From contig NZ_JAANYY010000003.1 of NCBI RefSeq assembly GCF_012274265.1, positions 310,001-374,000 on the forward strand: 64,000 nucleotides of DNA, given 5' to 3'. The DNA comes from Sphingopyxis microcysteis (lineage in GTDB: Bacteria > Pseudomonadota > Alphaproteobacteria > Sphingomonadales > Sphingomonadaceae). The notes under the pieces are model-generated. The model worked only from the letters and a program-made list of their open reading frames with translations, was not told where the DNA came from and made no database searches. Below are positions 1-64,000 of the stretch, piece by piece (positions within the stretch are counted from its first letter, which is position 1; each line of letters opens with the position of its first letter). A program made the translations under genes and the position numbers.

Positions 1-178
1 CGGTGACAGTGCGCGAGCTGCGATGGAGCAGCGCAATGCCGAGCGATGTTTCGAGGCGGGTCACCGCCTTTGATACGCTGGCCTTCGACATCCCCAGCGA
101 TGCGGCCGCGGCCGTGAAGCTGCCACTGTCGGCGACCGCGGCGAAACAGGCCCAGCCTTCGTAATCGGGTAAGGACAC
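1..178 (-). CDS. LysR-family transcriptional regulator, N-terminal part
   Basis: The reverse strand encodes the first 59 residues of a LysR-type regulator; the rest lies beyond the left edge of the window. The segment has the typical winged helix-turn-helix: a hydrophobic start with [19 protein letters not shown] and then [17 protein letters not shown] chose the GTG at 178 because GAGGAG lies about 6 nt upstream. The gene is divergent from the pirin gene and a T-N11-A palindrome lies between them, so it probably regulates pirin and perhaps azoR. The effector is unknown. Confidence 0.85.
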
Positions 179-198
179 GGATGGCTCCTCGAACTTCA

Positions 199-265
199 CC
201 GTAGCCCTGAGCTTGTCGAAGGGCGCTTCTCGGATAGGCGCCCTTCGACAAGCTCAGGGCTACGG
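199..265. repeat. Family A inverted repeat (CCCTGAGCTTGTCGAAGGGC type)
   Basis: Near-perfect hairpin: CCGTAGCCCTGAGCTTGTCG reads inward on both strands around an 11-nt loop. Copies of the same family occur near 19406, 44722 and 56838. This one lies between divergent genes, so it cannot be a simple terminator of either. Confidence 0.9.
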
Positions 266-291
266 TGCTTGCTGCAACAATTATCACGATT

Positions 292-312
292 ATGGAAACG
301 ATAGATTTCCAT
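292..312. promoter_or_regulatory. Putative LysR operator between LysR and pirin genes
   Basis: ATGGAAA and TTTCCAT form perfect 7-bp arms around a 7-nt spacer, and T293 to A305 fits the T-N11-A rule for LysR-family sites. It lies in the AT-rich part of the divergent region, just before a possible pirin -10 (TATTTT near 320). Assignment to this regulator is inference. Confidence 0.6.
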
Positions 313-413
313 CTACGCTATTTTAGAAACAATCCCAACGACTATCTTGTCCTCAACACCGCAGCGCCGCCGGGCATCCCGCCGAGGCGCAACGCGACAG
401 AAAGGACAAGGCC

Positions 414-1112
414 ATGATCGACATTCGCAAATTCGACACGCTGGGCCACGCCAACCACGGCTGGCTCGACGCCCGCCATCATTTTTCCTTCGCCAACTAT
501 TATGACGAAGGCCGGATGGGCTGGGGCGCGCTGCGTGTGTGGAACGACGACGCCATTGCGGCGCAGTCGGGTTTCCCGCCGCATCCGCACCGCGACATGG
601 AAATCATCACCTATGTCCGCACCGGCGCGATCACCCACCGCGACAGCATGGGCAATCAGGGCCGCACCGCGGCGGGCGATGTCCAGGTGATGAGCGCCGG
701 CACCGGGGTGACGCACAGCGAGTTCAACCTGGAGGATGAGGAAACCACGCTGTTCCAGATCTGGATCATGCCCGATCAGGCTGGCGGAAACCCCGGCTGG
801 GGGGCGCGCCAGTTCCCGCAGAACGATCGTTCGGGCCAGTTCGTCACGCTGGCGAGCGGCATCGAAGGCGACACCGACGCGTTGCCGATCCGCGCCAATG
901 CCCGGGTGGCGGCGGCGACGGTAAACGCGGGTGAGAGCGTATCCTACGTTCTCGACGCCGGTCGCCACGCCTATCTGGTGGCTGCCAAGGGCCGCATCCG
1001 TGTCAACGGCACCGACGCCGATCCCCGCGACGGCATTGCGCTCCGCGATGTCGGGACGATCACGGTCGAGGCGCTCGACGACGCCGAGCTGGTGCTCGTC
1101 GACAGCCTCTAA
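414..1112 (+). CDS. Pirin family protein
   Basis: A 232-residue bicupin of the pirin family. The metal-site pattern is visible in the first cupin: PPHPHRDMEI supplies two histidines and GTGVTHSEFN supplies the third His and a Glu. Bacterial pirins (YhaK/YhhW group) bind iron, and some have quercetin 2,3-dioxygenase activity; the substrate here is unknown. The ATG follows GAAAGGACAAGGCC, a reasonable ribosome site. The gene is divergent from a LysR gene and followed about 130 nt later by azoR, a grouping often linked to quinone or electrophile stress (inference). Confidence 0.88.
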   Translation: MIDIRKFDTLGHANHGWLDARHHFSFANYYDEGRMGWGALRVWNDDAIAAQSGFPPHPHRDMEIITYVRTGAITHRDSMGNQGRTAAGDVQVMSAGTGVTHSEFNLEDEETTLFQIWIMPDQAGGNPGWGARQFPQNDRSGQFVTLASGIEGDTDALPIRANARVAAATVNAGESVSYVLDAGRHAYLVAAKGRIRVNGTDADPRDGIALRDVGTITVEALDDAELVLVDSL

Positions 1113-1243
1113 AGCACCCCCCGGGCCGCCGATGTCCCTCCCCGACGGCGGCTCAACCCGTGCCACGAGCTTTCCCCAAGAATAGGGGCGGCTCGCGGCA
1201 CCCCCTCCCCTCCAAGTTCAACGTCCATCAAAGGAGTCTTTAA

Positions 1244-1840
1244 ATGTCGCATATTCTTCGCATCGACGCCTCGGCCCGCCACAGCGGATCGACCACCCGC
1301 CAGCTCGCCGACCAGCTCGTCGCCCGCCTGGTCGAACAGGGTTATGGCAGCGCCGTCACCCGCCGCGACCTCGCGCTCACCCCGCCCGCGCTGCTCACCG
1401 AAGCCTGGGTCGGCGCCAATTTCACCGAAGATGCCGATCGCAGCGACGATCAGCGCGCGGTGCTCGCCAGCTCGGACGAGTTGATCGCCGAACTCGAAGC
1501 CGCCGACACGATCGTCATCGGCGTGCCGGTCTATAACTTCGCCGTCCCCGCCGCACTGAAGGCGTGGATCGACCAGATCGCCCGCGCCCGCCGCACCTTC
1601 CGCTATACCGAAACCGGCCCCGAAGGGCTGCTCAAGGGCAAGAAGGCCTATCTGGTCGTCGCATCGGGCGGCGTGCCGGTCGGCAGCGACTATGATTTCG
1701 CGACCGGCTATCTGCGCCACGTCCTCGGCTTTGTCGGCATCACCGACGTCACCATCATCGAGGCGGGCCAGCAGATGATGGACAGCGAAGCAGTGAACCG
1801 CGCGACCGCCGCCATCGAAGAACTGAAGCAGGCCGCCTGA
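1244..1840 (+). CDS. azoR: FMN-dependent NADH-azoreductase (quinone reductase)
   Basis: A 198-residue flavodoxin-fold protein of the AzoR family, close to the usual 200 residues. The N-terminus (ILRIDASARHSGSTTRQL) forms the FMN phosphate loop, and VPVYNFAVPAALKAWIDQ is the conserved flavin/dimer segment, followed by VVASGGVP. These enzymes reduce azo dyes and quinones by two electrons with NADH in the cytoplasm. The start has a strong ribosome site (AAAGGAG, 9 nt upstream). It probably belongs to the LysR-pirin regulon upstream, though a promoter of its own in the 130-nt gap is possible. Confidence 0.9.
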   Translation: MSHILRIDASARHSGSTTRQLADQLVARLVEQGYGSAVTRRDLALTPPALLTEAWVGANFTEDADRSDDQRAVLASSDELIAELEAADTIVIGVPVYNFAVPAALKAWIDQIARARRTFRYTETGPEGLLKGKKAYLVVASGGVPVGSDYDFATGYLRHVLGFVGITDVTIIEAGQQMMDSEAVNRATAAIEELKQAA

Positions 1841-1846
1841 TCGAGA

Positions 1847-1982
1847 ATCCTCCCTGTCGCGTAGCGATGGGGAGGTGGCAGCGCGTAGCGCTGACGGAGG
1901 GGCATTGGCACTACCGTAGCGGCCCCTCCACCATCGCCTGCCGCGACGGTTCCCCTCCCCATGGCTTCGCCACAGGGAGGAT
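1847..1982. repeat. Family E inverted repeat (ATCCTCCCTGTCGC type)
   Basis: Long imperfect hairpin bounded by ATCCTCCCTG and CAGGGAGGAT, with inner arms GGAGGGGC and GCCCCTCC. A similar element is at 58149-58284 and related ones are at 2108 and 4757. With the next two entries it fills the 552-nt gap between azoR and the pseudouridine synthase gene; I see no gene there. Confidence 0.85.
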
Positions 1983-1992
1983 TTTTCCTCAT

Positions 1993-2065
1993 CGTCATCC
2001 CGGACCTGATCCGGGATCCATGGCTGCGCCGTCGTCATGGATCCCGGATCAAGCCCGGGATGACG
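1993..2065. repeat. Family C inverted repeat (CGTCATCCCGGA type)
   Basis: Hairpin with arms CGTCATCCCGGACCTGATCC and its near complement around a GC-rich loop. It is the same family as the elements at 6439, 17577, 35438 and 56321. Confidence 0.88.
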
Positions 2066-2107
2066 AAAATTGGAAATGGCTGCTTACGACCGATTGCGGA
2101 CATAGCC

Positions 2108-2298
2108 GATCCTCCCCCAACGGGGGAGGGGGACCACAGGAAGGGTGGTGGAGGGGGACAGGAGGTTTACGCTGCTCTGGGCTGGAAGAACCAAGCTTCC
2201 CGGGACCGTAGCGGTGGAGCACGACTTCGGCGGCAAGGCAAGCCGATGGTGCCCCTCCACCAGCTTCGCTGGTCCCCCTCCCCGTTCCGGGGAGGATC
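2108..2298. repeat. Family E-like composite inverted repeat
   Basis: Outer arms GATCCTCCCC and GGGGAGGATC enclose further complementary blocks (GGGGGACCA with TGGTCCCCC; GGTGGAGGGG with CCCCTCCACC). The central 85 nt are not repeated elsewhere in the window that I can see. No coding signal. Confidence 0.75.
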
Positions 2299-2392
2299 AG
2301 AACTGTCCGCTCCCCACCCCAAGGCAGACTCTCCCAGCAGCCCCACCAACCTTTCCGCTTTCGGCTGCCCCTCGCTCCGCCTATAGCGCGCC

Positions 2393-3076
2393 ATGCTCCT
2401 TTCAGACCGTGTCCTGTTCCTCGACGGCGAAGCCCTCGTGATCGACAAGCCCGCGGGCCTGCCCGTCGACGCGCCGCGCGACGGCAGCCTCAGCCTTGAA
2501 AATCATCTCGATTCGCTGCGCTTCGGTTTCAAGCGCTGGCCGCTCGCGGTCCACCGGCTCGACCGCGACACCTCGGGCTGCCTGCTCCTTGCGCGCAATC
2601 CGAAAGCGCATGGGCGTTTCACCCGCGCGTTCGAGGACCGCGCGGTCGAGAAACAATATCTGGCAATCGTCGATGGCATACCTGACGCGGACAGCGGCAC
2701 GATCAACCTGCCGCTCGGCAAGGTGTCGACCGCCGAGGCGGGCTGGCGGATGGTCGGCGACCCGAAAGGCAAGCCGTCTATTTCGCATTGGGAAAAGCTG
2801 GCCGTGATGGATGGCCGCAGCCTGCTGCGCTTTCGCCCCGAAACCGGCCGCACCCACCAGATCCGCGTCCATGCGCGCGAAGGGCTCGGCTTCGCACTGG
2901 TCGGCGATCCGGTTTACGGGCGCGGCGGCACCAAGACGCGCACGCTGCTCCACGCCGAACGGCTGGTGGTAAAACGTGACGTCAAGCCGTCCATAATTGC
3001 CGAAGCGCCCTTCCCCGACGCCTTCGCTACGTTGGGCTTTGCGGCGCCGGAGGGGGCGTCGCCGACCCGTGGCTGA
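2393..3076 (+). CDS. RluA-family RNA pseudouridine synthase
   Basis: A 227-residue single-domain pseudouridine synthase of the RluA/RsuA superfamily. The catalytic motif HRLDRDTSG is at residues about 54-62, with the aspartate as nucleophile; RPETGRTHQIRVH is the conserved C-terminal motif and GDPVYG follows. There is no S4 domain, as in RluA itself. It isomerises uridines in rRNA or tRNA; the target cannot be told from sequence. The last 8 nt overlap the arfB start, so the two are probably co-translated. Confidence 0.88.
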   Translation: MLLSDRVLFLDGEALVIDKPAGLPVDAPRDGSLSLENHLDSLRFGFKRWPLAVHRLDRDTSGCLLLARNPKAHGRFTRAFEDRAVEKQYLAIVDGIPDADSGTINLPLGKVSTAEAGWRMVGDPKGKPSISHWEKLAVMDGRSLLRFRPETGRTHQIRVHAREGLGFALVGDPVYGRGGTKTRTLLHAERLVVKRDVKPSIIAEAPFPDAFATLGFAAPEGASPTRG

Positions 3077-3470
3077 CATCCCCGAAAGCGCCATTTCGGA
3101 GAAGTTTCTCGCCGGGACGGGGCCGGGCGGGCAGAATGTCAACAAGGTCGCGACCGCGTGCCAGCTGCGCGTCAACGTCTATGCCCTCGGCCTGCCCCTC
3201 GATGCCTATAAGCGATTGAAAACGCTAGCTGGTAGCCGGATGACGAGCGAGGGCGAGCTGATCATCCTCGCGCGCCGCTATCGTACGCAGGAAGCCAACC
3301 GCACCGACGCGCGCGCGCGCCTTTCCGAGCTGATCGACGCCGCGCTGGTCCGCCCCGAACGCCGGATCAAGACCAAACCGAGCAAGGCCGCCAAAGCGCG
3401 CCGCGTCGACAGCAAAAAAGCCCGAAGCAACATCAAGGCCGGGCGCGGACGGGTGCGCAGCCCAGAGTAA
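3069..3470 (+). CDS. arfB: Alternative ribosome-rescue factor, peptidyl-tRNA hydrolase ArfB
   Basis: A 133-residue class-I release-factor-like protein without a codon-recognition domain. The GPGGQNVNKV segment carries the GGQ that hydrolyses peptidyl-tRNA, and the C-terminus is a Lys/Arg-rich tail (KTKPSKAAKARRVDSKKAR) of the kind that enters the empty mRNA channel of stalled ribosomes. I chose GTG 3069, which overlaps the upstream stop by 8 nt and places VADIPESAISEKFLAGTG at the N-terminus as expected. Pairing with an rRNA/tRNA modifier suggests a translation-linked operon. Confidence 0.92.
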   Translation: MADIPESAISEKFLAGTGPGGQNVNKVATACQLRVNVYALGLPLDAYKRLKTLAGSRMTSEGELIILARRYRTQEANRTDARARLSELIDAALVRPERRIKTKPSKAAKARRVDSKKARSNIKAGRGRVRSPE

Positions 3471-3527
3471 ACGGCATGTTTACGATCCTGCGCTAAATGG
3501 CTCCGGACCAAGCGAGCGGAGCGGTAC

Positions 3528-3701
3528 ATGGGCGAGATCGTGAAATCGGTATTGATGGGGCTCGGCTGCCTCAGCATCATGAGCTTTGTCGGTTGCAGCA
3601 TGATGGGCGCCGGGGTGATGGTTGCGGCAGACCGCGCCGCCGACGCGGCGCGCGACGAGCAACGCTCTGAAACCGGACAGAAATCCCCTTGGGATAAGTA
3701 A
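3528..3701 (+). CDS. Small putative membrane or lipoprotein, 57 aa
   Basis: A short reading frame starting ATG 3528 encodes MGEIVKSVLMGLGCLSIMSF, then VGCSMMGAGVMVAADRAADA and a polar tail ending SPWDK. There is one hydrophobic segment with a possible lipobox-like VGC. An AGCGGAG stretch lies upstream at about 8 nt. It fills the gap between arfB and the SRAP-like gene. No homologue is recognised; it could be spurious. Confidence 0.45.
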   Translation: MGEIVKSVLMGLGCLSIMSFVGCSMMGAGVMVAADRAADAARDEQRSETGQKSPWDK

Positions 3702-3751
3702 TCGACAAGCGACCGATTGACAGCCACCTTGTCCAGCGCGATCGCCAGGCG

Positions 3752-4342
3752 GTGACCAGCCTCTACCGCCTCGACGCCCCCGCGGCTGCGATTGCCGCGG
3801 CCTTTGCTGCCGAGGCGGGCGACGATCCATGGACCGGCGATTATGTCGCGCCCGCGCGGCCCGCGCCGGTCATCGTCAGCGACGGTCGCGGCGGCGCGCG
3901 CCGCTTTCTGCGCCCGAAATTGTGGGGCGTCCCGCCTCCGCCGCGCGGCGACCGGCCTGTGACGCACGTCCGCAACCTCGCCAGTCCGTTCTGGATCGGG
4001 ACATTGCGCCATGCCGAACTGCGCTGCCTGATCCCTGCGACCGCCTTTGCCGAATGGTCGGGGCCAGCGGGTGCACGCCGCCAGCATTGGTTTTCAATCC
4101 CGTCGCAGCCCATTTTCGCCTTTGCCGGGGTCCACCGCGATGGCGAAGATTGGCCCTGTTTTGCGATGCTTACGACCGACCCCAATCGGCTGATCGATCG
4201 GTATCAGCCGCACGCGATGCCGGTGATCCTGCACCCCGACCAGCATGCGACCTGGCTGAGCGGCGAATGGCGCGATGCGGTCGCGCTCGCGGCGCCATTT
4301 CCGGCGCAGCTGATGACGGTGACCGATAGCCCGCCAATGTAG
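3752..4342 (+). CDS. SRAP (YedK/HMCES, DUF159) family protein lacking Cys2
   Basis: A 196-residue protein resembling SOS response-associated peptidases, which cap abasic sites in single-stranded DNA through a thiazolidine bond to Cys2. Family landmarks are present: N-terminal SLYRLDAP, VRNLASPFW (Asn), PATAFAEW (active-site Glu) and YQPHAMPVIL (His). The family begins with Met-Cys, whereas here the only plausible start, GTG 3752, gives Met-Thr-Ser-Leu-Tyr. Upstream in frame there is no MC start before a TAA at 3695. It either works without the cross-linking cysteine or has another role. No LexA-type site is evident. Confidence 0.8.
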   Translation: MTSLYRLDAPAAAIAAAFAAEAGDDPWTGDYVAPARPAPVIVSDGRGGARRFLRPKLWGVPPPPRGDRPVTHVRNLASPFWIGTLRHAELRCLIPATAFAEWSGPAGARRQHWFSIPSQPIFAFAGVHRDGEDWPCFAMLTTDPNRLIDRYQPHAMPVILHPDQHATWLSGEWRDAVALAAPFPAQLMTVTDSPPM

Positions 4343-4430
4343 GCGAAATTCACCATATCTCTTCACTTCGAGGTAACCACCGACGCGCTAAAAGCTCCGG
4401 AATGAACACATAAGAACTGGGACCAAAGCA

Positions 4431-4754
4431 GTGTTGGGCAATCGCATTATCGAAACCAAACGACCCGCCGTCACCGGTCGCCGCGCCGAGCGCGCACCGG
4501 TGCAGGCGCGAGCGCGCTACCGCGAGGCCGGGTTGAATCCGTTCGACGTCGAACTGTTCGATCTGTCGTCGACCGGGTTTCGCATGGTGACCTTTTTCCG
4601 GCCGCAGATTGGCAAGCATATCTGGGTGAACCTGCCGGGACTGCAACCGATCGAAGCCATCGTCCGCCGCGCCGACGGCAACAGCTATGGGTGCGAATTC
4701 ATCCACCCGCTGCACCCGTCGGTAGCGAAGCATTTGCAGGTCAAGCTGCGCTGA
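4431..4754 (+). CDS. PilZ domain protein
   Basis: A 107-residue protein made almost wholly of a PilZ fold. It has a basic N-terminal stretch (RRAERAPVQARARYRE) where the c-di-GMP-binding RxxxR arginines normally sit, then FDLSSTGFRM, the family's D/NxSxxG element, and beta strands ending YGCEFIHPL. It probably binds c-di-GMP in the cytoplasm, but the arginine spacing should be checked against the profile. The start is GTG with only a weak upstream AAAG. It is unlinked to a motility operon here. Confidence 0.75.
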   Translation: MLGNRIIETKRPAVTGRRAERAPVQARARYREAGLNPFDVELFDLSSTGFRMVTFFRPQIGKHIWVNLPGLQPIEAIVRRADGNSYGCEFIHPLHPSVAKHLQVKLR

Positions 4755-4756
4755 TA

Positions 4757-4898
4757 TTCCCTTCCCCCTTGGTGGGGGAAGTTGGATGGGGGTGACGGTG
4801 CGTCCTTGCACCGCCGTTGCGGGCCGAGAGCGCACCCCCACCGCTGCGCCCCGGACTTGATCCGGGGCTCGCTGCCTCCCCCATCGATGGGGAGGAAA
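4757..4898. repeat. Composite inverted repeat, families E and C
   Basis: Starts TTCCCTTCCCCCTTGGTGGG and ends with CCTCCCCCATCGATGGGGAGG. It contains one arm of a family C unit (CCCCGGACTTGATCCGGGG) near 4851-4869. It lies between the convergent PilZ and EVE genes, so a bidirectional terminator role is possible. Confidence 0.7.
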
Positions 4899-4916
4899 CC
4901 TTGGCAACCACGGCGA

Positions 4917-5342
4917 TCAGCCGTCTGCCGTCTCTGACTTCTGCAAAATATGCTTCCACTCGCCGGCGGTCACACGTCCGACCGACAGCCGTGACTGGCG
5001 GATCAGGTCCATATCGGCAAGCTTGGGATCGGCCTTGATCGCCGCCAACGTCACCGGATGGGTGAGCGCGCGTACCGGTTCGACGCGCACCACCACCCAC
5101 GGCGAGCCTTCTTCGGCGGTCGGATCGGGGAACGCCGTTTCGGTGATGCGCATGATCCCGACGCATTCCTTGCCGATATTGCTGTGGTAAAACAGCGCTT
5201 CGTCGCCAACCTGCATCGCTTTCAGGTTCAGCTTGGCGGTGTGATTGCGCACCCCATCCCAGATGCCGGTGCCTTCGCGCACCAGCTGCTCCCACGGATA
5301 GGCGTCGGGTTCGGATTTCATCAGCCAATATTGCTTGCTCAT
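4917..5342 (-). CDS. EVE domain-containing protein
   Basis: A 141-residue single EVE domain (PUA-like fold) of the bacterial/THYN1 type. It opens with the signature YWLMKSEPDAYPWEQL, continues with WDGVRNHTAKLNLKAMQVGD and ALFYHSN, and ends with LIRQSRLSVGRVTAGEW. EVE domains read modified bases in DNA or RNA through an aromatic cage; the ligand here is unknown. The gene is convergent with the PilZ gene and divergent from the oxygenase gene at 5496. Length is typical for a stand-alone EVE protein. Confidence 0.9.
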   Translation of the reverse strand: MSKQYWLMKSEPDAYPWEQLVREGTGIWDGVRNHTAKLNLKAMQVGDEALFYHSNIGKECVGIMRITETAFPDPTAEEGSPWVVVRVEPVRALTHPVTLAAIKADPKLADMDLIRQSRLSVGRVTAGEWKHILQKSETADG

Positions 5343-5495
5343 GGCGAGCGGCTTAGCCGAGCCGCAGGCGCGGCGGAAGGCGCCTTTTTTGCTTTCGCTG
5401 CGGCGCGGCAGCGCCTAAATCTGATTCATGTCAAAGACGCGCCGGCGGCCCTTCGCCATGGCGTGCCACAGCACCAACATATTGGACCTTACAGC

Positions 5496-6425
5496 ATGAC
5501 CGCCGCCGTTCCCGTCATTTCCATGTCGCTGCCCGCCGAAAAATTCGCCGAAGATTTCGGCGCCTCATTCGAACGCTTCGGCTTTGCGATGATCACCGAC
5601 CATGGCATCGACGCCGCGCTGATCGACGACGCCTGGGCAAAAGCGAAGGATTTCTTTGCACTGCCCGAAGAGGTCAAGCGCACCTATCATATCCCCGGCG
5701 GCGGTGGCGCGCGGGGCTATACGCCGTTCGGCACCGAGATCGCCAAGGGCGCCAAGGAAGTAGACCTCAAGGAATTCTGGCACGTCGGTCGCGACCTCCC
5801 CGCCGGGCACCGGCTGGCCGCGCAACAGCCGAACAATGTCTGGCCCGCCGAGGTCGACGGTTTTCGCGCCGTTTATGACAAATTATTCGCCGAATTCGAT
5901 CGCGTCGGCGGCCAGTTGCTGTCGGGCATCGCCCGCTACCTGGGCCTCGCTCCCGATTTCTTCGACGACACGGTGCTCGACGGCAACAGCGTGATGCGGC
6001 TGCTCCACTATCCCCCCGTCGAAGCCCCCGCCAAGGGCATCCGCGCCGAGGCGCATGAGGATATCAACACGATCACCTTGCTGCTGGGTGCCGAGGAAGC
6101 GGGGCTCGAAATCCTCGACAAGGACGGCAGCTGGCTGCCGGTCAGCCCGCCGCCGGGCGCAATGGCGGTGAATGTCGGCGACATGCTGCAACGGCTGACC
6201 AACAACAAGCTGCCGTCGACCACCCACCGCGTGCGCAACCCCGACGAAGGGCGGGCGAGCGTCGCGCGTTATTCGATGCCGTTTTTCCTCCACTTCCGCT
6301 CGGACTATCCGATCGAGACGCTCGAGAGCTGCATCGATGACGCGCATCCGAACCTGTATCCGACGCCGATCACGGCGGATGAGTATCTGCAGGAGCGGCT
6401 GCGCGAGATTGGGTTGAAGAAGTAA
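5496..6425 (+). CDS. Isopenicillin N synthase-like 2-oxoglutarate/Fe(II) oxygenase
   Basis: A 309-residue non-haem iron oxygenase. An N-terminal DIOX_N-like half (VISMSLPAEKFAEDFG to FALPEEVKRTY) is followed by the jelly-roll core with iron ligands HED (about residue 188) and distal THRV. Arg and Ser of RASVARYSMPFF bind the 2-oxoglutarate carboxylate. I chose the ATG that starts MTAAVPVISM rather than the longer upstream frame, which has no family similarity. Such proteins hydroxylate or desaturate small molecules; the substrate is unknown, and beta-lactam synthesis is not implied. Confidence 0.85.
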   Translation: MTAAVPVISMSLPAEKFAEDFGASFERFGFAMITDHGIDAALIDDAWAKAKDFFALPEEVKRTYHIPGGGGARGYTPFGTEIAKGAKEVDLKEFWHVGRDLPAGHRLAAQQPNNVWPAEVDGFRAVYDKLFAEFDRVGGQLLSGIARYLGLAPDFFDDTVLDGNSVMRLLHYPPVEAPAKGIRAEAHEDINTITLLLGAEEAGLEILDKDGSWLPVSPPPGAMAVNVGDMLQRLTNNKLPSTTHRVRNPDEGRASVARYSMPFFLHFRSDYPIETLESCIDDAHPNLYPTPITADEYLQERLREIGLKK

Positions 6426-6438
6426 CGAACCCCTTGTT

Positions 6439-6510
6439 CGTCACCCCGGACTTGATCCGGGGTCCAGACCACGGCGCAGGAATGGATCCCGGATCAAGTC
6501 CGGGATGACG
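6439..6510. repeat. Family C inverted repeat
   Basis: Arms CGTCACCCCGGACTTGATCC and GGATCAAGTCCGGGATGACG around a short loop, just after the oxygenase stop codon. Probable hairpin in the 3' untranslated region. Confidence 0.88.
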
Positions 6511-6565
6511 AGGAAAGAAAGTCGGCTTTGGAGTGGCAAGCGGCCGTTAACTCAATCGTGAGAAA

Positions 6566-6925
6566 ATGCCCCTCGTGAAACGCCAGCTTCTTCTTCTCGC
6601 TTTGACAGTCGCACTCACGCTGAACGCGTGTGCTTCACGACGCGAAAGCATAAGGACGATGAGCATCGAAGCACTTTGGAAATCCACTAATAAAGGTGAC
6701 GCATTTGTCGATTTACGATGTCAGGGACTAAACCCGGATGCGGTCTGGACTATTCTACAGCCTTACCACGACCTTGAACAAAAGCTCTGGGTCTTTCGAA
6801 AGCCGATGCCGGGCGACAATGACGAGATCATACCGATTCACCTTGGCTGCCGACACTACCGTGGTGCATTCGATCGTTACAAGCAGCACCTGAAAGAGCT
6901 TGACCGGCGGCTATCCCCACAGTGA
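6566..6925 (+). CDS. Putative lipoprotein, AT-richer than neighbours
   Basis: A 119-residue protein with a signal peptide (KRQLLLLALTVALTLNAC) and a plausible lipobox LNAC, so it is likely anchored to a membrane by Cys22. The mature part (ESIRTMSIEALWKSTNKGDA, then cysteines in LRCQGLNP and LGCRHYRG) is not a family I recognise. Its base composition is visibly more AT-rich, with codons such as TTA, AAA, ATA and CTA that are rare in adjacent genes. This suggests recent acquisition. It lies between the oxygenase gene and a convergent operon. Confidence 0.65.
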   Translation: MPLVKRQLLLLALTVALTLNACASRRESIRTMSIEALWKSTNKGDAFVDLRCQGLNPDAVWTILQPYHDLEQKLWVFRKPMPGDNDEIIPIHLGCRHYRGAFDRYKQHLKELDRRLSPQ

Positions 6926-6933
6926 TCAGTGGG
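6916..6933. terminator. Possible hairpin at the lipoprotein gene end
   Basis: CCCAC and GTGGG pair around an 8-nt loop that includes the TGA stop, followed by TTTGAAA. The arms are short, so termination here is only a suggestion. Confidence 0.25.
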
Positions 6934-6967
6934 TTTGAAACGTCCCCAGCTTGGATTAGCTGCCGCC

Positions 6968-7372
6968 CTACCGCCCCGCCCAATAATCAAACACCGCCTG
7001 TTGCTGCTCGCGGATAAACCGCGCCGCCGCCGCGCCCTCCCACGGGCCATCGTACCCCAGCAGCAGGGCCGTCCCACCGACCCACCATCCCTGCCCGGGC
7101 AGGCGGTCGCTTTCGCGCACCACCAGCACCGCGAGGTCGGGTTCGCCGTCGAGCGCGCACAGCCGATCGACCTCGGCCAGGGTCTTGCATACCGCCCGCA
7201 TCTTGGGCCGGGTGAAGCGGAAGCCGAGGTCGCCGAGCAGTTCGGAATAGCTGACGCTGCGGCCGTCGCGCGCGGCTTCGGTCAGGATCGCGCGGATACG
7301 CGGGGCGTCGCCGAGCGCGCTGGCGTCGGCGGCAACCGTATCGGCCCCTAACCCTTCGTCTTTGGCGGCCAT
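6968..7372 (-). CDS. Conserved-looking hypothetical protein
   Basis: A 134-residue soluble protein. The middle (GRSVSYSELLGDLGFRFTRP, then KMRAVCKTLAEVDR) looks like a small helical, possibly winged-helix, unit, and the end (LPGQGWWVGG to YDGPWEGAAAARFIREQQQ) is rich in Trp. I do not recognise the family. The start overlaps the end of the DUF1295 gene by 25 nt and no later in-frame start fits better. It is probably the third gene of the PlsC-DUF1295 operon. Confidence 0.65.
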   Translation of the reverse strand: MAAKDEGLGADTVAADASALGDAPRIRAILTEAARDGRSVSYSELLGDLGFRFTRPKMRAVCKTLAEVDRLCALDGEPDLAVLVVRESDRLPGQGWWVGGTALLLGYDGPWEGAAAARFIREQQQAVFDYWAGR

Positions 7373-8166
7373 GGGATGAACCCTGAGGTGCGCGCGACAT
7401 AGGCGGCATAGTCGGGCCGCGTCTTGTGCAGCCCCTTTTCAAGCAGCGCCTTGCCCGACCATTTGGTGAGGGTGAAGGTCAGGAACAGCGGCCCGATGAC
7501 GCTCGCCAGCGCGACCCACGGCCCGATGTCGGCGGCGATCAGCCACAATCCCCACCAGGTCAGCGCGTCGCCGAAATAATTGGGATGGCGCGTGTAGCGC
7601 CAGAGCCCGGTGTCGAGCACCTGCCCCTTGTTCGCGGGATTCTTGCGAAACGCATCGAGCTGCGCATCGCCGATCGTCTCGAACGCGATGCCGATCAGCG
7701 CGGCGATCACGCCGATCACGGCGAGGATGCCGACGCCGTCTGCCGCCGCGTCGCCGCTCGCCCAGATGCCGATCTGCGCCGGCAGGCAGGTGATGAACAA
7801 CAAGGGCGCCTGCGTGAGGAACACGGTGAGCAGCGCCGTCTTGGCCCAGCTCCAGCGCTTCGTTTCCACGGTCCGCGCCAGGATCCTGGCATAGCGAGGA
7901 TCCTCGCCATGTTTCACCCAGCGGACGGTCAAATGGATCGCGAGCCGCAGCCCCCACAAGCTGGTCAGCCCCAGCAATAGCTGGGCGTGCAGCGCGTCGA
8001 ACCCCGCTTGCCACGCCGCACCCCACGCCAACAGCACCATGCCGAACGCCCAGAAGGCGTCGATGAACGACACGTCGCGGATGACGACCGAAATTGCCCA
8101 CAGGATCAGGATCACCCCCAGCAGTCCGGCAAAATTGATCGCCAGCAGCAACAGCAGGTCGGTCAT
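7348..8166 (-). CDS. DUF1295 membrane protein (steroid 5-alpha-reductase-like fold)
   Basis: A 272-residue integral membrane protein with about seven hydrophobic segments. DVSFIDAFWAFG near the N-terminus and LWRYTRHPNYFGDALTWWG near the C-terminus are the family signatures, the latter resembling the NADPH/substrate region of isoprenylcysteine methyltransferase and steroid reductase folds. The function of DUF1295 proteins is not settled; lipid or isoprenoid reduction is the usual guess. Its start overlaps the PlsC stop in an ATGA, so the two are translationally coupled, which fits a membrane-lipid role. Confidence 0.85.
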   Translation of the reverse strand: MTDLLLLLAINFAGLLGVILILWAISVVIRDVSFIDAFWAFGMVLLAWGAAWQAGFDALHAQLLLGLTSLWGLRLAIHLTVRWVKHGEDPRYARILARTVETKRWSWAKTALLTVFLTQAPLLFITCLPAQIGIWASGDAAADGVGILAVIGVIAALIGIAFETIGDAQLDAFRKNPANKGQVLDTGLWRYTRHPNYFGDALTWWGLWLIAADIGPWVALASVIGPLFLTFTLTKWSGKALLEKGLHKTRPDYAAYVARTSGFIPWPPKTKG

Positions 8167-8798
8167 GCGCGCATCTCCAATTCGGGGCCGTCGTCGCCGA
8201 CAATATCGTCGATCGAGCGCACCGCGCGCTCGGGAAATTTCGGGATGCAGGTGCGATAGACCTCGAGCACCTTCAGCATGTCGGCGCGAAAATCGCCGCT
8301 CGGCCAGATCAGGGGGCCGAGCCCGCCGGTCTTGGTTCCATAGTCCATCATGCCGACGACCATCGGCACCTTCGCCGCCATGGCGATCTGGTAAAAGCCG
8401 GTACGCCATTTCGCTGTCTTGCCGCGCGTACCCTCGGGCGCGACGGTCAGCATGAATTCGGCGCGGCGCGCAAATTCGTCGACCATCTGCTGGACGACAT
8501 TGCCGCCGCCGCGTCGGTCAACCGCGACGCCGCCCATCTGGCGGATGAAGCCGCCGAGCGGCCAGCGGAACAGCGACAGTTTCGCCATGAAATGCGGCCG
8601 GATTTTCAGATCGGCGGTCAGTCCCAGAAAATTGACGAAGTCCCAATTGCTGGTGTGCGGCGCCGCGATCAGGATGAAGCGGCGCGGTTCGGGGACGACG
8701 CCGACGGCCTTCCAGCCGCGGATGCGGTACATCGCCAGCAGCAAGCGCCGCACAAAGCGTGCCACCGGACCCGGCGGTTCATCGATGATGGCTGTCAC
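8163..8798 (-). CDS. PlsC-family lysophospholipid acyltransferase
   Basis: A 211-residue acyltransferase of the LPLAT superfamily. HTSNWD is the HX4D catalytic motif (about residue 48), MGGVAVDRRGG is the second block and VAPEGTRGK is the EGTR phosphate-binding block. It would transfer an acyl chain to a glycerolipid or related acceptor at the inner membrane; it lacks features to distinguish PlsC proper from divergent members. The GTG start has GAGGAGA about 5 nt upstream. First gene of a three-gene minus-strand operon. Confidence 0.85.
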   Translation of the reverse strand: MTAIIDEPPGPVARFVRRLLLAMYRIRGWKAVGVVPEPRRFILIAAPHTSNWDFVNFLGLTADLKIRPHFMAKLSLFRWPLGGFIRQMGGVAVDRRGGGNVVQQMVDEFARRAEFMLTVAPEGTRGKTAKWRTGFYQIAMAAKVPMVVGMMDYGTKTGGLGPLIWPSGDFRADMLKVLEVYRTCIPKFPERAVRSIDDIVGDDGPELEMRA

Positions 8799-8924
8799 GC
8801 ACTCTCCTCTACCCGGCGCACGGCTTGCGCGAAAGATCGGGGCTTCGCAAGAGGGCGCGATGACGGGTTGCGGCCTCTTGCTCTTTCTGCTCCCTTCATC
8901 AGCCGGAACGGGGAGAGAAATTCG

Positions 8925-10331
8925 ATGAAAAAGCTGGCTGTTTTACTGTTGTCCGCGCTGGCGGTGGTGACGCCCGCGTTCGCCGCCGATCCGGCACCGC
9001 GCCCCGACCAGCTGGCGTTTCGCGAAATTTACAAGGAACTGGTTGAAACCAACACGACGCTGTCGTCGGGGAGCTGCACGCTCGCCGCCGAACGCATGGC
9101 GGCGCGGCTGAAGGCGGCGGGCATTCCCGACAGCCAGCTGACCCTGTTCGCGACGCCCGACAAGCCCAAGGAAGGAGGGCTGGTCGCGGTCTATCCCGGC
9201 ACCTCAAAGACCGCCAAGCCGATCCTGCTGATCGCGCATATCGACGTCGTCGAGGCGAAGCGCGAGGATTGGGAGCGCGACCCCTTCATCATGGTCGAAG
9301 AGAATGGCTATTTCTACGGCCGCGGCACCGCCGACATCAAATCGCAGGCGGCGGTGTGGGTCGACACGTTGATCCGCTTCCAGCAGGCGGGCCATAAGCC
9401 CAAACGCACCGTCAAGATGGCGCTGACCTGCGGCGAGGAAACCAATGGCGCGTTCAACGGCATCGAATGGCTGGCAGCGAACAAGCGTGACCTGATCGAC
9501 GCCGAATTTGCGCTGAACGAAGGCGGCGGCGGCGACAGCGACGGCAAAGGCAAGGTGATCGGCCAGTCGGTGCAGGTCGGCGAAAAGACGTTTGCCAATT
9601 TCCGCCTCGAAACGCGCAATCCCGGCGGCCATAGCTCGGCGCCGGTCCCCGACAATGCGATCTACCAGCTCGCGCGCGCAGTGACGAAGATCGAGGAACA
9701 TCGCTTCCCCGCCGAAATGACCGATACCACGCGGCGCTATTTTGCCGAGGCGGGCGCGTTGCGCGCCGATGCCACCGGCGCCGCGATGGTCGCGCTGGCG
9801 AAGAATATCGGCGACAAGGACGCCGAGGCGATCGTCAACAAGGATCCGTTCCTGCACAGCAATTTGCGCACCACCTGCGTCGCGACGCTGCTCGACGGCG
9901 GCCACGCCGCCAACGCGCTGCCGCAGCGTGCCGGTGCCAACATCAATTGCCGCATCTTTCCCGGCCACAGTATCGAATCGATCAGGGACGAACTGGTGAA
10001 AGTGATCGGCGACCCCGGCGTCACGGTCACCCAGCTGGCCCCCAAGCGCCCCGCCCCGCCCGCGCCGCCGCTCGACCCCAAGATCATCGGCCCGATGCAA
10101 AAGCTGGTCGACAAATATTGGCCGGGGCTGAAGGTCATCCCGTCGATGGCGAACGGCTATACCGACGCGACGTTCCTCGGCGCCGTCGGCATCCCGACCT
10201 ATGGCATCCCCGGCATGTGGGGCGACCCCGACGGCAATGGCGCGCACGGGCTGAACGAGCGGATGGAAGTGAAATCGGTGTATGTCGGGCGCGACTATAT
10301 GTTCGATCTGGTCAAGGCTTATGCCGATTGA
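8925..10331 (+). CDS. Secreted M20/M28-type metallopeptidase
   Basis: A 468-residue M20-family zinc hydrolase with a signal peptide (MKKLAVLLLSALAVVTPAFA) and a likely cut after AFAA. Metal ligands are in LIAHIDVVEA, GRGTADIKS and CGEETNG (the catalytic Glu pair). The dimerisation (lid) domain begins near the NPGGHSSAPVPDN motif, and AHGLNERM supplies the last His. Such periplasmic enzymes cleave peptides or acyl-amino acids. The start has GGGGAGAG about 9 nt upstream. It stands alone between the acyltransferase operon and a TA pair. Confidence 0.9.
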   Translation: MKKLAVLLLSALAVVTPAFAADPAPRPDQLAFREIYKELVETNTTLSSGSCTLAAERMAARLKAAGIPDSQLTLFATPDKPKEGGLVAVYPGTSKTAKPILLIAHIDVVEAKREDWERDPFIMVEENGYFYGRGTADIKSQAAVWVDTLIRFQQAGHKPKRTVKMALTCGEETNGAFNGIEWLAANKRDLIDAEFALNEGGGGDSDGKGKVIGQSVQVGEKTFANFRLETRNPGGHSSAPVPDNAIYQLARAVTKIEEHRFPAEMTDTTRRYFAEAGALRADATGAAMVALAKNIGDKDAEAIVNKDPFLHSNLRTTCVATLLDGGHAANALPQRAGANINCRIFPGHSIESIRDELVKVIGDPGVTVTQLAPKRPAPPAPPLDPKIIGPMQKLVDKYWPGLKVIPSMANGYTDATFLGAVGIPTYGIPGMWGDPDGNGAHGLNERMEVKSVYVGRDYMFDLVKAYAD

Positions 10332-10360
10332 GCACATCAAACGGCAGTCTCGACGCTATG

Positions 10361-10378
10361 CACAAACCCACATTTGTG
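10361..10378. promoter_or_regulatory. Candidate operator for the TA pair
   Basis: CACAAA and TTTGTG pair around CCCACA, 33 nt before the antitoxin ATG and just upstream of an AT-rich stretch. Antitoxins usually bind such palindromes to repress their own operon. Assignment is by position only. Confidence 0.4.
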
Positions 10379-10411
10379 ATAAAGTGCGAAGCTGATGTCT
10401 GGAGTTTTGAT

Positions 10412-10666
10412 ATGAGCCGCCTGACGATCGATATTTCGGATCAGCAGCACCAGAATTTGAAGGCGCTGGCTGCGCTGCAAGGGAAGACGATCCGGCAATA
10501 TGCGCTCGAACGTCTGTTTCCCGAACCAACCGGCGACGATGAAGCGTGGCAAGAGCTGAAGATCCTGTTGCAGCAGCGCATTGGCAACGGACTGGCCGGT
10601 GACTTTTCGGGCAAAAGTATCGACGCGATCGTCGCAGAGGAACTGGCGACGGACCGCGACGCTTGA
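10412..10666 (+). CDS. Antitoxin of a RelB/ParD-like type II pair
   Basis: An 84-residue acidic protein beginning MSRLTIDISDQQHQNLKALA, a ribbon-helix-helix-like DNA-binding N-terminus, with a C-terminal tail ending DAIVAEELATDRDA that would wrap the toxin. GGAG lies about 8 nt before the ATG. Its stop overlaps the toxin start by 4 nt (TTGA), typical of TA operons with tight coupling. Confidence 0.8.
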   Translation: MSRLTIDISDQQHQNLKALAALQGKTIRQYALERLFPEPTGDDEAWQELKILLQQRIGNGLAGDFSGKSIDAIVAEELATDRDA

Positions 10667-10974
10667 CGCCTCGCTATGTCTTGCTTCCGGAAGCGGAGGC
10701 CGACCTTCGGGCGATTATTCGCTATACGCGCGCCGAATGGGGCGATGCGCAAACGCGGAACTATGTCGCGAAACTGACCCGATGCATCGAGAATATCGCA
10801 GGAAGCGGGCGGACCGGAAAGGATTTGAGCGATATCCATCCCGGATTGCGGGTGGTTCATTGCCAGCACCATTATATTTTCTGCCTGCCGCGCGAAAATG
10901 CCGCCGCGCTGGTGGTTGCGATTCTGCACGAACGGATGGATTTGATGACGCGATTGGCCGACCGATTGAACTAG
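10663..10974 (+). CDS. ParE/RelE-superfamily toxin
   Basis: A 103-residue toxin-fold protein. It has the ParE layout: YVLLPEAEADLRAIIRYTRA, then AEWGDAQTRNYVAKL, LSDIHPGLRVVHCQHHYIFC and VVAILHERMDL. ParE proteins poison gyrase and RelE proteins cut mRNA; this one looks more like ParE by its helical hairpin and YTRAEWG motif. The start is TTG, which may keep toxin yield low relative to antitoxin. The parC gene begins 120 nt downstream, but no functional link is implied. Confidence 0.82.
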   Translation: MTPRYVLLPEAEADLRAIIRYTRAEWGDAQTRNYVAKLTRCIENIAGSGRTGKDLSDIHPGLRVVHCQHHYIFCLPRENAAALVVAILHERMDLMTRLADRLN

Positions 10975-11097
10975 TCGCTCTGGTACAAGCACAGCGGGCA
11001 TTGACGACGTCGTCACGGCGACGTGGGCGCGAAGCGGAACCCACGCCCCCGATCGCCCTTTGCCTTGACGCGCTAGCCTTGCTATCGCGCCGCGACC

Positions 11098-13401
11098 ATG
11101 GCGACCACCACCGACGATCCCGACAATCCTGAACCCGTTCCCGGCATGACCGACACGCCCTTCGGCAGCGCGCTGTCCGAACGCTATCTGGTCTATGCGC
11201 TGTCGACGATCACCGCGCGGTCGCTTCCTGATCTCCGCGATGGATTGAAGCCCGTGCACCGCCGCTTGCTGTGGGCGATGCGCGCGATGCGGCTCGACCC
11301 GTCGCAAGGGTACAAAAAATCGGCACGCGTCGTCGGCGACGTCATCGGCAAATTCCACCCGCACGGCGACACCGCGGTTTACGACGCGATGGTCCGCCTC
11401 GCGCAGGATTTTTCGCTCCGTTACCCGCTGGTCGACGGCCAGGGCAATTTCGGCAACATCGACGGCGATAATGCCGCTGCCTATCGTTACACCGAAGCGC
11501 GGCTGACCCGCGTCGCAATCGACCTGATGCAGGGGCTCGACGAGGGGACGGTCGATTTCAGGCCGACCTATAATGGCGAGGACGAAGAACCCGAGATTAT
11601 GCCGGGGCTGTTCCCCAACCTGCTCGCCAATGGCGCGAGCGGGATCGCGGTCGGCATGGCGACGAACATTCCGCCGCACAACGCCGCCGAGGTGATCGAC
11701 GCAGCGCTGGTGCTGATCGAAAATCCGCGCGCCGAGCTTGCCGAGCTGCTCGAGCATGTGAAGGGGCCCGACTTCCCGACCGGCGGCATCGTCGTCGACG
11801 GCGCCGAGACGATCCGGCAAGCCTATGAAACGGGACGCGGCGGTTTTCGCGTCCGCGCGCGCTTTTCGACCGGCAAGCTGGAAAGCGGCGGGTGGGAAGA
11901 AAGCGGGATCGAGAAGCAGTCGGGCGGCACCTGGCAGCTCGTGATCAGCGAAATTCCCTACGGGGTCGCCAAGGGCAAGTTGATCGAACAGATCGCGCAG
12001 CTGATCGCCGACAAGAAATTGCCGATCCTGGAAGATGTCCGCGACGAAAGCGCCGAGGATCTGCGCATCGTGCTGGAGCCCAAGAGCCGCAATGTCGATC
12101 CCGACATATTGAAGGAAAGCCTGTACCGGCTGACCGACCTCGAAAGCCGCTTCGCGCTCAACCTCAACGTCCTCGACGCGACGCGCACGCCGAAGGTTAT
12201 GGGGCTGCACCAGCTGCTCACCGAATGGCTCCAGCACCAGATCGTCGTGCTCGTCCGCCGCGCGCAGCACCGGATCGCCAAGATCGACGACCGGCTGGAG
12301 CTGGTCGCGGGCTATATCATCGCTTTCCTCAACCTCGACCGGATCATCGAGATCATCCGCACCGAGGACGAGCCGAAGCCAGTGATGATCGCCGAATTCA
12401 TCCTGACCGACCGGCAGGCCGAGGCAATCCTGAACATGCGGCTGCGCTCCCTGCGCAAGCTGGAGGAAATGGAGCTGAAGCGCGAGCAGGCCGACCTCAA
12501 CGCCGAACGCGAGGAACTGGCGAAGCTCGTCGAAAGCCCGGCGCGGCAGAAAACCCGGCTGCGCAAGGATCTGGAAAAGCTGCGCGCGGTTTATGGCCTC
12601 GAAACCTTGCTCGGCGCGCGGCGCACGACGATCGCCGAAGCCGCCCCGGCGCGCGAAATCCCGCTCGATGCGATGATCGAGAAGGAACCGGTCACGGTAA
12701 TCCTGTCGAAACGTGGCTGGATCCGCGCCCAGCGCGGCCATGTCGCCGCCGACCAGTGGAGCGAGTTCAAGTTCAAGGAAGGCGACGAGCTGTTGTTCGC
12801 CGCACACGCGCAGACGACCGACAAGCTGTTGATTGCGGCGAGCGACGGGCGGTTCTTCACCGTCGGCGCCGACAAACTGCCCGGCGGACGCGGCTTTGGC
12901 GAACCGCTGCGGCTGATGGTCGACATCGATCCCGAAGCCAGGATTGTCGCGATGATCCCGGCGAGCGCCGATGGTCGCCTGCTCCTCGCCTCGACGAGCG
13001 GCCACGGCTTTATCGCGCAAATGGCCGAGGTGGTGGCCGAAACGCGCAAAGGCCGGAACGTCGTCAACCTCAAGACCGGCGCCCAGCTTGCGGTCGTGCG
13101 GCCGATCAGCGCCAGCGACGACAGCGTCGCCGCGGTGGGCGAAAACCGTAAACTTGTCGTGTTCCCGATCAGCGAAGTGCCGGTTATGGCCCGCGGTCAG
13201 GGCGTCATGCTGCAACGATACCGCGACGGCGGGCTGTCCGACGCGGTGAGCTTCGCCTTTGCCGAAGGATTGAGCTGGGCGATGGGCGGCGATACCGGGC
13301 GCACCCGAACCGAAACCGACCTTGTCCCCTGGCGCGTCGCGCGCGGCGCCGCGGGGCGCATGCCGCCGACCGGCTTTCCGCGGAACAATCGTTTCGGCTG
13401 A
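11098..13401 (+). CDS. parC: DNA topoisomerase IV subunit A
   Basis: A 767-residue type IIA topoisomerase subunit that cuts and rejoins DNA to unlink daughter chromosomes, with ParE as the ATPase partner. The breakage domain starts at [16 protein letters not shown]; the catalytic tyrosine is Tyr131 in [10 protein letters not shown]. The quinolone-resistance region reads [14 protein letters not shown], with Thr92 in place of the more usual Ser and Asp96. The C-terminal third ([20 protein letters not shown] onward) is the beta-pinwheel DNA-wrapping domain and is shorter than in GyrA, supporting ParC rather than GyrA. Confidence 0.93.
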
Positions 13402-13460
13402 ACCTAATTTCGCGTCGCCGTAAATCGCTTCTTTACTCTCCCTCCTCTAGGTCATGACCA

Positions 13461-15173
13461 ATGGGGAAAGGTCGCACAAAACCCGCTGTTATGCCTATCG
13501 ATAGAACCGGCGAAGACCGGCCCTTGCTGTTCGTCGGCTGGATCGACGCCCTTCCCGTGCCAGCAGCGTTGATCCGCCCGCTGGCGCGCGGCAATTTTCG
13601 CCTGCACGCCAGCAATGTCGCATTCGACCGCCTGCGCCTGTCGCCCGCGGGCGCCGACGCCCCGATCGCCTTGCTGCGTGCGATCGAACGCGCGGCGCAG
13701 AACCCCGACGATACCCAGGAATTTTCGTGCCAGTTGGGCGACGGCGTCGCGGCGCGCGACCTACGCGGTTCGATTGGGCCGCTGCCCACCGAATCGGGCG
13801 ACGAAAGCCTGTTCCTGCTGACGCTGATCGACCGCACGCAGGAAATGATGACCGAGCGCAATTTGCGGCGCGAACTGGTGTCGGACAGCCTGACCGGCCT
13901 GCCCAATCGCGCCGGGTTCGAAGAAATGGTCGAACAGCGCGGCGTGACCGACGGTGTCGGCGCCGACCATGCGATCCTGCTGCTCGACCTCGCCCGTTTC
14001 AGCCGCATCAACGAACATATCGGGCCGATGGCGGGCGACGAGTTGATCATCACCGTCGCGCGGCGACTGAAATCGTCGCTGCGCAGCGGCGACATATTGG
14101 CGCGCACCGGCGGCGACGAATTTGCCATTTCGACCCGCGTCGCGGGTGGCCGCGCCGATGTGCGCGAAATGGCGCGGCGGATCCGCGGCTGTTTCGACCA
14201 CCCCTTTCGGATCGGCGAGCTGAAGGTCAGCGTCGACTGCGCGCTCGGCTGCGCGATCCAGCCGACAGGCGAAACCGACGTCGCCGACCAGATCCGCCAC
14301 GCCCAGATCGCGCTGAAACGCGCCAAGCAGACCGATCGCATCGAAATCTACGAACCCGAATCGGCGATGCTGTCGGACAATCGGTTCGGGCTGGAAACCG
14401 AACTGCGCAATGCGATCGAGGAAGACCGGCTGCACCTCGCCTTTCAACCGCTGATCGAGCTTGCAACCGGCAAGGTCGCCGGGTTCGAGGCGCTCGCCCG
14501 TTGGGACAAGCAGGACGGCCATTCGATCTCGCCCAGCGAATTCATCCCCATCGCCGAAGATTCGGGCCTGATCGTCCCACTCGGACAATGGGCGATCGGC
14601 AAGGCGGCGGCCGTATTGGCGGACTGGGACCAGCAGAATGGCGGCAAGGTCGTCGACTGTTATTTCTCGGTCAACGTCTCGGCGATCCAGCTGCTGCGCG
14701 ACGATGTTGCCGCGGTCGTGCGCCAGGCGCTCGACACGCACAAGATCGGCGGCGAACGGCTGATGATCGAGCTCACCGAAAGCGCAATCATCGGCGACCC
14801 CGATCTGGCGCTGTCGGTGCTCAGCGAACTGAAGTCGCTCGACGCGCGCGTCGCGATGGACGATTTCGGCACCGGCTATTCGAACCTCGCCTATCTCCAG
14901 CGGTTGCCGCTCGACGTGCTCAAGATCGACCGCAGCTTCGTCGAACATATGGTCGACGACCGCGACAAGGTGGCGATCGTCCGCACGATCCAGAGCCTCG
15001 CCGAAGTGCTGGGGATGAAGACCACGGCGGAAGGCGTCGAAACCGCCGACCAGGCACGACTACTGTCGGCACTGGGGTGCGATTTCGGCCAAGGCTATCT
15101 CTTTGCGCGCCCGATGCACAGCGGCGACGCGCTCGCCTATTGGCGTCAGTCGCTGGTTCGCCCGATCTTCTGA
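13461..15173 (+). CDS. GGDEF-EAL bifunctional c-di-GMP enzyme
   Basis: A 570-residue cytoplasmic-looking protein. After an unassigned sensor-like N-terminus (1-110) comes a GGDEF domain (about 130-290: DSLTGLPNR, intact GGDEF preceded by the RSGD inhibitory site) and an EAL domain (about 310-560: FEALARW, NVSAIQL, LTESAII, MDDFGTGYSN, KIDRSFV, AEGVET). All residues expected for both diguanylate cyclase and phosphodiesterase activity appear present, so either may dominate. The ATG at 13461 has only a weak ribosome site; Met11 is an alternative. It overlaps the convergent CCA gene by 28 nt. Confidence 0.9.
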   Translation: MGKGRTKPAVMPIDRTGEDRPLLFVGWIDALPVPAALIRPLARGNFRLHASNVAFDRLRLSPAGADAPIALLRAIERAAQNPDDTQEFSCQLGDGVAARDLRGSIGPLPTESGDESLFLLTLIDRTQEMMTERNLRRELVSDSLTGLPNRAGFEEMVEQRGVTDGVGADHAILLLDLARFSRINEHIGPMAGDELIITVARRLKSSLRSGDILARTGGDEFAISTRVAGGRADVREMARRIRGCFDHPFRIGELKVSVDCALGCAIQPTGETDVADQIRHAQIALKRAKQTDRIEIYEPESAMLSDNRFGLETELRNAIEEDRLHLAFQPLIELATGKVAGFEALARWDKQDGHSISPSEFIPIAEDSGLIVPLGQWAIGKAAAVLADWDQQNGGKVVDCYFSVNVSAIQLLRDDVAAVVRQALDTHKIGGERLMIELTESAIIGDPDLALSVLSELKSLDARVAMDDFGTGYSNLAYLQRLPLDVLKIDRSFVEHMVDDRDKVAIVRTIQSLAEVLGMKTTAEGVETADQARLLSALGCDFGQGYLFARPMHSGDALAYWRQSLVRPIF

Positions 15174-16354
15174 TCGACAAGCTCGGCGAGGAGCTCGGCG
15201 ATTCTGACCGAACCCGGAAAATTCTCCGCCACCCAAGCCGCCTCGACCGCCTTCAGGATCCGCGCAACCTCTGGCCCGACCGCAATCCCGCGCGCGACGA
15301 TATCGCCGCCCCGGATCGGCAGCACCGGCACCTCCCAGCCTGCCAGATCCCGCGCGCCGGCAGCGTCTCCCGCAATCAGATGGGCATCGCGCGCGGCCTC
15401 GACGCCGATGCTGTACGCCAGCTGGCGCACCGGACGCGCGGTATCGCCGCGATGTCCGGCAATCACGGCCAGATATTTGCGTTGCCGCGTCGATAGCCGC
15501 AGGCGGCTCGCGACCTGTTCGGCGGCGCCCGGGTCGGCGGGCAACAGCGCGGCGAGCCGACGATGCGCCGCGACGGGTACGCCCGCCTCCACTTCATTGG
15601 CGATCAACCGGTCGAGCGTGGCCGAGAAATCGCGATCGAGTTCGGGCAGCATCACCGCAAAAATGCCGTCGGCCGCCATCTGCGCGACAATGGCGCGCGG
15701 GTCGGGCAGCGCCAATATCTTGGTCAGTTCGTCGGCGATGCGCTCGCGCGACAGGCTCTTGAGCGACTGGCGTGCGGCGATGACCGCGGCATGGCTGTCC
15801 GCATCCAGTTCGCCCCGCCCGAAACGCGCCGCAAAGCGATAGAAGCGCAGGATGCGCAGATGATCCTCGGCAATCCGCGTCGCCGCATCGCCGATGAACC
15901 GCACACAGCCCGCGCGAAGATCGTCAACCCCGCCGAAATAATCATCGACCGCCCCGGTATCGGGATCGGCATAAAGCGCATTGATCGTGAAATCGCGCCG
16001 CGCCGCATCGTCGCGCCAATCCTCGGCAAAGGCGACCGTGGCCCGGCGTCCGTCAGTTTCGACGTCGCGGCGCAGCGTCGTGATTTCGTGATGGTCGCCG
16101 CTGGCAATCGCGGTCACAGTGCCATGTGCGATACCCGTTGGGATCACCTTGATGTCGGCTGCCTCCAGCCGCCGCGTCACCTCCTCCGGCACCAGCGGTG
16201 TCGCGAGGTCGACATCGGTGACCGGCAGCCCCAGCAGCGTGTCGCGCACCGCGCCGCCGACGATCCGGACCGATCCGCCGGCGTCGGTCAGCGCCGCGAC
16301 GATCCGGCGCAGCCCCGGTCTTGTGCGCCAATCGGCCTCGGGAAGCACGCTCAC
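15146..16354 (-). CDS. CCA tRNA nucleotidyltransferase (poly(A) polymerase-like)
   Basis: A 402-residue class II nucleotidyltransferase. The head has VRIVGGAVRDTLLG and the catalytic acidic pair in VTDVDLATPL, then RRDFTINALYAD and AEDHLRILRFYRFAARFG, which bind tRNA and select CTP/ATP. It adds or repairs the 3' CCA of tRNA. I chose GTG 16354, whose GTGA overlaps the stop of the NUDIX gene; the N-terminus then reads VSVLPEADWR. The track of DUF1285, NUDIX and CCA transferase is a tight operon seen in many alphaproteobacteria (recalled, not checked). Confidence 0.9.
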   Translation of the reverse strand: MSVLPEADWRTRPGLRRIVAALTDAGGSVRIVGGAVRDTLLGLPVTDVDLATPLVPEEVTRRLEAADIKVIPTGIAHGTVTAIASGDHHEITTLRRDVETDGRRATVAFAEDWRDDAARRDFTINALYADPDTGAVDDYFGGVDDLRAGCVRFIGDAATRIAEDHLRILRFYRFAARFGRGELDADSHAAVIAARQSLKSLSRERIADELTKILALPDPRAIVAQMAADGIFAVMLPELDRDFSATLDRLIANEVEAGVPVAAHRRLAALLPADPGAAEQVASRLRLSTRQRKYLAVIAGHRGDTARPVRQLAYSIGVEAARDAHLIAGDAAGARDLAGWEVPVLPIRGGDIVARGIAVGPEVARILKAVEAAWVAENFPGSVRIAELLAELVDQKIGRTSD

Positions 16355-16935
16355 CGGTGCCAGCCCGTCGGCATCCGCCGCGCCAGATTGATGATGATCC
16401 CCGCGGTCACGCCCCAAATCCGCCGACCTTGCCAGTCCATGTCATAATAATGTCGATCCTGACCCTGCCAATGCGCTTGCTGGCGCTGGTAATTGGCGGG
16501 ATCGAACAAAATGTCGAGCGGGACTTCGAACCAATCCTCGACCTCGTCGGGATTGGGATCGAGCGGCAGGTCGGGCGGAATGACGCCGAGCACCGGGGTG
16601 ATGATGTAACCGCTGCCCGACCGATAGGGCTCGGTCACTCCGGCGACCATCACGTCGCGCGGGCTGAGGCCGATCTCTTCCTCGGCCTCGCGCAGCGCGG
16701 CGTCGATCGCGTCGCGATCGTCGGGATCGATCTTGCCACCCGGGAAGGCGACCTGCCCCGCATGGCTGCGCAGCCACTGCGGGCGCTGGGTCAGGATGAC
16801 GCCGGGGTCGGGGCGGTCGGTAAAGGCGATCAGGACGGCGGCATCGCGCAGCGTCGGTGTCCCCAGATACGCCTCATCCTCCCCCGCATCGGGCAGCAGA
16901 TTGTCGAGCGCGGCGCGCAGCTTTGCCGACAGCAT
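16351..16935 (-). CDS. NUDIX hydrolase, CoA pyrophosphatase type
   Basis: A 194-residue NUDIX protein. The box runs from GGKIDPDD to REAEEEIGL, and the upstream LRSHAGQVAFPGG matches the extra motif of the NudL/PCD1 CoA diphosphatase group, which cleave CoA into 3',5'-ADP and phosphopantetheine. The C-terminal half (YIITPVLGVIPP and WGVTAGIIINLARR) also fits this group. Its start shares one base with the DUF1285 stop (TGATG), and its stop overlaps the CCA gene start, so all three are co-translated. Confidence 0.88.
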   Translation of the reverse strand: MLSAKLRAALDNLLPDAGEDEAYLGTPTLRDAAVLIAFTDRPDPGVILTQRPQWLRSHAGQVAFPGGKIDPDDRDAIDAALREAEEEIGLSPRDVMVAGVTEPYRSGSGYIITPVLGVIPPDLPLDPNPDEVEDWFEVPLDILFDPANYQRQQAHWQGQDRHYYDMDWQGRRIWGVTAGIIINLARRMPTGWHR

Positions 16936-17519
16936 CAGCGATCAACCAAAGGAAATTGCGCGCCGTTCGACCAGATCGCGGGCGGATCGCCAGCCTCGGC
17001 AAGCGCCATTTCGACGATCTCGTAATAAAGCGCGCGCTCGATCCGCGCCTCGAGCCCGTTGTCGATGGTACCGCGGACATGCAGCCGCGGGTCGGGCTCG
17101 TCGGGGTCGTCGCCGAAGCGCAGCGGATGATTGGGCCCAGCCACAACCAGATCGTCGGTATCGAGGCGAAAGACGAGCTTGCGAGCCTCGCCTTCTCCTT
17201 CGCTTTTCATCTCGACCGCACGGAAGGGGGTGTCTTCGATGGCGATCGTGAGTTTCTCGGCAGGGGTGACGAGGACGTGACTGCCATCGGCTTCACGGCG
17301 CAGGATGGTCGAGAACAGCTTCACCATCGCGGGGCGGTTGATCCGCCCCCCTTCATGAAACCAGCTGCCGTCGGCGCGGATTTCCATGAAGCTGTCGCCC
17401 TCGCGCTCAGGGTGCCATTGCTCGACCGGCGGCAATTGGCGCGCCGCGAGCAGTGCGACGGCTTCGGCGAGCGAGAGCTGCGCGAAGTCCTTGGGCAGCG
17501 AAGGCGCGGGAGTGACCAT
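16935..17519 (-). CDS. DUF1285 family protein
   Basis: A 194-residue protein with the DUF1285 layout: EIRADGSWFHEGGRINRPAM near residue 50, VLVTPAEKLTIAIEDTPF, then FRLDTDDLVVAGPNHPLRFG and EARIERALYYEIVEMA. The family has two small beta-rich domains and no established biochemical role. The ATG at 17519 was chosen because the longer frame upstream runs into a repeat. It leads the NUDIX-CCA operon, so its function may concern nucleotide or tRNA upkeep (inference). Confidence 0.82.
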   Translation of the reverse strand: MVTPAPSLPKDFAQLSLAEAVALLAARQLPPVEQWHPEREGDSFMEIRADGSWFHEGGRINRPAMVKLFSTILRREADGSHVLVTPAEKLTIAIEDTPFRAVEMKSEGEGEARKLVFRLDTDDLVVAGPNHPLRFGDDPDEPDPRLHVRGTIDNGLEARIERALYYEIVEMALAEAGDPPAIWSNGAQFPLVDR

Positions 17520-17576
17520 GGTTCCGACATAGGGGGCAGGGCGGTGGGTGCAACCCCACTGTCCCACCAACCGAGC

Positions 17577-17654
17577 CGTCACCCCGGCGAAGGCCGGGGT
17601 CTCGCCGCTGCGTCAGGCAGAGACGGCGAGATCCCGGCCTTCGCCGGGATGACG
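17577..17654. repeat. Family C inverted repeat (CCGGCGAAGGCCGGG type)
   Basis: Arms CGTCACCCCGGCGAAGGCCG and CGGCCTTCGCCGGGATGACG with GTCTCGCCG/CGGCGAGATC extensions around a short loop, 10 nt after the stop of the GNAT gene and upstream of the DUF1285 operon on the same strand. Confidence 0.88.
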
Positions 17655-17663
17655 ATTGTTGGG

Positions 17664-18167
17664 CTATCGCGGCCCGATCATCCCTGCCGCAATCGGCAGT
17701 CCATGCCCATTGATCGCGCGCACCAGCAGGCGGCGCTTTTCAAACGGCCCCGGCAAATCCCACGCGCCCGTCGCATCGGCATCGAAGCCGAAGAAGCGGC
17801 CATAATATTCAGGGTCACCAATCATCATCAGCGCGCCGTCCGCCTTGGTCTCGGCCGCCGCCAGCATATGCGCCATCAATGTGCGGCCATACCCGCCGCG
17901 CTGGACGTCCGGGCGCACCGCGACCGGGCCGACCATCACCAGCGGCGTTTCGGCACCGTCGGCGGCGCGGTGCGCGACGGGCCAGCATTGGATCGTGCCA
18001 ACGAGCGCGCCCGCCTCGACCAGCGCAAAGCTTAGCGCCGGGATCGCATCCGTGCCTTTGCGGATGCGATAGGCGGTTCGTCCAAAACGGTCAGCCCCGA
18101 AAGCGTCGTCGAGGAGAGCCTCGACCGTCTGCGGTGCAATATCCGACAATGGAAGTAACTCGACCAA
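17664..18167 (-). CDS. GNAT-family N-acetyltransferase
   Basis: A 167-residue single GNAT domain similar to YhbS-type members. The acetyl-CoA site is PVAVRPDVQRGGYGRTLMAH (the Q/RxxGxG/A element), preceded by the beta-bulge LVMVGPVAV and followed by MMIGDPEYYGRFGF-like motif D-P-x-Y-Y-x-R-F-F. The acceptor is unknown; YhbS-group members have been tied to small-molecule or protein acetylation. It is divergent from the folB-like gene 89 nt away. Confidence 0.82.
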   Translation of the reverse strand: MVELLPLSDIAPQTVEALLDDAFGADRFGRTAYRIRKGTDAIPALSFALVEAGALVGTIQCWPVAHRAADGAETPLVMVGPVAVRPDVQRGGYGRTLMAHMLAAAETKADGALMMIGDPEYYGRFFGFDADATGAWDLPGPFEKRRLLVRAINGHGLPIAAGMIGPR

Positions 18168-18256
18168 CGCGCGCCCTTTCGCTAATGCGGCGGCGCTTTA
18201 GGGGTGCTGCGCGGCGATGCAAAGCCGAATGTCGCACGCGATCGACAGGATTTCTT

Positions 18257-18628
18257 GTGACCGATACATTGTGGCTGGAGGTGGACGGGCTGATCGCCCA
18301 GGTGCTGACCGGCATTTATTCCGAAGAAACCCACCTGCCGCAGCCGCTGCGCATCGGGGTGCGCGCGCGGCTGGCGATGGCGGATCGTTATGACCCGACC
18401 ACGCCACTCAGCGCGTCGAAAAATTACATGCACCTGAAATTCGCCGCGACCGAGGGCATTCCCAAGGATGTCCATTTCGTGCTGATCGAGAGCGTCGCCG
18501 ACCATATCATAGACACGTTGTTCCTGCAGGACGACAAGGTCGAAGAGGTCGAGGTGAAGATCGTCAAGCTGGCGATCGCCGAGGAAGGCGAAGAAATCGG
18601 CATCACGATGCGGCGCGCGCGCAAATGA
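18257..18628 (+). CDS. Dihydroneopterin aldolase-like protein (FolB/FolX family)
   Basis: A 123-residue tunnelling-fold (T-fold) protein. The sequence opens with TLWLEVDGLIAQVLTGIYSEE and continues with PLRIGVRARLAMADR; SVADHIIDTLFLQDDKVEEV and VKIVKLAIAEEGEEIGITMR complete the fold. FolB cleaves dihydroneopterin in folate synthesis, and FolX epimerises its triphosphate toward monapterin. The GTG at 18257 has AGGA 6 nt upstream; longer frames lack similarity. The stop overlaps the next gene by ATGA, so it is translated with a FolM-like reductase, which favours a pterin pathway role. Confidence 0.85.
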   Translation: MTDTLWLEVDGLIAQVLTGIYSEETHLPQPLRIGVRARLAMADRYDPTTPLSASKNYMHLKFAATEGIPKDVHFVLIESVADHIIDTLFLQDDKVEEVEVKIVKLAIAEEGEEIGITMRRARK

Positions 18629-19386
18629 CGCATAAGCTCGCTCTCGTTACGGGCGGGCTCCACCGCGTCGGCGCGGCAATTTCGGCGCGGCTGGCACGCG
18701 AAGGCTATGCGCTGGCGATCCACAAGCGCAGCCCTGGCGATGCCGATGCGGTGCTGGCCGATGCGCTCGCCGAAACCGGCGCGATCAGCCACCGCTTCGC
18801 CGCCGACCTGTCCGACCCCGCCGCGGTCGATGCGCTGATCCCCGCGGTGATCGAAAAATTCGGCCGTGCCCCCGACCTGCTCGTGAACAATGCCGCTTTG
18901 TTCGCCGAGGGTGAGTGGACCGACCTGTCCGCCGATGCGCTGACCGAGATGATGCAGATCAATCACCACGCACCGGTGATGCTGGCAAAGGCGCTGATCG
19001 CCGCCAGCGACGAGAAACGCCCGGCGATCGTCAACATCGTCGACCAGCGCGTTGTGCAGCCGGTGCCCGATCAGCTCGCCTACAGCCTGTCGAAATCGGC
19101 GCTGTGGCAGGCGACGGCGACCCTCGCCGTCGCGTTCGGCAACCGCGCGCGGGTCAACGCGGTGGCGCCCGGACTGACCATGGCCACCGACGATTATTCG
19201 GCGGCGCAGGTCGAACGGCTTGCAGCGCGCATGCCGCTCGGCGCACTGCCGACCCCGGCGCAGATTGCCGACGCAGTCGTCTATCTGGCGCGCGCCGAGG
19301 CGGTAACCGGGCAGACGATCTTCGTCGACGGCGGCGCGCATCTGGCGCCAATGGGCAGGGATTTTGTGGCGCTGGAGCGGGATTAG
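18625..19386 (+). CDS. SDR oxidoreductase, FolM/pteridine-reductase-like
   Basis: A 253-residue short-chain dehydrogenase. The nucleotide motif is TGGLHRVG rather than TGxxxGxG; TGGxxRxG with Arg is typical of FolM and pteridine reductases and favours NADPH. The N-NAA motif is LLVNNAALF, and the active-site Tyr and Lys are in AYSLSKSAL. The final segment VTGQTIFVDGG is standard. FolM reduces dihydromonapterin to tetrahydromonapterin, the cofactor of bacterial phenylalanine hydroxylase. Coupling to the FolB-like gene supports this, but a general SDR role is not excluded. Confidence 0.82.
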   Translation: MTHKLALVTGGLHRVGAAISARLAREGYALAIHKRSPGDADAVLADALAETGAISHRFAADLSDPAAVDALIPAVIEKFGRAPDLLVNNAALFAEGEWTDLSADALTEMMQINHHAPVMLAKALIAASDEKRPAIVNIVDQRVVQPVPDQLAYSLSKSALWQATATLAVAFGNRARVNAVAPGLTMATDDYSAAQVERLAARMPLGALPTPAQIADAVVYLARAEAVTGQTIFVDGGAHLAPMGRDFVALERD

Positions 19387-19405
19387 CGCCGTCGCCTACC
19401 CCAAA

Positions 19406-19496
19406 CCCGTTTGCCCTGAGCTTGTCGAAGGGCCGTTCTTTCTTGGCGACGTCGAAGAAAGAAGGACGGTGCTTCGACAAGCTCAGCACAAACGGG
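19406..19496. repeat. Family A-like inverted repeat, variant with longer stem
   Basis: CCCGTTTGCCCTGAGCTTGT pairs imperfectly with the complement near ACAAGCTCAGCACAAACGGG, with an inner stem TTCTTTCTT/AAGAAAGAA. Half of a family D-like unit follows (GGCCCTCGCCTGCGCGGGG, near 19521). No gene is visible between 19387 and 19551. Confidence 0.82.
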
Positions 19497-19551
19497 GAGA
19501 TAGGTTGCGCGCGGTTACTAGCGGCCCTCGCCTGCGCGGGGACGACGGGCA

Positions 19552-20991
19552 TCAATAAATATGCACCGCCTTGGTGACCAGATACCCGTCCAGCCCCTCG
19601 GGTCCGCTCTCGCTGCCGAAACCCGATTCCTTGATCCCGCCGAACGGCATGTCGTTCGCCGAGATGACGAAGCTGTTGATCCCGACCATGCCGCTTTCGA
19701 TGCCGTCGGCGATGCGGTTGATGCGGCGGCCATTCTCGGTGAACGCAAAAGCGGCGAGGCCATAGGGCAGCCGGTTCGCCTGTTCGAGCGCCTCGTCCTC
19801 GCTGCCGAAGGGGCGGATCAGCGCCATCGGGCCGAACGGTTCGTGGTTCATCGCATCGGCATCAAGCGGCACATCGGCGATCGCGGTCGGCTGGAAGAAA
19901 TAGCCGTCGCCGGTCGCAGCGCCGCCCGCGATCACGCGCGCGCCCTTCGCCTTGGCGTCAGCAACCAGCGCTTCCAACGCGGGAATCCGTCGCGCGTTGG
20001 CGAGCGGCCCCATCTGGGTATCGGCGTCGAGCCCTCTGCCGATCTTCACCTTCTGGGTGCGCTCGGCGAATCCCGCGACGAAGGCGTCGTAAATCCCCTC
20101 CTGCACATAAAAGCGCGTCGGCGAGACGCAGACCTGCCCCGCGTTGCGGAACTTCTGCATCACCACGCGGTCCAGCGTGCTCTCTAGATCGCAATCGTCA
20201 AAGATCAGCACCGGGGCATGGCCGCCCAGCTCCATCGTGATCCGCTGCACGCGATCGGCGGCGAGCTTCATCAGATGCTTGCCGACCGCGGTCGAGCCGG
20301 TGAAGCTGACTTTGCGGATCACCTCGCTACCCAGCAGATGACGGCTGATCATGTCAGGATTGCCGTAAACGAGCTGAACGACATCACCGGGGATCCCCGC
20401 GTCGGCTAGACAGCGCATGATCGCGCTGGTGCAGCCGGGGGTTTCCTCGGGCGCTTTCGCGATCACGACGCAGCCCGCGGCGAGCGCGGGGGCGATTTTC
20501 TTGACCATCAGATTGACGGGAAAATTCCACGGGCTGAACGCCGCGACCGGCCCCACCGGCTGGCGCAACACCATCGCGCGCTGGCCCGCGGGGCGCTGTG
20601 CCACGCGGCCTTCGATGCGCTTTCCTTCCTCGGCAAAATATTCGAGCAGCGACGACGCCGACAATACTTCGCCGCGCGCCTCGGCGATCGGCTTGCCCTG
20701 TTCGAGCGTCAGCAGCGTCGCGATATGGTCAGCGCGCTCGCGGATCAGCCCCGCCGCCTTGCGCATCAGCGCCGCGCGCTCGTCGGGGGTCTTCGCCCGC
20801 CACACCGGCCAGCCGCGTGCCGCCGCAGCGAGCGCCTCGTCGAGATCGGCGGCAGTCGCGATGGGTAGATCGGCGATGATGTCCGCGGTGGCAGGGTTAT
20901 ACACCGGCCGCGCATCGCGCCCCTCACCGCTCCGCCAGGCGCCGTTGATGAAGAGCTGGAGGTCGGCGTCGTAGGTGGCGCTGTCGGTCAT
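19552..20991 (-). CDS. NAD(P)-dependent succinate-semialdehyde dehydrogenase-type ALDH
   Basis: A 479-residue aldehyde dehydrogenase. Marks of the family are FSPWNFPVNLMVKKIAPALA, the Rossmann residues FTGSTAVGKHLM, catalytic Glu in MELGGHAPVLIFDD and Cys in FRNAGQVCVSPTRF, then NHEPFGPMA. The closest pattern is the GabD group, which oxidises succinate semialdehyde to succinate, but AldA-type or other aldehyde substrates are possible. I chose ATG 20991 (MTDSATYDAD); a longer frame adds a tail derived from the neighbouring repeat. Confidence 0.85.
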   Translation of the reverse strand: MTDSATYDADLQLFINGAWRSGEGRDARPVYNPATADIIADLPIATAADLDEALAAAARGWPVWRAKTPDERAALMRKAAGLIRERADHIATLLTLEQGKPIAEARGEVLSASSLLEYFAEEGKRIEGRVAQRPAGQRAMVLRQPVGPVAAFSPWNFPVNLMVKKIAPALAAGCVVIAKAPEETPGCTSAIMRCLADAGIPGDVVQLVYGNPDMISRHLLGSEVIRKVSFTGSTAVGKHLMKLAADRVQRITMELGGHAPVLIFDDCDLESTLDRVVMQKFRNAGQVCVSPTRFYVQEGIYDAFVAGFAERTQKVKIGRGLDADTQMGPLANARRIPALEALVADAKAKGARVIAGGAATGDGYFFQPTAIADVPLDADAMNHEPFGPMALIRPFGSEDEALEQANRLPYGLAAFAFTENGRRINRIADGIESGMVGINSFVISANDMPFGGIKESGFGSESGPEGLDGYLVTKAVHIY

Positions 20992-21012
20992 GGGGAGCTT
21001 TCTAACTGTTCC

Positions 21013-21086
21013 GTTCGCATCGAGCGCAGTCGAGATGCGTCTCGCGATGCGCTGGCGTGTCTCGACTTCGCTCGACACGAACGGGA
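21013..21086. repeat. Family B inverted repeat (GTTCGTGTCGAGCGAAGTCG type)
   Basis: CCGTTCGCATCGAGCGCAGT pairs with the complement of CTTCGCTCGACACGAACGG around a GC-rich loop. Other copies are at 26793, 48455 and 50293. Confidence 0.85.
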
Positions 21087-21121
21087 ATGGGGTTGGTCAG
21101 ACAGCGTCCATATAGTCGCGA

Positions 21122-21721
21122 TCAGCGATAGTTAAAGCTGATGCTGATCCGCTCGCCCTTGCCCAAATGCGGCATCACTTCGTGGCGGAGCCAGCTTTCC
21201 CACAGGAACACCCGCCCCGCCGCGGGCTGCGCATAGACGAAGGGCAGCAGATGCTCGGGGGCATCGTCGGTGCGGCCCGGCGCGGCCATCAACATGGGCA
21301 GACGCGGGTCTTCGAGCTTCAGCGCCCCCGATCCCGGGGGGACGGCGACATAGAAGGTGCCCGACACGATGCTGTGCGGATGGATATGGCCGCTGTGCGT
21401 GCCGCCCGGCTTCAATATATTGACCCACAGGCTGTCGAGTTTCAGCGGCTTGGCGAGATCGAAATGGCACGCCTTGGCAAAGGCCTTGACCTCTTTGTCG
21501 AGCAGCTTCTTGAGGTCGTAAAAAGCGGGGTCGCGCTCGGGGAGGTCGCCGAGGCTCGCATAGCTGGTATATCCCTTATAGCCATGCTCGCGGCTCCACG
21601 CGCGCCCCGCGCCGTCCTCCTCAGCGAACAGGCGGCAACTCTCCTCCAGCGCGTCGAGCAGGTCAGGAGTACCGATATCGGCCTCGTAAAAATTTGTGGC
21701 GAAGAGCGTGCGAACGGGCAT
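21122..21721 (-). CDS. 2OG-Fe(II) oxygenase, TIGR02466-type
   Basis: A 199-residue jelly-roll oxygenase. LKPGGTHSGHIHPHSIVSGT contains the HxH/H-x-D-like iron ligand set and WESWLRHEVMPHLGKGERIS supplies the distal His and the Arg for 2-oxoglutarate. The size and pattern fit the TIGR02466 group, for which no substrate is known. The gene is divergent from an SMP-30-like gene with 46 nt between starts. The downstream ALDH gene on the same strand is separated by a repeat. Confidence 0.8.
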   Translation of the reverse strand: MPVRTLFATNFYEADIGTPDLLDALEESCRLFAEEDGAGRAWSREHGYKGYTSYASLGDLPERDPAFYDLKKLLDKEVKAFAKACHFDLAKPLKLDSLWVNILKPGGTHSGHIHPHSIVSGTFYVAVPPGSGALKLEDPRLPMLMAAPGRTDDAPEHLLPFVYAQPAAGRVFLWESWLRHEVMPHLGKGERISISFNYR

Positions 21722-21767
21722 GATGGCCGCAAAGCATAGGACGCAAACAAGAGCAAGGGAGACGAGG

Positions 21768-22688
21768 ATGGCCGAGTTCGAACTGATCGCCGACGGGTTG
21801 CGCTTTCCGGAAGCGCCGGTGGTGATGGAAGACGGCAGCGTCATCGTCACCGAGATCGCGGAGGGCCGCATCACCCGCTGCTGGCCGGGCGGCAGGAAAC
21901 GTGTCATCGCGACCCCCGGCGGCGGTCCCAACGGCCTCGCGATCGGACCCGACGGCAAGCTCTATTGCTGCAACAATGGCGGCTTCAACTATGTCGAATC
22001 GAACGGCTATCTGGCGCCGCACGGCATTGCCGACGATTATTCGGGCGGGCGCATCGAGCGGATCGACATCGACACCGGCGAAGTCGAAACGCTGTACCAG
22101 AGCGGCGATCACGGCGTGACGCTGCGCGGCCCGAACGACCTGATGTTCGACGCGCACGGTGGTTTCTGGTTCACCGACCATGGCAAGGTCGATTACGCCG
22201 CGCGCTGCCACGACATCGTCGGCATTTTCTATGCCAAGGCCGATGGCAGCTTTATCGAGGAGGTGATCTTCCCGAGCTATAACCCGAACGGCATCGGCCT
22301 CTCGCCCGACGGCAGCAAGCTCTACGCCGCCGAAACCTATACATGTCGCCTGACCCAGTTCAACATCGTCGCGCCCGGCAAGGTCGATGACGCCGCAGGG
22401 CCGGGCGGTCCCGGCATCCCGCTCTACCGCCCGGCGGGCTATAAATTCTTCGACAGCCTGGCGATGGAGGCAAATGGCAACATTTGCGTCGCGACGATCG
22501 GCGAATGCGGGATTTCGGTCGTCGGCCCGGACGGGCAGCTCGTCGAATTTGTCGCGACAGACGATATTTTCACCACCAACATCGCGTTCGGCGGCCCGGA
22601 CCGACAGGATGCCTATATCACCCTGTCGGGCACCGGGCGGCTCGTGAAGACGCGCTGGGCCAGACCGGGGCTGCAACTGCAATATTGA
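21768..22688 (+). CDS. SMP-30/gluconolactonase family protein
   Basis: A 306-residue six-bladed beta-propeller of the SMP-30/SGL family. Metal-binding residues are expected at the Glu of GLRFPEAPVV (N-terminus), at GPNGLAIGPDGKLYCCNNGG (Asn/Asp) and at YNPNGIGLSPDGSKLYAAET. Members hydrolyse lactones in sugar-acid catabolism. No signal peptide is seen. GGGAGACGAGG precedes the ATG. The stop codon forms part of the operator palindrome of the TA pair downstream. Confidence 0.85.
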   Translation: MAEFELIADGLRFPEAPVVMEDGSVIVTEIAEGRITRCWPGGRKRVIATPGGGPNGLAIGPDGKLYCCNNGGFNYVESNGYLAPHGIADDYSGGRIERIDIDTGEVETLYQSGDHGVTLRGPNDLMFDAHGGFWFTDHGKVDYAARCHDIVGIFYAKADGSFIEEVIFPSYNPNGIGLSPDGSKLYAAETYTCRLTQFNIVAPGKVDDAAGPGGPGIPLYRPAGYKFFDSLAMEANGNICVATIGECGISVVGPDGQLVEFVATDDIFTTNIAFGGPDRQDAYITLSGTGRLVKTRWARPGLQLQY

Positions 22689-22718
22689 CTTAGCTAACCG
22701 AATTAGCTAATTAAGTCA
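22686..22718. promoter_or_regulatory. Inverted-repeat operator of the Phd/VapC pair
   Basis: TGACTTAGCTAA and TTAGCTAATTAAGTCA form imperfect inverted arms, each containing the octamer TTAGCTAA (22690-22697 and 22703-22710). It ends 2 nt before the antitoxin start and overlaps the SMP-30 stop codon. Phd antitoxins bind this kind of site to autoregulate. Confidence 0.65.
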
Positions 22719-22720
22719 GC

Positions 22721-22978
22721 ATGACCGTTGTCACCATCCATGAGGCCAAGACAAACCTGTCGCGCCTGATCGCCCGCGTCCTCGCGGGCGAAGAGGTGAC
22801 GATCGCGCGTGGCAAGGAACCGGTGGTGAAGCTGATGCCGGTGAATGCGCCACCAAAGACCAAGCGCGTCTTAGGCACATTGAAAGGCAAGATCGATCTC
22901 GACGCCGGCTTTTGGGATCCTTTGCCCGAAGAAGATTTGGCGCTGTGGAACGGCGAAGACAGTCCAGAGGCGCAATGA
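22721..22978 (+). CDS. Phd/YefM-family antitoxin
   Basis: An 85-residue antitoxin. VTIHEAKTNLSRLIARVLAGEE and VTIARGKEPVVKLMPV are the Phd N-terminal fold that dimerises and binds DNA. The C-terminal part (LKGKIDLDAGFWDPLPEEDL) is the flexible toxin-neutralising tail. The ATG follows the operator almost directly with no clear ribosome site, so translation may be leaderless or weak. Overlaps the toxin by ATGA. Confidence 0.88.
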   Translation: MTVVTIHEAKTNLSRLIARVLAGEEVTIARGKEPVVKLMPVNAPPKTKRVLGTLKGKIDLDAGFWDPLPEEDLALWNGEDSPEAQ

Positions 22979-23361
22979 ACCTGCTCCTCGATACGCACGC
23001 ACTGATCTGGGCTGCCAACGACCCGGAGAAATTGCCCAGCGCGGTGAGGTCCGCCATCGAATACCCCGACAACCATATCTGGATCAGTTCCGTTTCCGCG
23101 ATCGAGGTCGCGATAAAATTCCGGATCGGTAAGCTGGAAGGCGCCGACGAGCTCGCCGAACGCTTTGAAACCGTCATCGCGGGTTTCGGTTTCGACCAAC
23201 TCCCCATTTCGGTTGCGCATGCCAGTCTGGCGGGCTTGCTGCCGTTCGACCATCGCGACCCGTTTGACCGCATTTTGATCGCCCAATCGCAGATTGAGCA
23301 ATATGCACTGGTTTCAAACGAAAAGCTGTTCGACCAGCTTGGCGTCATCCGTTTCTGGTAG
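22975..23361 (+). CDS. VapC-type PIN-domain toxin
   Basis: A 128-residue PIN ribonuclease. The acidic metal-binding set is visible as LLLDTHALIW (Asp6), SAIEVAIK (Glu) and DPFDRILIAQS (Asp), with ALVSNEKLF near the end. VapC toxins cleave tRNA or rRNA. The start is coupled to the antitoxin stop (ATGA). The gene ends 11 nt before a VIT transporter, so read-through is possible. Confidence 0.88.
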   Translation: MNLLLDTHALIWAANDPEKLPSAVRSAIEYPDNHIWISSVSAIEVAIKFRIGKLEGADELAERFETVIAGFGFDQLPISVAHASLAGLLPFDHRDPFDRILIAQSQIEQYALVSNEKLFDQLGVIRFW

Positions 23362-23372
23362 GAGCACGCCCC

Positions 23373-24062
23373 ATGCACCGCGAAACCCATGCCGCAAGCC
23401 GCATCGGCTGGCTGCGCGCCGCGATCCTGGGCGCCAACGACGGGATCGTGTCGACCGCCAGCCTGATCGCGGGCGTTGCAGCGGCGGGGGCTTCATCGTC
23501 GTCGATCCTGATCACCGGTACCGCGGGGCTCGTCGCCGGGGCGATGTCGATGGCGGCGGGGGAGTATGTCTCGGTCAGCTCGCAGGGCGACGCCGAAAAC
23601 GCCGACATCGCCAAGGAAAAGCGCGAGCTCGCCACCGTTCCCGAACTGGAGCTTGAGGAACTGACGCAAATCTATCAGCAGCGCGGGCTCGACCGCCCGC
23701 TCGCCGAACAGGTGGCGGCCCAGCTGACCGCGCATAACGCCCTCGACAGCCATTTGCGCGACGAGCTGGGCCTCACCAGCGAACTGGCGGCGCGTCCGAT
23801 TCAGGCGGCAGCCGCGTCGGCGGCGAGCTTCACCGTCGGTGCCGCGCTGCCGCTCGCGATCGTGCTGCTGGACTCCGGCCCGTCGCTCCCGTGGATTGTT
23901 TCGGCGGCATCGCTGCTCTTCCTCGCTCTCCTCGGCGCCTTGGGCGCCTGGGTCGGGCGAGCGCCGATTGCCCGCGCCGTCCTGCGCGTCGGCTTCTGGG
24001 GGGCGGTCGCGATGGGCGTGACGATAGCAATCGGATCGCTGTTCGGGACGACGGTCGGCTAA
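23373..24062 (+). CDS. VIT1/CCC1-family iron/manganese transporter
   Basis: A 229-residue membrane protein of the vacuolar iron transporter family. The N-terminus WLRAAILGANDGIVSTASL and GLVAGAMSMAAGEYVSVSSQ are the signature TM1/TM2 segments with metal-binding Glu and Met residues. A cytoplasmic helical hairpin (DIAKEKRELATVPELELEEL) carries acidic ligands, then three more TM segments follow. It probably exports or stores Fe2+/Mn2+ (inference from the eukaryotic homologues). It may share the upstream TA promoter. Its stop overlaps the convergent DUF488 gene by 4 nt. Confidence 0.88.
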   Translation: MHRETHAASRIGWLRAAILGANDGIVSTASLIAGVAAAGASSSSILITGTAGLVAGAMSMAAGEYVSVSSQGDAENADIAKEKRELATVPELELEELTQIYQQRGLDRPLAEQVAAQLTAHNALDSHLRDELGLTSELAARPIQAAAASAASFTVGAALPLAIVLLDSGPSLPWIVSAASLLFLALLGALGAWVGRAPIARAVLRVGFWGAVAMGVTIAIGSLFGTTVG

Positions 24063-24442
24063 CGCTGGCGCAACCAATCACGCAGTGCGACGGCATTGTT
24101 TCGCTCCACACTTTTCGCGGCGTACAGCAAGGTTACCGGTCCCGCCGCCACCGCGGCATCGAGCACGAACAGCGCCGCGCGCATCGCCTCACCACTCGCA
24201 TCCAGCTCGGCGAAATAGTCGAGCCGGAAGGCGTCCCACGCCGCGTCCGATGCGGCGGTTTCGCCATGATAGCGTTTGCGCAAGGCGTCGCTCGGCGACA
24301 GCGGTTTCAGCCACGCCGCCAGCGCTGCCTTGTCCTTTGACACTCCGCGCGGCCACAGCCGGTCGACCAGAAAGCGCGCACCGTCGCCGGGACCGACCGG
24401 TGCATGAATGCGTTTGACCGCGATTGTCAGGGGCGTTCCCAT
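24059..24442 (-). CDS. DUF488 family protein
   Basis: A 127-residue protein with the DUF488 pattern: IAVKRIHAPVGPGDGARFLV, DRLWPRGVSKDKAALAAWLK, LRKRYHGETA and VTLLYAAKSVERNNAVALR. The family is widespread and of unknown function. I chose ATG 24442 (MGTPLTIAVK). It is divergent from the DUF2855 gene with 57 nt between starts. Confidence 0.85.
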   Translation of the reverse strand: MGTPLTIAVKRIHAPVGPGDGARFLVDRLWPRGVSKDKAALAAWLKPLSPSDALRKRYHGETAASDAAWDAFRLDYFAELDASGEAMRAALFVLDAAVAAGPVTLLYAAKSVERNNAVALRDWLRQR

Positions 24443-24499
24443 CTGTATGACTATCGGCCATCCCGCGGTCGCGGGCAAGCCAATCGGAGGGGTCCGGAC

Positions 24500-25603
24500 A
24501 TGCGTGGAACAAGCTGGGCGATCGACATCGATCGCGACGATATTGCACAAGCCCGGCTGGTCGCCGACCCCGAAGCGCCGCTCGCCCCCGGCCAGGTGCG
24601 GGTGCATGTCGACAGCTATGCGATGACCGCGAACAACATCACTTATGCCGTGTTCGGCAATCCCGCCGGCCTGTTCGGCAATGACCAGGGCTATTGGGAT
24701 TTCTTTTCGGATTCCGGCGGCCCCGGTCGCCTGCCGGTCTGGGGTTTCGCCACGGTGACCGAAAGCGCCGCCGACGGGGTTGCGGTCGGGGACCGCTTCT
24801 ACGGCTATTATCCCATGGCCGAACATGCGGTTTTGACCGTCGGCAAGCCCGGTCCCGGCGGCTTCACCGACATCACGCCGCGCCGCACCACGCTGCCGCC
24901 GATCTACAACCAATATCAGCGGGTCGAGGCGCTCGCGGATTATCGCGCCGCCGACCATGATTATTGGCCGGTGTTCCGCCCGCTGTTCCTGACCGGCTGG
25001 CTGATCGCCGACCAGTTCGAGGATGAGGGCGATTATGGCGCCGCCCAGATTCTGATCGCCAGCGCATCGAGCAAGACCGCGATCGGGCTCGGTTTTGCCA
25101 TCAAGCAGCGCGCCGCGCGACCCGAGACGATCGGGCTGACCAGCGCCGCCAATGTCGAAGCCCTCGCGTCGCAGGGCGTCTATGACCGCGTGATCAGCTA
25201 TGACCAGATCATGACGCTCAATGCATCGACCCCCGCGGCGCTGGTCGACATGGCGGGCAATGGCGCGGTGACGCGCGTCGTCCACAGCTATTTCGGGAAT
25301 AATCTGAAGGCGTCGATCATCGTCGGCAAATCGCATTGGGATGCGCAGGCCGATGCCGACGGCCTGCCCGGCCCGGAACGGCAGGGTTTCTTTGCCCCGG
25401 GGCGCAGCCAGAAACGCATCGCCGACTGGGGCGGCGCGATATTCGGGCAGAAGATCGCCGAAGCCTGGCTGGCGTTCATGGACATTGCGCCGCGCCTCGC
25501 TTCGGTCGATAAGCGCGGCGGCGGCGATGCGGCGCTCGCTGCCTATCGGGAAATGCTCTCGGGACAGGCCGACCCCCAAAAGGGGATCGTCGTCGTCCCA
25601 TGA
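24500..25603 (+). CDS. DUF2855 family protein (MDR-like)
   Basis: A 367-residue protein of the DUF2855 family, distantly like medium-chain dehydrogenase/reductases. Visible blocks are SYAMTANNITYAVFGNP, YWDFFSDSGGPGRLPVWGF, GDRFYGYYPMAEHAVL and AAQILIASASSKTAIGLGFA, the last being the nucleotide-binding-like stretch. There is no catalytic zinc motif. The function is unknown. GGAGGGGTCC precedes the ATG. The small secreted protein gene 46 nt downstream may share its transcript. Confidence 0.82.
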   Translation: MRGTSWAIDIDRDDIAQARLVADPEAPLAPGQVRVHVDSYAMTANNITYAVFGNPAGLFGNDQGYWDFFSDSGGPGRLPVWGFATVTESAADGVAVGDRFYGYYPMAEHAVLTVGKPGPGGFTDITPRRTTLPPIYNQYQRVEALADYRAADHDYWPVFRPLFLTGWLIADQFEDEGDYGAAQILIASASSKTAIGLGFAIKQRAARPETIGLTSAANVEALASQGVYDRVISYDQIMTLNASTPAALVDMAGNGAVTRVVHSYFGNNLKASIIVGKSHWDAQADADGLPGPERQGFFAPGRSQKRIADWGGAIFGQKIAEAWLAFMDIAPRLASVDKRGGGDAALAAYREMLSGQADPQKGIVVVP

Positions 25604-25649
25604 GGGTCGCATGAGCAGTCCCTTTCTCCGCCGCACGAAAGGATAAGCC

Positions 25650-26054
25650 ATGCTTCGCACCCTGGTTTTCGCCACCTCGCTCGCGATCCTGCTTCCGGCG
25701 GGCGCGGCGCTTGCCGAAACGCCCAAGTCCGCACCCGCGCACAAGCCCGACCTCGCGGACCGCGTCGCGGGGACTTATCGGGGTGACATCATCTCGGACG
25801 CGCGCGGCTCGTCGAAAAGCGGCATCACGATCACCGTCACGCGCACCGGACCAAACAAGGTCGAGATCAAGTCGAGCCACACGCGCATCCCGACCGTCAC
25901 CATCCCGCTCGAAAAGGCGATGGACGCGATCCTCGCCGCGAGCGGACCCTATGTCTTCCTGCTCGACACGGTGCGTTCGCCGGACCGGCTCGACCTGACG
26001 ATCGACGATGCCAGCTGGTCGGGCAATCGCGTCGCGACGCCCGCAAAGAAGTAG
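25650..26054 (+). CDS. Putative secreted protein, 134 aa
   Basis: A signal peptide (FATSLAILLPAGAALA, likely cut after ALA) precedes a small, probably beta-rich domain (VAGTYRGDIISDARGSSKSG, ITITVTRTGPNKVEIKSSHT, SPDRLDLTIDDASWSGNRV). I do not recognise the family; the pattern resembles small periplasmic proteins of Sphingomonadales. AAAGGATAAGCC lies before the ATG. The gene sits between DUF2855 and a HAD gene on the same strand. Confidence 0.7.
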   Translation: MLRTLVFATSLAILLPAGAALAETPKSAPAHKPDLADRVAGTYRGDIISDARGSSKSGITITVTRTGPNKVEIKSSHTRIPTVTIPLEKAMDAILAASGPYVFLLDTVRSPDRLDLTIDDASWSGNRVATPAKK

Positions 26055-26070
26055 GAACTCACGCTCCCGC

Positions 26071-26730
26071 ATGACTTACACGACCGTTATTTTCGACTTC
26101 GGCGGCGTCATCACCGCGTCGCCGTTTGAAGCCTTCAATCGCCTCGAAGAAGAACGCGGGCTGCCGCGCGATTTTGTGCGGCGGGTCAACGCCATCAATC
26201 CCGACGGCAATGCCTGGGCAAAGTTTGAACGCGCCGAGATCGATGCGGCAGCGTTCGACACGCTGTTCGCCGAGGAGGCGCGCGCACTGGGGCATGCGCT
26301 GGAAGGCGAAGCCGTGCTGGCGGTGATCGCCGGTGCGGTCCGTCCGGCGATGGTCGCCGCGCTCGACACGCTGAAGGATCGCGGCTTCACCATCGCGTGC
26401 ATCACGAACAACGTCCCCGGCGGCAAGATGGGGATTCGCGGCGCCGGGATGACGCGCAGCGAAGAAACCGCGAGCGAGGTTGCCGCGATCATGGCGCGTT
26501 TTGAACATGTCATCGAATCGAGCAAGGCGGGCGTGCGAAAGCCCGATCCGCGGATTTACCAGATGATGTGCGAGAGGCTGGAGGTCGAGCCCGGCGAGTG
26601 CATCTATCTCGACGACCTCGGCATCAACTGCAAACCGGCGGCGCAGCTGGGTATGCACGCCATCAAGGTGACGAGCGGCGAGCAGGCGCTGGCCGATCTG
26701 TCGGCGGTGCTGGGGATCTCACTGGCCTGA
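26071..26730 (+). CDS. HAD-family hydrolase (ACAD10/epoxide-hydrolase-like subgroup)
   Basis: A 219-residue HAD-IA protein. Motif I is FDFGGVITAS, with Gly in place of the second Asp, as in the HAD domains of soluble epoxide hydrolase and ACAD10. Motif II is CITNNV, motif III is the Lys of KPDPRIYQMM, and motif IV is YLDDLGINC. A helical cap lies at residues 15-85. It could be a phosphatase of unknown substrate, or degenerate. It starts 16 nt after the secreted-protein gene and is probably co-transcribed. Confidence 0.85.
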   Translation: MTYTTVIFDFGGVITASPFEAFNRLEEERGLPRDFVRRVNAINPDGNAWAKFERAEIDAAAFDTLFAEEARALGHALEGEAVLAVIAGAVRPAMVAALDTLKDRGFTIACITNNVPGGKMGIRGAGMTRSEETASEVAAIMARFEHVIESSKAGVRKPDPRIYQMMCERLEVEPGECIYLDDLGINCKPAAQLGMHAIKVTSGEQALADLSAVLGISLA

Positions 26731-26792
26731 CATTGGCCGTGCGATCTCGCCCTGAATAACGGCTTTGGGGGAGTCCCTATCGCTTCTTACCT

Positions 26793-26873
26793 CCGTTCGT
26801 GTCGAGCGAAGTCGAGACACGCCGAAGACTTACGCGAAGCCACGCGTATCTCGACTTCGCTCGATACGAACGG
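26793..26873. repeat. Family B inverted repeat
   Basis: CCGTTCGTGTCGAGCGAAGT and its near complement ACTTCGCTCGATACGAACGG flank a variable loop. It lies between the convergent HAD and LysR genes and could end both transcripts. Confidence 0.88.
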
Positions 26874-26918
26874 GGACTGGATTGAACGGCTGCTTCCGGC
26901 CCCAACCCGCCGCCCTGT

Positions 26919-27812
26919 TCAAACACCCACCTCGGCCAGATCGAGCTTCGCCGCGCGGGCAAAGATTTGCGTCAGCACCGGTTCGGTATCGGCGACGCGC
27001 ATCGCCACCTGAAACTCCACCGGCGCCAGCGACGGCATGCCATCGAGCAGCGCGAGCGCGCCGCTCGCGACCTCGCCGCGCACCATCGGCTGCGGGAAAA
27101 TCCCGATCCCTCCGCCCGCCTTGGCGATGTCGATCATCGTGCGCGCGTTGTTGCACAGGTTCAGCGACTTCTGCGCGATGCGCGATGCCGCGATCGCCTC
27201 GCGCATCCGGCCATGGATCGGCGAATGGCTGGCGAGCGACCAGACGGGCAAGCCAGTATCGCCGCCCGCAAACGCCGCAGCGACGCCCGGGCTGGCCAGC
27301 CACACCAGTTGGACATCACCGATCGGGCTGGTCTTCAGTGCCGGATGCGCGATCGGTCCGGCGGCAAAGGCGATGTCGGTCCGCCCGGTCAGCAATTGCT
27401 GGATCAGGTTCGCGGTCAGGTCGATTTCGATCTCCAACCCGACCTGCGGCATGTCGGCTTTCAGCCCGGCCACAAAGCCCGGCAGGCAGCTCGCGGCGGC
27501 GATCTCGCCCGCGCCGATCCGCACCACGCCGCTCGCCTCGCCATAGCCGCCGCTGCCGAGCAGCGCATATTGCATGTCGCGAAGCAGCGGATCGCAGTCG
27601 CGCACCAGCTTGCGTCCCGCCGCGGTCAACGACATCGTGCGGCCATCGCGCCGGAACAGCGCCGTCCCCAGCCGTTGCTCCAATTCGCGCATTCGCGCCG
27701 ATACCGCGGGCTGGGTCGTGTTGAGCCGCTCGGCGGCGGCGGAAAAGGTTCCCAGCCGGTCGATCCACAGCAGCGTTTCGAGATGATAGAGCGCAACGCG
27801 ATTGATAGACAT
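26919..27812 (-). CDS. LysR-family transcriptional regulator
   Basis: A 297-residue LysR regulator. The winged HTH is at the N-terminus ([20 protein letters not shown], then [15 protein letters not shown]) and the effector domain runs from about residue 95. It is divergent from the scoA-scoB operon with an AT-rich 89-nt gap, so it probably controls that operon in response to an acid or CoA-related metabolite. Effector and regulon are unknown. Confidence 0.88.
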
Positions 27813-27901
27813 CGCCTATGTATAATCCAAAATTTGAACAATTAGAATTGATGGATCAAATACGCCAAGGTCGCGCCGAAAATTGGACAAGGGAGCCTGA
27901 C
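27813..27901. promoter_or_regulatory. Divergent LysR/scoA control region
   Basis: AT-rich compared with flanks (TATAATCCAAAATTTGAACA, then AATTAGAATTGATGG). AATT-N11-AATT with a T-N11-A fit lies near 27834-27851. It must hold promoters for both genes; exact -35/-10 boxes cannot be fixed from sequence alone. Confidence 0.5.
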
Positions 27902-28612
27902 ATGGCGAGCAAGCAATATTCTGACGCCGCAGCCGCACTCGAAGGGCTGCTCTTTGACGGCATGCACATTTGCGCCGGGGGCTTTGGCCTGTGCGGCATT
28001 CCCGAACGCCTGATCGACGCCATCCGGGATGCCGGAACCAAGAACCTGACCATCGCCAGCAACAACGCCGGGATCGACGGCGAAGGGCTCGGCAAGCTGC
28101 TGCGCACCCGGCAGGTCAAAAAGATGATCAGCTCCTATGTCGGCGAGAACAAGGAATTCGAGCGGCAATATCTTGCGGGCGAGCTCGAGGTCGAATTCTG
28201 CCCGCAGGGGACGCTCGCCGAACGCTGCCGCGCCGGCGGCGCGGGCATCCCCGGTTTTTACACCAAGACCGGGGTCGGCACGGCGGTGGCCGAGGGCAAG
28301 GAGGTCAAGAATTTCGATGGGCAGGATTATATCCTGGAGCGCGGTATCTTTGCCGATCTCGCGATCATCAAGGGGTGGAAGGCCGACGAAAGCGGCAACC
28401 TGATCTTCCGCAAGACCGCGCGCAATTTCAATGCGCCGATGGCGACCGCCGCGAAAATCTGCGTCGCCGAGGTCGAGGAAATCGTGCCCGTCGGCAGTCT
28501 CGACCCCGACGCGATCCACCTGCCCGGTATCTATGTGAAACGTATGATCGTCGGCGCGCCCTATGACAAGAAGATCGAGTTCCGCACGGTGCGCCCGCGC
28601 GAGGCCGCGTGA
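27902..28612 (+). CDS. scoA: 3-oxoacid CoA-transferase subunit A
   Basis: A 236-residue CoA-transferase family I subunit. The glycine loop [58 protein letters not shown] and [12 protein letters not shown] are family marks. With ScoB it moves CoA from succinyl-CoA to acetoacetate, entering ketone-body/PHB catabolism. ATG 27902 has AAGGGAG 6 nt upstream; a longer frame begins inside the regulator promoter. Its last 4 nt overlap the next gene (GTGA), not scoB, which lies 1.2 kb on. Confidence 0.9.
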
Positions 28613-28938
28613 GCTTCGGGCGCAAGGGTATCGGCCATAAGGGGTCGATCGACGTCAGCGGCATCCCGGCGCTGGCAGGTGGCGAGGAATTTCTGCGGAT
28701 GTGGAAGCAATCGAACGGCAACATCTTGTGCGTTATCGACCCTGCTGCCTTGGGCGCCGACCCGATGCTCTTTGGCCTCGCGATAGTCGACGCCGCGCGC
28801 CATGGCGCCAAGGCCTATGCGGCAGCGGTCGAGATTGACGAAGCGCACGCCTTTGATCGAATCATGGAAGGCGTGAACGCCGAACTGGCGAATCCGACCG
28901 ACCTCCCCCGACCGCTCGGCCCACAAGGAACGCATTGA
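28609..28938 (+). CDS. Small DUF5076-like protein
   Basis: A 109-residue protein. Blocks [20 protein letters not shown] and [20 protein letters not shown] match my recollection of the DUF5076 family, of unknown function and common in sphingomonads. The GTG start overlaps the scoA stop (GTGA), and its TGA shares one base with the next ATG. It thus lies inside the CoA-transferase operon and is translated with it. Confidence 0.7.
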
Positions 28939-29819
28939 TGAAAGCCCAGTTGATCCCGATTGCCGCGCTGCTGCTGGCAGGCTGTGCGGGCAATGCCGCG
29001 AAGGTTACGACTGCCCCCACCCCGCCACCCGCCGTCACTCCCGCCGAAGCGGCCAAGCCGCCGGTCGCGCTGCAATATCTCTATGGTTCGGCCGAGGCGG
29101 CGATTGCCGTTCGCGCGACCAATGCCCGGATCGCCGATTATGCCGCAGCGCGGATCAAGCAGCGCCCGACCGACAGCGTCATCCTTGCCGCCGGAGCGAC
29201 AATGGACGCGCCGCGCTTTGAACCGTGCGGCAACAAGCCCTTCGCGGCGGTGTTCGACGCCGACGAGACGCTGATCTGGAACCTTGGCCCGATGCGCTAT
29301 TTCGCGGAGAAGGGCACCGCCTTCGACCCGAAAATCTGGGACCAGTGGGAAAAAACCGGCGCCGGCAAGGCGGTCGCCATGCCCGGCACGGTGGAGATGC
29401 TGGCGAGGCTGCGCGCGGCGGGCATCACCGTCGTCGCCAACACCAACCGCAGCGCCGCCAATGCCAGGGGCAGCGAGGATACGCTGCGCGCCGCCGGGCT
29501 GGGTGATTTCAAGCATGGCGAGACCCTGTTCCTGATGGGCGACGACGCCAGCGGGTCGAGCAAGGACGCACGCCGCGCAACGATCGCATCGCGTTACTGC
29601 GTCATCATCCTCGCGGGCGACCAGCTCGGCGATTTTAGCCAGCAGTTCAACGTCAAGGACCTGCCCGCCGCGCAGCGCACGGCGCTCGCCACGAGCGCGG
29701 GCGCGACCGCGCGTTGGGACAAGGGCTGGTTCCTGTTCCCCAACTCCGTCTACGGCCCATGGGAAAAACTGGGCTGGGACGACATCTTCCCCTCCGACAA
29801 AAATTGGGAGCCGAAATAA
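28938..29819 (+). CDS. Acid phosphatase lipoprotein, HAD class C/e(P4)-like
   Basis: A 293-residue lipoprotein: signal peptide and lipobox LLLAGC (Cys about 16), a proline-rich linker, then an acid-phosphatase-type HAD domain. Motif I is [20 protein letters not shown], motif [11 protein letters not shown], motif [16 protein letters not shown]. The DxD pair is conserved (D-A-D). Such outer-membrane enzymes free phosphate from nucleotides such as NMN. It sits between scoA and scoB, coupled by a TGATG before and by TAATG after it. Confidence 0.85.
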
Positions 29820-30454
29820 TGCCCTGGACCCGCGATGACATGGCGGCGCGCGCCGCAAAGGAACTGCAGGACGGCTATTACGTCAATCTGGGGATCGGCA
29901 TCCCGACCCTGGTCGCAAATCATATCCCGGAAGGGATGACGGTGACGCTCCAGTCGGAAAACGGCATGCTCGGCATCGGCCCCTTTCCCTATGAGGGTGA
30001 AGAAGACGCCGACCTGATCAATGCGGGCAAGCAGACGATCAGCGAGCTGCCGCAATCGGCTTATTTCAGCTCGGCAGACAGCTTTGCGATGATCCGCGGC
30101 GGCCACATCGACCTCACCGTCTTGGGCGCGATGGAGATCGCCGAAAATGGCGACATCGCCAACTGGATGATCCCCGGCAAGATGATCAAGGGCATGGGCG
30201 GCGCGATGGACCTGGTCGCCGGGGTTAAGAAGATCATCGTCGTGATGGAGCATGTTGCCAAGGACGGCAGCCCCAAATTCATCCCCGAATGCACGCTGCC
30301 GCTCACCGGCCAGAATGTCGTCGACATGATCATCACCGACCTCGCGGTGTTCAAGCGCGACGACCACAGCAGCCCTTTCAAGCTGATCGAGCTCGCGCCA
30401 GGAGTCACGGCGGAAGAGGTTGCTGCCAAAACGACGGCGAGCTACTTATCCTGA
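29819..30454 (+). CDS. scoB: 3-oxoacid CoA-transferase subunit B
   Basis: A 211-residue B subunit. The catalytic glutamate is Glu47 in [12 protein letters not shown], which forms the glutamyl-CoA intermediate; [20 protein letters not shown] precedes it, and [14 protein letters not shown] and [19 protein letters not shown] follow. Length is typical. Its ATG shares a base with the phosphatase stop. It partners the ScoA encoded at 27902. Confidence 0.92.
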
Positions 30455-30874
30455 ATGGATGACAAGCCACCGCCGCGTTCCCGGCTCCGTCTGGACAATT
30501 TTTCGCGCGCCTTGGTGGGTCTCCGCGAGGCAGTCGAATTGCGCCAGAGCCGTCCGCTGAGCGAACTGGAAAAGGCGGGGATGGTCCAGCGGTTCGAAAT
30601 CGCGTGGGAATTGGGCTGGAAACTGCTGGCCGATCGGCTTGCCGAAGAGCTGGCCCCCCCGGAAGCGCTGACCCCGGCATCGACCATTCGCGCCGCACAC
30701 GCCGCTGGCATGATTGCGGCCGCCGACGAATGGTTGGCGATGGGCAAGCTGCGCAACCAACTGTCGCATACCTACAGCGAGTCAATCCGCGATCACGGCT
30801 TGGAACTGATCGCCGTTCAATTTCTTGCGACATTGGTCGCGCTGGAACGGGATGCCGATGCGCGTCGAGCATGA
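30455..30874 (+). CDS. HEPN-domain toxin of a HepT/MntA-like pair (HI0074 family)
   Basis: A 139-residue helical protein of the nucleotidyltransferase-substrate-binding (HI0074/HEPN) family. LRNQLSHTYSESIRDHGLEL carries R100, H105 and Y107, an exact RX4HXY motif, which in HepT-type toxins is the RNase site and the tyrosine AMPylated by the antitoxin. It starts on the base following the scoB stop, and its end overlaps the MNT gene by 23 nt. It is probably a type VII TA toxin, though HI0074-type proteins are less well studied than DUF86. Confidence 0.82.
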   Translation: MDDKPPPRSRLRLDNFSRALVGLREAVELRQSRPLSELEKAGMVQRFEIAWELGWKLLADRLAEELAPPEALTPASTIRAAHAAGMIAAADEWLAMGKLRNQLSHTYSESIRDHGLELIAVQFLATLVALERDADARRA

Positions 30875-31199
30875 CGCCATCGGCCTGTCGGTCGATGATA
30901 TACGCATCGTCGCCGGGGTTCTCTCGCCCTACGCCGATCAGATCGACCGGGTGAGCCTCTATGGCTCGCGCGCGGCGCGGACGTCGCGGCCCGGTTCCGA
31001 CCTCGACCTTCTTTTGAGCGGGCCGATCGATTTGCGCGCCATGCTGAATCTCGGCGTTGCGTTTGAAGAAAGCGACCTCTCGGTAGCGGTCGATCTGAAA
31101 CATGAGCGGGATCTGATCGACCCGCGCGTTCGCGACGAGATTTTGAAGCAATGCCAGCTGCTCTTTACCCGCGACGACTTGTTGAACCTCGAACAATGA
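30852..31199 (+). CDS. MNT-type minimal nucleotidyltransferase (antitoxin)
   Basis: A 115-residue nucleotidyltransferase. GSRAARTSRPGSDLDLLLSG gives GSX10DXD with Gly38-Ser39 and Asp50/Asp52, the catalytic motif of MntA enzymes that use ATP to AMPylate HEPN partners. The second half (AVDLKHERDLIDPRVRDEIL) holds the third acidic residue, expected in VDL. ATG 30852 or 30858 is the start; both overlap the HEPN gene. Annotated in many genomes only as nucleotidyltransferase domain protein. Confidence 0.85.
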   Translation: MPMRVEHDAIGLSVDDIRIVAGVLSPYADQIDRVSLYGSRAARTSRPGSDLDLLLSGPIDLRAMLNLGVAFEESDLSVAVDLKHERDLIDPRVRDEILKQCQLLFTRDDLLNLEQ

Positions 31200-31226
31200 A
31201 CGCCCCGCGAACAGAGGTAAACGCGC

Positions 31227-31676
31227 ATGTCTGACGTCGCCGCCAACCCCGGTTCGACGTGGCTGCTGATCGGGGGCGGGCTGTCGGTTGTGGCGGCGCT
31301 GCTCCATATCGCCTGCATTTTTGGCGGCCCCGACTGGTATCGTTTCTTTGGCGCGGGCGAGGGCATGGCGCGCGCGGCGGCGCGGGGTGACTGGACCCCG
31401 ACGCTGATCACCCTGGCGATCGGCGCAGTGCTGCTGATCTGGGCTGCCTACGCCTTTTCGGGCGCTGGCTCACTCCCGCGCCTGCCGCTGCTGCGCACCG
31501 GGCTGGTGACGATCACCGCCATCTACCTGATCCGCGGTCTGGTCTTTGTGCCGCTCCATCTGTGGCGGCCGCAACACAGCGACGCTTTCGCGATCTGGTC
31601 GTCGGCGATCGTTCTCCTCTATGGGACAGTCTATGCTATCGGTACGGTCAAAGCCTGGCGTTATCTGACGGCCTGA
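31227..31676 (+). CDS. Small integral membrane protein, four TM
   Basis: A 149-residue membrane protein with four hydrophobic segments (WLLIGGGLSVVAALLHIACI, LITLAIGAVLLIWAAYAF, LVTITAIYLIRGLVFVPL and IVLLYGTVYAIGTV). A short loop includes FGGPDWYRFFGAGEGMARAA. I do not assign a family. AGAGG precedes the ATG by about 9 nt. It is the last short gene before the beta-lactamase-fold hydrolase, which may be in the same transcript. Confidence 0.7.
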   Translation: MSDVAANPGSTWLLIGGGLSVVAALLHIACIFGGPDWYRFFGAGEGMARAAARGDWTPTLITLAIGAVLLIWAAYAFSGAGSLPRLPLLRTGLVTITAIYLIRGLVFVPLHLWRPQHSDAFAIWSSAIVLLYGTVYAIGTVKAWRYLTA

Positions 31677-31727
31677 GCCCCTCCGGGGGTGACGACGGGG
31701 GCAGCAGCGGCTAAGTCGGCGGCAACT

Positions 31728-33035
31728 ATGAGGTCGCAGCTCAAACCCGTTTCCATGTCGCGCGTCATCCTGATCCTGATTGCGGTGACCGCATTGGGAT
31801 TTTCGGGCTGGTTCGGGATTCATGCGATCGGCGGGAAGCAGCCGCTCGCCAGCGTTCCCATCCCGATGACCGCGCCGGAAAACCTGCCACAAACTCCCGC
31901 ACAGTGGCGCGGGCGGATCGACTATCGCGCGCTCGACCGGCAGCTCACCGACCTTGCGCAGCGGCCCGAAATGGCAGGGCTGGCGGTGGCAGTCGTCGAA
32001 GACGGCGAGCTGCGCTTTGTCCGCGCCTATGGTGTATCGGACGTATCAACGGGGGCGCCGGTGACTGCGCAAACGCTGTTCCGCTGGGCTTCGGTTTCGA
32101 AAACCACGACCGGGGTGATGGCGGCGGCGCTCGCGAAAGACGGCACCCTCGATCTCGACCGCCCGATCGCGGACTGGCGCACGTCGCTGCGCCTGCCCCG
32201 CGGCGCCGAGGCACAGGTAACCTTGGACGACCTGCTCGCCCAGCGCACCGGGCTCACCAAAAATGCCTATGACGAGAAGCTGGAGGAAGGGCAGAACCCG
32301 GCGCAGATCCGCACCGACCTCGCTGCGGCGCCGCTGCAATGCGACCCCGGCACGTGCCATACCTATCAGAATATCGCTTTCGACGCGGCGACCGAGATTT
32401 TGACCGCGGCGGCGGACAAGCCCTTCACCAATGCTGTCGAGGACCGCTTTTTCCTGCCGCTTGGCATGATCAGCGCGGGTTTCGGAATGGAGCGACTGAC
32501 CGGCGCTGCCGACTGGGCCAAGCCGCATCGCGGCCATCGCGTGCTCCCCGTCAAGGAGGCCTATTGGCGCGTTCCCGCCGCCGCCGGGGTCGAAAGCGAC
32601 ATCGTCGATTTCGCCAAGTGGATGCAGGCGATGATGGGCGCGCGCCCCGACGTGCTGCCGCAATCGGTGTTGCAGCTCGCCCACCGCCCCCGCATCGGCA
32701 CCGCGAAACTCTATGGGGGTAATTTGCGCCAAGCGATGGGCGATGCCGCCTATGGGCTCGGCTGGCGCAGCTTCAGCTATGGCGGCCACCGGCTCGAAGG
32801 CCATTCGGGCGCCGTTGCGGGTTACCGCGCGACGATGATTTTCGAACCTGCGACGCGGACCGGCGTCGTCGCGATGTGGAACAGCGACTGGGGCTTTCCC
32901 TTCCGCATCCCGTTCACGGTGATCGACAGCTATCACAAGCGCGGCGACGCGGGGTGGCTGGATCTCAGCGAGCTACCGCCCGCGCCGGGCATCGCCGCGG
33001 CCCGGACCCCGGCTGTCGCGGCTGTGAAAGGCTGA
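31728..33035 (+). CDS. Class C beta-lactamase-fold serine hydrolase
   Basis: A 435-residue penicillin-binding-like hydrolase. The serine-lysine pair is in RWASVSKTTTGVM (SxxK), Tyr-x-Asn in CHTYQNIAFD and the third motif is LEGHSGAVAGY (HSG). The N-terminus is hydrophobic (VILILIAVTALGFSGWFGI), making it membrane-anchored or exported. The family includes D-aminopeptidases, esterases and lactamases, so resistance should not be inferred. Start uncertain: ATG 31728 or 31755. Confidence 0.85.
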   Translation: MRSQLKPVSMSRVILILIAVTALGFSGWFGIHAIGGKQPLASVPIPMTAPENLPQTPAQWRGRIDYRALDRQLTDLAQRPEMAGLAVAVVEDGELRFVRAYGVSDVSTGAPVTAQTLFRWASVSKTTTGVMAAALAKDGTLDLDRPIADWRTSLRLPRGAEAQVTLDDLLAQRTGLTKNAYDEKLEEGQNPAQIRTDLAAAPLQCDPGTCHTYQNIAFDAATEILTAAADKPFTNAVEDRFFLPLGMISAGFGMERLTGAADWAKPHRGHRVLPVKEAYWRVPAAAGVESDIVDFAKWMQAMMGARPDVLPQSVLQLAHRPRIGTAKLYGGNLRQAMGDAAYGLGWRSFSYGGHRLEGHSGAVAGYRATMIFEPATRTGVVAMWNSDWGFPFRIPFTVIDSYHKRGDAGWLDLSELPPAPGIAAARTPAVAAVKG

Positions 33036-33109
33036 AGCGCGCGACTTGGTTGCGTTCCGGACCGCTGCTTGAGTAAAGCGCGCGTCCAGGAGCCAGAGGA
33101 GAATCATCG

Positions 33110-34087
33110 ATGCGCCTGCTGCTGACCGGATCATCAGGCTGGCTCGGGCGCTATCTTGCTCCGTTGCTCAGCCAGAGTGGGTATGAAGTTACTGGCATCG
33201 ATGTCGTTCCCGGCGCCCACACGCAGGTAATCGGCACCGTCGCCGACCGCGCGCTGATCGACCGGACGATGGGCGAGCATGGCATCGAAGCGATCATCCA
33301 CGGCGGTGCGCTGCACAAACCCGACATCGTCCGCTATCCGCGGCAAGCCTTTATCGACGTCAATGTGACCGGTACGCTGAACCTGATCGAAGCCGCGGTC
33401 GCAGCGGGCAATGATCGCTTCCTGTTCACCTCGACCACCTCGCTGATGGTACGCGCCGACGTCCGCGCGCGTGCGGGCGACGCGGGCGCGTGGTGGATGG
33501 ACGAGGATTTCGGTCCGCTGGAGCCGCGCAATATCTATGGCATCACCAAGCTCGCCGCCGAGCAGGCCTGCCGCCTTGTCCACCGGGAGCATGGTATCAA
33601 TGTCGCGATCCTGCGCACCGGCCGCTTCTTTCCCGAGGATGACGACACCCATGCAGTGCCGAGCGGACCTAACCTCAAGGCGAACGAATTGCTCCACCGC
33701 CGCCTGACGGTGCAAGATGCGGCGGCCGCGCATCTTGCCGCACTGGAAGCCGCGCCAACGATCGGCTGCGACACCTTCATCCTCTCTGCGCCGCCGCCGT
33801 TCGGGCGCGAGGACGCCGCCGAACTCGCCCGCGACGCGCCCGCGGTCATCGCGCGCTATTATCCCGACGCCCCCCGGCTTTATGCGCACGCGGGCTGGGT
33901 GCTCCCCGACCGGATCGAGCGCGTTTACGACCCGTCGCGCGCCGAACGTCGGTTCGGCTGGCGGGCGCGGACCGATTTTGGCAGCGTGCTGACGGCACTC
34001 GCCAAGGGGGGACCGCTGCCCATCGCACACGACCCGGCCTACACCTCCCCCATCGTCCGTCAGGAGCGCGAAGCATGTACGAGTTGA
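33110..34087 (+). CDS. NAD(P)-dependent epimerase/dehydratase
   Basis: A 325-residue extended SDR. LLLTGSSGWLGRYLAPLL is the GxxGxxG nucleotide site, INGG-like IIHGGALHKPD follows, and the active site is STTSLM plus YGITKLAAEQ (Tyr/Lys). It has an LRTGRFFPEDDD loop. Substrate unknown; sugar or nucleotide-sugar epimerisation is usual. AGAGGAGAA lies before the ATG. The 3' end overlaps the GST gene by 13 nt. Confidence 0.85.
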   Translation: MRLLLTGSSGWLGRYLAPLLSQSGYEVTGIDVVPGAHTQVIGTVADRALIDRTMGEHGIEAIIHGGALHKPDIVRYPRQAFIDVNVTGTLNLIEAAVAAGNDRFLFTSTTSLMVRADVRARAGDAGAWWMDEDFGPLEPRNIYGITKLAAEQACRLVHREHGINVAILRTGRFFPEDDDTHAVPSGPNLKANELLHRRLTVQDAAAAHLAALEAAPTIGCDTFILSAPPPFGREDAAELARDAPAVIARYYPDAPRLYAHAGWVLPDRIERVYDPSRAERRFGWRARTDFGSVLTALAKGGPLPIAHDPAYTSPIVRQEREACTS

Positions 34088-34755
34088 TCACCGCGAACCG
34101 CAATTATTCCAGCTGGTCGCTGCGTCCGTGGGTGCTGATGACCGCGCTCGGCATCGCGTTTCGCGACCGGGTGGAGCCGTTCACAAAGCCTGCCAATTAC
34201 GAGGATTTCCGCAGCTTCTCGCCGACCGGACAAGTGCCTGCGCTGCTCCACGAAGGGCGCACCGTATATGACTCGCTCGGCATCACCCTCTATCTCGCCG
34301 ACCGGCACGCGGGGGTGTGGCCGACCGACCCCGACGCGCGCGCCTGGGCACAATGCGCCACGGCCGAAATGCACAGCGGCTTTGCGGCGCTGCGTAACGA
34401 TTGCACGATGAACGTAGGGGTCCGCGTGACGCCCAAGCCGATGTCCGAGGCGCTTCAGGCCAATGTCGCGCGGATCCGCGAGCTGTTCGAGGAGGGGCTG
34501 ACGAAGTTTGGCGGTCCCTGGCTCGCCGGGCCGGATTTCACCGCGGCCGACGCCTTTTTTGCGCCGGTCGCGTTCCGTATCCGCACCTATGGCCTCGACG
34601 TCGGCGCCGGGCAGGCGTGGGTCGATCAGATTCTGGCGCACCCCGCGATGCTGGAATGGGAAAGGCAAGCGCTCGCCGAAAGCTGGCGCGAGGTGGGGCA
34701 TGAGGAAGAATTGCGCGCGTGCGGCGCGATTACCGCGGATTACCGGACGGGTTAG
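34075..34755 (+). CDS. Glutathione S-transferase family protein
   Basis: A 226-residue GST. The thioredoxin-like half has NYSSWSLRPWVLMTALGI and SPTGQVPALLHEGRTVYDSL (cis-Pro and the glutathione gamma-glutamyl site), and the helical half ends with WLAGPDFTAADAFFAP. The N-terminal Ser of NYSSWSLR is in the position of the catalytic residue in zeta/beta-like GSTs. It overlaps the epimerase gene by 13 nt, so they are co-expressed. Confidence 0.88.
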   Translation: MYELITANRNYSSWSLRPWVLMTALGIAFRDRVEPFTKPANYEDFRSFSPTGQVPALLHEGRTVYDSLGITLYLADRHAGVWPTDPDARAWAQCATAEMHSGFAALRNDCTMNVGVRVTPKPMSEALQANVARIRELFEEGLTKFGGPWLAGPDFTAADAFFAPVAFRIRTYGLDVGAGQAWVDQILAHPAMLEWERQALAESWREVGHEEELRACGAITADYRTG

Positions 34756-34760
34756 AAGCC

Positions 34761-34854
34761 CCGTCGCCCCCCGCGAAGGCGGGGGCCGCCAGCGGTTTAC
34801 GCGGCGAAGAGGTATCAGGCGGCCAGCGGCCCCCGCCTTCGCGGGGGGCGACGG
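34761..34854. repeat. Family D inverted repeat (CGCGAAGGCGGGGGCCGC type)
   Basis: CCGTCGCCCCCCGCGAAGGC and GCCTTCGCGGGGGGCGACGG flank GCCGCCAGCGG/CCGCTGGCGGC-like stems. It lies between the convergent GST and crtZ genes and abuts the crtZ stop codon. A related element is at 44825. Confidence 0.88.
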
Positions 34855-35373
34855 TCAATCCACCAGCGCCTCGCGCACGACCGCAATCCCGGCTTCGCGC
34901 TGCACCTTCAGCTCCGCCTTCAACTTCGCCGGATCGCGCGCAAAGACGAAACCAAAGCTGACCCCGCCCTCCTTACCGATCGTCGCATGGTGCAGCTTGT
35001 GCGCCTGCACCAGCCGCTTGGCATAGCCGCGCCGCGGCACCCAGCGGAAATAGCGCTGATGGACCAGCCCGTCGTGGACGACGGTATAGATGATGCCGTA
35101 AATCAGCACCCCCAGCCCGATCCACGTCCCCGGTTCCCAAGCATCGGCGCCCATGATCATCGGGCTGCCCACCGCGAACATCGAAATGCTCAGTGCTGCA
35201 CCGAACAGTCCAAAAAGATCGTTTTTCTCGAAGATCTTGTCATGCGGTTCGTGATGGTCGCGGTGCCAGGCCCAGCCAAAACCGTGCATGATATATTTGT
35301 GGGATGCCCACGCGATGAATTCCATGGCGACGACGGTGGCGAGGATGAGTGCGAGGATGGCTGGGAGCAACAT
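34855..35373 (-). CDS. crtZ: Beta-carotene hydroxylase, CrtZ type
   Basis: A 172-residue fatty-acid-hydroxylase superfamily protein with the four histidine clusters of CrtZ: HKYIMH, HRDHHEPH, HDGLVHQR and HKLHHA, which bind two irons. It has about four TM segments. It hydroxylates beta-rings at C3/C3', giving zeaxanthin in sphingomonad yellow pigments. Sphingomonads often carry CrtG as well for nostoxanthin, which is not in this window. Confidence 0.9.
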   Translation of the reverse strand: MLLPAILALILATVVAMEFIAWASHKYIMHGFGWAWHRDHHEPHDKIFEKNDLFGLFGAALSISMFAVGSPMIMGADAWEPGTWIGLGVLIYGIIYTVVHDGLVHQRYFRWVPRRGYAKRLVQAHKLHHATIGKEGGVSFGFVFARDPAKLKAELKVQREAGIAVVREALVD

Positions 35374-35437
35374 GGGATGAATATAGGCATGCCCAGCCGG
35401 TCACGCTACTCCGTTCCCTGTTCTCTCGCCTCTGCCT

Positions 35438-35513
35438 GTCATCCCGGCGAAGGCCGGGATCTCGCCCCCCCGTCTATCCGTGAGGGAGAGATCCCGGCCT
35501 TCGCCGGGATGAC
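35438..35513. repeat. Family C inverted repeat
   Basis: Arms GTCATCCCGGCGAAGGCCGG and CCGGCCTTCGCCGGGATGAC around GATCTC/GAGATC; it lies between divergent crtZ and leuC, so it cannot end both. No gene is visible elsewhere in 35374-35612. Confidence 0.88.
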
Positions 35514-35612
35514 GACAAAAGAGTGTCGGTCGGGGCGACGAGGGACGACCGAAAATTGCGTTTCTTATCGCCACCAGCTTGCAAAGTTGTGCCGCTGATC
35601 TAAGGCAACCGC

Positions 35613-37043
35613 ATGACTCGGCCCCGCACCCTGTATGAGAAAATCTGGGACGCTCATGTTGTCGAACAGCGCCCCGACGGTACCTGCCTGATCTTCATCG
35701 ACCGCCATCTCGTCCATGAAGTCACCAGCCCGCAGGCGTTTGCCGGGCTACGCGCCAGCGGGCGCACGGTGCGCCGCCCCGACCTGACGCTGGCGGTGCC
35801 GGACCACAATCTGCCGACCACCCCGCGCAAAGATGCCGCGGGCCAGCGCCTGCCCATCGCTGACGCCGAAAGCGCGGCGCAGCTTGCGGCGCTGGAAACC
35901 AACGCCCCCGCATTCGGCATCCGCTACATCGACGCGGTTGCGCCCGAACAGGGGATCGTCCATGTCGTCGGCCCCGAACAGGGGTTCTCGCTGCCCGGCA
36001 CAACGATCGTCTGCGGTGATAGTCACACCGCGTGCCACGGCGGCATCGGGGCGCTCGCCTTCGGCATCGGCACCAGCGAGGTCGAGCATGTGCTGGCGAC
36101 GCAAACCCTGCTGCTCCAGCCCGCGAAAACCATGGAAGTGCGCGTCGAGGGCGAAGTCGGCCCGGGCGTGACCGCCAAGGACATCATCCTCCACATCACC
36201 GGGGTCATCGGCGCTGCAGGCGGCACCGGTCATGTCATCGAATATACCGGCAGTGCGATCCGCGCGCTCAGCGTCGAGGGCCGCCTGACGGTCAGCAATA
36301 TGGCGATCGAGGGCGGCGCGCGCGCCGGGCTGATCGCGCCCGACGACGTGACCTTCGCCTATCTGAAGGGCCGGCCCTATGCACCGAAGGGCGCCGATTG
36401 GGACGCGGCGGTCGCCTATTGGACCAGCCTCGCGACCGATCTGGGCGCAACCTATGACAAGACCGTCGTCATCGATGCCGCCGACATCGCGCCCAGCGTC
36501 ACTTGGGGTACCAGCCCCGAAGACGTGGTGCCGATCACCGGCACCGTTCCCGCGCCCGACAGCTTCGCCGATCCGTCGAAGCAGGCGGCGGCGGCGAAAT
36601 CGCTCGCCTATATGGGCCTCGAGCCCGGCACCCGGATGCAGGATGTCGCGATCGAGAATATCTTTATCGGCAGCTGCACCAACAGCCGCATCGAGGATCT
36701 GCGCGCCGCCGCCGCCGTGCTGAAAGGGCGCCACAAGGCGGCGGGGGTCAAATGGGCGATCGTCGTCCCCGGATCGGGGCTGGTGAAGGCGCAGGCCGAG
36801 GCCGAGGGGCTCGATCGCATCTTCACCGACGCGGGGCTGGAGTGGCGCGAGCCCGGCTGTTCTGCCTGTCTCGGCATGAACCCCGACAAGGTGCCCGCGG
36901 GCGAACGCTGCGCCAGCACCAGCAACCGAAATTTCGTTGGTCGCCAGGGTCCGGGCAGCCGCACCCATCTGGTATCGCCCGCAATGGCGGCGGCGGCGGC
37001 GGTCACCGGGCGGCTCACCGACGTGCGCGAACTGATCGACTGA
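35613..37043 (+). CDS. leuC: 3-isopropylmalate dehydratase, large subunit
   Basis: A 476-residue aconitase-superfamily subunit. [4Fe-4S] ligands are in [13 protein letters not shown] and [11 protein letters not shown], with [10 protein letters not shown] and [17 protein letters not shown] as conserved segments. With LeuD it isomerises isopropylmalate in leucine synthesis. The weak AAGG site lies just upstream of ATG. leuD does not follow directly: an MBL-fold gene sits between. Confidence 0.94.
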
Positions 37044-37068
37044 ACGTGAAAAGAAGGAGCGGATTGGC

Positions 37069-37917
37069 ATGATCTGGAAAGCGATTGCATCGGCCGCAGC
37101 GGCATTGGCGCTGGCGACGCCCGCCCTGGCGCAGGACAAGCCCGCCGCTGCGAAGGTGAGCCTGACCCGGCTCGATTGCGGCACGGTGCGCGTCAACCGG
37201 CTCAATGCCTTCTCGGACACCCAAGCCTATCCAGGGCAAAGCCGCGACCTGACCGTCGGCTGCTACCTGATCCGCCACGGCGATCAGCTGATGCTATGGG
37301 ATCTGGGCCTGCCTTCGGCGCTGAAGGGCGCGGCGTTCACCGCGACGGGCGACATGTCGGCGTCAGTTAACCACACCCTCGTCGAACAGCTGGCCGAACT
37401 TGGCATCACGCCGGGCGACATCGACGTCGTCGGTATCAGCCATTTCCATTTCGACCATATCGCCCAGCTTCCCGATTTCCCCGGCGCAAAGCTATACATC
37501 GGCAAGCACGATTGGGATTTGCTTACCCAGAACCCACCACCCGCATTTGTCAATCCGACCCCTTTCACGCACTGGATCAGCGGTGGCGGCAAGGTCGAGC
37601 CGGTGGCGCGCGATCAGGACATTTTTGGTGACGGCAGCGTCGTGATGCTCGACATGCCCGGCCATACTCCGGGTCACCACAGCTTGCTGGTAAAACTGGC
37701 GGGAATGGGGCCGGTGCTGCTCACGGGCGATCAGGCGCATTTTCAGGAAAATTACGACAGCGAAGGCGTGCCGACCTTTAACACCAACCGCGCCGACACG
37801 TTGGCGTCGTTCGACCGCTTCAAGGCGCTTGCCAAAAATCTGAAGGCAACGGTGATCATCCAGCACGAACCGCGCGATGTCGGCAAGCTGCCCGTTTTCC
37901 CCAAGGCCGCCGAATAG
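37069..37917 (+). CDS. Secreted metallo-beta-lactamase-fold hydrolase (lactonase-like)
   Basis: A 282-residue MBL protein with signal peptide ending ATPALAQ. Zinc ligands are in [13 protein letters not shown] (HxHxDH), [12 protein letters not shown] and [11 protein letters not shown]; the layout resembles AHL lactonases (AttM/AiiA) and related periplasmic hydrolases. AAGAAGGAGCG lies upstream of the ATG. It sits between leuC and leuD, spaced by 25 nt and 1 nt, so it is expressed with leucine genes. Substrate unknown; quorum quenching is possible but unproven. Confidence 0.88.
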
Positions 37918-37918
37918 C

Positions 37919-38512
37919 ATGGCCCCGATCGAAAAAGTCGAGGGCCGCGCGATCCCGTTCGGGCTGAAGAATGTCGATACCGACGTCATCATTCCGGCCA
38001 AATGGCTGAAAACGATCAGCCGCGAAGGGCTGGGCCGGGGCGCGTTCGAGACGCTGCGCGCCGACCCCGACAATCTGTTCGACAACCCCGAATTTGCGGG
38101 CGCGCCGATCCTGATCGCGGGCGACAATTTCGGTTGCGGGTCGAGCCGCGAACATGCCGCCTGGGCGCTCGGCGACCTTGGCATCCGCGTTGTGATCGCG
38201 CCGAGCTATTCGGACATTTTTTCGGGCAATGCGGTCAAGAACGGCATCCTGCCCGTGGTGCTGCCGCAAACGGCGATCGACCGGTTGATGGAGGTAGCGG
38301 CGACCGATCCGATCCATGTCGATCTCGACACCCAGACGGTGACGACGCCGTTTCAGGACCGCTTCCGCTTCGACATCGACCCGTTCCGCAAGATGTGCCT
38401 GCTGAATGGGCTCGATGAGATTTCACTGACCGAAAAAAGCGAAACGGCGATCGCCGCACATGAGAAAAAAATGGCGACGGACCAGCCCTGGCTGATCCCC
38501 GCGACACCATGA
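37919..38512 (+). CDS. leuD: 3-isopropylmalate dehydratase, small subunit
   Basis: A 197-residue swivelling-domain subunit. [20 protein letters not shown] and [20 protein letters not shown] are LeuD/aconitase C-terminal signatures, and the C-terminus ends WLIPATP. It starts 1 nt after the stop of the MBL gene. It forms the active isomerase with LeuC. Confidence 0.93.
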
Positions 38513-38522
38513 GGAGAAGATG

Positions 38523-39518
38523 ATGAAGGCTCTCTTGTCGACCGCCACCGGCGGCCCCGAAACGCTGGCGCTCGGCGAACTGCCGCGGCCGACCGCAGGC
38601 GCCGGCCAGATCGTCATCGACGTCAAGGCCTGCGCGGTCAATTTCCCCGACACTTTGATCATCGAGGATAAATATCAGTTCAAACCTGCGCGCCCCTTCG
38701 CGCCCGGCGGTGAGGTTGCGGGCCTGGTGGCCGAAATCGGCGAAGGCGTGACCGGGTTCAAGGTCGGCGACCGCGTCATCGCGGGCTGCGGCAATGGCGG
38801 CATGGCCGAAGCCGTCGCGGTCGGTGTCCACAATGTCTATCACCTGCCCGAAGGCCATGACTTCGCCGAGGGCGCCTCGCTGCTGATGACCTATGGCACC
38901 AGCATCCACGCGCTGGTCGATCGCGGCCACATCCAGGAAGGCGACACTTTGCTCGTGCTTGGCGCATCGGGCGGCGTCGGCATCGCGGCAGTCGAGCTGG
39001 GCAAGGCGTTCGGCGCGCGCGTCGTCGCGGGCGTGTCGAGCGAAGAAAAGGCCGAAATCGCGCGGCAGGCGGGCGCCGATGAGGTCGTCATCTACGGCCG
39101 TCAGCCGTTCGACAAGGACCAGTCGAAGGAGCTCGCGAACAAGTTCAAGGAAGCCGTCGGACCGGGCGGCGCCAATGTCATCTATGATGCCGTCGGCGGC
39201 GACTATGCCGAACCCGCGCTGCGTTCGATCGCGTGGGAAGGCCGTTATCTTGTCGTCGGCTTCCCCGCCGGCATTCCGCGCCTGCCGCTCAACCTGACGC
39301 TGCTCAAAAGCTGCGACGTCGCCGGGGTGTTCTGGGGCGCCTTTGTCGCGCGCGAGCCCGAACGCAACCGCGCGCATGTCGCGCGCCTGTTCCAGCTGTG
39401 GGAACAGGGCAAGATCAAGCCGCGCGTGACCGGCACCTATCCCCTCGCCGACGGCGGCCAGGCGATTGCCAAGCTCGGCGACCGCAGCGCGGTCGGCAAG
39501 CTGGTCATCACGATCTGA
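38523..39518 (+). CDS. NADPH:quinone reductase-like MDR oxidoreductase
   Basis: A 331-residue medium-chain reductase without zinc ligands. KACAVNFPDTLIIEDKYQFK, PFAPGGEVAGLVAEIGEGV and the nucleotide site LVLGASGGVGIAAVELGKAF fit quinone oxidoreductases (QorA/NADPH-quinone group). GAGGAG stands upstream; the two adjacent ATGs (38520, 38523) are both possible. It follows leuD by 10 nt and overlaps the DUF167 gene by 4 nt. Confidence 0.85.
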   Translation: MKALLSTATGGPETLALGELPRPTAGAGQIVIDVKACAVNFPDTLIIEDKYQFKPARPFAPGGEVAGLVAEIGEGVTGFKVGDRVIAGCGNGGMAEAVAVGVHNVYHLPEGHDFAEGASLLMTYGTSIHALVDRGHIQEGDTLLVLGASGGVGIAAVELGKAFGARVVAGVSSEEKAEIARQAGADEVVIYGRQPFDKDQSKELANKFKEAVGPGGANVIYDAVGGDYAEPALRSIAWEGRYLVVGFPAGIPRLPLNLTLLKSCDVAGVFWGAFVAREPERNRAHVARLFQLWEQGKIKPRVTGTYPLADGGQAIAKLGDRSAVGKLVITI

Positions 39519-39796
39519 AATATCGGCCCGATCCCGCGCTGACGGCGGCGCTGCGCGCTCTCGCGGCGCCGACGGGACGGCTGGAGGTGCGAGTGACGCC
39601 GGGCGCCGGACGCGACGACGTGACGATCGACGGACCCACCGTTCGCCTGCGCGTCACGGCACCCCCTGCCGACGGTGCCGCGAACGAGGCGGTCATCGGC
39701 CTGCTCGCTGCGGCGCTCGGCCGCCCGCGCCGCGACCTGACCCTGCTGCGCGGGGCGACGGCACGGATCAAACTGATCGCTATCGCGCCTGATTGA
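39515..39796 (+). CDS. DUF167 (YggU) family protein, unusual start
   Basis: The DUF167 core is clear: LEVRVTPGAGRDDVTI, LRVTAPPADGAANEAVIGLL and LTLLRGATARIKLIA. No ATG, GTG or TTG precedes the core in frame; CTG 39515, overlapping the preceding stop as CTGA, would give 93 residues, while GTG 39587 would give 69 and trim the first strand. The family is small, conserved and of unknown function. Start choice is therefore tentative. Confidence 0.7.
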   Translation: MKYRPDPALTAALRALAAPTGRLEVRVTPGAGRDDVTIDGPTVRLRVTAPPADGAANEAVIGLLAAALGRPRRDLTLLRGATARIKLIAIAPD

Positions 39797-39871
39797 TCGG
39801 GGCGAATTAACGGTTTCGCAGGGGCTGTGCCCTATGACTGACCACAGGACTATCTTGGTCAGGGTACAACC

Positions 39872-40159
39872 ATGGCGACTCGCCGCGTAAAGGCTGACGA
39901 AAGTAACGCGAGCATCGCGAATATTTCGCGCACCCGCCGCGCGCAGCTGGTCGCCGAGTTCGAGGGCGAACTGGGCATCGATTACAAGGCCCGCGCCAAG
40001 GCGGCCGAGGCCGAACGCCGCTGGCAAGCCCGCAAGACCTTCATCGTCTGGACGATCGCGCTGATCTTTTTCAGCATCGCGTGCCAGAAACTGTGGATCA
40101 TGGGTCAGGACGTCGACCGGCCCTTCTCGGACGTCAACCTGTTCGATAGCTGGTTCTAG
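39872..40159 (+). CDS. Hypothetical protein with one TM segment
   Basis: A 95-residue protein: a charged, helical N-terminal half (ASIANISRTRRAQLVAEFEG, then ARAKAAEAERRWQARK) followed by one TM helix (TFIVWTIALIFFSIACQKL) and an acidic end. Probably inner-membrane with a cytoplasmic N-terminus. No family recognised. ATG preceded by GGGTACAACC. Confidence 0.6.
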   Translation: MATRRVKADESNASIANISRTRRAQLVAEFEGELGIDYKARAKAAEAERRWQARKTFIVWTIALIFFSIACQKLWIMGQDVDRPFSDVNLFDSWF

Positions 40160-40164
40160 ACTGC

Positions 40165-40183
40165 GTTACCAAATTTTGGTAAC
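40165..40183. promoter_or_regulatory. Near-perfect palindromic operator of ParDE
   Basis: GTTACCAAATTTTGGTAAC has two perfect 9-bp arms around a single T and ends 8 nt before the ParD ATG. ParD dimers typically bind such sites, so this is a strong candidate for autoregulation. Confidence 0.75.
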
Positions 40184-40191
40184 CTCAGGCC

Positions 40192-40443
40192 ATGGCAATC
40201 AAGAACACCTCGGTCGCCTTGGGCGAACCCTTCATCCAATTCGCCAAGCGTAAGGTCGAATCGGGCGAGTTCGCGACGACGAGCGAAGTCGTCCGCGAAG
40301 CGATGCGGCGTTATATTGCCTATGATGATCGGGTAGAGGCGCTTCGGCGCGAAATTCAAAAAGGCATCGATAGCGGCCCTCCGCAGCCATTCGACTGGGA
40401 TGAATTCATGGAGCGAAAGTTCGGCCCCGAAAACGATGCGTAG
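40192..40443 (+). CDS. parD: ParD-family antitoxin
   Basis: An 83-residue ribbon-helix-helix antitoxin. NTSVALGEPFIQFAKRKVES forms the RHH, then TTSEVVREAMRRYIAYDDRV and a C-terminal tail (PFDWDEFMERKFGPENDA). It neutralises ParE and represses the operon at the palindrome directly upstream. Its stop overlaps the toxin start by 8 nt. Confidence 0.88.
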   Translation: MAIKNTSVALGEPFIQFAKRKVESGEFATTSEVVREAMRRYIAYDDRVEALRREIQKGIDSGPPQPFDWDEFMERKFGPENDA

Positions 40444-40735
40444 CATCGTCATCCGCCCCGAGGCCGCGGCAGATATCGAAGACGCCGCCGATTACACTAC
40501 CGAACAATGGGGCCGCGATCAGGCCCGTCGCTATATTGGCGATATTCGCAAGGCGATCGAACGTCTCACCATCGACGGCCTGCGCTATCCGGAAGAAACA
40601 GCAGCCTATCCGGGTTTACGACGAATGCGCAGCGGGCATCACCTCATCTTCTTCCTGATCGACGACGACAAAGTCGACGTCGTTCGCGTGATGCACGAGC
40701 GCCGCGATGCCGTCAGGCATTTGACAGATCAATGA
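40436..40735 (+). CDS. parE: ParE-family toxin
   Basis: A 99-residue toxin: IVIRPEAAADIEDAADYTTE, then QWGRDQARRYIGDIRKAIER and LRRMRSGHHLIFFLIDDDKV, VVRVMHERRD. The fold and motif order match ParE gyrase poisons. ATG 40436 gives an 8-nt overlap with parD. The symbol follows the TA family, not the topoisomerase IV subunit of the same name. Confidence 0.88.
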   Translation: MRSIVIRPEAAADIEDAADYTTEQWGRDQARRYIGDIRKAIERLTIDGLRYPEETAAYPGLRRMRSGHHLIFFLIDDDKVDVVRVMHERRDAVRHLTDQ

Positions 40736-40765
40736 ATTGCAGATCCAGCAGCTGGGGCGCGTTGA

Positions 40766-41395
40766 CTACCCGGGCGATCGAGAGTCGGTGGACCACGTCA
40801 CTTTCTGTTTTTCGCCCTCAACGTCGAAAACAACGATGTTTTTACAAAACCTTGCTTCCAACCAAGGATTATGACCACAAGTGTAGGCGATTAGACGGTG
40901 ATCGGAGGTCAACACAGCAGATGCCCTATAGGGACTCTTCTTCTTTCTTGTTGAATAGTATAATAATTCCCGCGAGCTATACTCAACAGCCCGATAGTGA
41001 AGCTCCAAAAAATCAAGAATCTTCTGTTCCGATGTCCTAGGGTCTAATGCCACAACAAGATTGTTGGTAAAATCTGCGACAGGACAATCGGTTCCGTTCC
41101 AAAAAACCAACCAGGAACTGCGCGCTTTCCCAATAATCTTGTAGCGGTCGAGAAACCGTTCAACGCCAGCGAGCTGTATCGTCAAACCGTTCTCATTGAC
41201 CCCATGATCGCGCAAATGATCAGCGGCCGCGCATAGAATATCTGACTTATCAGCCCCTGCTCTGGCAGCGACAAAAAACATACGCTCTGCACGGCGACTG
41301 TCTTTCGGATGAACGGCAAATGGCGCAGTCTCGAAAGCGAAGCCTCCCTTTAGAAGACGTCGCCATTCTTCGTCGGCAGTTTCCGGTTGCCTCAA
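40766..41395 (-). CDS. Orphan protein, AT-richer, at the 3' end of sdhA
   Basis: A reading frame of up to 209 residues starting at TTG 41395, overlapping the sdhA stop (TTGA), or 171 residues from ATG 41281. Content: [60 protein letters not shown] and [21 protein letters not shown] do not recognise a family. Base composition is clearly more AT-rich than sdhA and parDE, suggesting transfer. It stands where sdhB is expected and runs antiparallel to the TA pair. Confidence 0.6.
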
Positions 41396-43206
41396 TAAAC
41401 CCGCGCCTTCGGCTTGATATACTCGACGTCGTCCGACAGCGTATATTCGTGGACCGGGCGGTAATCGAGGCGGACGCCGCCGCCCTTGCCGCCCCAACCG
41501 TCGAACCACGCCACGGTGTGCTTCATCCAGTTCGCGTCGTCGCGGTTCGGGAAATCTTCGTGCGCATGGGCGCCGCGGCTTTCCTTGCGGTTGTGCGCCG
41601 AGTGCATCGTCACCGTCGCCTGGCTGATCAGATTATCGAGCTCGAGCGTTTCGACAAGGTCGGTGTTCCAGATCAGGCTGCGGTCGGTGACGCCGATGTC
41701 GTTCATCCGCTGATAGGTTTTGGTCAGCTTTTCCTTGCCCTCGGCCATCAGCTCGTCGGTACGGAACACCGCGGCGTGCGCCGACATGGCGCGCTGCATT
41801 TCGGTGCGGATTTCGGCGGTCGGCGACCCACCCTTGGCATAGCGGAAATGGTCGAGGCGGCCGAGTGCCAGGTCGGCGCTGTCGGCGGGTAGCGGCTGCT
41901 GCGCCGCGCCGGGCTTGATGATGTCGCGGAGGCGATGCCCGGTGGCGCGGCCAAAGACGACGAGGTCGATCAGGCTGTTCGACCCGAGGCGGTTCGCGCC
42001 ATGCACCGACACGCACGCCGCCTCGCCGACCGCGAACAGGCCGGGGACGACGGTGTCGGGGCCGTCCTTGCCGAGCGTGACGACTTCGCCATGATAGTTA
42101 CAGGGGATGCCGCCCATATTGTAATGGACCGTCGGCACGACCGGCAGCGGCTGGCGAGTCAGGTCGACGCCCGCGAACACCTTGCCGCTTTCGGTAATCC
42201 CGGGCAGCCGCTCGGCCAGCACCGCGGGATCGATATGATCGAGGTGCAGGAAGATATGGTCGGCGTGCGGCCCGACGCCGCGGCCTTCGCGGATTTCGAG
42301 CGCCATCGAACGCGACACGACGTCACGCGACGCCAGATCCTTCGCCGACGGGGCATAGCGTTCCATGAACCGCTCGCCTTCGGAATTGGTGAGATACCCA
42401 CCCTCGCCGCGCGCGCCTTCGGTGATCAGCACGCCGGCACCATAAATGCCGGTCGGGTGGAACTGGACGAATTCCATGTCCTGCAGCGGCAGCCCGGCGC
42501 GCAGCACCATGCCGCCGCCGTCGCCGGTGCAGGTATGCGCCGAGGTCGCGGTGAAATAGCTGCGGCCATAACCACCGGTTGCGAGCACGACGGCCTGGCT
42601 GCGGAAGCGGTGGATGCTGCCGTCGTCCATACACAAGGCGATGACGCCGCGGCAAACCTTGCCGTCGGGGCCGTCTTCCATGATCAGGTCGAGCGCGAAA
42701 TATTCGATAAAGAAGTCGGCGTCATATTTCAGCGACTGCTGATACAACGCGTGCAGCATCGCATGGCCCGTACGGTCAGCAGCCGCGGCAGTGCGCTGCA
42801 CCGGCGGGCCTTCGCCCATATTCTGCATATGGCCACCGAACGGACGCTGATAGATGGTGCCATCGGCATTGCGGCTGAACGGCACGCCGGCATGTTCCAG
42901 CTCGTACACCGCGGCGGGTGCCTCGCGGACCATATATTCGATCGCATCCTGATCGCCGAGCCAGTCCGACCCCTTGACCGTGTCGTACATGTGCCAGGTC
43001 CAGTGGTCGGGCGAATTATTGCCCAGACTGGCCGCGATGCCGCCCTGCGCCGCCACCGTGTGGCTGCGCGTCGGGAACACCTTGGTGATGCACGCAGTCT
43101 TCAGCCCCGCTTCCGCCGAGCCCATCGTGGCGCGCAGGCCCGAACCCCCGGCGCCGACGACGACGGTGTCATAGATATGGTCGATAATCTTGTAAGCGTC
43201 GGTCAT
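41392..43206 (-). CDS. sdhA: Succinate dehydrogenase flavoprotein subunit
   Basis: A 604-residue flavoprotein. The FAD site is [15 protein letters not shown] and the covalent FAD-binding His49 lies in [11 protein letters not shown]. The succinate site residues sit in [20 protein letters not shown] and [15 protein letters not shown], with the C-terminal YRPVHEYTL. It oxidises succinate to fumarate with SdhB passing electrons to quinone. It is the third gene of sdhC-sdhD-sdhA; sdhB is not found next to it or anywhere in this window. Confidence 0.95.
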
Positions 43207-43207
43207 C

Positions 43208-43609
43208 TCACATGCCCCCCGGGCCGGCCGTCACGGGCGCAAGCGCGATCCGGGCGATCGTGAAGATCCCGTAGGCGCCGCCGCCGATGGCGTAGAAATT
43301 GAGCAGGACGAGCGCCAGCAGCAGCATCGGCCCGTGGACATAATCCTCGATCAGCACCTGCAGCCCCAGCCGCAGATGCCAGAATACGCTGACGACCATC
43401 AGGATCAGCGCCAGCGCGACCATCGGGTCCGACGCCCAGCGCAGCACCGCGGCATGATCGCCGAGCGGCAGGCGGATCAGCGACACGAACAGGAAGCTGA
43501 CGAGCAGGATGTTACCGAGTGCGGTCAGCCGCTGTTGCAGCCAGTGCTGCGACCCGTGCCCCGACGAGCCAAGCCCGCGGACCTTTCCGAGATGCGTGCC
43601 GTCGCCCAT
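43208..43609 (-). CDS. sdhD: Succinate dehydrogenase membrane anchor
   Basis: A 133-residue anchor with three TM segments. [20 protein letters not shown] and [20 protein letters not shown] include the conserved haem/quinone-side histidine region (R-LGLQVxIEDYVH). ATG 43609 shares its A with the sdhC stop (TGATG). A 1-nt gap separates it from sdhA. Confidence 0.9.
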
Positions 43610-44052
43610 CAGAGTGCCTCCGCCATGATATAGAGCCAGGTCGCGGCGGTCGCGAATACGCCCGCGGCGATCACGACGGTCGACCACAGCTTGTTCGATT
43701 TGAGTTCATAGCCCGCGCCAGTGTCCAGAACGAAGTGGCGCAGCCCCGAAAACAGGTGCTGGAAAAATGCCCAGGTCAACCCGACAAGGACGATCTTGCC
43801 CAGAATATTGGTGATCTGGTGAAACAGGCTGATTTCGGGGCTGGGATCATGCCAGATGCACGCAACGAACGCCGCATAAGCCTCCGGCCCCGCCGCGATC
43901 GCGCCCAGCCACCACAGGAACAGCCCCGCGCCGACGATAGCCAGCCCGTCACCGCTCGCGCGGTGCAGGATCGACACCGCCATATGCGGCCCCCATTTAT
44001 ACACCTGCAAATGCGGTGCGCGCGGGCGCGCGTTCGGTTCGTTTCCAGCCAT
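43609..44052 (-). CDS. sdhC: Succinate dehydrogenase cytochrome b556 subunit
   Basis: A 147-residue subunit. The quinone-site element HMAVSILHRASGDGLAIVG and the haem-ligand region FFQHLFSGLRHFVLDTG are clear, with three TM helices. It begins MAGNEPNARPRAPHLQVYKW. It is the first gene of the operon, 206 nt from the divergent gene at 44259; a possible TTGACG box is seen on the minus strand near 44136. Confidence 0.9.
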   Translation of the reverse strand: MAGNEPNARPRAPHLQVYKWGPHMAVSILHRASGDGLAIVGAGLFLWWLGAIAAGPEAYAAFVACIWHDPSPEISLFHQITNILGKIVLVGLTWAFFQHLFSGLRHFVLDTGAGYELKSNKLWSTVVIAAGVFATAATWLYIMAEAL

Positions 44053-44258
44053 ATCAGCCCCGTTCCTGACTCTGTTCGGTCGATGCGCGCCGGTTTAGCG
44101 CGGCGCGCGCGATATGCAATTGCTTAGGGTCGGTACCCGTCAAATTCCCGCGCGCGTTTGACGGCGCCGTCGCGGCCCCACGCTTGCCCTGAAACCCTTA
44201 GGCGATAAGGTAGCGGATGAGCGCCGGGTCGCGCACCAGAAGCTAAGGGAGTCCGATC

Positions 44259-44642
44259 GTGATCGCCACGCTGGCGGCTGCTTGGCTGGCCGCATTCTCC
44301 GCCGCTCCGGCGCAAGTCGACGCTGGCGAAATCGTCGTGACCGCGCGCAAGCGGTTAAAGGAATGGCGCGGAACGATGCGGATGAGCGGCAAAGGATATG
44401 GCTGCCGGACCCGCAAGAGCAGCGGCGATCCCGAGATCGACGCCATCGCCTGCCGCGCGATGGCGCGGTGCATGACGAGCCTCAAGCCCCGGATGGACGC
44501 CACCGCCGCCAGCAAGCCTCCGCGAAGCGAACGCGCCGCGATCAATCGGGCCTTCAGCAAGGAGGCGGGCGACTGTTTCCAGAAAGATTATGACGCGGCG
44601 GTCGCCGAGCTCGACGCGCGCCGCGATGCCGCGCGGGAATAG
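44259..44642 (+). CDS. Putative exported protein, 127 aa
   Basis: A GTG-started frame with a hydrophobic N-terminus (IATLAAAWLAAFSAAPAQV) consistent with a signal peptide. The mature part has four cysteines (YGCRTRKSSGDPE, IACRAMARCMTSL and DCFQKDY) and is rich in Arg/Ala. No family recognised. AAGGGAG lies about 9 nt upstream. It stands alone between sdhC and a repeat block. Confidence 0.6.
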   Translation: MIATLAAAWLAAFSAAPAQVDAGEIVVTARKRLKEWRGTMRMSGKGYGCRTRKSSGDPEIDAIACRAMARCMTSLKPRMDATAASKPPRSERAAINRAFSKEAGDCFQKDYDAAVAELDARRDAARE

Positions 44643-44701
44643 GGCAAGATAGCGGCGCGTGAAATTGAGCGCGCATTAGACCGAAACGACCGGTGCTAGA
44701 T

Positions 44702-44818
44702 TCTGTCCTGTTCAAACTGATCTGTAGCCCTGAGCTTGTCGAAGGGCGCTTCTCGGCGAGAAGCGCCCTTCGACAAGCTCAGGGATACGGTGACTTGATT
44801 CAGCCTGAGCAGGACAGA
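44702..44818. repeat. Nested inverted repeat: family A core in an outer 20-bp repeat
   Basis: A family A hairpin (44722-44790, TGTAGCCCTGAGCTTGTCGA type) is framed by a second inverted pair: TCTGTCCTGTTCAAACTGA (44702) and the complement of TCAGCCTGAGCAGGACAGA (ending 44818). The gap 44643-44961 (319 nt) otherwise holds the family D repeat and no gene. Confidence 0.75.
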
Positions 44819-44824
44819 CCCTAG

Positions 44825-44915
44825 CGGTCGCCCCCACGCTGGCGGGGGCCGCTGTCGGTTTACTCAGCAGCGCAGGAATGGACAGCTAGCGGCCCCCGCC
44901 TGCGCGGGGGCGACG
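44825..44915. repeat. Family D inverted repeat
   Basis: CGGTCGCCCCCACGCTGGCG and CGCCTGCGCGGGGGCGACG flank GGGGCCGCTGTC/GACAGCTAGCGGCCCC stems. It is related to the element at 34761. Confidence 0.8.
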
Positions 44916-44961
44916 TTGCCGTGGTGGCACCTCCCCACCCCCAATCGGTGGTTTCGCCGCC

Positions 44962-45189
44962 TTACTTGATCTTGTCGCGGTTCGCGTAAAGCAGCGCCGC
45001 GATCACCGCCGCCGACCCGATCCCCAGCCCCGCCGCCGCGGCCGTTTTCCAGCCGCGCTTGCCGCCCTTTGCCGCGGCTTCGGCGGCGTCGGCGGCTTCT
45101 TTCTGCTGGCGCTGTTCGCGCGCGGCGCGCAGCACTTCATTTTCCTCGGGTGCGTCGTCGTGCGGCGGCGGGGGAGTCTGGTCGGTCAT
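44962..45189 (-). CDS. Small membrane protein, 75 aa
   Basis: An acidic, Pro/Glu/Ala-rich N-terminal half (QTPPPPHDDAPEENEVLRAA, then a helical REQRQQKEAADAAEAAA) is followed by a C-terminal TM helix (TAAAAGLGIGSAAVIAALLY). I chose ATG 45189. The gene lies 22 nt downstream of ald on the same strand. No family recognised. Confidence 0.65.
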   Translation of the reverse strand: MTDQTPPPPHDDAPEENEVLRAAREQRQQKEAADAAEAAAKGGKRGWKTAAAAGLGIGSAAVIAALLYANRDKIK

Positions 45190-45211
45190 TCTTGCACCTA
45201 TGTCCTTGTTA

Positions 45212-46327
45212 TCAGGCGAGTGCCTGCTCAACAGGCACATAATCGGTTCCGATCGCTTCCGCTACGGCTTCGAACGTCACCTTACCATTCCAGACGTTCA
45301 GACCCTGCGCAAGATGCACGTCGCGCTTCAGTGCTTCCTTCCACCCCAGGTCGGCGATGCGCAGCGCGTGCGGCAGTGTCACGTTATTCAGCGCATAGGT
45401 GCTGGTGCGTGCGACCGCACCCGGCATGTTGGCGACCGCATAGTGGACGATGCCATCGACGACATAGGTCGGTTCGGCGTGCGTCGTCGCGTGGCTCGTT
45501 TCGAAGCAGCCGCCCTGGTCGATCGCGACGTCGACGAGCACCGAGCCTGCCTGCATCGTCGCCAGCATGTCGCGGGTGACGAGCTTGGGCGCTTCGGCGC
45601 CCGGGATCAGCACCGCACCGATGACCAGGTCGGCCTCGGCGACGCATTCGGCGAGGTTGGCGCGGTTCGAAAAGCGCGTCTTGGCACGCGATTCAAAGAA
45701 GGTGCCGACGCGTTCGAGCACTTCGGGGTCGCGGTCGAGGATGGTGACGTCGGCGCCGAGGCCCGCCGCCATCTGCGCCGCGTTGAAACCGACGACGCCG
45801 CCGCCGATCACGCACACCTTGCCCGGCGCAACGCCGGGAACGCCGCCCAAAAGCACGCCGCGGCCGCCATGCGCCTTTTCCAGTGCGGTCGCGCCGGCCT
45901 GAATCGACATGCGCCCTGCAACCTGGCTCATCGGCTTCAGCAGCGGCAGGCCGCCGTGCGGGCTGGTCACGGTTTCATAAGCGATGCACACCGCACCCGA
46001 TTTCATCAGATCGCGCGTCTGGTCGGGATCTGGCGCGAGGTGGAGATAGGTGTACAGGATCTGCCCTTCGCGCAGCATCGCGCGCTCGCCGGACTGCGGT
46101 TCCTTGACCTTCACCACCATGTCGGCGGTCGCGAAAATTTCCTCGGCGGTCCGGACGATTTCGGCGCCCGCTTCGACATAGAAACGGTCGTGCGCCCCGA
46201 TGCCTTCGCCGGCGCCGGTCTGCACCAGCACGCGGTGGCCGTGCGCGCTGAGTTCGCGGGCGCTTTCGGGAGTCAGCCCGACGCGATATTCGTGATTCTT
46301 GATTTCCTTGGGGGTGCCGATGATCAT
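45212..46327 (-). CDS. ald: Alanine dehydrogenase
   Basis: A 371-residue enzyme. [20 protein letters not shown] begins the substrate domain; Lys in VVKVKEPQ and His in TYLHLAPD are catalytic positions. The NAD site is [20 protein letters not shown], and [19 protein letters not shown] is the conserved C-terminal segment. It deaminates L-alanine to pyruvate. GGAGAG stands upstream of the ATG. Divergent from an Lrp-type gene, its likely regulator. Confidence 0.94.
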
Positions 46328-46486
46328 TGTCGCTCTCCATTGGTTCGCCGCCGGTCGCGCTGGTCCGGCGCCGCGTCGTTCATGGCCTGCCTAATAGCAG
46401 TTTTGGGGCGCGAGGTGCTTGCATATCGTCGCTGGTTTCGCGACAAACGCGCACAAATCACGCGCCAAACTGATCAAGGACGCACA
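46328..46486. promoter_or_regulatory. Divergent ald/Lrp control region
   Basis: The 159-nt gap between ald and the Lrp gene. An imperfect inverted pair, TTTCGCG and CGCGCCAAA, frames an AT-richer stretch near 46436-46469 and could bind Lrp. No clear -35/-10 boxes. Confidence 0.4.
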
Positions 46487-46960
46487 ATGATTGATCGAAT
46501 CGACCGCAAGCTTCTCGACATGCTGCAACGCGGGGGGCCGCGCCCCGCCGCCGAACTGGGCGAAGCGGTCGGACTGTCGGCGTCGGCGTGCCACCGCCGC
46601 ATCCGCGCGCTGGAGGCGGCGGGCATCATCACCGGCTATACCGCGCGCCTCGCCCCCGATCGCATCGGCCTGGGGCTTGACGTGTTCGTCGACATCAGCC
46701 TGACCTCGCAAAGCGAAGAGGCGCTGACCGCGTTCGAAAGCGCGGTCAAAAGCTTCGACGAGATCCTCGAATGCCAGCTGCTTTCGGGTGCCTCCGACTA
46801 CCGACTGCGCGTCGCGGCGCGCAACGTCGCCGATTTCGACCGGCTTCACCGCCACTGTCTGTCGCGCCTGCCCGGGGTCGCCGCGATGCACAGCGCCTTC
46901 GCACTCCGCACGATCAAGGCGTTCGAGGGATATCCCGTCCCTGCCAGCGAAGCGTACTAG
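46487..46960 (+). CDS. Lrp/AsnC-family regulator
   Basis: A 157-residue regulator: an AsnC HTH at the N-terminus (DRKLLDMLQRGGPRPAAELG, then SASACHRRIRALEAAGIITG) and a RAM effector-binding domain (LECQLLSGASDYRLRVAARN, LPGVAAMHSAFALRTIK). It probably senses alanine or another amino acid and activates the divergent ald gene, as AldR/Lrp proteins do. Divergent placement is the main support. Confidence 0.9.
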   Translation: MIDRIDRKLLDMLQRGGPRPAAELGEAVGLSASACHRRIRALEAAGIITGYTARLAPDRIGLGLDVFVDISLTSQSEEALTAFESAVKSFDEILECQLLSGASDYRLRVAARNVADFDRLHRHCLSRLPGVAAMHSAFALRTIKAFEGYPVPASEAY

Positions 46961-47086
46961 CCGCGAAAATCGCAGCGCTGGTTAACGCGCAATTTACCAA
47001 AAGCACCGCATAGCCCGGTCCTATGTTTTGCGGACGACAGGCGGGCGGCAGACTCGCGCGTCGGGATCGATCAGGGAAGCAGGATC

Positions 47087-48439
47087 ATGGTGAAGGATAA
47101 TCCGATTCATAAGCAGCAAATCGACCCGATTTCGATGGCCGACCGCTTCCCCTATTACGACCTCGACGGTCAACTTGCCGCGCACGCCACCGAGATTCAT
47201 TCGATCATCACCGGCCGCGAGGACGCCATTGCGCGCGCCTATTGGGATGCGTTCAACGCGCTACCCAGCGTTGAACGCGCGGTCGAAGGCGAATTGCTCG
47301 AATCCTATGTGCGCGGCAGCGCGCGCCACACCGAGACCAAATATGCCGATGCCGCCGGACAGGAAGTGGCGACGATCGCCTGCCAGAACGCGCATATGGC
47401 GCGCCGGGTCAAACTGCCGCTCGCGTCGGTGATGTCGTGCATCGCCGAAAGCCAGCGGCTGACGATCGAATATGTTGTCGCTGCCTGCATCGACGATGCG
47501 CCGCGACTCGTGCGGCTGACGAGCGCGATCAACCGGCTGGCGCTGCTCGAATTCGACATCATGCAGCGCTATGCCGAAAAGCTCGACCGCGCGGTGATTT
47601 CCAGCGAACGCCAGACGCTCGCGGGCGATTTTGACCGCTCGATCGCCTCGCTGGTGCAGGACACCGACGGGGTGCGCGAGCAATTGGCCAAGCAGGCCGC
47701 TTCCGCCGATCAGGCCGCCAAGGGCATGATCGCCAAGACCAGCGAAGTCGCCGCCGCGTCCGAACAATCGGCGATGGCGATGCGCGAAGCCGCTTCGACC
47801 GCCGCGGGCCTGATCCGTGCTATCGAAGATGCGCGCAGCGAGGTCGAGGCATCGGCCAGCGTCGCCACGCGCGCTTCGGAACAGGCGGGCGAAGCCGTCG
47901 CGATGTCCGAAACGCTGTCGCACCACGCCGAATCGATCGAGTCCATCTTGGGACTGATCCGCGAGATCGCGGGCCAGACCAATTTGCTCGCGCTCAACGC
48001 CACGATCGAGGCGGCGCGCGCCGGCGAATCGGGCCGCGGCTTTGCCGTCGTCGCGCAGGAAGTCAAAAGCCTCGCCAATGAAACCGCACGCGCGACCGAC
48101 GATATCGCGGGCAAGATCACCGCGATCCAGCAGGCGACGCGCGGATCGGTGAGCGCCAACCAGTCGATCCAGCAGACGATCGTCGAGGTCCAGCGCTCGG
48201 CGCAGCGCATCCGCGACGCGATGGACGCGCAGGCGCAGACCGTCACCTCGATCACCGCCGCGGTCGATGAAACCGCGCTTGCCGCCGACAGCATGTCGTC
48301 GACGATCGCCAGCATCCGCAACGATTCGGGGATGGTCGCGAACGAAATCAGCGTGCTCAGCCAGGAATTTGGCAAGATGGGCGGGCGGTTGCAGCAGTTG
48401 GAACAGGCCGCGAGCGAGTTCAGCCGCCGGGTGGCGTAA
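47087..48439 (+). CDS. Soluble methyl-accepting chemotaxis protein, globin-sensor-like
   Basis: A 450-residue chemoreceptor without TM segments. The first 180 residues resemble globin-coupled sensors (HemAT type): all-alpha, with a candidate proximal haem histidine in [21 protein letters not shown] coiled coil leads to the MCP signalling hairpin [20 protein letters not shown] and [20 protein letters not shown]. It would bind CheA/CheW in the cytoplasm and respond to oxygen if haem binds. AGGAGG-like AGGATC precedes the ATG. No che genes are adjacent. Confidence 0.85.
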
Positions 48440-48454
48440 GGGCACAAATTTGAT

Positions 48455-48533
48455 CCGTTCGTGTCGAGCGAAGTCGAGACACGCGAGGCCATGCACAAAC
48501 GCAACGTGTCCCGACTTCGCTCGACACGAACGG
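48455..48533. repeat. Family B inverted repeat
   Basis: CCGTTCGTGTCGAGCGAAGT and ACTTCGCTCGACACGAACGG around a short loop, between the chemoreceptor and SDR genes in tandem. Confidence 0.88.
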
Positions 48534-48608
48534 AACGAGGAAAGTCCTGACGCTATTGGTCGCGGTTTGGCGGTTGGACTGCCGCCATTGCATCGCTAAA
48601 GCCGCTCC

Positions 48609-49301
48609 ATGCAAACCCACATCCTGATCACCGGCGCCAGCCGCGGCATCGGCGCCGCGATCGCCGCCGCGCTGACCTCGGACGCCACCAGGACGGTCGC
48701 GCTGTCGAGCGCCGATGGCGACATTGGGGACCCGGCAGTCCCGGCCCGTCTGTGGCAACAAAGTATCGACCAACTCGATGGCCGCATCGATGTGCTGGTC
48801 AACAACGCCGGAATCTTTGAGGCCAGCCCGCTCGATGACGACGATGCCGTCTGGCTCGCCAGCTGGAACCGCACGCTCCAGGTCAATCTGACGGCCAGTG
48901 CAGACCTCTGCCGCCGCGCTGTCCTCCACTGGCAGGCGCGCCAGGCGACAGGCCGCATCGTCAATATCGCCAGCCGCGCCGCGCACCGCGGCGACAGCCC
49001 CGCGCACTGGCATTATGCCGCGTCGAAGGCCGGAATGGTCGCGATGACCAAGACGATCGCGCGCGCCTATGCCGCAGAGGGCATCCTCGCCTTTGCGATT
49101 TGCCCGGGCTTCACCATGACCGGCATGGCGGACGATTATCTCGCCAGCCGCGACGGTGACGCGCTGCTCGCCGACATTCCGCTCGGCCGCGTCGCAATGC
49201 CGGAGGAGGTCGCCGAAATGGCGCGCTGGTGCGCGCTCGATGCCCCCGCGTCGATGACCGGCGCCGTGCTCGACGTCAACGGCGCCAGCTATGTGCGCTG
49301 A
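48609..49301 (+). CDS. Short-chain dehydrogenase/reductase
   Basis: A 230-residue classical SDR. The nucleotide site is LITGASRGIGAAIAAAL, the NNAG motif is VLVNNAGIFE, and the active site is IVNIASRAAHRG (Ser) and HWHYAASKAGM (Tyr-x3-Lys). The end is CPGFTMTGMADD and DVNGASYV. Substrate unknown. It precedes prmA by 3 nt. Confidence 0.88.
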   Translation: MQTHILITGASRGIGAAIAAALTSDATRTVALSSADGDIGDPAVPARLWQQSIDQLDGRIDVLVNNAGIFEASPLDDDDAVWLASWNRTLQVNLTASADLCRRAVLHWQARQATGRIVNIASRAAHRGDSPAHWHYAASKAGMVAMTKTIARAYAAEGILAFAICPGFTMTGMADDYLASRDGDALLADIPLGRVAMPEEVAEMARWCALDAPASMTGAVLDVNGASYVR

Positions 49302-49304
49302 GCG

Positions 49305-50276
49305 ATGAGCTGGATCGTCTCCCTCCCCTGCACCCGCGCCGAGGCCGAGGCGCTGTCGGGCGAAATTCCTGAACTCGATGCGCTGCCCGAGGCGCCCGTC
49401 GTCGTCACGCGCGAAATCGACGAGGATAAGGGGCTGTGGCAGCTCGACGCCTATGTCGATGACAAGCCCGACGCGGCGTTGCTGAGACTGCTCCAGTCGC
49501 TCGTGCCAAGCGCTAAGGGAGTGAAGCCCACCGCCGAACAATTGCCCGAGGAGGATTGGGTCACACTGTCGCAGCAGGGGCTCGAACCGGTGCAGGCGGG
49601 GCGCTTTTTCGTCCATACGAGCAGCTACGCCGACCGCATTCCGCCCGGCACCACGCCCTTTCTGATCGACGCGAGCCAAGCGTTCGGCACCGGCGGCCAC
49701 GACACGACCGCGGGCTGCCTCGCCATGCTCGACCATCTCGCGCGGCAGGGCGCCAGCCCGCGCAATATCGCCGACATCGGCACCGGCACCGGGCTGCTGG
49801 CCTTTGCGGCGATGGCGCTGTGGCCGCGCGCGCGGGCGATCGCTTCGGATATCGATCCGGCGAGCATCTTTGTGACCCGCGACAATGCCGGCATCAACGG
49901 CGTCCCCTTGGGACGCGGTGGCGGGAGGCTGGCGCTCGCGGTCGCGCCGGGAACCGACCATCCAGCGATCCGTCACCGCGGGCCTTATGATCTCGTGATC
50001 GCCAACATCCTCGCGGGGCCGCTGATCACCCTCGCCCCCGACATCGGCGTCGCCACCGCCCCCGGCGGTCATGCGATCCTCGCCGGGCTGATCGCGCGCC
50101 AGATGGAACCGGTGCTGGCTGCCTATCGCGCGCAGGGTTTCCGCCTCGCCGCGCGCGGCGGCAGCGCCGAATGGCCGTGCCTGCTCCTCGTCAAGCGCCG
50201 CCGCTACGGCTGGCGCCGCAAGGAACGCGCCTTCCACCGCGCCGACCCGGCGGACGCGAGTTTCGGCAGCTGGTGA
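49305..50276 (+). CDS. prmA: Ribosomal protein L11 methyltransferase
   Basis: A 323-residue SAM enzyme. An N-terminal substrate-recognition domain (about 1-110) is followed by the methyltransferase domain: DASQAFGTGGHDTTAGCLAM, NIADIGTGTGLLAFAAMAL and DLVIANILAGPLI, which fits PrmA. It trimethylates ribosomal protein L11. The C-terminal tail (RRRYGWRRKERAFHRADPAD) is longer than in E. coli PrmA. Translated just after the SDR gene. Confidence 0.9.
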   Translation: MSWIVSLPCTRAEAEALSGEIPELDALPEAPVVVTREIDEDKGLWQLDAYVDDKPDAALLRLLQSLVPSAKGVKPTAEQLPEEDWVTLSQQGLEPVQAGRFFVHTSSYADRIPPGTTPFLIDASQAFGTGGHDTTAGCLAMLDHLARQGASPRNIADIGTGTGLLAFAAMALWPRARAIASDIDPASIFVTRDNAGINGVPLGRGGGRLALAVAPGTDHPAIRHRGPYDLVIANILAGPLITLAPDIGVATAPGGHAILAGLIARQMEPVLAAYRAQGFRLAARGGSAEWPCLLLVKRRRYGWRRKERAFHRADPADASFGSW

Positions 50277-50292
50277 GCAGATCGCGAATTTT

Positions 50293-50372
50293 CCGTTCGT
50301 GTCGAGCGAAGTCGAGACACGCATGAGTGGCGCAAGACTTCGGAGTGTCTCGACTTCGCTCGACACAAACGG
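50293..50372. repeat. Family B inverted repeat
   Basis: CCGTTCGTGTCGAGCGAAGT and ACTTCGCTCGACACAAACGG around a loop, between the convergent prmA and phhA genes. A shared terminator is possible. Confidence 0.88.
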
Positions 50373-50374
50373 GT

Positions 50375-51259
50375 TCAGGCGATTTGCTTGCCTAAAGCAT
50401 ATTCCTGCGTACCGCGCGTGATCACCGCATCACCCGGCAGGATGTCGGCAATCGCGATCGGCGGCAGCGCGTCATTCGCGGCGTAGAGCGGCGCAAAATC
50501 GGTGTTCACCGTCGTATCAAGCAGCTGATCGAGGCTGTCGATGACGAAATAATTCTGCTGGAAATCGTCGATCCGATAGTCCGTGAGCATCACGCGCGCG
50601 AGGTCGAAACCGATGCGATTGGGGCTGTCGCTGTCGAGCGCGAACACGCTTTCGGCATAGGAGGAGACGATCCCGGCGCCATAGATGCGCAGACCGCCCG
50701 CCTCGCGGATCAGCCCGAACTCGACCGTGTACCAGTAAAGCCGCGCCAACTGTTTCAGCGCATCGAACTTCAGGCTGCGCAGCCCACCCTCGCCATAAGC
50801 GACCATATAATCGGCGAACACCGGGTCGGCGAGCATCGGGACATGGCCGAACACGTCGTGGAACACGTCGGGTTCCTGAAGGTAATCGAGCTGCTCGGGC
50901 GTGCGGATGAAATTGCCCGCCGGGAAACGCCGGTTGGCCAGATGGTCGAAAAAGACGTCGTCGGGAACCAGCCCCGGCACCGCGACCACCTGCCACCCCG
51001 TCGCATCCATCAACCGCGCGTTGAGCTCGCGATAATCGGGAATCCCCGGCTTTTCGAGCCGCAGCACGTCGATCCCGCGCAGAAACGCCTCCGACGCGCG
51101 CCCCGGCAGCATCGCCGACTGGCGTGCGAACAGCTTGTCCCACATCGCATGTTCGTCGGCGGTAAAGGCGTCCCAATTTTGCGAAATTGTCCAGTCGGCC
51201 GCGGCACCCGGCGGCGGCGTTTCGTGGACATGGGTAAAGCCGTCTTTCATGGGAATCAT
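50375..51259 (-). CDS. phhA: Phenylalanine 4-monooxygenase
   Basis: A 294-residue aromatic amino acid hydroxylase of the bacterial monomer type. Non-haem iron ligands are the two His of PDVFHDVFGHVPMLADPVF and the Glu in the YWYTVEFGLI segment. GNFIRTPEQLDYLQEPDV precedes them. It converts phenylalanine to tyrosine with a tetrahydropterin cofactor. ATG 51259 (MIPMKDG) or 51250 is the start; neither has a clear ribosome site. A Crp/Fnr gene ends 16 nt upstream on the same strand. Confidence 0.94.
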   Translation of the reverse strand: MIPMKDGFTHVHETPPPGAAADWTISQNWDAFTADEHAMWDKLFARQSAMLPGRASEAFLRGIDVLRLEKPGIPDYRELNARLMDATGWQVVAVPGLVPDDVFFDHLANRRFPAGNFIRTPEQLDYLQEPDVFHDVFGHVPMLADPVFADYMVAYGEGGLRSLKFDALKQLARLYWYTVEFGLIREAGGLRIYGAGIVSSYAESVFALDSDSPNRIGFDLARVMLTDYRIDDFQQNYFVIDSLDQLLDTTVNTDFAPLYAANDALPPIAIADILPGDAVITRGTQEYALGKQIA

Positions 51260-51272
51260 CTAGCATGAAAAA

Positions 51273-51286
51273 GTTTCAAATGAAAC
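51273..51286. promoter_or_regulatory. Short palindrome between Crp/Fnr gene and phhA
   Basis: GTTTCAAATGAAAC has 6-bp arms around a 2-nt centre and straddles the Crp/Fnr stop codon, 14 nt before phhA. It could be an operator or chance; part of it encodes the last codons. Confidence 0.3.
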
Positions 51287-51944
51287 CGTCTCGACCGGGC
51301 CGCAGCAGCCGGATCTGGCCATAGCCGCGTTCGACCTCCCCGGCCCCGGCCAATATACGTAGCGCCGCACCCAGCGTCACCCGCGAAACGCCGAGCAGAT
51401 CCGCAAGCTGCTGCTGCGTCGCGGTCACCCGCTCGCCCCCGGCGCTTTCGCGCGCCATCGTGCGCAGCAGGCCGAGCAGGCGGTCGGGGGTCGACAGCCG
51501 CCGCTCGGCGTCGATCGTGTCGAGCGTCGCCGCAAGCTGACGCGACAGGCTCCGCAGCAACAGCTCGGCCCAGCCAACGTCGGCGGCCATCAGCTGGCGC
51601 AGCAAGGAGCGGTCGATCGCCACCAGCCGCGCCGGACCGCTGGCGAGCGCATCGACTTGACGCGGCACTCCCGTGAAAAAGGCTAGCTCGCCGAACAGGT
51701 CGCCCGCGCCGAGCACGCCGAAATGCGTAAATCCGCCGTCAGCTGCAAAGCGCCCGACGGTGACATGGCCCTCGACCACTGCCCAGAATTCCTGACCCGG
51801 ATCGCCCTGATACTGGATAAACTGGCCGTCGGCGAAATCGCGCACCCGCGCGCGCGCCGTCAGCTGCGCCAGTTCGCGCGGCGACAGCGTCGAGCGTTCG
51901 GCCATCGCAAATTGATAAGTTCTTTGCATTTCGAGGCGCGACAC
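51276..51944 (-). CDS. Crp/Fnr-family transcriptional regulator
   Basis: A 222-residue regulator with an N-terminal cyclic-nucleotide-fold domain (FADGQFIQYQGDPGQEFWAV, HFGVLGAGDLFGELAFFTGV) and a C-terminal winged HTH (TATQQQLADLLGVSRVTLGA, then ALRILAGAGEVERGYG). Cysteines for an iron-sulphur cluster are absent, so it is not a classical FNR. It is upstream of phhA in a tandem, probably bicistronic, unit. Starts at Met1, Met6 or Met14 are possible. Confidence 0.85.
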   Translation of the reverse strand: MSRLEMQRTYQFAMAERSTLSPRELAQLTARARVRDFADGQFIQYQGDPGQEFWAVVEGHVTVGRFAADGGFTHFGVLGAGDLFGELAFFTGVPRQVDALASGPARLVAIDRSLLRQLMAADVGWAELLLRSLSRQLAATLDTIDAERRLSTPDRLLGLLRTMARESAGGERVTATQQQLADLLGVSRVTLGAALRILAGAGEVERGYGQIRLLRPGRDGFI

Positions 51945-52005
51945 TGTGGCAAACAGCGGGGCATGGCAAGCAACGACTTGTCACTGGCCATGGGAGTGCC
52001 GCGAC

Positions 52006-52881
52006 ATGTATCTGACCACCGCCCAGTCGAGCGCGATCGTCGCGGCGATCTTTCTCGGCTTCTGCCTCATCGAGCTGATCCGCACCCGCCTGTTCGCGAA
52101 GGACGAGCAGGCGCGCCACGACGGGATCATCGAAATCATCAGCACCTTCATGCTGCTGATCGTTACCCAGCCGACGATCCTGCTGGTGGTCGGCGCGCTC
52201 GGCCACCGTTTCTTTCCGCAATATGAGGGGGCGCTTGCGAACGCGCCCTTCCTCGCCGCGCTCGCGCTCTTCCTCGTGTTCGAGGATATGATGCAATATT
52301 GGTGGCACCGCGCGAGCCACAGCTTTGCGTGGCTCTACAACCTCCACCGCGCGCACCATAATGCGCGCTATATGAGCGTACGGCTCGTCTATCGGAACAA
52401 CATCATCTATTACGCGATGATGCCGAGCATCTGGTTTGCGGGCGTGCTCGTCTATCTCGGGCTCGGCTGGTTCTATGCGGGTTATCTGGTGGTCAAGATG
52501 GCGGTGATCATCGGCGCGCACAGCGATGTCGCGTGGGATGCGCCGCTCTACCGGATCAAGGCGCTGTCGCCGCTGATGTGGGTGGTCGAACGCACGATCA
52601 GCACCCCCGCGACGCACCACGCGCACCACGGCCGCCACGCCGATGATCCGGCGGTGAACTACAAGGGCAATTTCGGAAACCTGCTATTCTTCTGGGATGT
52701 GCTGTTCGGCACCGCGAAGATCACGCGGCACTATCCGGCGAGCTATGGCGTCGAAAATCTGCCGCCAGCGACGCTGGGGCAGCAGCTCCTGTGGCCGATC
52801 TTTCCCGAGAATAAGGACATGAACGCACACATCCCCGGCGCCGTGCCGTCGGCGCCGGGGACGGCGGCGGCAACAACCTAG
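52006..52881 (+). CDS. Sterol desaturase/fatty acid hydroxylase-family membrane protein
   Basis: A 291-residue membrane protein with the histidine boxes of the family: QYWWHRASHS, LHRAHHNARYM and STPATHHAHHGRH, with four TM segments. It would use a diiron site to hydroxylate or desaturate a lipid or carotenoid. GGGAG lies 10 nt before ATG 52006. It is divergent from the Crp/Fnr gene and overlaps the convergent PepSY gene by 4 nt. Confidence 0.86.
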   Translation: MYLTTAQSSAIVAAIFLGFCLIELIRTRLFAKDEQARHDGIIEIISTFMLLIVTQPTILLVVGALGHRFFPQYEGALANAPFLAALALFLVFEDMMQYWWHRASHSFAWLYNLHRAHHNARYMSVRLVYRNNIIYYAMMPSIWFAGVLVYLGLGWFYAGYLVVKMAVIIGAHSDVAWDAPLYRIKALSPLMWVVERTISTPATHHAHHGRHADDPAVNYKGNFGNLLFFWDVLFGTAKITRHYPASYGVENLPPATLGQQLLWPIFPENKDMNAHIPGAVPSAPGTAAATT

Positions 52882-54230
52882 ACCGCGACTCCGAGCCAGC
52901 GCGCGGCGCGCGGCAGGCGCGGGAGCAACAGCCGATCGACGACCCATAGCAAGATTAGCGACGCGGCGAGCAACGGCAGCAGCGCGGCGAGCAACAGGAT
53001 GATCGCAGCCACGCCTTTGAGCTTCGCCGGGTCGCGTGGCAGCGGCGGGGCGCCCAGCGCGTCGTTGGGCTTGCGGCGGCGCCACATCAGGAAACCCGAC
53101 ACCGCTAGCGTCATCAGCATCAGCGCGGTGAGGACGCCGATCAGCTCGCTGACGATCCCGAACAACGCGCCTTCATGCCAGGCGATGCCGATGCCGACGA
53201 TGCGGTCGATGACATGTTTGTCGGCAAAGCCGCTGCGCGACACCTCGATCCCGGTGACGACGTCATAGCTCACCTTGCGCACCTGCGGGCGGTTCTGCGT
53301 CTGGGTGGTCAGCGTCCATGTATCGCCATTGGGCGGCCCGAACATGTTCGGCGCGCCCGGCGGCTGGATAATCACCGGCGCGGGCAGATTTTCGTTTTGC
53401 GCGCGCAGGACGATGCGGTCGAGCGGGACGCGCGGCGCATCGCCGACCGCGGCTGGCGCGGGCATCGCTTTTGCCATCGCACTGTGGTCATGCGCGGCAT
53501 GATGACTGGCGTCACCGCCGCTTTTCCAGTCCTGCGCGCCCTGCACCCACCCCATTTCGGCACGCACGGCGCGAAAGCCCTGCGCCCAGACATCGGTCCA
53601 CGGCAAGGCGGTGAGTAGCAACACCAGCGCCAGCCCCGACACCCAGAACCCGGTCACGGCGTGCAGGTCGCGCAGCGCGGTGCGGCCGCCGAGCGACAGG
53701 CGCGGCCACACGACCCCTGCCCCCCCGCGCCCGCGCGGCCACCACAGGTACAGGCCGGTCAGGATCATCACGATCGCCCAGCTCGCCGCCAGCTCGACGA
53801 TGATCCCGCCCGCGCGCCCGATCAGCAGGCTGCCGTGGATTTTCGCCAGCCACGCCGAAATCCGGTCGTCGGGATTGGCCGATCCGATCACCTCTCCCCG
53901 CGGCGCCACCGCCACATCGCGCATCGTGCCGCTTGGCAGCCCGACATGGACGATCGCTGCATCGCCCGGCGCCTCTGGCACGCGGTAATAGTGAAAGCTC
54001 GCGCCCGGAAAGGCGGCGAGCGCCGCCGCCACCTGCGCATCGGCATCGATCCGCTCGGCGACCGGCAGGCCGCGCCATTCTCGCTCCTGCCACCGGTCGA
54101 GCTCAGGCTTGAACAAATAGGCCGCCCCCGTCACCGACAGCAGCAGGATGAAGGGGATGACCAACAGCCCGGCATAAAAATGCCAGCGCCAGATCGTGCG
54201 ATAGAGCGGAATCCGGTTGATGTCGGTCAT
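52878..54230 (-). CDS. PepSY-associated TM protein (siderophore-uptake-linked)
   Basis: A 450-residue inner-membrane protein with about six TM segments: IWRWHFYAGLLVIPFILLLS at the N-terminus and GNLFGIVSELIGVLTA-like at the end. A PepSY-like periplasmic part follows (FHYYRVPEAPGDAAIVHVGL, KIHGSLLIGRAGGIIVELAA). Conserved His in TM regions resembles the iron-reductase type (PiuB/FhuF-linked), so it may reduce ferric siderophore or bind haem. It follows a TonB receptor by 15 nt, so the two form an uptake unit. Confidence 0.85.
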   Translation of the reverse strand: MTDINRIPLYRTIWRWHFYAGLLVIPFILLLSVTGAAYLFKPELDRWQEREWRGLPVAERIDADAQVAAALAAFPGASFHYYRVPEAPGDAAIVHVGLPSGTMRDVAVAPRGEVIGSANPDDRISAWLAKIHGSLLIGRAGGIIVELAASWAIVMILTGLYLWWPRGRGGAGVVWPRLSLGGRTALRDLHAVTGFWVSGLALVLLLTALPWTDVWAQGFRAVRAEMGWVQGAQDWKSGGDASHHAAHDHSAMAKAMPAPAAVGDAPRVPLDRIVLRAQNENLPAPVIIQPPGAPNMFGPPNGDTWTLTTQTQNRPQVRKVSYDVVTGIEVSRSGFADKHVIDRIVGIGIAWHEGALFGIVSELIGVLTALMLMTLAVSGFLMWRRRKPNDALGAPPLPRDPAKLKGVAAIILLLAALLPLLAASLILLWVVDRLLLPRLPRAARWLGVAV

Positions 54231-54245
54231 CCCCTGTCCCTCCCT

Positions 54246-56255
54246 TTAGAAGCGCGCGCGAATGCCGGCGGACACCGCGCGGCGCTCGACCGGATAGTAG
54301 ACCGCCGATGCCGCGGTCACCGTGATCGCCGCGCTGATATCGCCGATCGCCTTCTTGCCGGTGATGTTGCGGACATCGACGAACGCGTCGATCCCTTCGG
54401 CGATCCGCGCCCCACCGGTCACGCCCAGTAGGGCATAGCCAGGTGTCTGGACGAGGTTGCGATAATCCGCGAACGGACCATCGGGCACCCACTCGACATT
54501 CGGCGCGATATGCAGCGCGTCGCTACCGATCCGCGCCTCGGCCCGATAAACATGCTTCGGCACCACCGGCAGCCGGTTGTTGCCATAGGCAGCGTCACCC
54601 CGGAACCGGAAGTCGCTGTAGGTATAAACCTGCCGCAGCCGCAGCCAGTCGGTCGGCGCAATTTCCAACGCCGCTTCGACCCCTTGGTGCAGCGTCCGGT
54701 CGGCGTTGAAGGTCGCCGCAGGGATGCTGACATTGGTCGTGAATTGCAGCAATTCGCCCTTCAGCGTCGAACGGTAGAGCGCCAGATCCCAGCGGACGAT
54801 CCCGGCCTTGCCGCGCGTCCCGACCTCGACCGTCCACGCCCGCTGCGGGCGGATCGTCGAGACGACCTGGCTGACCGGCGGGGTACCGATCGTCTGGAAC
54901 ACTTCGCCAAAGCCCGGAAATTCGGCCGAGCGGCTGTAGTTGGCGAAGAATTGTACATCTTCGCTCGGTTCAAACAGCACGCCGAACTTGGGCGAAAAGG
55001 CGTCGAAATCGATCCGCCCGTCACGCGACGTTGAGACATTGACCCGCCGCTTGCGGAAGCCGTCGGCATAGACGCCGCCCGCGATCAAGGTCAGCTGCTC
55101 CACCGGCCGCACCCGCACCTCGCCGTAGATGTTGGCGGTGCGCGCGGTCTGGTCGGCATCGAACACCAGCGCGCCGCGCCGCCCGGCGATATTGACGAAC
55201 TGGCGCGCGTCGGTGCTGCCGCGCCGCAGTTCGCCGCCCAGCGTCACCTCGATCGGCCCGCTCGCATAGTCGGCGCGGAAGAAGCCGCCGAGGTCGAGCG
55301 AGTCCTGATCGATCACCTGAAAGATCGGGTGATACAGCGACTTGGCGTTGACGAACCCGCCGAGGTCGACCCGGAACGCGCCCCAATCGAAAGACGTGCG
55401 GTTCTGCAATCGCAGCGACACGATGTCGCGCGCCTGATCGCCCGCCACCGCCGCGGCGCTCGCGACGCGCGGCGTGATCAGCGCCTGATCGAAGGTCAGC
55501 GCGCCCGGGATTTCCTGCTTGATGTCGTTGTAGCTGGCATAGAAGCGCGTCGAAACAATGTCGCTCAGCTTCAGCCCGACATTGCCGTGAAAGCGGAAAC
55601 TGCGCCGGTTGACATGGTCGCGGTCGCCGCTCGACGTGTCGGCGCTAACCGCCGCCCAGGCATCGACGCGGTCGCCCGCCACGCCCGCCGACACCAGCCC
55701 GCGATAGCTGTCGAAACTGCCGACATCGCCGCGCAGGTAAAAGCCTTCGGCGGTGCGCCCGGTCGGCGTCACGCCATTGACCGCGCCGCCCAAGGTACCC
55801 GACCCGAAACGCAGCGCATTGGCGCCGCGATAGACCTCAAGATGGTCGAAAAAGATCGGCTCAAGCTCCTGGAAATCGCCATTGTCGTCGGCAAGGTTGA
55901 TCGGCACCCCGTCCTGCAGCAACGTCAGCCCGCGCATATGGAAACCGCGCGACAGCCCCGATCCGCGGATCGAGATGCGCACCTCCTGCCCATAGCGCGG
56001 CTGGAGATAGACCCCGGGCGAAAAGGCGAGCGTGTCGCGCAGCGAGACGATCGACTTGTCGGCATAATCCTGATGGCTGACAACATCGGCCCCGCCCGCG
56101 GTCTTCTGGACGCGGGCTTCGGCTTCATTGGTCAGTTCGGGGGCGGTAACGATGATGGTGGCGTCGGCTTCGGCCTCGGCGGCGTGCGCCGCGGTGGGGA
56201 CAAACGAGAGGACGAGCGCCAGCAAAGGCGCCGCCCGATAGGCAGTTTTTGTCAT
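54246..56255 (-). CDS. TonB-dependent outer-membrane receptor
   Basis: A 669-residue receptor. It has a signal peptide (APLLALVLSFVPTAAHA), a TonB-box-like ADATIIVTA, a plug (ADVVSHQDYADKSIVSLRDT, RISIRGSGLSRGFHMRGL) and a 22-strand barrel ending in Phe (GIRARF). Probably a siderophore or related metal-chelate importer, given the PepSY gene downstream; the ligand is not readable. A DUF2946-like gene lies upstream in the same direction. Confidence 0.9.
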   Translation of the reverse strand: MTKTAYRAAPLLALVLSFVPTAAHAAEAEADATIIVTAPELTNEAEARVQKTAGGADVVSHQDYADKSIVSLRDTLAFSPGVYLQPRYGQEVRISIRGSGLSRGFHMRGLTLLQDGVPINLADDNGDFQELEPIFFDHLEVYRGANALRFGSGTLGGAVNGVTPTGRTAEGFYLRGDVGSFDSYRGLVSAGVAGDRVDAWAAVSADTSSGDRDHVNRRSFRFHGNVGLKLSDIVSTRFYASYNDIKQEIPGALTFDQALITPRVASAAAVAGDQARDIVSLRLQNRTSFDWGAFRVDLGGFVNAKSLYHPIFQVIDQDSLDLGGFFRADYASGPIEVTLGGELRRGSTDARQFVNIAGRRGALVFDADQTARTANIYGEVRVRPVEQLTLIAGGVYADGFRKRRVNVSTSRDGRIDFDAFSPKFGVLFEPSEDVQFFANYSRSAEFPGFGEVFQTIGTPPVSQVVSTIRPQRAWTVEVGTRGKAGIVRWDLALYRSTLKGELLQFTTNVSIPAATFNADRTLHQGVEAALEIAPTDWLRLRQVYTYSDFRFRGDAAYGNNRLPVVPKHVYRAEARIGSDALHIAPNVEWVPDGPFADYRNLVQTPGYALLGVTGGARIAEGIDAFVDVRNITGKKAIGDISAAITVTAASAVYYPVERRAVSAGIRARF

Positions 56256-56320
56256 GGGTAATTTCTTCCCGATAAGCAGATTTTGGGGTCGCGCGGCATG
56301 GCCAACGCGACGTCTCAAAA

Positions 56321-56397
56321 CGTCATCCCGGCGAACGCCGGGATCTCACCGTCGCATCAATGCGCAGCGGCGAGGCTCCGGCTTCCGCCGGAGCGAC
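56321..56397. repeat. Family C inverted repeat, variant
   Basis: CGTCATCCCGGCGAACGCCG and a diverged complement ending GCTTCCGCCGGAGCGAC, 66 nt upstream of the receptor gene and just below the DUF2946-like gene stop on the same strand. No gene elsewhere in 56256-56400. Confidence 0.75.
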
Positions 56398-56400
56398 ATA

Positions 56401-56829
56401 TCAGGCCTGGGAAGGGGGTCCGGTACTCGGCGGCAGCGGTGAGGCTATGCCGGGAGCAAAGCCTAACGCCCGCACCGCAGCGGGAATCGGCGCCGCCACC
56501 ATCGGCGCGGCGGCCAAAATCGGTTCATCCGGAACGATCGGCGCATTGGCCAGCGCGCCCCACGGGCAATGCTGCTGCGTCTCGCCCGCATCGTGGGTGC
56601 CCGCCTTTTCGATCGGGATTTCGATCGTCCCACCGGGGTTGGCGGGGTCCGAACAGATGCGCACGGTAATCGACCCGCCGGCATCGCTCTCGATCATCCA
56701 CCCCGGCGCCACCAGCACCCGCGCCGCGATTGCGAGCAGCAGCGGCAACAGCAACAGGATGCCGGGACGGCGAAAGGCGGCGAGCAGGCTCACGCGGCGG
56801 CCTTTATGGCCACTGGGCGGGCGTGGCAA
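56401..56829 (-). CDS. DUF2946-like small exported protein
   Basis: A 142-residue protein. An N-terminal hydrophobic segment (PGILLLLPLLLAIAARVLV) is followed by APGWMIESDAGGSITVRICS and a Cys/His cluster THDAGETQQHCPWG, then a Pro/Ala-rich tail. This order resembles DUF2946, often found by TonB receptors and copper genes. Function unknown; metal binding is a guess. Start could be later than 56829. Confidence 0.6.
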   Translation of the reverse strand: MPRPPSGHKGRRVSLLAAFRRPGILLLLPLLLAIAARVLVAPGWMIESDAGGSITVRICSDPANPGGTIEIPIEKAGTHDAGETQQHCPWGALANAPIVPDEPILAAAPMVAAPIPAAVRALGFAPGIASPLPPSTGPPSQA

Positions 56830-56837
56830 GTATGGAA

Positions 56838-56904
56838 CCGCAGCCCTGAGCCTGTCGAAGGGCGCCTCACCGAGAAGCGCCCTTCGACAGGCTCAGGGCT
56901 ACGG
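56838..56904. repeat. Family A inverted repeat
   Basis: CCGCAGCCCTGAGCCTGTCG and CGACAGGCTCAGGGCTACGG around CGCCTCACCGAGAAGCG, between the DUF2946-like gene and the stop of the downstream desaturase-family gene. Confidence 0.88.
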
Positions 56905-56919
56905 TGATCAAAACCGAAA

Positions 56920-58089
56920 CTACGCCGCCGGCGTCTCGTCGATCTTTTTCCCCGTCCGCGTCCACGGATAGAGGAACTGCCCCCAATAGTTTTTCGGCAC
57001 GTCCTCCGGGATGCCATAATTCTCCGGCCAGCGGTCCTTGGGCAGGTGAAAAGTTCCGAAAATCTTGTCGAGCCACGGGAAATGGATCGCAAAATTGACG
57101 TCGAACGCCTCGCGTTCCAGCCCATGGTGCCAGTGATGAAAGCGCGGCGTCGCGATCCAGTGGCCCAGCCGGTTGAAATTGCCCCCGACATTGGCGTGGA
57201 GCAGCGACGACCAGACATAGACGAAGCCGATATACGCCTGCATCACCGACGGGCTGAACCCCAAGGTGAACAGCGGCAGCGAAGTGATCGAGCGCAGCAG
57301 GATGATCTCGACAAAGTGCATCCGCGACCCCGCGAGCCAGTCCATCGACTTCGCGCTGTGGTGGATCGCGTGGAAACCCCACAGGAACGGTATTTTGTGG
57401 AACAGCCGGTGGTACCAATATTGCGCGAGGTCCGACGCGACCAGCACGATGACGAACTGCACCAGCCACGGCAGCGACGCGACCCCGGCGCGAAACGCCT
57501 GCCAGCTTGACGTATTTTCGTTGATGATCGTCGACGGCGCGAGCGCGAGGAAACCCAGCACCTGCACGAACATCGTGCTGACCAGATAATAGAACAGATC
57601 CTCGCGCCATTCGGTGCGGAACAGGCGCTGCGCGCGGCGGTGCGGGAACAGGCGTTCGAGCGGCGCGAACATAAAGCCGGTGATCAGCAGGTTGACGACG
57701 AAAAAGTCGAGCCCGAAGAAAATCCCCCAGCTTCGCGTCTCCTCGGGCTGGACATTCGCGCCGCCGATCAGCGTCGCGGCGAGCGCAATCATCAGCGCGG
57801 TCGCACCCAGCACCTTGCGCGGACGCAGCAGCAAGCTGAGCAATGCGAGCCCGTAGCTCACCAACAGCATCAGGTGGACGAGTCCGCGAAACCCGCCCCA
57901 ATCCTTGATGATCGCGAGTTCCGGCGTCGCGAACCAGTCGGGAAAGCGCAGCGCGACGACCATGCCGAAGCCGACGATCGCGAACAGCAGCGCGAAAAAG
58001 CCCGACAGCCACCCGCTGCCAAAGCGTCGCACCTCGGTATGCGATTCCAGGTCGCGCATCAGGTGGTTCAGATAGTCGCGTTTCGCCAT
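56920..58089 (-). CDS. Sterol desaturase/fatty acid hydroxylase-family protein, long form
   Basis: A 389-residue membrane protein with about six TM segments and family histidine boxes: YWYHRLFHKIPFLW, FHAIHHSAKSMDW and HHWHHGLEREAF. A longer N-terminal third (four TM, to about residue 130) distinguishes it from the protein at 52006. It may act on lipids or hopanoids. Its ATG has no clear ribosome site; the frame continues upstream without similarity. Confidence 0.85.
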   Translation of the reverse strand: MAKRDYLNHLMRDLESHTEVRRFGSGWLSGFFALLFAIVGFGMVVALRFPDWFATPELAIIKDWGGFRGLVHLMLLVSYGLALLSLLLRPRKVLGATALMIALAATLIGGANVQPEETRSWGIFFGLDFFVVNLLITGFMFAPLERLFPHRRAQRLFRTEWREDLFYYLVSTMFVQVLGFLALAPSTIINENTSSWQAFRAGVASLPWLVQFVIVLVASDLAQYWYHRLFHKIPFLWGFHAIHHSAKSMDWLAGSRMHFVEIILLRSITSLPLFTLGFSPSVMQAYIGFVYVWSSLLHANVGGNFNRLGHWIATPRFHHWHHGLEREAFDVNFAIHFPWLDKIFGTFHLPKDRWPENYGIPEDVPKNYWGQFLYPWTRTGKKIDETPAA

Positions 58090-58148
58090 TTGGCCCCCCC
58101 AACCCCATTTGCGCGGCCTCGTCTATGACCACGCGCACCGTGCTTACA

Positions 58149-58284
58149 ATCCTCCCTGTGGCGAAGCCATGGGGAGGTGGCAGTCCGAAGGACTGACGGA
58201 GGGGCTATGGCGCCCCCGTCGCAACGCCCCTCCACCACCGCTTCGCGGCGGTCCCCCTCCCCATCGCTCCGCGACAGGGAGGAT
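58149..58284. repeat. Family E inverted repeat
   Basis: ATCCTCCCTGTGGCGAAGCC and GCTCCGCGACAGGGAGGAT bound a long hairpin with inner GGAGGGG/CCCCTCC stems. It is a close relative of 1847-1982. It abuts the ligA stop. Confidence 0.85.
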
Positions 58285-58286
58285 CA

Positions 58287-61506
<3,220 letters not shown>

Positions 61507-61510
61507 CGTG

Positions 61511-62170
61511 TCAGGCACGTTCCATCGCCAGTGCTGCGGTCGGCAGGATATTGACACCCTCGAACGCATTGTTGGCATAAGGTCCTTCCGGATCGACCCA
61601 GTGGAGGAACAGATGCGCCGACCAGCGGTTGGGGTTGGGCGTCATCCGTCCGTGCAGGCGATGGACCCCCTGATAAAGCACCGCATCGCCGGGCAGCATC
61701 GGCACCGCGCCATAAGCCTCGTCACCAAAATCGGGATCGGCGCGCTGGCGCGGCGTCTCAATATGCTGCGCCCCGACCTCGAGCGGCCAAGGTTTGTTGT
61801 CGCTCGCCGCGAGCATCAGCGAGAGACTATGTTCGCAGGCATAGCGGTCCGAATGAATACGGCAAACGTCGCCTTGGCGGTACATGCGGAAATAGCAATA
61901 GGTCGGTCGGAGATCGTGCTCGACGAGCGCGCTGATCGCCGGGGTCATACCCCAGAGAAAGGTCGATAGCGGCATATATTGCATGCCATAGACCTCGACC
62001 GCTTCGGCGGTGAGCAGGTCATGTTTGCGCTTCAGCTGGTCGAACGACACCCCGCCCCGGACAAGATCGGTCTTTAGGGTGCTGAGCAACGCGTGCGTCA
62101 CTTCGGTCGAGCAGAAGCTCGGGAGGCCCAAATAGCCCTCGCGTCGATATTGCTCCGCCCCGCCGGTCAT
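61511..62170 (-). CDS. 2OG-Fe(II) oxygenase, prolyl-hydroxylase-like
   Basis: A 219-residue oxygenase. HSDRYACEHSLSLML contains HxD, and YQGVHRLHGRMTPNPNRWS the distal His and Arg; the fold fits the P4H-like class. The substrate is unknown (protein prolines, lipids or nucleic acids are possible). Its start overlaps the recN stop as ATGA, so it is translated with recN. Confidence 0.8.
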   Translation of the reverse strand: MTGGAEQYRREGYLGLPSFCSTEVTHALLSTLKTDLVRGGVSFDQLKRKHDLLTAEAVEVYGMQYMPLSTFLWGMTPAISALVEHDLRPTYCYFRMYRQGDVCRIHSDRYACEHSLSLMLAASDNKPWPLEVGAQHIETPRQRADPDFGDEAYGAVPMLPGDAVLYQGVHRLHGRMTPNPNRWSAHLFLHWVDPEGPYANNAFEGVNILPTAALAMERA

Positions 62171-63834
62171 ATCACCTCCAACAGCCTTTCCGCCTGCGCC
62201 CGCGCTTCCTCGGTCACCTCGGCCCCCGACAGCATACGGGCGATTTCTTCGCGGCGTCCGGCTTCGTCGAGCGCGTGGACGCTGGTGCGCGTGACAACGC
62301 CCTCGCTCGATTTGGCGATGATGAAATGCGCCGCGCCCTTTGCCGCCACCTGCGGGCTGTGCGTCACCGCAAGAAGCTGTTTTCCGGCGCCTGCCAGCCG
62401 CGCCAGCCGTTCGCCGATCGCGCTCGCCACCGCGCCGCCGACGCCGCGGTCGATTTCGTCGAAGATAATCGTGTCGGCGCCGCCCTCTTCGGCGAGCGCG
62501 ACCTTCAGCGCGAGGATGAAGCGCGACAATTCGCCGCCCGATGCGATCTTGGCGAGCGGCGCGAAGGGCGCGCCGGGGTTGGTCGAGATGAGGAATTCGA
62601 CGCGGTCCATGCCGTCCGGTCCCCACCGCTCGGCGGGCAGCCGTTCGACCAGCGTCTGAAACCGCGCCGCGTCGAGCTTCAGCGGCACCAGCTCGCTCGC
62701 CACCGCCGCATCGAGGCGGACCGCGGCCTTGCTGCGCTGGTCGGAGAGCGCGCTTGCCGCATGGGTATAGGCGGCAGCGGTTTCGGCCACCGCCGCTTCG
62801 AGCTTTGCCAGCCCCGCGCTGCCGCCCTCGATCGCATCGAGCCGCGCCGCGAGCGTCCCGGTGAGTTCGGTGAGCTCGTCGGGCTGGACGCCATGTTTGC
62901 GCGCCATGGCGCGCAGTTCGAACAAACGCGTCTCGGTCGCCTCGAGCCGTTCGGGATCATATTCCATCGCGCGCGCCGCTTCGTGGAGCTTGCCCTCGGC
63001 CTCGTCGGCCTCGATGATCGCGCGGTCAAGCGCCGCCAGCGCTTCGGCGAGCAGCGGGTGGTCGCCCGCCAGCCGGTCGAGCCGCCGCGCCGCGCCGCGG
63101 AGCTGCGCGGGACCGCTCTCGCTGCCCTCGAACGCTTCCATGATCGCGCCCAGGTCGCCCGCGAGCCGCTCGCCCTTCTGCATCGCTGCGCGCGCTTCCG
63201 AAAGTTCGGCGTCCTCGCCGGGCTGGGGGCCCAGCGCCTGCAGTTCGGCGACACAATGTTCGAGCCACTCGCGGTCGCGTTCGGCCTCCGAAATCGCGGC
63301 GCGCGCGGCGGCAAGCCGTGCCTCGGCAGCGCGCCATGCAACATGCGCCGCGGCGACCGCACCTGTGTTCGCGCGCGCATAGCTATCGAGCAGCACGCGG
63401 TGTCCGGCGGGCGCGAGCAGGCCGCGATCGTCATGCTGGCCGTGGATTTCGACCAGATGCCCGCCCACTTCGCGCAGCAGCGCCGCCGAACAGGGCTGGT
63501 CGTTCAAAAAGGCGCGGCTGCCACCGTCGGCTTTCAGCGTGCGGCGGATCAAGAGCGGCTCGCCCGGCTCGGGCGCAATCTCATTTTCGGCGAGCAGCAC
63601 GGCAAGCGGGGTTCCCGCCGCGGGGGCAACAAAACTGGCGGTGACCTGCGCCTGCCCGCTTCCCTGCCGCACCAGCGCGCTGTCGGCGCGCGCGCCGAGC
63701 GCAAGTCCCAGCGCGTCGAGCAGGATCGACTTGCCCGCCCCGGTCTCGCCCGTGAGCACCCCCAGCCCGCCCGCGAAATCGAGGTCGAGCCGTTCGATCA
63801 GAACGATGTTGGCGATGGACAAAGCGGTCAGCAC
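62167..63834 (-). CDS. recN: DNA repair protein RecN
   Basis: A 555-residue SMC-like ATPase. Walker A is GETGAGKSILLDALGL, the signature is GGELSRFILALKVAL, Walker B is DTIIFDEIDRGVGG, and a long coiled coil lies between (about 150-380). RecN binds broken DNA ends and promotes recombinational repair. It lies 47 nt downstream of bamD; no SOS box (GTTCN7GTTC) is evident in that gap. Confidence 0.93.
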   Translation of the reverse strand: MLTALSIANIVLIERLDLDFAGGLGVLTGETGAGKSILLDALGLALGARADSALVRQGSGQAQVTASFVAPAAGTPLAVLLAENEIAPEPGEPLLIRRTLKADGGSRAFLNDQPCSAALLREVGGHLVEIHGQHDDRGLLAPAGHRVLLDSYARANTGAVAAAHVAWRAAEARLAAARAAISEAERDREWLEHCVAELQALGPQPGEDAELSEARAAMQKGERLAGDLGAIMEAFEGSESGPAQLRGAARRLDRLAGDHPLLAEALAALDRAIIEADEAEGKLHEAARAMEYDPERLEATETRLFELRAMARKHGVQPDELTELTGTLAARLDAIEGGSAGLAKLEAAVAETAAAYTHAASALSDQRSKAAVRLDAAVASELVPLKLDAARFQTLVERLPAERWGPDGMDRVEFLISTNPGAPFAPLAKIASGGELSRFILALKVALAEEGGADTIIFDEIDRGVGGAVASAIGERLARLAGAGKQLLAVTHSPQVAAKGAAHFIIAKSSEGVVTRTSVHALDEAGRREEIARMLSGAEVTEEARAQAERLLEVI

Positions 63835-63881
63835 AGGCCGTCCTTACCGCAGAACAAAGGCAGAATCTATTCCCGGCGCAA

Positions 63882-64000
63882 TCAGGCGCTCGGCGCGTGC
63901 TTCTGCATCAGCTTGTACGCGCGCTCATACCATTCGTTGCCCGGATAGTTGGCGCCCAGCACCGCCGCCGACTTCTTCGCCTCGGCGGGAATGCCGAGCG
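63882..64000 (-). CDS. bamD: Outer-membrane assembly factor BamD, C-terminal fragment
   Basis: The last 39 residues of a protein whose start is beyond the window edge: AAVLGANYPGNEWYERAYKL, then MQKHAPSA and stop. YPxNEWYxxAYKL is the C-terminal tetratricopeptide end of BamD (ComL), a lipoprotein of the beta-barrel assembly machine. It precedes recN by 47 nt, as in many alphaproteobacteria. Confidence 0.85.
   Translation of the reverse strand, partial: LGIPAEAKKSAAVLGANYPGNEWYERAYKLMQKHAPSA

Follow-up and report, generated by a model that had tools for sequence, protein, structure and literature searches.

The window analyzed here, a 64,000-nucleotide stretch of the Sphingopyxis microcysteis genome (contig NZ_JAANYY010000003.1, positions 310,001 to 374,000), carries a gene of the SRAP family whose product, judged by alignment, is without three of the four catalytic SRAP residues, a loss that its Sphingomonadaceae relatives share. 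We think it probable that this protein is a maintained, catalytically degenerate SRAP (a 'pseudo-SRAP') that is non-catalytic and fills a different role. Cys2 was described as 'absolutely conserved' in SRAP by Aravind et al. in 2013 (PMC3765255), and no description of a natural Cys2-less SRAP group was found in the literature searched, which covered few subscription journals. The annotation that the Cys2-less proteins receive, SOS response-associated peptidase, overstates function for a large maintained group that lacks the catalytic set.

Start codon, fold and active-site columns

The open reading frame had been assigned to the SRAP family from its letters alone, and this assignment was upheld by a match to the PF02586 profile of 60.4 bits, above the curated cut-off of 27.1, and by the predicted fold. 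The AlphaFold model had a pLDDT of 89.2 and a pTM of 0.89. Foldseek matched it to YedK, HMCES and PDB 2aeg at a probability of 1.00, and all 21 matches under an E value of 0.001 were SRAP structures. The translated N-terminus reads MTSLYRLDAPA..., as the sequence-only reading had it: a Met-Thr-Ser-Leu-Tyr-Arg-Leu start with Thr2 in place of Cys2. Its statement that no upstream in-frame MC start exists was also correct, since the in-frame TAA is followed by no ATG, GTG or TTG before the GTG start (Table 1). The search for an alternative start that would supply Cys2 thus found none in frame, and the missing Cys2 was correctly read. A sequencing error that hides Cys2, which the same reading had allowed for, was contradicted by the relatives: an orthologue 98% identical to the window protein (L033) also has Thr2, and Cys occupies this column in 0 of 40 Sphingopyxis-clade orthologues, which indicates that Thr2 is not a sequencing error.

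The remaining active-site positions had been reported as intact, and this held for the Glu only. Alignment with L069, a Cys2-bearing relative at most 62% identical to the window protein, set the motifs THVRN, FAEWSG and YQPHAMP of the window protein against TNVRN, FMEWGG and VHPKAMP. A profile-profile alignment in which eleven canonical SRAPs of the MCGR type were used (probability 99.6, E 1.6e-23) paired THVRN with INARS, FAEWSG with YEW, and RYQPHAMP with HIH-HRMP, and a HMMER alignment with PDB 2aeg gave the same column assignment. By these alignments the column of Glu105 holds Glu101, and the columns of Cys2, Asn75 and His160 hold Thr2, His72 and Gln152, respectively. Asn75 of the window protein has only its number in common with Asn75 of YedK and lies in a different column; His154 is probably the residue that was mistaken for the catalytic His.

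Table 1 Features of the SRAP locus (positions in the window)
Feature	Position	Strand	Basis or remark
In-frame TAA	3695..3697	+	sequence; ATG/GTG/TTG absent from there to 3752
SRAP-fold protein (PF02586), degenerate catalytic site, GTG start, 196 aa	3752..4342	+	profile, AlphaFold model, Foldseek
Thr2, column of cross-linking Cys2	3755..3757	+	translation, L069 alignment, profile-profile alignment
His72, column of YedK catalytic Asn75	3965..3967	+	THVRN vs INARS (profile-profile); L069 TNVRN
Arg74, column of YedK Arg77, invariant (93/93)	3971..3973	+	profile-profile alignment, column counts
Glu101, column of catalytic Glu105, kept in the window protein	4052..4054	+	alignments
Gln152, column of catalytic His160	4205..4207	+	L069 comparison, family and profile-profile alignments
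His154, two residues beyond the catalytic His column	4211..4213	+	L069 and profile-profile alignments
EVE-domain protein (PF01878, 155.8 bits)	4917-5342	-	conserved Sphingopyxis SRAP neighbourhood

The window protein shares its fold with the canonical SRAPs E. coli YedK and human HMCES (Foldseek probability 1.00, TMq 0.68-0.79), along with the Arg in the Arg77 column, the Trp-Gly-x-Pro loop and Glu105. It differs from them in the Thr, His and Gln that occupy the Cys2, Asn75 and His160 columns, with which no Cys2 thiazolidine cross-link would be possible. The closest solved relative is the Agrobacterium protein Atu5096 / AGR_pAT_140 (PDB 2aeg), the best match both by sequence profile (1.3e-20) and by fold (TMq 0.81). 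It has two subfamily motifs in common with the window protein, x-V-R-x-L and the K-A-M-P type, but, unlike it, keeps the full set of Asn (VTNVRKL), Glu (FAEPD) and His (IHEKAMP) in the alignment. The laboratory mutants YedK C2A and C2S resemble the window protein in lacking the Cys2 thiol; however, these are single engineered substitutions that leave Asn, Glu and His in place, whereas the window protein is without the Asn and the His.

Residue loss across the orthologous group

Scanning genome contigs yielded 47 relatives, mostly from Sphingopyxis, among which only L069, L070 and L078 began with MCNLYRL. Further genera were added by a family search and aligned, and L067, whose N-terminus was lost at a contig end, was left out of the recount. 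The counts refer to the distinct Cys2-less sequences whose start could be read, 93 in all. Of these, 0 had the catalytic Asn, 4 the His and 33 the Glu, and the Arg of the Arg77 column was present in all 93. The seven nearest Cys2-bearing sequences, from the same clade, had the Asn (7/7), the Glu (7/7), the Arg77-column Arg (7/7) and, with one exception, the His (6/7). One sequence, L088, has Cys2, Asn75 and Glu105 together with an Asn in the His160 column and is, on these residues, a possible intermediate. Within the 40 Sphingopyxis-clade sequences the Asn75, His160 and Glu105 columns ranked in the 93rd, 95th and 99th percentiles of column variability, and the same columns were nearly invariant in 24 Cys2-bearing sequences. 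Glu was found at the Glu105 column in 9 of the 40 orthologues, the others having Leu, Tyr or another residue; L036, which is 90% identical to the window protein, has Ile. Conservation within the Cys2-less group reached at least 97% at about 35 positions, and an SPFW motif, the Trp-Gly-x-Pro loop and the Arg in the Arg77 column were invariant. By these column counts the Cys2, Asn75 and His160 residues are lost group-wide, and Glu105 is lost in much of the orthologous group.

A tree was computed with the trait columns removed; its bootstrap was not fully converged. The tree required about four changes each for Cys2 and Asn75, fourteen for Glu105 and seven for His160, and placement of all Cys2-less rows in one clade was rejected (AU p = 0.0037). 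L070, which has the MCNL start and the full set, was sister to the Cys2-less L073, L074, L077 and L120 with support of 100/99. Parallel loss of Cys2 is the simplest reading because the canonical outgroup carries Cys2, within a tree that cannot strictly separate loss from regain. A 2.3-Mb genome of the same genus (G015) carries a Cys2-bearing equivalent of L069, L084, in which Asn, Glu and His are all kept. In the tree L084 falls outside the Sphingopyxis clade, and it is not accompanied by the RluA-ArfB-PilZ neighbors, which indicates that it is not the same locus as the window gene.

Maintenance, gene neighborhood and other SRAP copies

Values of dN/dS were 0.06-0.36 for pairs that include the window gene, with a median of 0.25 over 777 pairs, and 65 of the 71 genomes in the genus, G015 included, had a match at E <= 1e-60. 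The Sphingopyxis gene order was almost always RluA-ArfB-SRAP-PilZ-EVE, with the exception of L060, where PilZ had no match. These comparisons show that the gene is maintained under purifying selection at a fixed chromosomal place in Sphingopyxis. A short ORF with a lipoprotein-like start lies between the ArfB and SRAP genes (3529-3702, + strand).

The neighbors are an RluA-type synthase, ArfB, PilZ and EVE, and no DNA-repair neighbors, SOS-type genes (umuDC, imuAB-dnaE2 or dinB) included, were found. The 300 bases upstream of the window gene contained no LexA-type box (GTTC-N7-GTTC or its complement), and within its clade such a box was present only at L117 and L119. Relatives outside Sphingopyxis had a recurring opposite-strand neighbor that looks thiC-type, its sequence having been judged by eye, and no repair gene was recognized near them. 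Phages and plasmids gave only matches below 60% identity.

The genome that contains the window also encodes a second SRAP, L001, in which Cys2, Asn, Glu and His are all present. In another Sphingopyxis genome, G007, the Cys2-less form is the sole PF02586 match, which shows that not every genome has a canonical SRAP; in G017 the reverse holds, with a canonical PF02586 match and no Cys2-less form. Copy number of PF02586 is high in Sphingopyxis, reaching nine matches in one genome (G014). In the Sphingopyxis relatives L025, L030, L031 and L032, a second SRAP-like gene that lacks Cys2, MSRLYTLAATASDVAD..., lies in tandem with a SRAP of canonical type, MCNLYTERKSAAEVAA..., and this second gene has Asn in both the Glu and the His columns. 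At L190 and L192, a canonical-looking SRAP (MCNDYRLE...) forms a divergent pair with a shorter SRAP-like protein that has no N-terminal Cys (MSTAPTPFDPDAP... at L190 and MGIAPTPFDPDAP... at L192).

Proposed role and alternative explanations

YedK that lacks the Cys2 thiol forms no stable cross-link (PMC9436759), and with this thiol absent the thiazolidine cross-link would, from the published YedK work, not be formed. We propose that the protein would act by non-covalent binding, most likely of single-stranded or damaged DNA by way of those parts of the SRAP groove that are conserved, or else of a protein partner, and that another SRAP of the genome, a canonical one, would carry out covalent capping. 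The reason for favoring a non-covalent role, probably in DNA binding, is that the catalytic columns drift while Arg74, the Trp loop, SPFW and the fold itself are kept, although the conserved residues behind the DNA-binding proposal may be structural. The lack of DNA-repair neighbors and of a LexA-type box upstream of the window gene, and the G007 genome with no canonical SRAP, weigh against the proposal. The sequence-only reading had offered three options: a different mode of capping, a lyase without covalent trapping, or another role. The last fits best, a lyase is possible for this protein and not group-wide, and another covalent form of capping found no support. More tentatively, Sphingomonadaceae SRAPs may have repeatedly turned non-catalytic, kept a DNA-facing scaffold and gained a new dedicated role, for example in the reading of ssDNA or DNA ends or in the regulation of repair. 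If such repeated conversion is true, SRAP annotation does not equate to abasic-site capping. The Cys2-less group supplies natural controls with which to ask what parts of the SRAP fold are important besides cross-linking.

It is unlikely that the protein is instead a natural AP lyase, in which the alpha-amine of Thr2, with Met removed, would form a Schiff base with the abasic aldehyde, assisted by Glu101, and the strand would be cut and not capped. Such chemistry is known from YedK, where Schiff bases are formed by both C2A and C2S, and C2A acts on AP-DNA as a lyase that is only 2.5-fold slower as C2A/H160Q and 25-fold slower as C2A/E105Q (PMC9436759). The window protein keeps the Glu and might, for this reason, have slow lyase activity. 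However, this residue, the most important for lyase activity, is missing in 60 of the 93 relatives, including the closely similar L036, and most relatives should by analogy lack the activity; AP lyase activity is not conserved across the group, given that the Glu column is among the most variable in Sphingopyxis-clade orthologues. Outright decay, in which the gene would have no present function, is quite improbable. The catalytic residues do drift, and L126, L174, L180, L181 and L183 are without an ATG, GTG or TTG start in register, yet the frame is open in the orthologues examined, dN/dS is well below 1, and both the spread of the gene through the genus and the strongly conserved positions of the Cys2-less group speak against it. 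That the protein is a fully active SRAP whose Cys2 escaped notice, owing to a misassigned start or to an error in sequencing, is extremely improbable: the start is a GTG and the N-terminus was predicted from sequence, but there is no other in-frame start, every Sphingopyxis-clade orthologue examined has Thr or another non-Cys residue, and Asn75 and His160 are gone as well.

The lyase explanation also draws on the register of the N-terminus. Methionine aminopeptidase removes Met before Thr, Pro and Ser and leaves it before Gln, Asn, His, Ile and Arg. With this rule, 91 of the 93 relatives are predicted to have their mature N-terminus exactly at the Cys2 column, 70 of which have Met followed by Thr, Pro or Ser and 21 of which are predicted to retain the initiator Met before Gln, Asn, His, Ile or Arg. 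Such a register may come from a use of the N-terminal amine or from a packing constraint only, and the pattern is statistically weak because the Met-type forms arose from few events. As proof of an amine-based mechanism the register was rejected; L092 and L112 do not fit. A third residue that would permit Met removal was present in about 43% of the Thr/Pro/Ser-type rows and in none of the true Met-type rows, counts that reflect few independent events, and the lone T in the third-residue tally of the Met type is probably that of L112.
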